IMG/VR virus record: IMGVR_UViG_3300025876_000079
Span: 1 to 30,807 of that record
Strand: one strand, 5' to 3'
DNA length: 30,807 nt
Source: a virus
The notes beneath the pieces are model-generated. The model worked only from the letters and a program-made list of their open reading frames with translations. It was not told the origin of the DNA and searched no databases. This document shows, piece by piece, positions 1-30,807 of this stretch (its first letter is position 1; each line of letters opens with the position of its first letter). A program made the position numbers and the translations under genes.

Positions 1-184
1 CTTCATTTTCAAAAGTTTGATCTACTTCTTTAATATTTTCTTTTACAACATCTTGTGCAAGTTTAAAACCTCTAAAATCATACATAGCTTTATTAGTTTG
101 ATAATCTAATTCGCTTCTAGTGATTGTTTTGTTACCTCTTTTTAAAGTAACCATTGTTTCATTTGATAATACTAATTTTACCAT
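1..184 (-). CDS. Partial small phage protein downstream of the capsid gene (cut by window edge)
   Basis: An open frame starts with ATG at 184 and runs off the left edge after 61 codons, so the C-terminus is unseen. A good ribosome binding site (AGGAGATAAAA) precedes the ATG. The visible part begins MVKLVLSNETMVTLKRGNKT and is Lys/Thr rich, with no motif I can assign. It lies just after the major capsid gene in transcription order, where siphoviruses carry head decoration, head-completion or connector proteins. That role is inferred from position only; I do not recognise the family. Confidence 0.75.
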   Translation of the reverse strand, partial: MVKLVLSNETMVTLKRGNKTITRSELDYQTNKAMYDFRGFKLAQDVVKENIKEVDQTFENE

Positions 185-203
185 TTTTATCTCCTATTAG
201 TTA

Positions 204-242
204 ATTGCGAGGGCTATTTCTAGCCCCCACAAAGTAAGCAAT
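204..242 (-). other. Intercistronic stem-loop after the capsid gene
   Basis: GGGCTA (211-216) pairs perfectly with TAGCCC (221-226) around a 4-nt loop that reads GAAA on the transcribed strand. Outer arms ATTGC (204-208) and GCAAT (238-242) can add a second stem. It starts 3 nt beyond the capsid stop codon. There is no T-run after it, so a leaky terminator, attenuator or mRNA 3'-end protector of the highly expressed capsid message is more likely than a full intrinsic terminator. Confidence 0.5.
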
Positions 243-244
243 TA

Positions 245-1090
245 TTATGCTTGGATAGATGAATCGTAATGTAATTCTACACCATATGAGTCATGGATTT
301 CTCCAACACCATATACTGATGTAGCAACGATTTCGTCTGCTCTTAGAGAAGCATCTCTTTGAGTTTCGATTTTAACATCTTGCATCATTGCAATTGCTAA
401 TGCGTCTTTATGGAACGCAGCACCTTTGTAATCTCCAGCTGTTCCTGTATTCGCCATATTTGAAGTTTCAAATACATTCATACCAGCTATTTTACCAATG
501 TGTCCTGATCTTAATGCTTCGTTAGATAATTCAGTATCTAAACCAGCAAAAGTATTAGTAAAACCAGATTTAAGGTCATAAGCAATTTTAGGGTGTAGTA
601 CAACTTGACAGCCATCAGTAGGTAATGCGTTTTCTTTCAAAGTTGAAAGAGCATTAAATAATACTGCTGGAGTTATAGCCGCTGAACCATCTCCTAATGC
701 AACACTAAAGCCATTAAACAATGCAGTTAAATCTGTATCTTGTTTTCTTGCTAGTGCTTCTCCAAATAACTTACCAACATCTGCTGCAACATTTCTTGGT
801 GCAGAGTTTCTTGCTAGGTCAGTTAGAGTAGTCATAACACCAACTTCAGAAGCTGTAATAGTTACTGAACTTGGGTTGATTGCTGTGTTTGCTAGATCAG
901 TTGCTTCAGCTACTGCTGCTGCACTTACTGCTGCATAGACAGGAACTTCTACTGCTTTTCCACCACCAGAGATCGCATAGTTTTTAACTAAGTTTCTCAT
1001 AATGGATTTTTCAGATGCTACAAATTGAGCTTCTGCTACTATCTCTGTGTATAGTTCCGATAGTGTAGAACTTGTGCTTTCGTTAGCCAT
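245..1090 (-). CDS. Major capsid protein (HK97-fold type)
   Basis: 281 residues, the subunit that would build the icosahedral shell. It sits directly after a scaffold-like gene and downstream of portal and MuF-like genes, the standard place for the capsid gene. The N-terminal region (about 1-45) is helical and may be the N-arm. The middle has the Ala/Val/Thr-rich strands common in marine phage capsids, and the C-terminal half (PTDGCQVVLHPKIAYDLKSG, then GKIAGMNVFETS) resembles the HK97-type P-domain/A-domain pattern. No protease gene is visible nearby, so maturation probably does not follow the HK97 cleavage route. Assignment rests on context and general resemblance rather than on a catalytic motif. 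Confidence 0.85.
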   Translation of the reverse strand: MANESTSSTLSELYTEIVAEAQFVASEKSIMRNLVKNYAISGGGKAVEVPVYAAVSAAAVAEATDLANTAINPSSVTITASEVGVMTTLTDLARNSAPRNVAADVGKLFGEALARKQDTDLTALFNGFSVALGDGSAAITPAVLFNALSTLKENALPTDGCQVVLHPKIAYDLKSGFTNTFAGLDTELSNEALRSGHIGKIAGMNVFETSNMANTGTAGDYKGAAFHKDALAIAMMQDVKIETQRDASLRADEIVATSVYGVGEIHDSYGVELHYDSSIQA

Positions 1091-1108
1091 GATATTATCC
1101 TATTATTA

Positions 1109-1831
1109 TTATTTGTTTAAGTTAATCTCAACAGCACCTGAATCTCGTTTCTTCCTATATTCTTGATAGGCTTTACGATCTTCTGGCTTTGTTAAGTCCA
1201 AGTCCTGTAGATTAAAGGGTTTTACAGTTTTACCACCGATAGCACTCTGGCTTCCTGAACCAGACAACGACCCTTGACGGAAATGTGGGTTGCTATCTAA
1301 GAACTCTTTTACTCTATCTTCGATTGTCAAAAGTTCTCCTTTTGCGTTATATCGTACATTAGAATTATTATCAACTACTTCTATTCTTCCATCATCATTA
1401 TATTTTACTTCATCTTTTAATAAAGCAACTACTTGTGCTGGACTAATAGCTTTGTTTGAAGAAGCAACAGATAAAATAGAATTATCAACTTTTTCTTTTT
1501 TGATTTGGTTTTTGTATCTATTTAATTCTTGTTCCTTTTCAGATAATCTATCTTGCATAATCTTTTCAAGGTCTTGTTTAGTTTTAGCTTCTTCTAATTG
1601 TTTTTGTTTTAGAATTTCAGCTTTTTGATTTTCTTCTTCTTGAAGTTTCTTTTCGTATTTTCTTCTTTCAGCTTCAAGTCTTGATGAGATAACTTTATCA
1701 AGTTGTTCTTGAGTAAATTTCATCTCTTTTACTTCTTGTGATGTTTGTGCTGTTTGTGTTTCTGTTTTTACTTCAGTATTGTTTTCTTCTTGTTCAGTTA
1801 TCGGTTGAACAACCTCGTTTTCTTGCGTCAT
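1109..1831 (-). CDS. Capsid scaffolding protein
   Basis: 240 residues, predicted to guide procapsid assembly and then leave. The sequence is highly charged and low in hydrophobics: a Gln/Glu/Thr-rich N-terminus (1-35), a long Lys/Glu coiled coil (about 36-115, e.g. SSRLEAERRKYEKKLQEEEN), then a shorter C-terminal part with basic and acidic patches (KPFNLQDLDLTKPEDRKAY), where scaffolds usually contact the coat protein. This is the arrangement of the DUF4355-type phage scaffolds. It lies between the MuF-like gene and the capsid gene, the expected position. An overlapping plus-strand frame at 1290-1628 is the antisense shadow of the Lys/Glu codons. Confidence 0.82.
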   Translation of the reverse strand: MTQENEVVQPITEQEENNTEVKTETQTAQTSQEVKEMKFTQEQLDKVISSRLEAERRKYEKKLQEEENQKAEILKQKQLEEAKTKQDLEKIMQDRLSEKEQELNRYKNQIKKEKVDNSILSVASSNKAISPAQVVALLKDEVKYNDDGRIEVVDNNSNVRYNAKGELLTIEDRVKEFLDSNPHFRQGSLSGSGSQSAIGGKTVKPFNLQDLDLTKPEDRKAYQEYRKKRDSGAVEINLNK

Positions 1832-1849
1832 GTAAGACTCCTTGTTTGT

Positions 1850-2845
1850 TTATATTATTAGTTCTCCAGCTTCGTCATACCAATCAGGATTGACATAACT
1901 CCATTGGTGTCTGCAATTATAACCCCCACGAACTATTAGAGGATTACCAGACTTCTTACCCTTCCAACTTCTACTATTCCAAAGTGCGTTCACTTCATCA
2001 ATGGTAAAAAGTCCACCTTGTCGTTTGTTATATACTCCATTAATTACATTTCTGCAAATCTCTCTAGTTGTTGGAATTACATCTCCATAGTATTTGACAT
2101 AAGTTAAACCAGCATCTTGCGACTTGTTAAGGTTTAAGGTTGCGTCAAAATCTCTTAAAGAATCATTTAAAATCTGTCCAGCATATCGTTTCATGTTCTC
2201 TCCAGCACGATCTCTAGCAAATTTAGATTGTAATGTTTGAACAGACTTATCAACTTTAGCTTGAATTGTAGCATTGTCTGAATTTTGATTTCTTTTAATA
2301 TAAGTTACTAATCTTTGAATTTCAGGGTCATCAGAACTAGCATATATTCCATTAATAGTTTGTCTAAGTTCTTTTTCTAATACTGTAAAATCTGAACCAA
2401 CTAATGTATTTTGATAAACCTTTTCTGATAACTTTCTTGTAAATGTATTTGATACGTCTTTAAACTGTGTGAAGTATTGTTGTTTTAAATTTTGGATTAG
2501 TGCTTTATCGCCTTTGGTTAATTCTTGAAACTCAATAGGTATATTACCAATACGTTTAAATGCTTTTTCAATTCTTTTAGCTTGTTTATTAAAACCCTCT
2601 CTAACAACTGTATCTGACCATGCTAAATATTCTCTTTCAAGAATAGCTTTTATCTGTGGCCTGATAGCAATAGCTGATTGTAGTTCTATTAACTTGCCAT
2701 CTGTTGTAGGTAATCTTCCAGCAAGTGAAACTACTTCTGCTTCTATCTTGTCTAATGTTTTAATTAAGGTTTCGTAATATTTAGCTTCTGCAAGTTCTAT
2801 TTGCTTAATACGATATTCAGTTGCATCTTTGATTATATCTGACAT
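1850..2845 (-). CDS. MuF-like minor head / head morphogenesis protein
   Basis: 331 residues. The N-terminal two thirds is helical and Lys/Gln rich. The C-terminal region carries the cysteine pattern typical of phage MuF/SPP1 gp7-type minor head proteins: EICRNVINGVY (about 261-271), a NALWNSRSWKGK segment, and GGYNCRHQWSYV near the end, where Cys-Arg-His is the usual signature. These proteins ride on the portal in procapsids and may be injected with DNA. It starts 3 nt after the portal stop codon, in the usual portal-MuF-scaffold-capsid order. Confidence 0.8.
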   Translation of the reverse strand: MSDIIKDATEYRIKQIELAEAKYYETLIKTLDKIEAEVVSLAGRLPTTDGKLIELQSAIAIRPQIKAILEREYLAWSDTVVREGFNKQAKRIEKAFKRIGNIPIEFQELTKGDKALIQNLKQQYFTQFKDVSNTFTRKLSEKVYQNTLVGSDFTVLEKELRQTINGIYASSDDPEIQRLVTYIKRNQNSDNATIQAKVDKSVQTLQSKFARDRAGENMKRYAGQILNDSLRDFDATLNLNKSQDAGLTYVKYYGDVIPTTREICRNVINGVYNKRQGGLFTIDEVNALWNSRSWKGKKSGNPLIVRGGYNCRHQWSYVNPDWYDEAGELII

Positions 2846-2848
2846 TCA

Positions 2849-4261
2849 TTAAATTTGTTCTTCTTCTACTTCTTGATCTTCTTCTACTACTTCGTCTTGT
2901 GTAAATTCTCCAACTTCTGAATTACTATCTATCTCATCAAATATATCATTTAGTTTTTCATCATCATCAACTACTGCTCTAGCTATTTCTTTGTCTATCT
3001 CTTTCATTAATGTAGGAGATTGAACATTGATTGCTTTTGCTTGTTGGTAGAACATAAGATCAGTTGCGTAATCTCTAATATTAAATGTATCTGGGTAATT
3101 AATCTCGCCATCAAATTTAGTGTTTTGGAACATAGCATATAGATTAAATAATTGTTCTTCTGCGATTTGTAAGTTGTCAGCTTTTTCAGATAGTCTAGCA
3201 TTAAGTAATTCAAATTCAGTTTGTAATGCAACACCTGAACTAATCCCTGTCTTTGTAGTTCTAATAGCACCTGTGTGTGCAATTCTATTTATAGATTCAA
3301 CTTTGTTGTTAATTGAATCCATTATTGATTGTAAGCTAGAACCTGATGGTTGTAATAAATAAGGTTTTAAGTTTGGCTCTAATTCATCAGGCATTTCTAT
3401 AACTGCACCAGCACCAGCACTTGCATTAACACTTGGAGTCTTAACTAAAGATGGGTGGTTAGTTAATCTAATTAATTGTTCCATTTCAGAGTATTCATTG
3501 TAAATAGATTTTTGTAGATCAGCTATATCAGTTAAATCTGATTGACCAATTCCTCTTTTGTGTGATTTAGAATTATATAAAATAACTGCTGGTATTTTGC
3601 CAATGGTATTAGGAACACTATCTACTAATTTAGGTTCTTCTCTTTCTGGCATATACAAAGTATCAATTCTATCTAAGTACCAAACTCTCATGTAAGTACC
3701 ACCCTCTCTATCAACTTCTTCTCTAATCTTTAAATAGTTTAGTTCGTATTTACCATTAGGTTGTCTAACATAGTTCCAATCTAAAACATTTTCAGAAGTA
3801 ACGATTGATAAGTAAGGTCTGATGTCTTGGTCTAATTCTTCTGCTGCTGTATTAGTTTGAACATTAGGCTTATCTAAAATCATAAAACATTGACCATAGA
3901 TTGAAGCATAGTTTTGTGCTTGTTTAATTACTGCGTTTAAATTGTTACCCTCTAGGTCTGCATCTTTTAAGAATGATTCTAAACTAGCTTCATCTTGTAA
4001 AGAACCAAAATCTCTACTTGGTCTAACTCTAAATAAAAATGATGAGTATATTTGAATGATGTTTTTACAATGGTTATCGCATGGAGTGTTTGCAAGTCTT
4101 TGATTGAACTCGTTATCTAATTCTAAATTATATCTCGATAGATATTGGCCTGTCATATAATCATAACCACCATTATAAGATCGAATATAGTATTCCCAAT
4201 TATTAATTGTTTCTGCGTAATCTTTGTGGGTTTCGATTGCTTGATCTCTAGTGTATGCCAT
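2849..4261 (-). CDS. Portal protein
   Basis: 470 residues, expected to form the dodecameric ring at the capsid vertex through which DNA is pumped. The N-terminal portion (DNHCKNIIQIYSSFLFR, then the clip/wing region with SIVTSENVLDWNYVRQPNGK at about 151-170) and the later helical stem region (ADLQKSIYNEYSEMEQLIRL, about 246-265) match the SPP1/HK97-like portals of marine siphophages. The C-terminus ends in a very acidic tail (about 435-470: EDEKLN..., VVEEDQEVEEEQI), which may bind terminase or remain flexible. It lies directly downstream of the large terminase with a 3-nt gap. Confidence 0.88.
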   Translation of the reverse strand: MAYTRDQAIETHKDYAETINNWEYYIRSYNGGYDYMTGQYLSRYNLELDNEFNQRLANTPCDNHCKNIIQIYSSFLFRVRPSRDFGSLQDEASLESFLKDADLEGNNLNAVIKQAQNYASIYGQCFMILDKPNVQTNTAAEELDQDIRPYLSIVTSENVLDWNYVRQPNGKYELNYLKIREEVDREGGTYMRVWYLDRIDTLYMPEREEPKLVDSVPNTIGKIPAVILYNSKSHKRGIGQSDLTDIADLQKSIYNEYSEMEQLIRLTNHPSLVKTPSVNASAGAGAVIEMPDELEPNLKPYLLQPSGSSLQSIMDSINNKVESINRIAHTGAIRTTKTGISSGVALQTEFELLNARLSEKADNLQIAEEQLFNLYAMFQNTKFDGEINYPDTFNIRDYATDLMFYQQAKAINVQSPTLMKEIDKEIARAVVDDDEKLNDIFDEIDSNSEVGEFTQDEVVEEDQEVEEEQI

Positions 4262-4264
4262 AAT

Positions 4265-5500
4265 TTATTTCATTGTCCATCTTGTAGGAGGGTTAAATCT
4301 TGTCTGAGTAGTTAATGGCTTTAAATAATCAATCATATAACCAAGTGCGTCATTCATATGATCGAAGCCATCTTCCTTATCAGGAATATTTGTATTCTCC
4401 TTGTATATTTGTCTTTGTAAACCTTTTATCAATGTTTTGCAAGAATGTGAAACAAAAATATGTCTTTCTCCATTAGAATCTTTTAGCTTACTATTCACAG
4501 CATTGACCCTATCTCTAATAGCTGGGTGTTTATGTTTAACTTTAACTTTAAAACCAGCATTCTGTAATATGCTTAAATCAGTTCTACCACCAGCAGAAGT
4601 TTTTCTTTGTTTAGAAGCTGGGTCAGGATATATGATTATTGGAATCTTTGTGCCATATCTATCTCTTAATTCTTGCACCATTTCATCTGTATTACTTCCA
4701 TAAATAATAACTTCATCAAGAAAGTATATTTTATCTTTCTCTAATTGTGCAACACAAGCTGACATTGGGTCTACGTTAAAGTCCATACCAATATGTAAAG
4801 GTTTCTCCCAATCAATCTTTTTTTTAACTACATTCTCAACAGGGTGGAAATTATAATAAACAGAACCAGCATAATTCTCAAATGTACCCTCAAACTCTTG
4901 TCTAAAAGTTCTAATATCAATATCTTGTTTAGCCTGTTCTATTTCATCTGCTGACACCATACCACCCTCAATAGTAGTATATTGGTAGCTATCCCATTCA
5001 TTATCTTGCTTCCCTTTTAAATACATTTCATAAGACCAGTTACCATAGCCTTTTGGTGTACCACACATAAGAACTTTCCCTAAAGTATCAGCAACAGAAG
5101 CACGTAATACTTCAAACCATGCTCGTTTATCTATGTCAGCAAACTCATCTAAAATTAAAAAGTCTAATCCACTACCTCTTAATGAGTCATAATTATCAGC
5201 ACCCTTTAATGAGATTGTACTATTGGATTGTCTTATTGTGATAGTCATGCTTGTTTCGTTTATATCTTCTATCCAGTTAAACTGATTAAGCATTTCTTTT
5301 AGATTAGCCCATACGATTTCTTTAGCCATCTTAAAGGTAGGTGCAACATACCATATCTTTTGTTTAGGCTTTGTTGCGTACTTCATCATCTCGGTAATAC
5401 ATAGATAAGTTTTACCAAATCTTCGACCACTTATAAGAACTCTAAACCTTGCTTGACTAGATGATACTTTAAGTTGGGGTTTTGTCAGAGATATTTTCAT
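4265..5500 (-). CDS. terL: Terminase large subunit (ATPase and nuclease)
   Basis: 411 residues, the motor that cuts and pumps phage DNA into the procapsid through the portal. Visible motifs: Walker A SGRRFGKT (24-31), Walker B DFLILDEF (113-120) with the catalytic Glu, coupling motif CGTP (146-149), and an RNase H-type nuclease domain with acidic residues in GMDFNVDP (D240), YPDPAS (D293) and HMNDALGY (D384). Length fits the family. The start at 5500 overlaps the preceding small gene by 32 nt and has no obvious Shine-Dalgarno sequence, so it may depend on coupling. The candidate small subunit is some 3.5 kb upstream rather than adjacent. Confidence 0.95.
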   Translation of the reverse strand: MKISLTKPQLKVSSSQARFRVLISGRRFGKTYLCITEMMKYATKPKQKIWYVAPTFKMAKEIVWANLKEMLNQFNWIEDINETSMTITIRQSNSTISLKGADNYDSLRGSGLDFLILDEFADIDKRAWFEVLRASVADTLGKVLMCGTPKGYGNWSYEMYLKGKQDNEWDSYQYTTIEGGMVSADEIEQAKQDIDIRTFRQEFEGTFENYAGSVYYNFHPVENVVKKKIDWEKPLHIGMDFNVDPMSACVAQLEKDKIYFLDEVIIYGSNTDEMVQELRDRYGTKIPIIIYPDPASKQRKTSAGGRTDLSILQNAGFKVKVKHKHPAIRDRVNAVNSKLKDSNGERHIFVSHSCKTLIKGLQRQIYKENTNIPDKEDGFDHMNDALGYMIDYLKPLTTQTRFNPPTRWTMK

Positions 5501-5690
5501 TACAGAAATAAGTGATATAGAGTTTATCCTTATTTATTTTTTCTTCCTGTTTTTGTGCATATTCAATAGTTAATTGACTTCCAGCTATAACACATTCAGA
5601 CCATTTATTAAATTGATGATCTATGGTCATAGTAGTATTACAAAAGCCTGTAATTGCAGAGCAGATACTAAAGGCTAATATATAGTGCAT
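5469..5690 (-). CDS. Small cysteine-containing protein, probably exported
   Basis: 73 residues. The first 17 residues (MHYILAFSICSAITGFC) are hydrophobic and could be a signal sequence or a short membrane anchor. Cysteines lie at 9, 17, 33 and 63, and a motif W(S)ECVIAGSQ follows. I recall similar short Cys-containing proteins with a WxxCxxxG core from pelagiphage-like genomes, always unnamed. Its ATG overlaps the stop of the upstream membrane gene as TAATG, and its end overlaps the large terminase start by 32 nt. Function unknown; an envelope location is inferred from the hydrophobic start and paired cysteines. Confidence 0.65.
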   Translation of the reverse strand: MHYILAFSICSAITGFCNTTMTIDHQFNKWSECVIAGSQLTIEYAQKQEEKINKDKLYITYFCNENISDKTPT

Positions 5691-5962
5691 TATTGAAGTG
5701 GGTTTTTATTGTTTTCTTTAATCTCTAATATTTCTAGTTTTAATACTTCAATTTCTTTTTGCATTATAGCAATCTCTTTATCTTGATCTATTATTGCAAA
5801 TCCATTTGTTTCTATTCCTGATAAATCAGGTGCAGTTGCATTTGATAATTGTTCTATTGTAGATTCCATCTTAGCAAACTTTGTAAATCCAGCACCAATA
5901 GATGCTATAAGACCTAATATTACAACTATGTTTGTAAGATTATCTTGTATTTTTTTAATCAT
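5690..5962 (-). CDS. Single-pass membrane protein with coiled coil
   Basis: 90 residues: a short basic N-terminus (MIKKIQ), one membrane segment (about 10-28, TNIVVILGLIASIGAGFTKF), and a long charged helix (about 55-90, IDQDKEIAIMQKEIEVLKLE) that should form a coiled coil. A clear binding site (AGGAGTTAAAAA) precedes the ATG, and the start overlaps the end of the Glu-rich gene by 8 nt. The architecture is like an inner-membrane spanin or a membrane-anchored adaptor, but it is far from the endolysin, so a spanin role is only a guess. Part of a run of membrane or exported proteins at 5469-7925. Confidence 0.7.
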   Translation of the reverse strand: MIKKIQDNLTNIVVILGLIASIGAGFTKFAKMESTIEQLSNATAPDLSGIETNGFAIIDQDKEIAIMQKEIEVLKLEILEIKENNKNPLQ

Positions 5963-7250
5963 TTTTTAACTCCTGTAATTCTAAAAGTAATATTCTTTTG
6001 TTATACTTTATTTCGTTTAATTTTTTAATCTTAATCTCCATTATATCATTAGCAGTATATTCTACCAAATCAACATTAGTATATATAGACCTATTATCAA
6101 ATATCTCGATCTGATTCAAATAAATATCTTTAGGTTTATAAAATTCGTTATTATTATAAACAGATAATGATGCTTGGTCATTCTGCATAGCATCTAATTT
6201 TATGATATTTTTAATCTGTAAATTCTTGGCATTATCTTTTATCTGTTCATCTACTTTTGCCATAATCTTGTCTATTTTAGGTTTCTTTGTTTTCTTCTTT
6301 GCTACTTTTGTTTTAATCTCTTTTTCAGGTGCTTCTTCAGTAGATTCTTCGACCATTTCTTCCTCTTGTATTTCTTCTTCTTTTTCCTCAACAGCTTCTT
6401 CAGGCATTTCTTCAATTATCTCTGCTGTCATTTCCTCTTTAGCTTCTTCCATAATTTCTTCGGTAATTATTTCTTCTTCTGGCTTTTCCTCAATCATAGT
6501 TTCTTCCATAACCTCTGGTTTTTCCTCTATGATTTCTAATTCTTTTTCTGGCATAGATACAATCTGAATAGATTCTTCTACTTCAAATATTTCTTCTATT
6601 TTAGGTTCTTCTTTAATTTCAAATGTAAATTCTTCTTCAATTTTAATATTTTCTTCTGGTTCAAAATCAGTAAATAAATTTATTAATTCTTGTTCTACAG
6701 TTTCATTAATATCAGGAACATAAGTATAATTAACAATTATACTAGGTTCTTTAAGATCAGCCCCATAATGTCCTGTAGTATTAGGCACAGAAAAATCATA
6801 TCTTAAAACAACATCATAATCTTGTACTGTATTATTTCCAAATATCATTGTATCGGTCATATCTTCGTAAGCACAACCATTAAATGTATCACAAGTTCCT
6901 GAGATAGTCCTATTCTGTGTTGTAAGATTTCCATTATCATCTGTTACTTTGATAGATTGTGTAACAGATTGTGAATTGCTATTCCAAAACCATATTTTAG
7001 ATGAGCCTGTTATTTCAAAGCCATTGTTTAATGAGTTTTTATTTACATTAGAATCATTCAAAGAAACACTATCTGATTCTATATATTCATTATTAACTCC
7101 AGCGATAACTCCACTACCATGTGTAGTATCTATGTTTGTTCCTGACCAACCACTTGTAAAATCTTGTGAAACTAAATTACTTGTTGTTTCTGCTTTTGAA
7201 GTTGTAAGGGTTAATATCATCAACAAAACGATTGATACGATATACTGCAT
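5955..7250 (-). CDS. Secreted protein with long Glu-rich segment
   Basis: 431 residues. Residues 1-20 form a standard Sec signal peptide with likely cleavage after SKA. Residues 21-185 look like a beta-rich domain (Asn/Ser/Thr rich, two cysteines at 120 and 126). Residues about 197-310 are a low-complexity acidic stretch dominated by Glu with Ile, Pro and Met. A basic patch KKKTKKPK (318-325) and a charged helical C-terminus follow. The start at 7250 fits AGGAG 9 nt upstream. No known enzyme motif is visible. The antisense frame at 6202-6567 is a Ser/Ile-rich shadow of the Glu codons. The acidic segment suggests a spacer or cation-binding region in the periplasm. Function unknown. Confidence 0.72.
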   Translation of the reverse strand: MQYIVSIVLLMILTLTTSKAETTSNLVSQDFTSGWSGTNIDTTHGSGVIAGVNNEYIESDSVSLNDSNVNKNSLNNGFEITGSSKIWFWNSNSQSVTQSIKVTDDNGNLTTQNRTISGTCDTFNGCAYEDMTDTMIFGNNTVQDYDVVLRYDFSVPNTTGHYGADLKEPSIIVNYTYVPDINETVEQELINLFTDFEPEENIKIEEEFTFEIKEEPKIEEIFEVEESIQIVSMPEKELEIIEEKPEVMEETMIEEKPEEEIITEEIMEEAKEEMTAEIIEEMPEEAVEEKEEEIQEEEMVEESTEEAPEKEIKTKVAKKKTKKPKIDKIMAKVDEQIKDNAKNLQIKNIIKLDAMQNDQASLSVYNNNEFYKPKDIYLNQIEIFDNRSIYTNVDLVEYTANDIMEIKIKKLNEIKYNKRILLLELQELKND

Positions 7251-7287
7251 ATGCCATAACTCCTATAAAAATTACTAACCAAATCAT
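7177..7287 (-). CDS. Tiny membrane protein overlapping the Glu-rich gene
   Basis: A 36-residue frame from ATG at 7287 to TAA at 7177. It begins MIWLVIFIGVMAYAVYRINR, a membrane segment followed by a charged tail (FVDDINPYNFKSRNNK). Its ATG overlaps the stop of the upstream secreted gene as ATGA, the coupling seen throughout this genome. Its last 74 nt overlap the signal-peptide region of the next gene in another frame. The N-out/C-in topology and function are unknown. The coupling and sensible membrane-protein composition support it; the overlap and size keep confidence moderate. Confidence 0.5.
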   Translation of the reverse strand: MIWLVIFIGVMAYAVYRINRFVDDINPYNFKSRNNK

Positions 7288-7925
7288 TTTGTATTAGTCC
7301 AATTAACTGGTTTTTTCTTTGGTAAAATTATTTGTTCTTTTTCTAATTTTGCATCTATCTTTTCTCTTTTCTTAATTCGTTTTACATAAGTTTCATAATC
7401 TGGTCTTTCATGGTCATACTTATTCCATAATGCTAAGGCATCTTTTCCAATCTTGCCATCTATCGGACAAGGTGTTCCAGCATTAATCATAGCTTCAAAG
7501 ACTCTTTCGTCTTGGCATAATAAAGCAACAGAGCCTACTTTCATTCCAAAGTCATATAATACTTTAGCTAATTTAATTCTTTCACAGTTCATATCTCTAT
7601 TAGTCTTACCACCTGAAAAACCTGTGCCAAATGTTTGAATACCTACTGATACTCCTGTTGCACAAACGTCTTGCGATTGAGCAGAGAATGATGGTGCAGA
7701 AGCTGTTGGTGGTGCTGATTTAATATTAGAATGATTAGTAGAGTTTGATGTAGTATTTGATGATGAGCCTGATTGGTAAGTCGTTGTTGCATTTGATGTA
7801 TAACCACCATCAATCATAGTGTTTGAGCCTGATGTATTATTTTGCGTTTCATCAGGATATGCTGGTTCTAACAAAGTTAGAAGAAACATAAGAATAATTA
7901 AAACTCCTGTAAAATAATAGTTCAT
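7284..7925 (-). CDS. Secreted or membrane-anchored four-cysteine protein of marine phages
   Basis: 213 residues from the ATG at 7925, chosen because GAGGA lies 8 nt upstream; an in-frame ATG at 7940 would overlap the previous stop as ATGA. Residues 5-22 are a signal sequence or anchor. Residues 30-85 are Ser/Thr/Asn-rich and probably disordered. A conserved-looking domain (about 86-170) contains cysteines at 88, 114, 137 and 153 (QDVCATG, NCERIKLAK, LLCQDERVFEAM, TPCP). The C-terminus is Lys rich. I recognise this pattern from uncultured pelagiphage-type genomes, where it is never assigned a function. Disulfides would suit the periplasm. Confidence 0.75.
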   Translation of the reverse strand: MNYYFTGVLIILMFLLTLLEPAYPDETQNNTSGSNTMIDGGYTSNATTTYQSGSSSNTTSNSTNHSNIKSAPPTASAPSFSAQSQDVCATGVSVGIQTFGTGFSGGKTNRDMNCERIKLAKVLYDFGMKVGSVALLCQDERVFEAMINAGTPCPIDGKIGKDALALWNKYDHERPDYETYVKRIKKREKIDAKLEKEQIILPKKKPVNWTNTK

Positions 7926-7936
7926 ATTGTTTATCC

Positions 7937-8101
7937 TCATTTAGCAACTTTACCTTTGTTAATACCTTTTTTAATAACATATTGTTGAGTACCATTAGCA
8001 CCTGATTCTACTTCTTTTTTAAGAAATTGAAATAGTTTCATTTCTTTTAGTTTCTTTTCAGTATGTTTTTTAAACGATTCTATTACTTTGTTATCTCTCA
8101 T
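7937..8101 (-). CDS. Small basic protein, unknown
   Basis: 54 residues from ATG at 8101 to TGA at 7937: MRDNKVIESFKKHTEKKLKE and onward, ending in a Lys/Gly-rich tail (KKGINKGKVAK). AAGGAAAAAGAA gives a ribosome binding site, and the ATG overlaps the preceding stop as ATGA. It is helical and positively charged, with no recognisable domain. It belongs to a string of short basic genes (7937-8961) that are mutually coupled. Nucleic acid binding is plausible from charge alone; no more can be said. Confidence 0.7.
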   Translation of the reverse strand: MRDNKVIESFKKHTEKKLKEMKLFQFLKKEVESGANGTQQYVIKKGINKGKVAK

Positions 8102-8193
8102 TTCTTTTTCCTTTTTTTAGGTGCATCTGAAATAAACTTATCAAAGAAGTTATCTAGCATCTCAAAGAATCTATATAAAAATCTATCAATCAT
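8098..8193 (-). CDS. Very short amphipathic protein
   Basis: 31 residues (MIDRFLYRFFEMLDNFFDKF, then ISDAPKKRKKK) from ATG at 8193 to TGA at 8098. It is linked by ATGA overlaps at both ends (8190-8193 and 8098-8101), which is the main evidence that it is translated. The Phe-rich amphipathic helix with a poly-basic tail would fit membrane-surface or nucleic acid binding. Function unknown. Confidence 0.6.
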   Translation of the reverse strand: MIDRFLYRFFEMLDNFFDKFISDAPKKRKKK

Positions 8194-8462
8194 ATCTTGA
8201 ATCCTTTTTTCCATGATTGTATTGCCCAATATGCTGGACTTAAATTCTTCTGGCCTTTTACTTTAGCTAATATGGGTCTGAATCTAGCAAAGAAACTCTT
8301 TTGCCTAGCTGGAATATTCTTCTTGATAGACATAGTTTTAGAGCCAAAATTAACTTTCTTAACTCTACCTGTACTTCTATCTTTTACGAATACCTTAAAC
8401 TTCTTAACATCTCCACGCATGGGTTTGTTAAGTTTTACAGTTCTGTTTTTATATTTAGCCAT
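8190..8462 (-). CDS. Conserved small basic phage protein (KLNKPMRGDVKKFKVFVK type)
   Basis: 90 residues, strongly basic. The N-terminal half (VKLNKPMRGDVKKFKVFVKD, then KVNFGS and IKKNIPARQKSFFARF) is a sequence I recognise as a widespread small protein of marine and other tailed phages, generally left without function. The usual family continues with a Cys-containing RARHNC-type C-terminus; here that part is replaced by FRPILAKVKGQKNLSPAYWA, which keeps the YW ending but lacks the cysteines. The ATG follows a spaced gap from the zinc-binding gene; its end overlaps the next gene as ATGA. Confidence 0.8.
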   Translation of the reverse strand: MAKYKNRTVKLNKPMRGDVKKFKVFVKDRSTGRVKKVNFGSKTMSIKKNIPARQKSFFARFRPILAKVKGQKNLSPAYWAIQSWKKGFKI

Positions 8463-8482
8463 GTGGCATAAATATCACAAAA

Positions 8483-8692
8483 CTATCTTTGAAAGAACCT
8501 TTTTCTCCAATCGTGGCAAACATAAGTATCTTTAACACCTTTACTTCCCCACCTACCACAGAAGCTACGTCTATTAGAATATAAACCACAGTTCCCACAG
8601 GCCTCTTTAGTCAAACTCTTTTTAAATGATTGAGGTAATGAATAATCTATTATCTCTCCATTCGGATAAAAATTACTTCTTTTTATTTCCAT
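8483..8692 (-). CDS. Small zinc-binding-type protein (four cysteines)
   Basis: 69 residues. A compact cysteine motif C32-G-N-C35, then C45 (SFCGRW) and C59 (TYVCHDWRKR), is the pattern of small phage zinc or iron-sulfur mini-domains (CGNC...C...C.W). A good binding site (GGAG 7 nt upstream) precedes ATG 8692. The start overlaps the end of the coiled-coil gene by 20 nt. Role unknown; DNA or protein binding is possible. Confidence 0.75.
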   Translation of the reverse strand: MEIKRSNFYPNGEIIDYSLPQSFKKSLTKEACGNCGLYSNRRSFCGRWGSKGVKDTYVCHDWRKRFFQR

Positions 8693-8822
8693 TTATTAAC
8701 TCCACTATTTTATTAAGTTTTCTTAATGCCATATCTCTTTGTATTTTAACTTGTTCTAATTCTTCTTTGAGTCTTAATTTTTCTTCTCTTAATTTAAGAA
8801 AAGTATTCTCTCCTATATTCAT
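8673..8822 (-). CDS. Short coiled-coil protein
   Basis: 49 residues from ATG 8822 (MNIGENTFLKL...). I chose this start because GGGAGATAAT lies immediately upstream, while an upstream in-frame ATG at 8906 lies inside another gene. The body is a continuous charged heptad helix (LREEKLRLKEELEQVKIQRD, then MALRKLNKIVELI). Probably an oligomerising adaptor; no family recognised. Confidence 0.68.
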   Translation of the reverse strand: MNIGENTFLKLREEKLRLKEELEQVKIQRDMALRKLNKIVELINGNKKK

Positions 8823-8823
8823 A

Positions 8824-8961
8824 TTATCTCCCTTGTCCTTTATACCTTGTTTGTTTTTGTTGTCGTTTTTCTTGTTTGTTTTTATTCTTCTTATGTTTCC
8901 CAGCACCTCTTTTAGCTGGTTTATCTCTTGGAATAAAGTGTGTAAATTTTTGTTTAGCCAT
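8824..8961 (-). CDS. Conserved tiny basic protein (HFIPRDKPAKR type)
   Basis: 45 residues from ATG 8961 to TAA 8824: MAKQKFTHFIPRDKPAKRGA, then a Lys/Arg/Gln-rich tail ending in a Gly-Gln-Gly-Arg. I recognise the FTHFIPRDKPAKR...KRHKK pattern as a recurrent tiny protein next to terminase genes in marine phages, without known function. The ATG lies within the last codons of the candidate small terminase gene (8-nt overlap). Highly basic, so DNA binding is plausible. Confidence 0.78.
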   Translation of the reverse strand: MAKQKFTHFIPRDKPAKRGAGKHKKNKNKQEKRQQKQTRYKGQGR

Positions 8962-9340
8962 CTATATCTTCTGCTTTAGCTTCTATGATTAATGGTAATG
9001 GTTCAACAGTAGATGTAGTGTGAACTCTATCTTGCATACCAAGTTCTTGTTTAGATAACCAAATAAGTAGTTTATCGTTACCTTGTCCTCTCATAGCTTT
9101 AGACCATAATTTTTTTCTAAGTGAACTTCTACCAATGTTTTTATTATCCTGTATTAGATCGGCATATCGTCTTTGTAGTGTTCTAGCAGATATTCCAACA
9201 ACAGCACCTATTTCTTCTTGTGTGCAACCTATCTGACTAAGTTTTGCAATAACATCTTCATCTAGGTCTTTCTTGGGTCGTCCTATAGATTGTGTCTTAA
9301 TTGTGTCATTTGTCTTATTTATGTCGTTTTTCATTTCCAT
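8954..9340 (-). CDS. terS: Candidate terminase small subunit (HTH DNA-binding)
   Basis: 128 residues. A helix-turn-helix occupies about 20-60 (GRPKKDLDEDVIAKLSQIGC, then TQEEIGAVVGISARTLQRRY), followed by a helical C-terminal region with the SSLRKKLWSKAMRGQGNDKL and IWLSKQELGMQDR pattern. This combination (recognition helix, then 'LR..LW..A..G......WL.K..LG..D') is typical of marine phage proteins annotated as small terminases, which bind the packaging site and regulate the large subunit. It is not adjacent to terL, so assignment is by sequence pattern. No clear Shine-Dalgarno precedes ATG 9340; the alternative Met3 has none either. Confidence 0.7.
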   Translation of the reverse strand: MEMKNDINKTNDTIKTQSIGRPKKDLDEDVIAKLSQIGCTQEEIGAVVGISARTLQRRYADLIQDNKNIGRSSLRKKLWSKAMRGQGNDKLLIWLSKQELGMQDRVHTTSTVEPLPLIIEAKAEDIDG

Positions 9341-9341
9341 A

Positions 9342-9647
9342 TTATTTTAGTAATTTTGTGAGTAATGTCCATAGTTTAGGGTTCTGTCTAAAGACTTTCT
9401 CATAGCCATCTCCAATAGCCTGTGCAATAGGTTCTTCTCCTCGTTTATTAACATTTATATCAGCTAGATTAATTATAATATGAAATAACTCGTGCATTAT
9501 TGTATTGAATAGCTTTAATCCTTTTACTCTCTTATCAATCACAAGTAAGTTTTTATTGGGTTCATAATAAGCATACATCTGTTCTAGGATTTCAAATCTA
9601 ACTTTAATCTTTTTTTTCCCATATGAAATATGTTCTAATTGTGGCAT
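9342..9647 (-). CDS. HExxH metallopeptidase-like protein
   Basis: 101 residues with a zinc-peptidase motif HELFH (52-56) in a hydrophobic helix (NTIMHELFHIIINLADINV). The context resembles small ImmA/IrrE- or SprT-like zincin cores found in phages. A downstream acidic ligand could be E72 or E73 in RGEEPIAQAIGDG. It may cut a host repressor, an immunity protein or a phage protein; the substrate is unknown. The ATG overlaps the previous stop as TAATG, and the small terminase starts 1 nt after its stop. Confidence 0.7.
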   Translation of the reverse strand: MPQLEHISYGKKKIKVRFEILEQMYAYYEPNKNLLVIDKRVKGLKLFNTIMHELFHIIINLADINVNKRGEEPIAQAIGDGYEKVFRQNPKLWTLLTKLLK

Positions 9648-9781
9648 TAATGTTTAACATTGTCGTCAGATTGTATTACTGCTCGTAAGTATTCAATTTG
9701 TAATTTAAGTTGCTTATTTTCTATACTTAAAGCAATTATACGTTTTCTGCAATATTTAAAAATTTGAAGTATTGCTCTCAT
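9647..9781 (-). CDS. Tiny helical protein, unknown
   Basis: 44 residues from ATG 9781 to TAA 9647: MRAILQIFKYCRKRIIALSI, then ENKQLKLQIEYLRAVIQ, a short leucine-heptad helix. It is joined to both neighbours by TAATG overlaps (9781-9783 and 9645-9649), which supports real translation. Looks like a small coiled-coil protein; no function recognised. Confidence 0.65.
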   Translation of the reverse strand: MRAILQIFKYCRKRIIALSIENKQLKLQIEYLRAVIQSDDNVKH

Positions 9782-10350
9782 TAATAGTCTTTCAAAGGTT
9801 CATCTTTAAATTTATGTTTCAAATACTTCTTATTGTCTTTTCGGAGTATAACGTAATGACCCTCATCTCCTATTTTTTCATAATCTTCCTTGCTAGACTT
9901 TTTAACAACAGTATTTAGTATTTGTTTATTAGTTACTTGTTTATTAGTATGAGGCGATAGGTGGTCGTGAGGTGGTTGCGTTTCATCTAGGTACTGAAAT
10001 TTGTCGTAGTTTATAACACTTATTATCGTTATTTTTCGGCTAGGGTGGTTGTTGGTGGGCTGTAGGTGGTGCAAACGAGTGGTAATCATACCTCGTCTTT
10101 TCAACCTTAAGATTAAAGTTCTCATTTCAGAATAGCTTATTCCCCAAATCGTTGAGTTCTTTCTCAATGGAAATATTAACTCTGCTCTTTTAACAAATAT
10201 TGGATTATCTAAAAATCTTAGAGTCTTATCCTGATGACTAGCAGAACTAATCATATAAAGCCAAATACTAGATTGAATTAAATTCTTAAAGACTTTGTGT
10301 TTCCATACATCTCGATAAACTATGAAATATCCTGATTTTCTACTTTGCAT
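9781..10350 (-). CDS. Winged-helix replication-initiator-like protein
   Basis: 189 residues. The N-terminus (SRKSGYFIVYRDVWKHKVFK, LIQSSIWLYMISSASHQDKT) and the following winged helix (SEMRTLILRLKRRGMITTRL, about 74-93, then ITIISVINYDKFQ) are the pattern of marine phage proteins often labelled helix-turn-helix or DnaD/replication-protein-like. After about 125 the protein is a Thr/Asn/Lys-rich linker (HTNKQVTNKQ) and a basic tail, like initiator proteins that recruit host helicase through a flexible C-terminus. In a genome with no visible polymerase this is the best origin-binding candidate. Its start overlaps the upstream gene by 11 nt. Confidence 0.6.
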   Translation of the reverse strand: MQSRKSGYFIVYRDVWKHKVFKNLIQSSIWLYMISSASHQDKTLRFLDNPIFVKRAELIFPLRKNSTIWGISYSEMRTLILRLKRRGMITTRLHHLQPTNNHPSRKITIISVINYDKFQYLDETQPPHDHLSPHTNKQVTNKQILNTVVKKSSKEDYEKIGDEGHYVILRKDNKKYLKHKFKDEPLKDY

Positions 10351-10504
10351 TCTTACTCTCTTTCTCTATCATCTCGATTAATTGTTTTTTTGTATATCTG
10401 TTTAACATAGTCTTAATTATGTTTTTGGTCTTTTTTTGTTTCTCGTATTCTCTTGCTCTATTGTTAGATATTACTTCAAAGTGTTCATCTCTCATTTCGG
10501 CCAT
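10340..10504 (-). CDS. Short charged helical protein, unknown
   Basis: 54 residues from ATG 10504 to TAG 10340 (MAEMRDEHFEVISNNRAREY..., then KKTKNIIKTMLNRYTKKQLIEMIEK). The ATG overlaps the HNH gene stop as TAATG, and its 3' end overlaps the next gene by 11 nt. Composition is Lys/Glu-rich helix. No domain recognised. Confidence 0.65.
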   Translation of the reverse strand: MAEMRDEHFEVISNNRAREYEKQKKTKNIIKTMLNRYTKKQLIEMIEKESKNAK

Positions 10505-10830
10505 TATATCTCTCCCTTATGTTTGTTGTAAAAATTAAATAAGTCGTTTGCTTGTTCCATTTCTGCTACTCTTTTTTTTACTTCCTGTAATATGTTAGTT
10601 TCTTTTCCATACATATCTTCAAACTGTTGCTTACAGTTATGAATACTAAATTGTCCTTGATGATGGTCATAGCAAAGTGGAATGGTATCGTAGTGGCTTG
10701 ATCTTCTGCCTATTCCTAGCCCAATGGGACGTATGTGATGCACATTAGCTGGTCTTTGACATACCCAACACCCTAAACTGGCAACCTTGCTCATATGCTC
10801 TCTCTCGGCTTTTGTAGGTGGTTTTTTCAT
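10504..10830 (-). CDS. HNH-type nuclease (DUF968/Ref-like)
   Basis: 108 residues. A zinc-bound beta-beta-alpha metal site is visible: CWVC (21-24), VHHIRPIG with the catalytic-type His pair (31-32), and PLCYDHHQGQFSIHN (51-65) supplying further Cys/His ligands. This arrangement (CxxC...HHI...LC..HH..) matches the DUF968/Ref family of phage recombination-associated nucleases such as P1 Ref, which cut ssDNA at RecA filaments. Coupled by ATGA to the Mom-like gene upstream. It could act in recombination, replication-fork processing or host DNA breakdown. Confidence 0.75.
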   Translation of the reverse strand: MKKPPTKAEREHMSKVASLGCWVCQRPANVHHIRPIGLGIGRRSSHYDTIPLCYDHHQGQFSIHNCKQQFEDMYGKETNILQEVKKRVAEMEQANDLFNFYNKHKGEI

Positions 10831-11483
10831 ATTAGCAATCCTTGTGTTTGAATATCAGTATCAGTTAAATAATTCTTATTATTAAATTTAGGATATTTTG
10901 ATATTGGGTATTTTAATTTATTGATAAGTGTTTTTTTATCTTTTTTATTACCAATAAAATAAATGTATCTATGTTTTCTAGGTCTATCTATTACTTCAAA
11001 TTTATCAGGATTATTTTTTCTTTCTTCCAAAGTGTATTGTTCGCAAATTGTTTTACTATGCTTATTAGTATTTTTCATTCTCCATTCAGTTCTTTTATCT
11101 GATAAGCCAGTATATATAAAATTAGTAGCCTGATAGATATACCCTGTATGATTTTGGCTAGTATCAGCATAAGAAACAATAATACTTGGTTTAGGTAGTT
11201 GTTTAAAAGAATTAGATACTAAAAAAGATGCTTCATTTTTAATATTGTTTTTTAATACTAACCTATTTAACTCTAAAACTATTTTTTTATAATCATCTCC
11301 AGCAATTCCTCTACATAATGATGAAGAAGCTGGAGAACCATAAGTAACTACTCCAACAAGTTCATTTTCTAGATAAAGACCAAATGAATAAGATATACTT
11401 GGCATACGTTTTGCATAATGAATATCTAAAATAAAAGGTTTAGTTTCATTATAGGAAATGCGTAAAACCTGATAATTATTCAT
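10827..11483 (-). CDS. Mom-like DNA adenine modification protein
   Basis: 218 residues. The pattern HYAKRMPS (22-29), a GNAT-like strand ENELVGVVTYGSPASSSL (39-56), ELNRLVL (71-77), and VSYADTSQNHTGYIYQATNF (103-122) followed by IYTG and EWRM is what I know from Mom family proteins, including Mu Mom, which convert adenine to N6-methylcarbamoyl adenine and protect phage DNA from restriction enzymes. The C-terminus (RKHRYIYFIGNKKDKK, about 168-183) is also typical of marine Mom-like proteins. No Com-type translational activator is visible next to it; the following HNH gene has zinc ligands but is a nuclease type. Recognition is from memory, not search. Confidence 0.8.
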   Translation of the reverse strand: MNNYQVLRISYNETKPFILDIHYAKRMPSISYSFGLYLENELVGVVTYGSPASSSLCRGIAGDDYKKIVLELNRLVLKNNIKNEASFLVSNSFKQLPKPSIIVSYADTSQNHTGYIYQATNFIYTGLSDKRTEWRMKNTNKHSKTICEQYTLEERKNNPDKFEVIDRPRKHRYIYFIGNKKDKKTLINKLKYPISKYPKFNNKNYLTDTDIQTQGLLI

Positions 11484-11773
11484 TTAGATTTCCACACAAT
11501 AGCTTGTTTTCCATATTTAGTTTCTCGTCTTAAACCAGAGTCCTCTACTAAATTTAAAATTTGTAATTCTCTAATCCTACCACAAACAGAACTCAAAGGC
11601 ATTTCTAATTCATCTGCTATTTCATAATTAGTAGATGATTGTAGTTTTACAAAATCATAAACCTGTTCTCTTTTAGTTTTTATTTTAGGTTTTATTGTGG
11701 CAAGTGCTTGTTGGCTTGTGTCAGTATAATTACAAGACTCGTAGTCAGTATCAAATATATCTAGTTGCTTCAT
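11480..11773 (-). CDS. Winged-helix DNA-binding protein
   Basis: 97 residues. A winged helix spans about 33-95: TKREQVYDFVKLQSSTNYEI, ADELEMPLSSVCGRIRELQI, then a wing with LVEDSGLRRETKYGKQAIVW. The 'PLSSV.GR..EL...GLVEDSG...T..G..A.VW' pattern is common in phage regulatory or replication regions. Probably a transcription regulator of its own operon. The start overlaps the previous stop as ATGA, and the stop overlaps the Mom-like start likewise, so these three genes should be co-translated. Confidence 0.75.
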   Translation of the reverse strand: MKQLDIFDTDYESCNYTDTSQQALATIKPKIKTKREQVYDFVKLQSSTNYEIADELEMPLSSVCGRIRELQILNLVEDSGLRRETKYGKQAIVWKSK

Positions 11774-12111
11774 GAATTAGCTTTCAATAATTTAATAGTG
11801 TCCTCGATCTTCTTTTTATCTTCCTGATTTTTTATAATTAATTCTTTAAGTTTTTTTACATCTCCTGATTTAATTATATAATCAAAATCATCTTCTATTT
11901 CATGTAATACAATTTCAGTAGCCATTTCAGAAACTACCTTTTTTGGAATATCTTTCTGATCTCTATGAATCATATCATCAGTATAATATTTTGAATTTTG
12001 AAATTGTATTTTAAGATTAACTTTTTTAAGAAGATAATTTACTTCTCTTAAAGTTCCAACCCAACTATTTTTTTCTGTAATTACTTCGTGTCCTACATTT
12101 ATTTTTTTCAT
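11770..12111 (-). CDS. Leftward operon leader gene, unknown
   Basis: 113 residues from ATG 12111 (MKKINVGHEVITEKNSWVGT). I chose this ATG because AGAGAGAAAC lies just upstream and the longer frame to 12231 would run through the control region. The N-terminal part may be a small beta domain; the C-terminal third is a Lys/Glu helix (DVKKLKELIIKNQEDKKKIE). No family recognised. It is the first gene of the leftward transcription unit, so it is likely expressed early. Confidence 0.7.
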   Translation of the reverse strand: MKKINVGHEVITEKNSWVGTLREVNYLLKKVNLKIQFQNSKYYTDDMIHRDQKDIPKKVVSEMATEIVLHEIEDDFDYIIKSGDVKKLKELIIKNQEDKKKIEDTIKLLKANS

Positions 12112-12200
12112 ATGTTTCTCTCTGTTATGACCAGTCCCCAAGTAGAGAGATGACTTGAGAACTGATCGTGTTAGTATTAAGATATGAAAATATAAATACT

Positions 12201-12216
12201 TGTTTCTTGCGAAACA
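12201..12216. promoter_or_regulatory. Short palindrome, candidate operator
   Basis: TGTTTC-TTGC-GAAACA, perfect 6-bp arms with a 4-nt centre, 90 nt upstream of the first leftward gene. Its size suits a dimeric XRE-type or winged-helix regulator. No second perfect copy was seen in the region, which weakens the case. Confidence 0.35.
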
Positions 12217-12287
12217 TAAACTCTCTAACATATTTTTTATTTATAATCATATCTTTAATTGATTCGTTTTTTATATCTGATTTGAAA

Positions 12288-12381
12288 ATAAAACAAGAAA
12301 TAAAACTTGTAAGGGTTAAATTAGTTAAAAAAGCTAGGTTTTATGCGATAAATAAAGCTATTGCAATACAACTTGTTTTAT
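12288..12381. repeat. 10-bp inverted repeat flanking 74 nt upstream of the rightward operon
   Basis: ATAAAACAAG at 12288-12297 is exactly complementary to CTTGTTTTAT at 12372-12381. The left arm overlaps a 12-nt-period direct repeat (AAATAAAAC). It ends about 55 nt before the first rightward gene. It could be a pair of operator sites, a 5' leader RNA stem, or chance in AT-rich DNA. Confidence 0.4.
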
Positions 12382-12436
12382 AGTTAAATACTTAAATATG
12401 TTAATTAAAAAAAACAATAACAAAGGAGAGAGCATA

Positions 12437-12892
12437 ATGAATAGATATAGATTAAATACTAAAAATTTTAGTAAAGCTAAAAGAGGTATAAGAGGTGGAG
12501 AATATTATTTAGAAAAACCATGTTTAGGTTGTAATCCAAATAGTAACGCAATTCATAAGCAAGAAATTAAAAGTTATTATGGAGTACCTAAAGAGTTATT
12601 AAATAAATATAAAAAATATTTACCTAACTTAACTGATACACAAATAGAAGTTGGAATTACTGTAGAAAATAGAGAATCAGTAGATATTATTTTTTGGGAG
12701 TGTAGAAACTGTAGTACAAAATCTCCAATGAAATATTCTAATTGGAATAAAAAAGGTATAACAGGAAATCATTTTAAATTATTTGAGTTAATAGAAGATT
12801 TAGATGATGTATCAGGTATAGAGTTTGATAGAGAATGGCATTTAGAAGCCTTTGAAAAAAGAAACTTTATTAATATAGAGGAGGCAGCATAA
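12437..12892 (+). CDS. Zinc-ribbon-like protein, first gene of the rightward operon
   Basis: 151 residues from ATG 12437, preceded by AAAGGAGAGAGC, a strong binding site; an in-frame ATG at 12398 lacks one. Two CxxC pairs, CLGC (29-32) and CRNC (89-92), could bind zinc together. The remainder is mixed alpha/beta with an acidic C-terminus (ELIEDLDDVSGIEFD). No family recognised. As promoter-proximal gene of the early-type operon it may be a host-takeover or regulatory protein. The stop overlaps the next ATG as TAATG. Confidence 0.72.
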   Translation: MNRYRLNTKNFSKAKRGIRGGEYYLEKPCLGCNPNSNAIHKQEIKSYYGVPKELLNKYKKYLPNLTDTQIEVGITVENRESVDIIFWECRNCSTKSPMKYSNWNKKGITGNHFKLFELIEDLDDVSGIEFDREWHLEAFEKRNFINIEEAA

Positions 12893-12957
12893 TGGAACAT
12901 TTATATTTAGCTTTAGTATTATCAATAGTAATAACTTTAATATGGGGAGAAAAGTAA
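12892..12957 (+). CDS. 21-residue single-span membrane peptide
   Basis: ATG 12892 to TAA 12957 encodes a peptide beginning MEHLYLALVLSIVITLIW and ending GEK, almost entirely one membrane helix. TAATG overlaps join it to the genes on both sides, and GAGGAGGC lies upstream. Its alternative explanation is a spacer maintaining coupling. Phage micro-membrane proteins of this size can inhibit host envelope enzymes, but nothing specific is visible. Confidence 0.5.
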   Translation: MEHLYLALVLSIVITLIWGEK

Positions 12958-13220
12958 TGAGAGAAGAAATAAAAGTTATAAAAGAAAATCTTAATTTTAA
13001 TCAGTTGCCAAAAGATATTCAAAAAGGTTGGATAGATTCTATGGCAGATGATTTAATTCAATCATTTGATGATGGTGTTCATAATAAAAAATCTGCAACA
13101 GCAGACGCAAAACAATATTATTATGATTGGAATAAAGACGTGAAATGGGTTTTATATAAATCTTCATTTCATGGTTTTAGAGCAGAAAGACAAGAAGATT
13201 TTAATAGAGAGGAGTATTAA
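12957..13220 (+). CDS. Hypothetical early protein
   Basis: 87 residues from ATG 12957 (MREEIKVIKENLNFNQLPKD), with GGGGAGAAAAGTA upstream. It has a helical N-terminal half with an acidic patch (SMADDLIQSFDDGVHNKK) and an aromatic C-terminal half (QYYYDWNKDVKWVLYKSSFH). No motif recognised. It is coupled by TAATG at both ends. Confidence 0.72.
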   Translation: MREEIKVIKENLNFNQLPKDIQKGWIDSMADDLIQSFDDGVHNKKSATADAKQYYYDWNKDVKWVLYKSSFHGFRAERQEDFNREEY

Positions 13221-13525
13221 TGAGAATACCAACTAACTCAAATTTTAGTAAAGAGATTGCTAAAAAGTTTAAACAAATTTTCCACCGAGATATGACTCTT
13301 GGTGGATTACAAGATTTACAGGAACAGTTAGATTTAATTAACCCTGTAGATACTCATTTGTTAAATCAAGTGAGTCAATTAAAGGAAAAAGCAAATGGAC
13401 AAGAAACTTCCAAAGTTGCAAATGCAGTACGACAAGTTCATAATGAAAGAAAAGGATTTGTTGCAAAAACTGTTAGCACTAAAGGAAAAGAAAAAAGTTA
13501 CAGCTTGGAAACTACATCAAATTAA
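13220..13525 (+). CDS. Hypothetical early protein
   Basis: 101 residues starting MRIPTNSNFSKEIAKKFKQI, with GAGAGGAG upstream. It is Gln/Lys/Asn rich with predicted helices (about 8-25 and 28-60) and a basic C-terminus. No family recognised. A second frame (13395-13547, 50 codons) overlaps its 3' half; third-position A/T bias over the overlap favours this frame, so I keep this gene as the coding one. Confidence 0.7.
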   Translation: MRIPTNSNFSKEIAKKFKQIFHRDMTLGGLQDLQEQLDLINPVDTHLLNQVSQLKEKANGQETSKVANAVRQVHNERKGFVAKTVSTKGKEKSYSLETTSN

Positions 13526-13568
13526 ATACCACCAAGCAACTTTATAGAGAGGAAAAAAATATATTGAT

Positions 13569-13880
13569 ATGAAAAACATACTTTTAATTGCCATCTTTGT
13601 CTGCTTATTACAAGCCTGTAGCTATCGCCCAATTATTGATACTGCTGGAAGATCATCAGCTTCATTTAATGAAAGCCAATCTAAAGAAATAACTAATGAT
13701 ATAATGATTTGTAAAAATTTAGCTAAACAGCATACTAATACTTTAGTCGAGTCTTATAAAGTAGTTCATAATTTGTATTTAAGACCAAGCACTTTATGGC
13801 TTATGCCTAAAGCTGAATATACAAATAAAAAATTAGTTAAAAATTGTCTTTTGGGGAGAGGTCATAATGTTATTAACTAA
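13569..13880 (+). CDS. Phage lipoprotein (IIDTAGRS type)
   Basis: 103 residues with a lipoprotein signal: a short basic start (MKN), a hydrophobic stretch, and lipobox LQAC with Cys17 as lipidation site. The mature part begins SYRPIIDTAGRSSASFNESQ and contains a Cys pair (C48 and C94, in MICKNLAKQ and KNCLLGRGHNVIN). I recognise the YRPIIDTAG...C..LA......C...RGH.V pattern from marine phage lipoproteins of unknown role. Lipidated phage envelope proteins are often superinfection-exclusion factors or outer spanins; which applies here is not visible. GAGAGGAAA precedes the start at a long spacing. Confidence 0.75.
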   Translation: MKNILLIAIFVCLLQACSYRPIIDTAGRSSASFNESQSKEITNDIMICKNLAKQHTNTLVESYKVVHNLYLRPSTLWLMPKAEYTNKKLVKNCLLGRGHNVIN

Positions 13881-14094
13881 AAAACACCAATACAAATATT
13901 TAATGGAAAAGCTAAAGTTTAAATACCTAGACCTTAAATACAGAGAAGAAATTTCTACTAATACTGACTCTGATCTTATTAAACATGAATTAGATTTCTA
14001 TAATGAATACTATTACAGATTAGATTTCTATTCTGATTGGCTAGAACGAATTAATAACAAATATAACTATATGGGAGAGAAAAATGCAGCTTAA
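13867..14094 (+). CDS. Hypothetical Tyr-rich helical protein
   Basis: 75 residues, ATG 13867 preceded by GGGGAGAGGTCATA, overlapping the lipoprotein gene by 14 nt. It is unusually rich in Tyr and Leu (about 12 Tyr), with motifs LDLKYREEIS and LDFYNEYYYRLDFYSDWLER. Probably an all-helical small protein. No function recognised. Confidence 0.7.
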   Translation: MLLTKKHQYKYLMEKLKFKYLDLKYREEISTNTDSDLIKHELDFYNEYYYRLDFYSDWLERINNKYNYMGEKNAA

Positions 14095-14233
14095 TGTTAA
14101 AGAAGCAAGTATTGTTGAATTATATGCTTACAAAATTATTCTATTAAAACAAATTAATGAAAACAATAGATTAATAAAAGAAATTGATAAAAAAATAATC
14201 AAGGAGAAAGAAAATGCACAAACCAAGAACTAA
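14084..14233 (+). CDS. Small helical protein, unknown
   Basis: 49 residues from ATG 14084 to TAA 14233 (MQLNVKEASIVELYAYKIIL, then LKQINENNRLIKEIDKKIIK...). GGGAGAGAAAA is immediately upstream. It overlaps the previous gene by 11 nt and the XRE gene by 20 nt. The sequence forms one leucine-heptad helix. It fills the otherwise unexplained gap between its neighbours. Confidence 0.65.
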   Translation: MQLNVKEASIVELYAYKIILLKQINENNRLIKEIDKKIIKEKENAQTKN

Positions 14234-14600
14234 TACGACTATCGAAGAAATCAATAAATCACTTATTGAGTTAATGGCTCAATGGAGAATAAGTGAAAAA
14301 GATGATGAGTTAATCTTTACTAAGATTGTAGGATTACAATTAAAGAAGATTAGGCTTATGAGAGGTTACACGCAGACTAGAGTGGCCAAAGCAATTAATA
14401 TTACATTCCAACAGATTCAAAAATATGAACGTGGAACTAATGAATGTAAGGCAATTAACCTTAAAAAATTATCGGAATATTTTGATGTTTCATTTGACTA
14501 TTTCATAAAACCGATATTAGATGCTAATTTAACATTTATAACAAAAAGGAGAGATGGAAATAATGTATATCCGTTTAAACAAGACTACGTGGCAAGATAA
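14214..14600 (+). CDS. XRE-family (Cro/CI-type) transcription regulator
   Basis: 128 residues with a classical HTH_3 domain at about 39-98: VGLQLKKIRLMRGYTQTRVA, then KAINITFQQIQKYERGTNEC, and the helix LSEYFDVSFDYFI. The N-terminal 35 residues (helix EEINKSLIELMAQWRISEKD) and the short C-terminal tail are not peptidase-like, so this is Cro-sized rather than a self-cleaving CI. It probably binds palindromes in the control region at 12112-12436. AAGGAGAAAGAA is upstream. No integrase accompanies it in this window. Confidence 0.85.
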   Translation: MHKPRTNTTIEEINKSLIELMAQWRISEKDDELIFTKIVGLQLKKIRLMRGYTQTRVAKAINITFQQIQKYERGTNECKAINLKKLSEYFDVSFDYFIKPILDANLTFITKRRDGNNVYPFKQDYVAR

Positions 14601-14739
14601 AAGAATCAAAGCCATGAATAAAATTATAAGCAATTATAATTTAAGCACAGAAACATTTATTGAAGAATATAACAGAGTATGTGTTTCTAAAGCAGAAAAC
14701 AAAAAACAATATAAGGGAGAGAAAAATGACAATCGTTAA
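14563..14739 (+). CDS. Small hypothetical protein
   Basis: 58 residues from ATG 14563 (MYIRLNKTTWQDKRIKAMNK); an in-frame ATG at 14554 is an alternative, but it lies only 2-3 nt from the GGAGAG motif, so the downstream ATG fits better. It overlaps the XRE gene by 38 nt and the nuclease gene by 14 nt. The protein is basic and helical. No family recognised. Confidence 0.55.
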   Translation: MYIRLNKTTWQDKRIKAMNKIISNYNLSTETFIEEYNRVCVSKAENKKQYKGEKNDNR

Positions 14740-15499
14740 TACAGAGCATGGACACACAGTTGAGTTCAATCAAGAAAAGCACGTCTATATTCATAACAAC
14801 GAATATGTAGTTGGGACAAGTACAATACTTGGTAAGTTAGCTAGTCCAATGTTAGAGAATTGGAAAATAAGCAATCAAGTAAATGCTTTAAAAGATGAGA
14901 TGGAACGTCAAGGTATTCCATTAGATAAAATAGACTCCATAGTTATTAATGCTAAAGCTAACGCAAGAAAGCAAGGTGATGGCATATTATCTATTGGTTC
15001 AATGGTTCATAAATTTTGTGAGTTATGGGTTAAGGGACAACCCTTTACTGAACCAAGCGACCCTGTAGTTAAAGGTTGCTTTGATAAATTCAAAAGATTT
15101 TGGACTAAACATAAATTGAAACTTATAGAGTCTGAAAAAATTTTATACTCTGAACGTGGGTTTTGTGGAACTGTTGATCTGATTGCAGAAGATTCACAAA
15201 AAAACTTATGGCTCATAGATATAAAAACTTCAAAAGGAATATTTGTAAATATGGTGCATCAACTTCATGCTTACAAACTTGCTTATGAAGAACAAACAGG
15301 CAAGAAAATACATAAGATGTATGTTGTTAGGCTTCCTAAAGATAAAGCAGACTTTGAAGCTAGACAAATCTTGTATAAAAAAGAACACATTAAAGCATTT
15401 CTTGGATTACTACATTGTCATAAATCCGAGTTACTATTTAATGAATCAGTAAGACAATACAATAAACTAAAAAAAGGAAAAAAAAATGTATCAAAATAA
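14726..15499 (+). CDS. RecB/Cas4-type PD-(D/E)XK nuclease
   Basis: 257 residues from ATG 14726, chosen because AAGGGAGAGAAAA directly precedes it. The full RecB-family nuclease signature is present: G-S-M-V-H (91-95), GTVDLIAED with Asp151, IDIKTSK with Asp165 and Lys167, and HQLHAYKLAYEE with Gln179 and Tyr183. It therefore should be an Mg-dependent DNA exonuclease of the kind that generates 3' single strands for phage recombination. It is followed at once by a protein with an SSB-like tail (14-nt overlap), so the pair may act on single-stranded DNA ends. No Cas4 cysteine cluster is seen. Confidence 0.88.
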   Translation: MTIVNTEHGHTVEFNQEKHVYIHNNEYVVGTSTILGKLASPMLENWKISNQVNALKDEMERQGIPLDKIDSIVINAKANARKQGDGILSIGSMVHKFCELWVKGQPFTEPSDPVVKGCFDKFKRFWTKHKLKLIESEKILYSERGFCGTVDLIAEDSQKNLWLIDIKTSKGIFVNMVHQLHAYKLAYEEQTGKKIHKMYVVRLPKDKADFEARQILYKKEHIKAFLGLLHCHKSELLFNESVRQYNKLKKGKKNVSK

Positions 15500-15929
15500 T
15501 AAATCAACCTACTCAATGCCATTTTGTGGATTAACTTTAAAGTTATATGAAACAGGCAAAAAAGCACCTAGCTATGAATATAGTGCTTCATCAACTAAAG
15601 CTAAGTTTATGTGTAGTTTAACTAAAAAATTATATGGAATTAGCCAAGTGATGGAATGGTATAACACACCAGAAGTTCAGGCTTATGCTAAAGCTGGTTA
15701 TAATCTTAAATGGGGTTCTAAAATTCAACAAGCTAAAGAAACTAAATATGGTGCTGACACCGAGCAAGTAGTAACTCTTTATATGGTTAAGCCTTATCAG
15801 GGTGGACAGAATATTGATGGTATGAAACCTATTGGTCAATCTATGCCACCACAAGCAACTCAATTTGCACCAGACAATGCTCAACCAGTTAGTATGTCTG
15901 ATTTAACTGATGATGAAATACCATTTTAA
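15486..15929 (+). CDS. Putative single-stranded DNA-binding protein (SSB-like acidic tail)
   Basis: 147 residues. The C-terminus SDLTDDEIPF ends in the acidic-hydrophobic tip (DDEIPF) that bacterial SSB uses to recruit partner proteins, preceded by a Pro/Gln-rich linker (about 110-135). The N-terminal 105 residues (MPFCGLTLKLYETGKKAPSY, KLYGISQVMEWYNTP, VVTLYMVKPYQGG) are compatible with a beta-rich OB-like or annealase domain but lack a signature I can name. Position right after the RecB-type nuclease supports a recombination or replication role. AAAGGAAAAAA is upstream. Confidence 0.65.
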   Translation: MYQNNKSTYSMPFCGLTLKLYETGKKAPSYEYSASSTKAKFMCSLTKKLYGISQVMEWYNTPEVQAYAKAGYNLKWGSKIQQAKETKYGADTEQVVTLYMVKPYQGGQNIDGMKPIGQSMPPQATQFAPDNAQPVSMSDLTDDEIPF

Positions 15930-15931
15930 TT

Positions 15932-16147
15932 ATGACAGATACAGAAATACAAATCAAAGCACTTGTAAGTGAAATTCATAATCTAAAAAAGGATTTTGCT
16001 TTTAAACTAGAAGAAATCCAAGCTTTATACATGGAAAATAAAAAGCATAGGGAGATGTCTGAAAAGTTAGAGTTAGAAAACAAACATCTTAAACAACAGA
16101 TAAAGCAGTTGGAAGAAGAAGCTGAATCAATGTTAAACCACCCATGA
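15932..16147 (+). CDS. Coiled-coil protein
   Basis: 71 residues, almost wholly a heptad-repeat helix (IKALVSEIHNLKKDFAFKLE, then SEKLELENKHLKQQIKQLEE). It starts 2 nt after the SSB-like gene and ends in an ATGA overlap with the next. Likely a dimerising accessory protein. No family recognised. Confidence 0.68.
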   Translation: MTDTEIQIKALVSEIHNLKKDFAFKLEEIQALYMENKKHREMSEKLELENKHLKQQIKQLEEEAESMLNHP

Positions 16148-16329
16148 TTATATTTGGAAAACCAATACATAGAAAATACAATAGACTTGTAGTAAAAATT
16201 GTATCAATAATATTTATTATAGTTATATCAATAGGGTTAATGTCTTGTGATAAATTAGAATTTGACCCTACTACAACTACAATAAAATATATGTTAAAGG
16301 AGAAAAAGAATGAGCAATCTATTAAGTAA
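16144..16329 (+). CDS. Short lipoprotein or single-span membrane protein
   Basis: 61 residues. A basic N-terminus (FGKPIHRKYNRLVVK) precedes a hydrophobic helix (about 16-33) ending in lipobox LMSC with Cys35. The predicted mature part is only about 27 residues and acidic then basic (DKLEFDPTTTTIKYMLKEKK). This resembles small outer spanins and exclusion lipoproteins in size. The start overlaps the coiled-coil stop as ATGA; the end overlaps the next gene by 20 nt. The signal region is longer than usual, so a plain membrane anchor is possible. Confidence 0.6.
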   Translation: MIIFGKPIHRKYNRLVVKIVSIIFIIVISIGLMSCDKLEFDPTTTTIKYMLKEKKNEQSIK

Positions 16330-16642
16330 TAAGTCATATGAAGAATTAGAGTTAGCTTCTCAAGAGTGGTCAAATGCTCATAAAAGAGCAATCGTTCTTG
16401 ATGAGGGTCGTAAAGCAACTTATTCTAAATGTTTCTTAAAACATAAGTTAGATTCTAAAACTGTTATTGAAGCTGAACATAAGGCCAGAACAGATGAAGA
16501 ATATAAAGCGATTGTAGAACAATATGCAATAGCTGAAGAACAACTTATTAAAGCTAGGTATCATTATAACAACCTTGATAAATATGTAAGTTTAAAACAA
16601 TCAGAGTTAAAAAGAGATTTAGCTTTGAATAGTAAAGTTTAA
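16310..16642 (+). CDS. Hypothetical helical protein, last gene of rightward operon
   Basis: 110 residues, ATG 16310 with AAAGGAGAAAAAG upstream. It is rich in Glu, Lys and Ala with a continuous helical pattern (YEELELASQEWSNAHKRAIV, IVEQYAIAEEQLIKARYHYN). I recall similar about 110-residue helical proteins near recombination genes in other phages but cannot name a function. Transcription probably ends in the structured gap that follows. Confidence 0.7.
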   Translation: MSNLLSNKSYEELELASQEWSNAHKRAIVLDEGRKATYSKCFLKHKLDSKTVIEAEHKARTDEEYKAIVEQYAIAEEQLIKARYHYNNLDKYVSLKQSELKRDLALNSKV

Positions 16643-16763
16643 TGAATTTCACTAACGAGAATTGTGATTTAGTTCCCTTTGTTAATCAGTTAGTGAATAG
16701 AGTTATTAGCGAGAGTTAATAATTTGGTCTAAGGGTGGTTTGCTCTCTCTCTCCACCCTAGAT
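16643..16763. terminator. Convergent gap with three inverted repeats, probable transcription end
   Basis: The gap between the converging operons holds: (a) TTCACTAAC (16648-16656) with GTTAGTGAA (16689-16697), enclosing TGATT (16665-16669) with AATCA (16684-16688); (b) TTATTA (16703-16708) with TAATAA (16717-16722); (c) AGGGTGG (16732-16738) with CCACCCT (16753-16759) around a CT-repeat loop. Stem (c) is the most GC-rich and is followed on the plus strand by a weakly T-rich tract, so it is the best bidirectional terminator candidate. Stem (a) is longer than termination requires. Confidence 0.6.
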
Positions 16764-17009
16764 TTAATTTCTAGTTATTTCAAAATATTTAAGGTCAGTA
16801 TCTTTTTTAATACTTGTATAAGAATATTCATAATTAATTAAATCTACATCTTCTCTTTTTTTGATTTCTTCAATCATGTTATTAACTTTTGTAAAGTGTG
16901 GAAAAGTATCTATAAATTTGAAATGAATATAACTGCCTAGTGGATTGTTTGAGGTTTCTAATTGTATTTCTAAATCAGTAATTACAGCATCAACTTTTAT
17001 TTTGTCCAT
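16764..17009 (-). CDS. Hypothetical protein at the end of the late operon
   Basis: 81 residues (MDKIKVDAVITDLEIQLETS...). Mixed alpha/beta composition with an acidic helix (NNMIEEIKKREDVDLINYEY). No motif recognised. It is the last leftward gene before the convergent gap and starts 9 nt after the holin-like gene. The binding site is poor. Confidence 0.65.
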   Translation of the reverse strand: MDKIKVDAVITDLEIQLETSNNPLGSYIHFKFIDTFPHFTKVNNMIEEIKKREDVDLINYEYSYTSIKKDTDLKYFEITRN

Positions 17010-17018
17010 CAGGACATA

Positions 17019-17384
17019 TTACTTCTTTTTGTTCCTGTTTAAAACCTTATCTGTCATTTTAGTTGAGAATGTTGCAGTAAATACAATAATAACTAAATAC
17101 CAAACACTATCAGGTAAATCATTTATAATTCTTACCCATTCTTCAAAGTTATCTCTAGTGCTTTCAAACCACCCTGTACTTAACATTGATATAAGCCAAA
17201 TCATTAATATTTCATCTTTCCAACTTTTATCTTGGCTTTTGATTCTAACTATATCTGTATCTTTAGCGGCTTCTATTTCTGCGGCTCTTATTGTTTTAAC
17301 TTTTTCAGCTTTGTGTTTGAAATGGTCAGTTACTTTACCAACTGCTAATTTTGTAAGTGGGTTATTTAATAAACTAAATATCAT
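17019..17384 (-). CDS. Holin-like membrane protein (Holin_3TMs type)
   Basis: 121 residues. The order is typical of the 3TM holin family: a glycine-poor N-terminal region, a charged helix (HKAEKVKTIRAAEIEAAKDT, about 24-43), the signature SWKDE (54-58), and then hydrophobic segments (about 59-72 and 93-108) separated by a FEEWVRIINDLPDSVWY loop. These proteins permeabilise the inner membrane for the endolysin. AGGTAATACTT is upstream of ATG 17384. It lies in the same operon as the M15 endolysin and the XhlA-like protein, though not adjacent to them. Confidence 0.75.
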   Translation of the reverse strand: MIFSLLNNPLTKLAVGKVTDHFKHKAEKVKTIRAAEIEAAKDTDIVRIKSQDKSWKDEILMIWLISMLSTGWFESTRDNFEEWVRIINDLPDSVWYLVIIVFTATFSTKMTDKVLNRNKKK

Positions 17385-17393
17385 AAGTAAGTA

Positions 17394-17465
17394 TTACCTG
17401 TAAAAAATAATAATGTTATCCAATATAACACAAGAGCAGAATAAATTAAATGAGTAAAGTTCATT
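17394..17465 (-). other. Gap between holin-like gene and DUF3310; possible broken membrane-peptide gene
   Basis: The interval 17385-17480 has no good gene. ATG 17465 gives only 23 codons to TAA 17394. One frame over, a 26-codon stretch free of stops (starting NFTHLIYSALVLYWITLLFF) ends exactly as ATGA at the holin start but lacks its own start codon; removing one A after ATG 17465 would join them into a 27-residue membrane peptide. Real frameshift, sequence error and chance are all possible. Confidence 0.3.
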
Positions 17466-17480
17466 CAGGCTTAATATTCC

Positions 17481-17723
17481 TTATTTTTTATTTTGCAATA
17501 ATTGAATTTGAAGATCGCAATAATGTTTAATTTTTTCTAAATCTTCGACTCCATTTTTCTTATCAAATCTGCAAATATACTTAATCACACAACCTTGAAT
17601 AAAAGATAGGTTATTTTTTGAAATAAACTCGATTGGGGCTATGGCAAATGATTTATAGTGCTTACCACCTATTTGCTTATCAGTAGCCTTTAAATTGGCT
17701 CTATGAGGCTTTAAACTAGACAA
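17481..17723 (-). CDS. DUF3310 family protein
   Basis: 80 residues. The DUF3310 signature is clear: KQIGGKHYKSFAIAPIEFI (16-34), CVIKYICRFDKKNG (45-58) and EDLEKIKHY (60-68). The family is common in tailed phages and has been linked with nucleotide metabolism, but its function is not settled. The start is a TTG at 17723, with AGG 5 nt upstream and no in-frame ATG before the conserved region, and it overlaps the metallophosphoesterase stop by 8 nt. Confidence 0.88.
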   Translation of the reverse strand: MSSLKPHRANLKATDKQIGGKHYKSFAIAPIEFISKNNLSFIQGCVIKYICRFDKKNGVEDLEKIKHYCDLQIQLLQNKK

Positions 17724-18417
17724 TTTTACCTATCCAATCCCCTTTTTTATCTAAAACCATAGGAAGTAGTCTTGGAACTCCATCTAGGATAATTCCACAA
17801 CCAAGTATAAATCTAGTTCTAAAATTTTTAGCATATTCAAATGCCATTGATTTTTGATCTGTTAAACAACCTACGTTCATTCCAAAGAATAGGTTATCTG
17901 GGTTAGCCCACCAAGAGATTACAAACTTTGTATGATAGTGTCCTTGAACAGCACTCATTCCCATAGCTTGGCTTGTTTTTAAAATATCAGCACTCATACC
18001 ATGAGTAAAAAAACATCTCTGGCCATTAGACATAGTTAAGGTTAAATTATCTACCCACTTCCACTTTTTAGTTCCTAAAAAATCTCCATAAGATTTAATA
18101 AATTGTTTGCTCATTCCAAACTTTAATGCTCGTCTAAATACTAAACTAGAATGGTTACTATCTACTTCTGTAACATCTGGAAATATACCCTCTAATTCTT
18201 TAATATATTTTCTTGTTAAATTAAGTTCATCTCCAGCATTAGGTAAATCTGGGTTAGAGTCGTGCATAGATATATTGTGAAAATCAATTGAGTCACCGAT
18301 ATTAACAATTCTATCTGGCTTAAATTCTTTTTTGATTTCTTTTAAAAATTTGATTGCGTCTTTGTGATGATATGGAATGTGCATATCAGATATAATTAAT
18401 ATTCTCTTATGACTCAT
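17716..18417 (-). CDS. Calcineurin-like metallophosphoesterase
   Basis: 233 residues with all metal-binding motifs in order: DxH (D11, H13 in ISDMHIPYHH), GDxxD (42-45 in NIGDSIDF), NH (88-89 in DSNHSS), H139 (FFTHGMS) and GHYH (159-162). The fold hydrolyses phosphoesters using two metal ions. Phage members are variously nucleases, phosphatases or nucleotide hydrolases; the substrate is unknown. It sits in the late operon between lysis genes and DUF3310, so a role in nucleotide recycling is possible. Confidence 0.88.
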   Translation of the reverse strand: MSHKRILIISDMHIPYHHKDAIKFLKEIKKEFKPDRIVNIGDSIDFHNISMHDSNPDLPNAGDELNLTRKYIKELEGIFPDVTEVDSNHSSLVFRRALKFGMSKQFIKSYGDFLGTKKWKWVDNLTLTMSNGQRCFFTHGMSADILKTSQAMGMSAVQGHYHTKFVISWWANPDNLFFGMNVGCLTDQKSMAFEYAKNFRTRFILGCGIILDGVPRLLPMVLDKKGDWIGKIV

Positions 18418-18432
18418 GCAATTAATACTTGT

Positions 18433-18467
18433 ACCTATTTTTAGGTAATTGTAAAGGTTTAGACCTT
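18433..18467 (-). other. Two short stem-loops before the metallophosphoesterase gene
   Basis: ACCTA-TTTT-TAGGT (18433-18446) and AAGGT-TTAG-ACCTT (18454-18467), each with a perfect 5-bp stem, fill one of the few gaps in this operon. The second overlaps the stop codon of the preceding gene. They could tune translation of the next gene or process the message; the stems are short enough to be chance. Confidence 0.3.
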
Positions 18468-18650
18468 ATCTAACAAAGTAACTATGACATATGCCATAGC
18501 ACTAATTAAAGAGCCTGTGCAGATTAATAAAATCTTCTCTAATCTTTTTACTCTTTCTTCAATGATACTAATTTTTTGGTGTGTTAGTTTCTGCATTATT
18601 CTACAAAGTTTTTCATGTGATTCTATTTTTTGTAAAGCAGATTTAGTCAT
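18459..18650 (-). CDS. XhlA-like lysis-associated membrane protein
   Basis: 63 residues: a coiled-coil N-terminal part (KIESHEKLCRIMQKLTHQKI, then ISIIEERVKRLEKIL) and one C-terminal membrane helix (about 41-60, LLICTGSLISAMAYVIVTLL). This N-in/C-anchor design matches XhlA-type haemolysin/holin-associated proteins that work with holin and endolysin. It lies in the lysis region downstream of the endolysin. The start overlaps the previous stop as TAATG. Confidence 0.7.
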   Translation of the reverse strand: MTKSALQKIESHEKLCRIMQKLTHQKISIIEERVKRLEKILLICTGSLISAMAYVIVTLLDKV

Positions 18651-18844
18651 TACTTTTTCTTTCTTGGCTTATATTTTTTGATGCCTTGTGAGATGAAGAT
18701 GTTTTTATATAAAGAAACCTTTTTACCAAACTTTTTATCAGCTTTTCTTTTTACAGCTTTATATGCTTTAGACTTTTTGTTAAAAGATTTTGGTTTCCCT
18801 AATCTTTTTGGTCTAGCTTTGGCATATATAGGTTTCTTCTTCAT
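18650..18844 (-). CDS. Small highly basic protein
   Basis: 64 residues with more than a third Lys/Arg (MKKKPIYAKARPKRLGKPKS, KKYKPRKKK at the end). No hydrophobic segment. Such proteins in the late region may bind DNA or RNA, or be packaged. It is joined on both sides by TAATG overlaps (18844 and 18650). No family recognised. Confidence 0.68.
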   Translation of the reverse strand: MKKKPIYAKARPKRLGKPKSFNKKSKAYKAVKRKADKKFGKKVSLYKNIFISQGIKKYKPRKKK

Positions 18845-18930
18845 TACTTCTTCTTCTTCTTTTTAGCTTTAGATTTCTTTTTAGGTGGTCTTCCTTTTTT
18901 ACTTCCGTATGTTCCCATTCCTCTTGGCAT
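18844..18930 (-). CDS. Tiny basic protein (MPRGMGTYGSKKGRPP type)
   Basis: 28 residues from ATG 18930 to TAA 18844: MPRGMGTYGSKKGRPPKKKS followed by a poly-Lys tail. GGAGAATATT lies directly upstream. I recognise the MPRGMGTYGSKRGRPPKK start as a recurrent tiny phage protein in marine genomes, function unknown. The AT-hook-like GRPP suggests minor-groove DNA binding. Confidence 0.72.
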   Translation of the reverse strand: MPRGMGTYGSKKGRPPKKKSKAKKKKKK

Positions 18931-18942
18931 AATATTCTCCTA

Positions 18943-19428
18943 TTAGTTAGTTAGTTTTCCACCAGACCATTTTGCTTCTGGTAATCCATTAATATAATTC
19001 TTTCCATCAAATGTCAAAACTTGCTTTCTGTTTGAGTCTTGATTGAAGCTACAATGAACCCACCCTGAATTAGCACCCTCATCTTCTTTCCAATACTCTA
19101 AAATTAATTGGTCAAAGTCTGTATTGTTTTGAATCCATAAAGCTACTTCTAAATTACTTACACCAGCTATTTCAAAATCAACTGCTTGTCCTTTTGTATG
19201 TTGTGATGTTTTAGAAGAATTAATAGCTACACATAATTCCTCACTACGATAGCCAGATGTAACAATAATTGGTTTTTCAAACTTTGCTCTTACAGGCTCT
19301 AACACTCCATAGCATAAATCAGTAAGGTTTTTAATTTCTCCACTACCAGCTTTGTTTTTAATACCAAGCCTGATTGCAGTAGAGGACTTTTCAAATTCTT
19401 CTAATTTAAAATGTTTTGATAATTGCAT
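18943..19428 (-). CDS. Endolysin, peptidase M15 type
   Basis: 161 residues, a D-Ala-D-Ala/L-Ala-D-Glu type peptidase that cuts peptidoglycan peptides at lysis. Zinc ligands are visible: H77 and D84 in SQHTKGQAVDFE, and H125 in WVHCSF; the preceding SGYRSEELC (58-66) is the usual substrate-binding strand. The N-terminal LSKHFKLEEFEKSSTAIRLG is the M15_3 start. There is no signal peptide, so it needs a holin. AGGAGATAAT precedes ATG 19428. Confidence 0.92.
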   Translation of the reverse strand: MQLSKHFKLEEFEKSSTAIRLGIKNKAGSGEIKNLTDLCYGVLEPVRAKFEKPIIVTSGYRSEELCVAINSSKTSQHTKGQAVDFEIAGVSNLEVALWIQNNTDFDQLILEYWKEDEGANSGWVHCSFNQDSNRKQVLTFDGKNYINGLPEAKWSGGKLTN

Positions 19429-19446
19429 AATTATCTCCTATGTTGA

Positions 19447-20526
19447 TTATCTCGCAGTAGCTGGTACACCAGTTGATGTTACGAATGGATTTTCAGCGAA
19501 AGCCATGTAAATATAATTTTGTGCTACATTTAATGAATTAGTATCTGTACGAAGTTTGAAACCATTAGATAAAAAATCTATTAAAGGTGCACCTGTATAT
19601 TCTGCTGCATTTGAATTTGGATTAAGACTATAACGACCATTAGTTTGATTAAAACTTAATCTTTTATTGTCAAACATTTGCCATGCTTCTCCAGCATCTG
19701 CATTTTTAATTAGAACAAAAGCAGGAGCAAAACCTAAGTGAATGTAGCTTCCGTTTGCATTACCATTCCCTGTGTAGCTTCCACCAACTTTTGAGTAGCC
19801 TTTAACATCTGCGAAGCAGTAGGCTATTATAGAATTTCCACTACCATTACCCTCTTGTGCAGTGCCAGGTGTAAATACAGAAGAAGTTGGAACAACTTTA
19901 AATCTATCTGGATCGCCACTTCCAGCAGCATTACCCAAATTTAAAAATAAAGGTGCTTGAGCACCAGTGCTTGCATGATAAACCATCCAATTAGAACTTA
20001 TAGAACGATTTTTTAATATAATCATTTTTGGAACAGAACCTAAACCATGAGCAACTGTGTTATCAGCATTAGCATCTCCAGTATAAGAAATAACACTAAA
20101 TCCAGCATCAGTATTTACACTTCCTGTACTATCAATATTTCCTATTCCTGTTGAACTTGCGTCATTGGTAAATGATGTTCCAGCTTTCCAGTTCCAAGCT
20201 ACAATAGTTTCTGATGAAATATTAAAATTATAATTATTTGAAGAACCAGCGATAGAACTAAATCCATCACTATCAAAACTATCTATATATCCATTACCAT
20301 CATTAGTAACTTCTGCACCAGTACCTTCACTTTGTAAAGATTTTCCAACACCTCTAACACTATCAAACAATTTATGACCATTACCTACACTTCTAGTTTT
20401 ACACCAAACCCAATCTGGTTGAAATCCTACACCTGTAAAATCTCTACCAGCAGATGTATCAGCACCTGTCCAAGTTAAAGTTTCAAAATAATCTGATGGT
20501 TTATCTAATCCATTTGTATAACTCAT
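19447..20526 (-). CDS. Tail fibre / receptor-binding protein (DUF7483-type repeats)
   Basis: 359 residues, beta-rich, with two or three copies of a module I recall as DUF7483: the first has FTGVGFQPDWVWCKTRS (31-47), the second AHGLGSVPKMIILKNRS (about 160-176), the third IHLGFAPAFVLIKNADAG (about 258-275). The C-terminus AENPFVTSTGVPATAR is the standard end of this phage family. These proteins occur with LamG-type fibres at the end of the tail operon and probably bind host surface. It is coupled by TAATG to the LamG gene. Confidence 0.78.
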   Translation of the reverse strand: MSYTNGLDKPSDYFETLTWTGADTSAGRDFTGVGFQPDWVWCKTRSVGNGHKLFDSVRGVGKSLQSEGTGAEVTNDGNGYIDSFDSDGFSSIAGSSNNYNFNISSETIVAWNWKAGTSFTNDASSTGIGNIDSTGSVNTDAGFSVISYTGDANADNTVAHGLGSVPKMIILKNRSISSNWMVYHASTGAQAPLFLNLGNAAGSGDPDRFKVVPTSSVFTPGTAQEGNGSGNSIIAYCFADVKGYSKVGGSYTGNGNANGSYIHLGFAPAFVLIKNADAGEAWQMFDNKRLSFNQTNGRYSLNPNSNAAEYTGAPLIDFLSNGFKLRTDTNSLNVAQNYIYMAFAENPFVTSTGVPATAR

Positions 20527-21983
20527 TATCCATACTCCGCTAGGTTTTTTGTGTTAAGTGCATAATATCCACTTGGTGGTGCTGTTTTAAAATTTCCGTA
20601 ACCATTACCATCTGAATTACCACCACTCTCACTATAAGGTGGAGAGCCAAAGTTATAAGAAGCTGTGCCAACAAAATCTGTTGATTGAACATAGCAACAA
20701 GGAAAAACTTCTCCATGATCACTTAAATATTGAGAGCCATTTGTAAATAATTCTGATATTGCTCCTGTTTTATTTGAACCAGATGTTGGATTACCAGAGT
20801 TCATGTAAGTTCCATTTTTACTAATATAAAAAGCAAAGTTATCCATATCCAAAGCAAACCCTAAAACATCTCCTGAAGATATACTTACTACTCCTGTTGT
20901 TATACCACCATCTCCTGAATTTCCTCTAAAATCTGGTACAGCTTCATAGTAAGAAATTCCAGCACTATTTGTACTAGCATGAGGTTCTGATGTATTTCCA
21001 AACGCATTTTTATTAACAAATCCAGAAAACAATCTACCTACACCATTTGATTTTGATTCCCAATACCATTTACCAGAAGTTACACCAAAAGTTGAGGCTA
21101 CCAATGTTACTTCACTAGAACCTATTGCAACTTTAAGATTACCTTCTTCAAGAACAGAAGATGGTGTAGTATTTTGACCTCTCCAAACAGCTAAAGGATT
21201 AAATGTTGCAAAATTATTTGTGCAAGTATCAGTAGATTGATCTATTGCTGTAAGGTTATTAACTGTAAAGTCATTGTCATTACCAGATACATCATTTCCT
21301 AAAGCTGAACTATCTTCAAAGTCTAAATAAAATCCATTTGTGCCAAAGGTTAAACCAGATACATCTATTGGTTTCCATATTCCACTATCTTCGTCAAATT
21401 CTCCAAATGATGTTGGTGCTAGTTGTTGTCCATCTATAAATACAAATTCAGCTAAATACATATCAATAAAATCAGAACTTGTTTCTAAATCTCTACCTAA
21501 ATTAATTACATTTGTGGTATTTATATCTAAATCTGTGTTTTGATCTGGGTAAGTAGCTGCACCGCCATCTCCTTTAACAAGTGATCCTTCTTGCACTCCA
21601 TTTATGTAAATCTTAACTCTATCTGAAGCAGTTCCTTGCGTTGTGTCAAATGCTGCAACTATATGATACCAAGCAGAAACGTCCCTAAATTTTCTAGTTG
21701 TAAATATAAATTTACTAATAGGTTCTAAAGCAATTCTAAATGTATCAGTAGTAGAATGAAAACTTAATCTGTTTGCACCAAGACCACCTGGTCTTACATT
21801 ATAAATAGTATCATTTGTGCCTAATTTAGTTCTTTTAACCCAAAATGAAAAAGTAAATGTTTTTCTATTACTTGCACTACTTGGTGTTCTATTTAAATAG
21901 TCTGAACTACTGTTTTCAAACCTAGCAGAGTTAGCTACATCATAGCCTGTATCTTTTATGGAGTTAGTTCCAAGAATTATCAT
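20526..21983 (-). CDS. Tail fibre protein with LamG and SPRY-like domains
   Basis: 485 residues. Residues about 15-215 look like a concanavalin/LamG domain (TFSFWVKRTKLGTNDTIYNV; AWYHIVAAFDTTQGTASDRV; KIYINGVQEG). Residues about 290-470 resemble a SPRY-like domain (KWYWESKSNGVGRLFSGFVN; GDVLGFALDMDNFAFYISKN). The start MIILGTNSIKDTGYDVANSA and the LamG-SPRY order are typical of marine phage host-recognition fibres that bind glycans. TAATG overlaps link it to both neighbouring fibre genes. Confidence 0.82.
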   Translation of the reverse strand: MIILGTNSIKDTGYDVANSARFENSSSDYLNRTPSSASNRKTFTFSFWVKRTKLGTNDTIYNVRPGGLGANRLSFHSTTDTFRIALEPISKFIFTTRKFRDVSAWYHIVAAFDTTQGTASDRVKIYINGVQEGSLVKGDGGAATYPDQNTDLDINTTNVINLGRDLETSSDFIDMYLAEFVFIDGQQLAPTSFGEFDEDSGIWKPIDVSGLTFGTNGFYLDFEDSSALGNDVSGNDNDFTVNNLTAIDQSTDTCTNNFATFNPLAVWRGQNTTPSSVLEEGNLKVAIGSSEVTLVASTFGVTSGKWYWESKSNGVGRLFSGFVNKNAFGNTSEPHASTNSAGISYYEAVPDFRGNSGDGGITTGVVSISSGDVLGFALDMDNFAFYISKNGTYMNSGNPTSGSNKTGAISELFTNGSQYLSDHGEVFPCCYVQSTDFVGTASYNFGSPPYSESGGNSDGNGYGNFKTAPPSGYYALNTKNLAEYG

Positions 21984-22603
21984 TAACTCTCCAATGTTGG
22001 AAGTTCGCCTAATGGTCTTGATTGAACACCATCACTATCTGTTGTGTAAGTGTATAAAGTTTCTAATGCTGGAGTATCACTTGCATTTGTTATTGCAGTT
22101 TCCATTTCTGCTTGTTTAGTTCTAACAGCATCTCTGTGAGTAGATATAGCACTTGGTATAGCAGTAGATTTTTCTGTGTTTCTAGTTATGTACCAATCAG
22201 TTCTAGCAAGTTCTCCAGCTACTTGTTGTTTTAAAGTTCTAATTAATTGTGTTTTTAAACCCTCTGTTTTTACATCTCCAACAGATTTATCACTTGGTAA
22301 ATCTCCATCATCTGAATCTGCTTGTGTCCATAAGCTATCTGCGTGTGCTTTAGGTGTAGCAGTTCCCCATGATCTTGTAACTTGATTGTCTGCAAAAGCA
22401 TAAGATTCATTTGTGTTGATATACCACTTCTCATCTTTAAAATTAGATGAATCAGTTACTACTTCATAAATACCTATTGCATTTAATTCAGAAGCTGACC
22501 ATAATTGAAATATTTTAGCTGGGTATCTTACATCTCCTATAACCATAGTTTTAGGATTTGTAATTAATTTTGTTACTGAACTATCTTCTACTAATGCGTA
22601 CAT
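21983..22603 (-). CDS. Tail fibre assembly / baseplate accessory protein
   Basis: 206 residues. The N-terminal part (MYALVEDSSVTKLITNPKTM, PAKIFQLWSASELNAIGIYE) and the C-terminal helix pair (AGELARTDWYITRNTEKSTA, IPSAISTHRDAVRT) are the pattern of phage tail fibre assembly chaperones and DUF4376-like proteins. It sits between fibre genes, which fits a chaperone or fibre-attached role. It starts 3 nt after the upstream fibre gene. Confidence 0.68.
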   Translation of the reverse strand: MYALVEDSSVTKLITNPKTMVIGDVRYPAKIFQLWSASELNAIGIYEVVTDSSNFKDEKWYINTNESYAFADNQVTRSWGTATPKAHADSLWTQADSDDGDLPSDKSVGDVKTEGLKTQLIRTLKQQVAGELARTDWYITRNTEKSTAIPSAISTHRDAVRTKQAEMETAITNASDTPALETLYTYTTDSDGVQSRPLGELPTLES

Positions 22604-22606
22604 ATT

Positions 22607-23461
22607 TTAACTTTCACTTAAATTTAATGTTCTACCTACTTCTTGCCAAATAGCACCATTGTATTTGAATACTAATATATCAGTTTTACCATCTGCCGAA
22701 GTAAATGTTGGTGCAGTTGAAGCCGCAAATTCGAATACTGTATTAAAAGCTATTGTGTGTGAACCATTGTAATTAATTTCTACACAAATAAAAGCACCCT
22801 CAACAGGATTAGTTGGTGCAGAGAAAGTAGTGTTTTCTGTTGTTAGATGATATGCGTTTGGTTTAGCTTGTGTATCCCAAGCAACTGCATTTGATGATGA
22901 TGTTAATGCTTGTTGAGGTATGTAAGCAAGATCGTTAAATTTAATAGCCCCTGTTCCTTTTGTACTAAATTCTAAACCAACATTAGTATCATCTCCTGTT
23001 GCAGATATAGATGGATTATTGCTTGTAGCACTATTTGTTAATTCTAAATAATTAACTGCTGAAGCTGTTGTTTGAAATATTAATTGCTCATTACTGTTTT
23101 CATCTAATATTCCATGAGCATCATCTATTCCAATATTATGTGAATTTGTATCTAAGTTGCCACCTAATTGTGGAGTAGTGTCTGAAACTATATCAAATGA
23201 AACTGAACTATCTAACCAATTAACTGTGTTTGCTGAAGTGTCAATATCAGCTAAAGAAATATCGTCAGAGCCATCATAAAATTTTAAAGTTAAGCTATTT
23301 GAACCAGAGTTTGTAGTATCAATCCAAATCGTGCCTTGTACTGCACTACTTGGTCTTGAAGTTCCTGAGTTAGATGAATTAATAGCACCTAGAACATTGT
23401 TTAAATCTGTTCTAAAAGCTGGAAAACCTTGATTGGCAATATCGTAATCATGTTGAGACAT
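22607..23461 (-). CDS. Tail fibre-like structural protein
   Basis: 284 residues, Ser/Thr/Asn rich and beta-type. N-terminal motif FPAFRTDLNNVLGAINSSNS followed by GTIWIDTTNSGSNSLTLKFY and DGSDDISLADID is the common marine phage tail fibre or collar start. The middle (TPQLGGNLDTNSHNIGIDDA) is a repeat-like fibre motif, and the C-terminus (FVFKYNGAIWQEVGRTLNL type) ends the fibre. Predicted trimeric fibre attached to the tail tip. No enzymatic domain. Confidence 0.8.
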   Translation of the reverse strand: MSQHDYDIANQGFPAFRTDLNNVLGAINSSNSGTSRPSSAVQGTIWIDTTNSGSNSLTLKFYDGSDDISLADIDTSANTVNWLDSSVSFDIVSDTTPQLGGNLDTNSHNIGIDDAHGILDENSNEQLIFQTTASAVNYLELTNSATSNNPSISATGDDTNVGLEFSTKGTGAIKFNDLAYIPQQALTSSSNAVAWDTQAKPNAYHLTTENTTFSAPTNPVEGAFICVEINYNGSHTIAFNTVFEFAASTAPTFTSADGKTDILVFKYNGAIWQEVGRTLNLSES

Positions 23462-23478
23462 AGTTTCTTATACTCCTT

Positions 23479-26304
23479 TTAAAAGCCTTTTGCAATATAA
23501 TCAAAGGTACGACTTATTGCTGTACCACCTGAATTTTTAAATGTTAAGTCGAAGCCATTGATTGTCTTGTTTTCTACTAAAAAGAAATCTCCAGTAGCAA
23601 GGTCTTCGCCTGTAATTCCAACTGCATAATTAACAGATTTGAATGAATTTGTAAATGTTATAGTATATGTTCCAGCACCAGAAGTTATATCATTTCCACT
23701 AAATATTCTATCAGGCATATCAATAGTTACTGATAATTCTGATACAACAGGAGTTGATGATAAATCTGTTGAAGTCATTATTAATTTAAATTTAAAGTAT
23801 CTAGCAGTATAATCTCCAATAGTGAAATTTCTAAATGATGTGTAAGTAACATTATCATCAGAGGTTGCTATCTCAATATGTGCATTACAGTTTGCTGGTG
23901 TATCTCCATCAAAGTTAGATTTTTGATCGTCAAAATCTCCTGTTCTACTATCAAAGACATCATCTAAGTTATCTGATGTTTGAGTTATAGAAGCTGTAAT
24001 TCTAGCAGTATGTTTTGCCCCAATATCAATAGGTGTTGCAAACTCATAACTTCCTGACGCAAATAAATCAGCACTTGTTAAACCAGATTCAAATAATCCT
24101 GTTCCATCATCAAATAATCCACTAGCTGAATCAAATAGTTCTGATGAGTCTAATTTTAAAGTATTATCAGATTCAATTACATTTGTTTTAGTTCCTGTAA
24201 AGTCAGGGTGTTCTGATTGAGTTGCTACTGCATTAAAGTTTAAAACTCCTGTAACATTAGAAATAATAGCTGTTGCGTTAGAACTAAAGTTTCCTAGTTT
24301 ATCTACAGCTTTGATAAGATAAGTTCCAACCCTTGCTGGTACATTAATTGAAGTTGCTGGTCTTGATACTTTCTCAACTAATGATACAGAGTTTGACCAA
24401 GTAGCTGAACCATCTATTAAAGCTGAATATCTAATTTGATAATAAGCAAGGTCTAAGTCTGGTATTTGTGTCCAAGATAAGTGAGCCTCTTGTCCAATAA
24501 CATTACAAGAAAAATCTTCAATATCAGATGGAGGTGCGAGAGCACCAATGATTGTTCTAGTTGCTGTTACATAAGTTGATGATACTCCTAAACTATTTAC
24601 AGCTTTAACTCTTACATTATAAATTTGTTGGTCAATTACATTTAAGACTCTGTGATTTAATCCTGAACCTTGTGCATAAATAATATAATCTGAATCTGTA
24701 CTTAACTTGTATTCTACTTGGTAGTAATCAACAAAGCTATCAGGAGAAGCACCTATTGATATATCTAAAGCTACAATTACAGTTCCATCATTATATTCAA
24801 TTAAAGTATCATCTAGTGTAACACTTGCTGGTGGTTGAACAACATTTGGATTAGGTAAGTTAGTTGATGGAATACTAGCTTGTTGAGTTTTACTAGCCCA
24901 AGTATAATGTGAATTTTGGTGTTCAGTTAAATTTAAACCTACTGTAAAATCTTCATTAAAAGATATTGAAATAACTCTAAATGCTTTTGCAGAATAACCT
25001 AATGAACTATGTGTAATATTAACAATATCTCCTATTGCTAAATCATAAGCATTTCCACCAGCATTTATACTTAATTGTATTGCTTCTCTTGATCTTCTTA
25101 AAATAATCTCTGCCATTTCTTCGGCCTGATATGGACTTGTTATTACTTGTCCAAAATCAAAACGACCCTCTAACAAAAATCCACCATCTGCTGACTTCAT
25201 AGTTGCGTGTTGATCTGCACTAGGCAAACTAGAATCATCTATCGGTGGGAACTGCACTTCATCTACTTGCCAATTTTTATCAGGAGAAACATATGAACAA
25301 ATAACTCTATTATATTTATCGTTTTTATTTGGACTCGATACAGAAAACCCACCAAATATATCATCTTCAGTTAAAGTAATTGATGCTGTTCCTGTTGTTT
25401 CAATAACTAATCTGTATTTACCAGAAGTATAAGGAAGATAACCTCTGCAACCTTTTAAAAGAGTTCTTGTATTATCTATAATTTTTTTAGATGTATCTAA
25501 CACAGCATTTGCGTCAAATATATTTATATCACTAGCACCTGAATAAGGTGTTACTTGTGTTACACAAACTTGTGAAGCATCATAAAAAGATTGTAAATCA
25601 ATATCACTTACTGCTAAACCTTTTCCATATCTAGCATTTGTTAAGTAGTCTAATAAAACCCAAGCTGGATTAGTAGAGAAAGCAGCAGTTTGTGCTTCTA
25701 AACTAGAATTATAAGCTACAACTTTTTTACCCTCTATTAATGTTTGTATTTTAGGAATAGAACCAAATACATCTTGATTCCATTTAAAACGAATTGCAAG
25801 ATAAGCTAAACCAGATAATTTATGATTGCTTCCCCAATTAGATAATGTTGATAATAATGTTGATGCTGATTGACCATCTTTTCCATAATGAGGTTCTACT
25901 CTAATTAAACTTTCTCCACCTTTATAAAAAACACTATCGCTACTATCTACTTCAACAACAGTATTATCAGAAAAAGAAGATGCAAAGGTAACATCTTTAT
26001 CATCTATTCTAATTCCTTTTATATCGTTAATTTCTCCCTCTGCTAATATTATAGCAATATATAAATATTGATTATCTGTTCCTGAAGTTTCTACAAATAC
26101 TCTAGTTCCACCAACTAATCTTTCTCCATATATAACAGGAATATTTGCGTCATTAGATTGTTTATTAAGTAGTACACCTTTTTCAAAATCATCTGCTTCA
26201 TTTATACCAAAATCAGGAATATCAACTTCAGGTACAAGCCATGATAAGGCTTTACTAAATACCTTTACTACTGGTTCTAAAATTTTATTTACAATATTAC
26301 CCAT
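23479..26304 (-). CDS. Tail tip / host specificity protein (J-like)
   Basis: 941 residues. The N-terminus (GNIVNKILEPVVKVFSKALS...) leads into the tip-protein core seen in lambda J and GTA g15-type proteins (NIPVIYGERLVGGTRVFVET, 55-74; WVLLDYLTNARYGKGLAVSD, about 216-235). Fibronectin type III-like modules follow (about 490-690: YNVRVKAVNSLGVSSTYVTA, LSWTQIPDLDLAYYQIRYSA). The C-terminal 200 residues look carbohydrate-binding (about 700-860) and end in an H-lectin-like unit (TYTITFTNSFKSVNYAVGIT). A degenerate repeat, ELFDSASGLFDDGTGLFESG, lies between. It probably mediates receptor contact. Confidence 0.88.
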   Translation of the reverse strand: MGNIVNKILEPVVKVFSKALSWLVPEVDIPDFGINEADDFEKGVLLNKQSNDANIPVIYGERLVGGTRVFVETSGTDNQYLYIAIILAEGEINDIKGIRIDDKDVTFASSFSDNTVVEVDSSDSVFYKGGESLIRVEPHYGKDGQSASTLLSTLSNWGSNHKLSGLAYLAIRFKWNQDVFGSIPKIQTLIEGKKVVAYNSSLEAQTAAFSTNPAWVLLDYLTNARYGKGLAVSDIDLQSFYDASQVCVTQVTPYSGASDINIFDANAVLDTSKKIIDNTRTLLKGCRGYLPYTSGKYRLVIETTGTASITLTEDDIFGGFSVSSPNKNDKYNRVICSYVSPDKNWQVDEVQFPPIDDSSLPSADQHATMKSADGGFLLEGRFDFGQVITSPYQAEEMAEIILRRSREAIQLSINAGGNAYDLAIGDIVNITHSSLGYSAKAFRVISISFNEDFTVGLNLTEHQNSHYTWASKTQQASIPSTNLPNPNVVQPPASVTLDDTLIEYNDGTVIVALDISIGASPDSFVDYYQVEYKLSTDSDYIIYAQGSGLNHRVLNVIDQQIYNVRVKAVNSLGVSSTYVTATRTIIGALAPPSDIEDFSCNVIGQEAHLSWTQIPDLDLAYYQIRYSALIDGSATWSNSVSLVEKVSRPATSINVPARVGTYLIKAVDKLGNFSSNATAIISNVTGVLNFNAVATQSEHPDFTGTKTNVIESDNTLKLDSSELFDSASGLFDDGTGLFESGLTSADLFASGSYEFATPIDIGAKHTARITASITQTSDNLDDVFDSRTGDFDDQKSNFDGDTPANCNAHIEIATSDDNVTYTSFRNFTIGDYTARYFKFKLIMTSTDLSSTPVVSELSVTIDMPDRIFSGNDITSGAGTYTITFTNSFKSVNYAVGITGEDLATGDFFLVENKTINGFDLTFKNSGGTAISRTFDYIAKGF

Positions 26305-26708
26305 TAGATATGAAACTCCCTTTTATATTTTTTAGATATTCTGTAGATATTATTATTGTGATCTACTCTTAACCAATTAATACATTCGTTAGTTTGAAGA
26401 TAATCTTTAAAATAATTATAAACCCAAGACATAACTATTCTTGCATTTTTTATAATAACAATATCACATAACCATAGATTAGTTCCACTTTGCCATGTAT
26501 TATTTTTAACAGTACCTTTTTGTTTATAAAATAATTCATTCTCTTTATTTAAGAAAGCCCAATTTACAAAACCATAAATACCATCATCATCTTCAAATTT
26601 TTTATATTGATTACATTGTATTGATGGCAATATATGATTAGCCAAATCTTTATCAGTATTATCTTTATATTTATCAAACTGTTTATATAAATTAATAATA
26701 TCTTGCAT
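26304..26708 (-). CDS. HlyC-like toxin-activating lysine acyltransferase homologue
   Basis: 134 residues from ATG 26708 (GGGGAAGATCATA upstream, TAATG with previous stop). The RTX acyltransferase pattern is visible along most of the length: ILPSIQCNQY (27-36, cf. HlyC VLPAIRANQY), GFVNWAFLNKENEL (46-59), WQSGTNLWLCD (72-82, with Asp82 at HlyC Asp92), and NWLRVDHNNNIYRIS (111-125). Bacterial HlyC moves fatty acyl chains from acyl-ACP to toxin lysines. The residue at the place of HlyC catalytic His23 appears to be Tyr14, with a nearby His25. It occupies the slot where GTA-like tail modules carry the NlpC/P60 peptidase. Homology is inferred by eye; activity is uncertain. Confidence 0.7.
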   Translation of the reverse strand: MQDIINLYKQFDKYKDNTDKDLANHILPSIQCNQYKKFEDDDGIYGFVNWAFLNKENELFYKQKGTVKNNTWQSGTNLWLCDIVIIKNARIVMSWVYNYFKDYLQTNECINWLRVDHNNNIYRISKKYKREFHI

Positions 26709-27274
26709 TATGATCTTCCCCATTTAATATCTTGTACTGTTTGAGATGAAAATTGCATACCAACATCTGTACTAAAAAATCTTTGTTGAGATGTTGAATT
26801 TGTTTTTCTTCCATTTTTTTTATCAAAGTTAGCCCAATGAGAAGTAACATTTAAAATAACTGCACTTTCTTTTGTTGTTTCAGAAATTTCAAAAGTATCT
26901 ATCTGGCCATCATATAAAAGAAAAGGGTCAGCAATAATAGCATTAGAATCATCTAAAAAACCTCTAAAAATAACTACTGAATCATTAACAACATTTTCAT
27001 TTAAACAAGTTGATATAAGTGATTGGTCTGCACCTGAAAAACCTAACTTTAATGAAGTTTTAGTTATATCTACTTCTTCTGTAAAATTAGATATACCCAT
27101 AATAAGACTAGAGGTTGCGTAAGTAACTGATGAGCCAGATATAGAAGATGTTAAAGGAAATGAGCAATCAGTAAAATTAAGAGGAGTGCCAAAACCAATA
27201 GTAATAAGATGTATTGGTCTTAAATCATTTGTTGCTAGTTCGTTCTTTGTTGCTGTCGTTAGGCTTCTCGTCAT
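26708..27274 (-). CDS. DUF2163-type tail protein
   Basis: 188 residues from ATG 27274 (MTRSLTTATKNELATNDLRP); a TTG nine nt upstream is less likely. The sequence follows the DUF2163/GTA g13 pattern: a start that mentions an early loop (HLITIGFGTPLNFTDCSFPL), NFTEEVDITKTSLKLGFSGA, and a strand LYDGQIDTFEISETTKESA. Family members form part of the baseplate hub. The order distal tail protein - DUF2163 - (small gene) - tip protein matches alphaproteobacterial gene transfer agents. Missing here is the C-terminal extension of larger homologues. Confidence 0.75.
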   Translation of the reverse strand: MTRSLTTATKNELATNDLRPIHLITIGFGTPLNFTDCSFPLTSSISGSSVTYATSSLIMGISNFTEEVDITKTSLKLGFSGADQSLISTCLNENVVNDSVVIFRGFLDDSNAIIADPFLLYDGQIDTFEISETTKESAVILNVTSHWANFDKKNGRKTNSTSQQRFFSTDVGMQFSSQTVQDIKWGRS

Positions 27275-27449
27275 GTTCCTCAAATGTTCGTCTGTTTATT
27301 TTTATTGAATCATTGACAGTATAAATAGCATTTTTAGATGGGTCTTTATACTTACCTTGATTCAAAGATTGAGCATCAAGATCATCAGCTTCAATTATTT
27401 CTTCAGCTAAAAAATCAACACTAATCCAATATTTTACTTTGTATTTCAT
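27225..27449 (-). CDS. Small tail-region protein, unknown
   Basis: 74 residues (MKYKVKYWISVDFLAEEIIE...). It has a beta-alpha start and a hydrophilic C-terminus (HDEKPNDSNKERTSNK). The 3' end overlaps the DUF2163 gene by 50 nt in another frame. The gene starts directly after the stop of the distal tail gene. No family recognised; a tail assembly accessory is the positional guess. Confidence 0.6.
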   Translation of the reverse strand: MKYKVKYWISVDFLAEEIIEADDLDAQSLNQGKYKDPSKNAIYTVNDSIKINRRTFEEHDEKPNDSNKERTSNK

Positions 27450-28070
27450 CTATAAGGATTCTTCAACATCAAATTCAAATTGATATAAAAATGCACCATC
27501 TTTTGCTGTTCCTACTGCACCAAATTCTTGAATATCATTTGTTAAATGTACTGTAAAAGGAACATTATCATAAGTAACTACTGAATCATCTGCAAGTGCT
27601 GTAATTAAAGGTGGCTCAATGGTTACTGTTGATGCGTTACTAGAAGCCTGAACATCTTCGACTACCATATAAACTTTTGAATGACTTGCAAACTTTATAA
27701 AATCTCCAGCTTTAAATGCGTGTGGATTATCGTTGTGGTGTCCGTCCATAGCAATAGTTGTATCTCCAACTGCGTGAACACCATTAACTAAAACTGTGTT
27801 TGTTTCATTACCTCTAGCATCTTCTATTTCTGGTGGGATTATTGTAAAGTTTTCTTTGCTTGATCTTTGTTTCATTATAAAAGCCATTAACTCTCCATAA
27901 ACATCTGATCTAGTTCCTGTAACTATTCTAATTGTAAATCCAAATCTTTGGTTATCTATTTGTCTTGCAAGTTTCTTACCAGATACAGATTTAGAGATAA
28001 TAGTATTTTGAATTGACTTTATTCCTAAAGTTTCAAATTTAGCAGAAGATATTGGAAAAGCACCAGCCAT
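27450..28070 (-). CDS. Distal tail / minor tail protein (Dit or gpM/L-like slot)
   Basis: 206 residues. Pattern MAGAFPISSAKFETLGIKSI, RQIDNQRFGFTIRIVTGTRS, GELMAFIMKQRSSKENFTII, HAFKAGDFIKFASHSKVYMV and VPFTVHLTNDIQEFGAVG matches the common siphophage minor tail protein that follows the tape measure, corresponding in place to GTA g12 or lambda gpM/L. It would form the ring joining tail tube to tip. It begins at a TAATG overlap with the tape measure stop. Confidence 0.8.
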   Translation of the reverse strand: MAGAFPISSAKFETLGIKSIQNTIISKSVSGKKLARQIDNQRFGFTIRIVTGTRSDVYGELMAFIMKQRSSKENFTIIPPEIEDARGNETNTVLVNGVHAVGDTTIAMDGHHNDNPHAFKAGDFIKFASHSKVYMVVEDVQASSNASTVTIEPPLITALADDSVVTYDNVPFTVHLTNDIQEFGAVGTAKDGAFLYQFEFDVEESL

Positions 28071-29851
28071 TAGATTATTGCACCTCTCCCTCTTTCATTA
28101 ACAGATTCATTTATAATTCTTGATATAGTTCCACGTCTTTCAATTAATAACTGATCTATTCCAGCAGCATTAACTGCATTGATTGTGAAATTAACATTTA
28201 CTGCACCACTATTTCCTGTACCTCTAGCATTTTGTGTAATTTGTCCTGTTTGGTTAGGTACAAATAATTCTGGCCCATTTTCTCCAACTAAAATTGGTCT
28301 GCCTTTTGATACTGCACCACCTTGAGCATGAGAACCACCAATGTTACCCATGTTAAAACCACCACCACCAGCCATTGAACCACCACCAGTTAGAACTGCA
28401 AGTATAGCTGCAAGTGCAACTTGTTTTCCTAATTCTGACGTATATCTTTTAGCACTATTCAGTCTTTTATTTTCTCCTAATAAAAGTTTATCTCCTAAAA
28501 TTTTTTGTATTCCCATTCTAATAACAACTTCAATTAATAATGCTAAAGTATTAACAAGTGCGTCTGCTACCATTTTTTTAAACGATTTACCTAAATCTTC
28601 TCCAAGTATAACTGCTCTTGATAAAGCATTTGAAAAAGATGTAATACCAGAATTTAAACCCTCAACTATTGTTGTTCTAATATTTGTAAATTTATTTTTT
28701 ATATTTTCTAAAGCACCCTGATTTAATTCTTCAAATTTAGCAATAGCTTTTTCAGTTGCAGTTGGGATTCTATATCCTAATTCATTTTCATAATTGTATA
28801 AAAATGTATCTATTTCTTCTAATTCTTCTTTAAGTGGAATTATGGTTTTATATATATCTCTTGCGTCAGGTAATTTTAATTTTATTTCATTTTCTTTACC
28901 AAAGAAATTTTGTAGTCTACTGAAAAGGTTGTTAAGTACAATTCCTGTACCAACAATTTTTGCAGTTAAGCCACCAAAAGCAACCATTAATAAAGCTATA
29001 ACATCTAATAATTCTCTAAAGTTTTTAGTTAAAATTTTAACTGCTCTTGCTAATTCTAAAACACCTACTGCAAGTTTTTCTCCTATTTCTCTACTTAATC
29101 TTCTAATAGCTTCATCATTAGTTTCTGTAAATTTTTTTAAATCTCCTAATTGTTTTTTAAGTTCATCAAAAAACCCTTTAGCTATTTCAGTTTCTATTGT
29201 GAAATAAGCATCTTTTAAGTTTGATATAGTTCCTTTTAAAGTTTGTGCTAGTTTGTTTGTTAGTTCTCCAAATTTACCACCAGTTCCAAATGCTTTTGCT
29301 AATCCTTTAATAGACTCATCAACACTAACTTTTACTCCAGCAGAGAAACCAGCCATAGCTGTTACTGCTCTATCTCTAAATAAATCTGCTGAACCTATAC
29401 CAGCACTAAATGATCTTTGTATTTGTTGAGAAGCTAAAGCAAAATCTCCACCCAATTGAACTGCTGTGTTACCAGTAATTTTTAATAATTCTTCAAATGA
29501 TATTCCAAGTGATTCTGCTTTTTCTGAAACAGTTGCTAAAGCTGTTACACCTTGTTGAATATTTGATAGTTCAAATGGAGTTGTTTTTGCAAATTTTGTA
29601 ACTGCATCTAGTGCTGCTTTACCTTTTTTAGCACTTCCAAATAATGCTTCTAGTTGAACACCAAGTTCTTCAATTTGCATACCAGCACTAATAATACCTC
29701 TAAGTACAAGACCAGCACCAAGACCTATAAAAGCATTTCTTAAATTAAATACAGCACCTTTAACTTTTGCAAGACTTCCTTGCATTTTATTAAAGGCTTG
29801 TGCAGATTTATCCTTTGCTACAATGTCTATATTAAGTCTTTGATTTGCCAT
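28070..29851 (-). CDS. Tail tape measure protein
   Basis: 593 residues. The N-terminal 20-110 region (NIDIVAKDKSAQAFNKMQGS; NAFIGLGAGLVLRGIISAGM), the tape-measure N domain (AAVTKFAKTTPFELSN..., FEELLKITGNTAVQLGGDFA), a hydrophobic segment (about 275-305, LLDVIALLMVAFGGLTAKIV) and the C-terminal signature ASGGPVS-like AQGGAVSKGRPILVGENGPE then LFVPN are typical. It sets tail length: at about 0.15 nm per residue the tail would be about 90 nm. The plus-strand frames 28341-28721 and 28794-29207 are antisense shadows. Confidence 0.92.
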   Translation of the reverse strand: MANQRLNIDIVAKDKSAQAFNKMQGSLAKVKGAVFNLRNAFIGLGAGLVLRGIISAGMQIEELGVQLEALFGSAKKGKAALDAVTKFAKTTPFELSNIQQGVTALATVSEKAESLGISFEELLKITGNTAVQLGGDFALASQQIQRSFSAGIGSADLFRDRAVTAMAGFSAGVKVSVDESIKGLAKAFGTGGKFGELTNKLAQTLKGTISNLKDAYFTIETEIAKGFFDELKKQLGDLKKFTETNDEAIRRLSREIGEKLAVGVLELARAVKILTKNFRELLDVIALLMVAFGGLTAKIVGTGIVLNNLFSRLQNFFGKENEIKLKLPDARDIYKTIIPLKEELEEIDTFLYNYENELGYRIPTATEKAIAKFEELNQGALENIKNKFTNIRTTIVEGLNSGITSFSNALSRAVILGEDLGKSFKKMVADALVNTLALLIEVVIRMGIQKILGDKLLLGENKRLNSAKRYTSELGKQVALAAILAVLTGGGSMAGGGGFNMGNIGGSHAQGGAVSKGRPILVGENGPELFVPNQTGQITQNARGTGNSGAVNVNFTINAVNAAGIDQLLIERRGTISRIINESVNERGRGAII

Positions 29852-30380
29852 TATTTTAAATTCCTTGCTTCTGCTAGTGATTGTTTCGTTTTATACTGTT
29901 CTTGTTCTTTTTTCAAGTAAGCTAACCAAAGATTATAATGGCTCATTGGCATATCAAGAACTTGTTGGATTGTGAGATGTAATCGTTCTGCTACAACTAA
30001 AAGCGACCTAACATCAGGGTCGCTATCTACTTTTTTTCTGCGTCCTCGTAATTAGTATCTGAAAGTATTTTATTGGCAACATCAGATATAACATTAGAGT
30101 CTGCTTTTTTTCTAAGTGCAAATTTATCTTCTGGACTAAAGGCTTTAATCATATCGCCTTTATCATTCTTAACTAACAATTTCATTATAAGTAAATCAAC
30201 AAGAACTGTTAAGTCTTGAAAATTACTAGACTTCTTAAAGATAATGTTTTTTTCTTCAAGGGTTAATGGCTCTGAATAGAATACACTAGCATTTCCATGC
30301 TCGTCTTTCCATTGCTCTACCTCAATAGTGATAGTTTTAAGAGTTTCAAAATGAGATTTAACTCTATCAATAACTGACAT
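29851..30380 (-). CDS. Frameshifted tail assembly chaperone (G-T type fusion)
   Basis: The 117-residue chaperone gene ends at a TAG (30027) right after a slippery A-AAA-AAG. A -1 slip continues reading for 59 more residues (VDSDPDVRSLLVVAERLHLT, then IQQVLDMPMSHYNLWLAYLK...) to a TAA at 29851 that overlaps the tape measure ATG as TAATG. The fusion, about 176 residues, is the counterpart of lambda gpG-T, which together with the short form prepares the tape measure for tube assembly. Frame and stop placement were worked out by hand; the 59-codon extension has no start codon of its own that suits it. Confidence 0.85.
30002..30036 (-). promoter_or_regulatory. Programmed -1 ribosomal frameshift site with stem-loop
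   Basis: Slippery heptamer A-AAA-AAG at 30036 to 30030 (read right to left) in the zero frame, then 5 nt including the TAG stop, then a perfect 7-bp stem AGCGACC (30024-30018) with GGTCGCT (30008-30002) closing a 9-nt loop. The heptamer is the same as in Escherichia coli dnaX. Spacer and stem are within the range of known stimulators. Strong on sequence grounds. Confidence 0.85.
30027..30380 (-). CDS. Tail assembly chaperone (short form, gpG-like)
   Basis: 117 residues. The N-terminus (MSVIDRVKSHFETLKTITIE...) and later region (SEPLTLEEKNIIFKKSSNFQ, LTVLVDLLIMKLLVKNDKGD) resemble the small chaperones between tail tube and tape measure. It starts 8 nt after the tail tube gene, and its end is the slippery site of the programmed frameshift. 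Two products from one message at a fixed ratio is the known logic for this gene pair. Confidence 0.85.
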   Translation of the reverse strand: MSVIDRVKSHFETLKTITIEVEQWKDEHGNASVFYSEPLTLEEKNIIFKKSSNFQDLTVLVDLLIMKLLVKNDKGDMIKAFSPEDKFALRKKADSNVISDVANKILSDTNYEDAEKK

Positions 30381-30388
30381 AAATTAGA

Positions 30389-30775
30389 TTATACAGTTCC
30401 TATTGTTAAAGCACCAGTTCCTTGAAAAGTAACAGTTCTTGAAATTATTGCGTCCATTGAGTTATTGATACTCATACCTGTTACAATACCTGTTCCTGTG
30501 TAACTTGCATCTCCACCTGTATTACCTTCTGGTAATAAAACAAATGAGATAGAAGCACCAGCAAGTAAAGTTTCTTGTTGTGCGTCAGATTCGTCAAAGT
30601 GCATTTCTAAAGTACCAGAGAATGAAGTTCTACCAGCAACAAATGATTTAGTACCATCTGTTAAAGCAGTATCTTCTACAACATCTCCTGTAGTTTCAAG
30701 TGTAAAGCTAGTTAGTTCCCCAACTGCTGTTCCACCAGCTGTTACAACTCCTTCTTTTCCGTGATGTGTTGCCAT
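30389..30775 (-). CDS. Major tail tube protein
   Basis: 128 residues, mostly beta: MATHHGKEGVVTAGGTAVGE, LTSFTLETTGDVVEDTALTD, TSFSGTLEMHFDESDAQQET, then ISFVLLPEGNTGG and ISRTVTFQGTGALTIGTV. This is the pattern of short siphovirus tail tube proteins (TP901-1-like tail tube family). It lies directly before the chaperone pair and tape measure, as expected. AAGGATAAAAAGAC precedes ATG 30775. The adjoining 30776-30807 holds only this leader sequence up to the window edge. Confidence 0.9.
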   Translation of the reverse strand: MATHHGKEGVVTAGGTAVGELTSFTLETTGDVVEDTALTDGTKSFVAGRTSFSGTLEMHFDESDAQQETLLAGASISFVLLPEGNTGGDASYTGTGIVTGMSINNSMDAIISRTVTFQGTGALTIGTV

Positions 30776-30807
30776 GTCTTTTTATCCTTGTTAGATTTAG
30801 TTTGTTT

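Follow-up and report, generated by a model that had tools for sequence, protein, structure and literature searches.

A conserved set of exported and membrane proteins in marine phages: a probable, so far undescribed bridge of the host envelope at lysis

Spanins are proteins by which phages break the outer membrane of their hosts, and a working definition of them is available (PMC6139136), in which the criteria for both o-spanins and unimolecular spanins include a lipobox. In the phages surveyed in 2018, no spanin could be identified in about 13%, and 20 of these 91 phages came from marine cyanobacteria; how such spanin-less phages break the outer membrane is left open in that work (PMC6139136). 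Here I describe a group of small genes in a SAR11-type marine phage that resembles the spanins in its general layout, but in which the outer-membrane lipoprotein has no counterpart.

The window, that is the whole stretch of DNA analysed here, is a 30.8 kb phage record with 55 genes. The first-pass annotation had reported five consecutive, coupled genes for envelope-type proteins, and all five open reading frames (labeled A to E) were found in place, on the minus strand (Table 1). A hydrophobic N-terminus, defined as a 12-residue N-terminal stretch with a mean hydropathy of at least 1.9 (a threshold chosen after the data had been seen), is present in 7 of the 55 window genes, and A–E account for five of the seven. 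By counting, the chance of such a run is about 3e-4, or about 2e-3 if the borderline gene E is left aside; the clustering of A–E is real, and not due to chance. The genes overlap throughout, by 4 nt between A and B, 74 nt (out of frame) between B and the start of C, 8 nt between C and D, 1 nt between D and E, and 32 nt between E and terL. For gene A the start is placed at the ATG at 7925, as used in the phage Baldr, while the longest open reading frame begins at 7940. The closest isolate match of the window gene A is in Pelagibacter phage HTVC202P, and the gene order round the module follows that of HTVC202P. The window also includes a Mom-like DNA modification gene.

Table 1. Positions of the genes discussed in the text (in the window, unless a locus is named).
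Feature	Position	Strand	Description
terL	4265-5500	(-)	phrog_2, 2.7e-49; downstream neighbour of E
gene E	5469-5690	(-)	four conserved Cys; phrog_19893; pelagiphage-wide family, not module-specific
gene D	5690-5962	(-)	predicted N-terminal transmembrane helix and coiled coil; C-terminal NPL motif
gene C	5955-7250	(-)	predicted signal peptide, lectin/CBM-like beta-sandwich, Glu-rich disordered linker; conserved helical C-terminus
gene B	7177-7287	(-)	36-aa predicted single-span membrane protein, INPYNF motif; optional member
gene A	7284-7925	(-)	predicted exported protein, four conserved Cys; phrog_20531, no known function
about six other small genes	7937-8961		
terS-like gene	8954-9340	(-)	phrog_309, 2.3e-6
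Mom-like DNA modification gene	10827-11483	(-)	phrog_1384
lipoprotein gene	13569-13880	(+)	LLQAC lipobox (PROSITE-type pattern), clearest in the window
holin candidate	17019-17384	(-)	same local profile as HTVC033P holin candidate gp49
small protein adjoining the endolysin	18459-18650	(-)	C-terminal membrane span
M15-type endolysin	18943-19428	(-)	phrog_894; about 11 kb from the module
Rz-like coil gene and lipoprotein gene	L211 5170-5914		overlapping; lipoprotein phrog_812
D homologue of CRP-207	L089 3292-3873		annotated (putative) lysozyme
D homologue of CRP-810	L099 7198-7620		annotated (putative) lysozyme
MKINEN-type pair	L093 5335-5879; L092 5469-6043; L100 5303-5880; L088 9836-10403		candidate two-gene envelope pair
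DPITA-start protein	L204 10959-11429; L195 11022-11498; L258 10779-11261; L260 10829-11323		C-terminal membrane segment; L204 copy phrog_32327, no function

The five genes had been said to interrupt the usual adjacency of terS and terL. They do lie between the two, but not alone, as about six more small genes share this interval. The location is also not odd in itself: in T7, the Rz/Rz1 genes (18.5/18.7) are located between the terminase genes, and in the sister phages HTVC112P and HTVC026P the same slot is occupied by other small membrane genes, plus E.

The N-terminus of protein A is signal-like; the protein further contains a low-complexity Ser/Thr stretch and a core in which four Cys (residues 93, 119, 142 and 158, in the numbering of the 218-aa open reading frame from 7940) are kept from pelagiphages to roseophages. 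AlphaFold2 models this core as a beta-hairpin plus helices, with core blocks mostly at pLDDT 81–94; a fold search against the PDB gave no match, nor was one found by sequence. In protein C, a beta-sandwich is confidently modeled at about residues 19–180, followed by a Glu-rich disordered linker (about residues 196–325) and a C-terminus predicted to be helical and charged. Foldseek matched the sandwich to Fbs1, the BC2L-C lectin, CBM16 and CBM22, with E values of about 1e-5 to 1e-3. As modeled, the N-domain of C has the beta-sandwich glycan-binding fold of carbohydrate-binding modules, and it may bind a glycan. Protein D, which is short in the window phage (90 aa), has the predicted layout of an i-spanin, with an N-terminal membrane segment and then a coiled coil, and would adopt a type II topology. 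Its C-terminal N, P and L are invariant across 15 diverse members. No functional family was matched by the module genes in Pfam, PHROGs, NCBIfam or PADLOC, and literature searches returned nothing on an A-C-D module, nor any virion proteomics of the phages that carry it. None of A, C, D and E had a meaningful counterpart in the PADLOC library, and the module does not appear to correspond to a known anti-phage defence system.

The association of these genes was examined in both directions. Among 115 divergent loci chosen through A, each with more than 3 kb of downstream sequence, 105 possess a same-strand open reading frame with an N-terminal membrane segment and a C-terminal NPL; NPL-ended frames are found on the same strand in 213 of 4153 cases, versus 6 of 3542 on the opposite strand. 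Conversely, in loci fetched through D, both A and C are present wherever there is enough upstream DNA (36/36), and C is present in all those with a shorter flank (62/62). Of 25 divergent loci, nearly all show the order A-(B)-C-D, with an occasional extra gene before D. In roseophages and their environmental relatives A and D are kept, and another exported protein stands in for C (A-X-D). Taken together, these comparisons point to a strict core module formed by A, C and D, which can be annotated as one module even if its exact role differs. The suggestion that clustered envelope proteins are inherited as a unit in unrelated phages holds for these three.

It does not extend to the whole cluster. 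Homologues of B occur in 65 of 91 loci, most of them close to the window type and two of them in HTVC023P and Mosig, and B is best described as an optional add-on. Gene E encodes 73 residues with four invariant Cys, and is present in 19 isolate records (two phages being counted twice), nearly all of them without A–D and some of them T7-like (HTVC011P, HTVC019P). E is therefore an independent pelagiphage family, and a separate neighbour of the module. The first-pass annotation had assigned signal sequences or membrane segments to all five proteins. Hydrophobic starts are indeed present in A–E, but export of E (hydropathy score 1.96) is doubtful, since invariant Cys10, Ser11 and Cys17 lie within or beside the hydrophobic start, an unusual arrangement if the signal is to be cleaved. 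A single five-gene unit is thus ruled out by the independent E and the optional B, and of the one assembly first proposed, an obligate A-C-D core is retained, with B facultative: independent occurrence, which would count against a common assembly, is observed for E and not for A, C and D.

A second recurring pair was noticed in pelagiphages, in which the gene for a single-span coil protein with an M-K-[IV]-[NS]-E-N start precedes one for a small Cys protein that begins with a hydrophobic stretch (MKINEN-type pair in Table 1). Mutual exclusion between this pair and the module was considered, and is ruled out by HTVC115P, which carries both.

The module is carried by HTVC202P, HTVC033P, which belongs to the HMO-2011 type (PMC9038755), Baldr, HTVC023P, HTVC115P, the T4-like Mosig, the roseophages CRP-207 and CRP-810, and an Autographiviridae member, and is thereby found on siphoviral, podoviral, Autographiviridae and T4-like backbones. 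Since it crosses these backbones independently of virion type, a role in the virion is unlikely, and the signal peptides of the module proteins also argue against it. In bacterial genome collections, matches were limited to scattered contigs of MAGs plus one single-cell genome, and I read these as viral contigs. Two annotation problems were encountered among the carriers. The D homologues of CRP-207 and CRP-810 are labeled as lysozymes (Table 1), which is probably a misannotation, the protein being a predicted single-span coiled coil ending in NPL; and record OQ414636.1 (L084/L337), named Baldr EXVC032P, bears the locus tags of EXVC031PHodr.

Near relatives of the window module differ in the N-domain of C. 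The window type is present in 30 of 77, and another type in the remaining 47, mostly one with the NFETGN...GWTT pattern, a third type being DNDTAF. In the 47 swapped relatives the C-terminus of C is 60–92%, and the core of A 86–99%, identical to the window. This pattern fits a domain that may be adapted to a glycan differing between hosts. It would suit an outer-membrane anchor, and a role in exclusion or masking just as well.

I then considered the genes that surround the module, with lysis-gene profiles run over 70 non-redundant loci. Lysozyme genes are concentrated near it: 25 of 27 lie within 3 kb (351 kb, or 51% of the sequence searched) and two at 3–8 kb (333 kb), for a binomial p of 5e-6, although three of the four lysozyme seeds came from module loci, the family itself being general. 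Capsid and exonuclease genes, used as controls, are not concentrated in this manner. Counts for holins and Rz are biased, the profiles having been seeded partly from module neighbours, and only 34 of the 70 loci have a recognisable lysis gene at a distance of 3 kb or less. In library scans the commonest neighbour family is the Phage_lysozyme/phrog_7 endolysin, and GTA-type holins and the phrog_812 Rz-like spanin are also seen. Examples are locus L206, with an endolysin and a holin downstream of D, HTVC023P, with an M15 peptidase immediately 3' of D, Mosig, where a GTA-type holin adjoins the module, and loci L204, L239 and L211, in which the phrog_812 Rz-like spanin lipoprotein is directly upstream of A. 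Position in a lysis cluster, which is among the criteria for spanins, is therefore seen in many relatives. In the window, 9–11 kb separate the module from the candidate holin and endolysin genes. The small protein next to the window endolysin has, by eye, the look of an XhlA-type holin accessory. In several loci, a protein with a DPITA start is conserved directly 3' of D (Table 1), and is a possible lysis partner.

A spanin-like complex was one of the roles first suggested for the cluster. The inner-membrane coil with periplasmic partners and the lysis neighbourhoods are in keeping with this idea, but a pattern search identified no lipobox in any module protein, and no canonical spanin is recognised by sequence. 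None of the A-C-D(-B) frames thus appears to be an o-spanin, and C does not look like a unimolecular spanin, as its predicted signal peptide is without lipobox and it has no C-terminal transmembrane segment. Because no protein possesses a lipobox, the module is not a spanin by the definition of PMC6139136. In Baldr, a complete phage with A-C-D, the pattern search gave no lipobox frame in any of the reading frames. That the window phage is likewise devoid of lipoproteins is ruled out by its LLQAC gene, and the absence stands for Baldr only. This lipoprotein (MKNILLIAIFVCLLQAC/SYRPIIDTAGR...) is conserved in the sister phages HTVC112P, HTVC111P, HTVC202P and HTVC026P. In L211, an Rz-like inner-membrane coil gene overlaps the phrog_812 lipoprotein gene, probably forming the canonical spanin pair of a T4-like marine phage. 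Since this pair is directly upstream of A, the module is not just a spanin substitute in L211; at most, it works like a spanin, or together with one.

With moderate confidence, I propose that A, C and D, with B as an option, form a periplasm-bridging complex of the lysis programme that disrupts or destabilises the outer membrane. D would be fixed in the inner membrane and project its coiled coil into the periplasm, and its invariant NPL tail would dock on a conserved partner. This is most likely A, since the two remain together in phages that have another protein in place of C. A may act as an exported, disulfide-stabilised adaptor, and C as an exported tether, whose swappable lectin-like domain would grip a host-variable envelope glycan, while its long acidic linker would span the distance and its conserved C-terminus would take part in the complex. 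Once the holin and endolysin have done their work, the bridge would break or destabilise the outer membrane in the manner of spanins, whether it substitutes for a canonical spanin or operates next to one. Points that weigh against this proposal are the missing lipobox, the Rz-like pair of L211, the remote holin and endolysin candidates of the window, the many loci without a recognisable lysis gene nearby and the shortness of the window D. A bridge of this kind, active at the lysis stage and directed at the outer membrane, is probably what the module provides. The broader claim, that A-C-D(-B) represents a third class of phage machine for disrupting the outer membrane, one that uses no lipoprotein and is built from an inner-membrane coil, an NPL tail on a disulfide adaptor and an interchangeable lectin anchor, and distributed across major marine phage groups, is put forward tentatively, and I regard it as doubtful.

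The same observations can be read in other ways. A could sense the state of the envelope, or superinfection, and control the holin through D, in the way that T4 RI acts on the holin T. A small exported domain with four Cys, the predicted type II single-span layout of D and the frequent adjacency of holin genes would all suit such a regulator of lysis timing, but the glycan-binding-like domain and long linker of C would be superfluous for such a switch, and no sequence match to the RI or T families was found; I regard this as unlikely. Just as unlikely, in my estimate, is a function in superinfection exclusion or surface remodelling, with C, displayed or periplasmic, masking a glycan receptor of the host while A and D anchor it. 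The lectin-like fold, and the exchange of the C N-domain between otherwise near-identical modules, are what this would predict; the link to lysis genes is not, and neither is the failure to match PADLOC, a weak test as that library covers host defences.

More improbable still is that the window phage has its canonical spanin elsewhere, with the LLQAC lipoprotein as the outer-membrane subunit and A-C-D serving another envelope role. It is a good lipoprotein, and kept in four sister phages, but its gene lies about 5.6 kb off, on the opposite strand and close to genes of regulation and recombination (an HTH regulator and an exonuclease), and no adjoining coiled-coil partner was noted. Finally, the cluster might be a mere neighbourhood, in which recombination at a hot spot next to terL has brought together small envelope genes that are not related to one another. 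The independent occurrence of E, and the other small membrane genes that fill the slot in sister phages, are of the kind expected from a hot spot, and this is the likely explanation for E and a possible one for B. For A-C-D it is contradicted by the presence of A and C with D in every suitable locus, and by an order conserved in unrelated genomes, so that as an account of the module I consider it very improbable.

The A-C-D module probably acts as a bridge across the host envelope at lysis, of a kind not described before. Its repeated occurrence next to lysis genes in phages that infect SAR11 and Roseobacter, which are among the most abundant marine bacteria, makes it a concrete and testable candidate for one route of outer-membrane breakage.

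Several known systems invite comparison. In phage ctXG6705 the corresponding gene is labeled TonB, and the acidic, proline-rich linker of C could likewise span the periplasm; C however matches no TonB domain of Pfam or NCBIfam, and has a predicted signal peptide. The curli (T8SS) modules of pelagiphages (PMC9599517, PMC9004378) are also multigene envelope modules common to podoviral and myoviral phages, with streamlined marine bacteria as hosts, but their genes are different, no curli family being matched in the module. The phrog_812 Rz-like spanin of T4-like marine phages is a lipoprotein, unrelated in sequence, and an added gene outside A-C-D. In unimolecular spanins of the T1 gp11 type (PMC6139136) a single product would bridge the periplasm, for which the long linker of C offers a parallel; C differs in that its signal is of the cleavable type and has no lipobox, and in lacking the C-terminal transmembrane segment. 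The two-component spanins (lambda Rz/Rz1; T7 gp18.5/18.7; PMC6139136) share with the module a predicted inner-membrane protein with a periplasmic coil, here D, overlapping genes and a lysis neighbourhood. In place of their outer-membrane lipoprotein, the module would have two non-lipidated exported partners, one of them lectin-like, and it can coexist with an Rz-like pair, as in L211.
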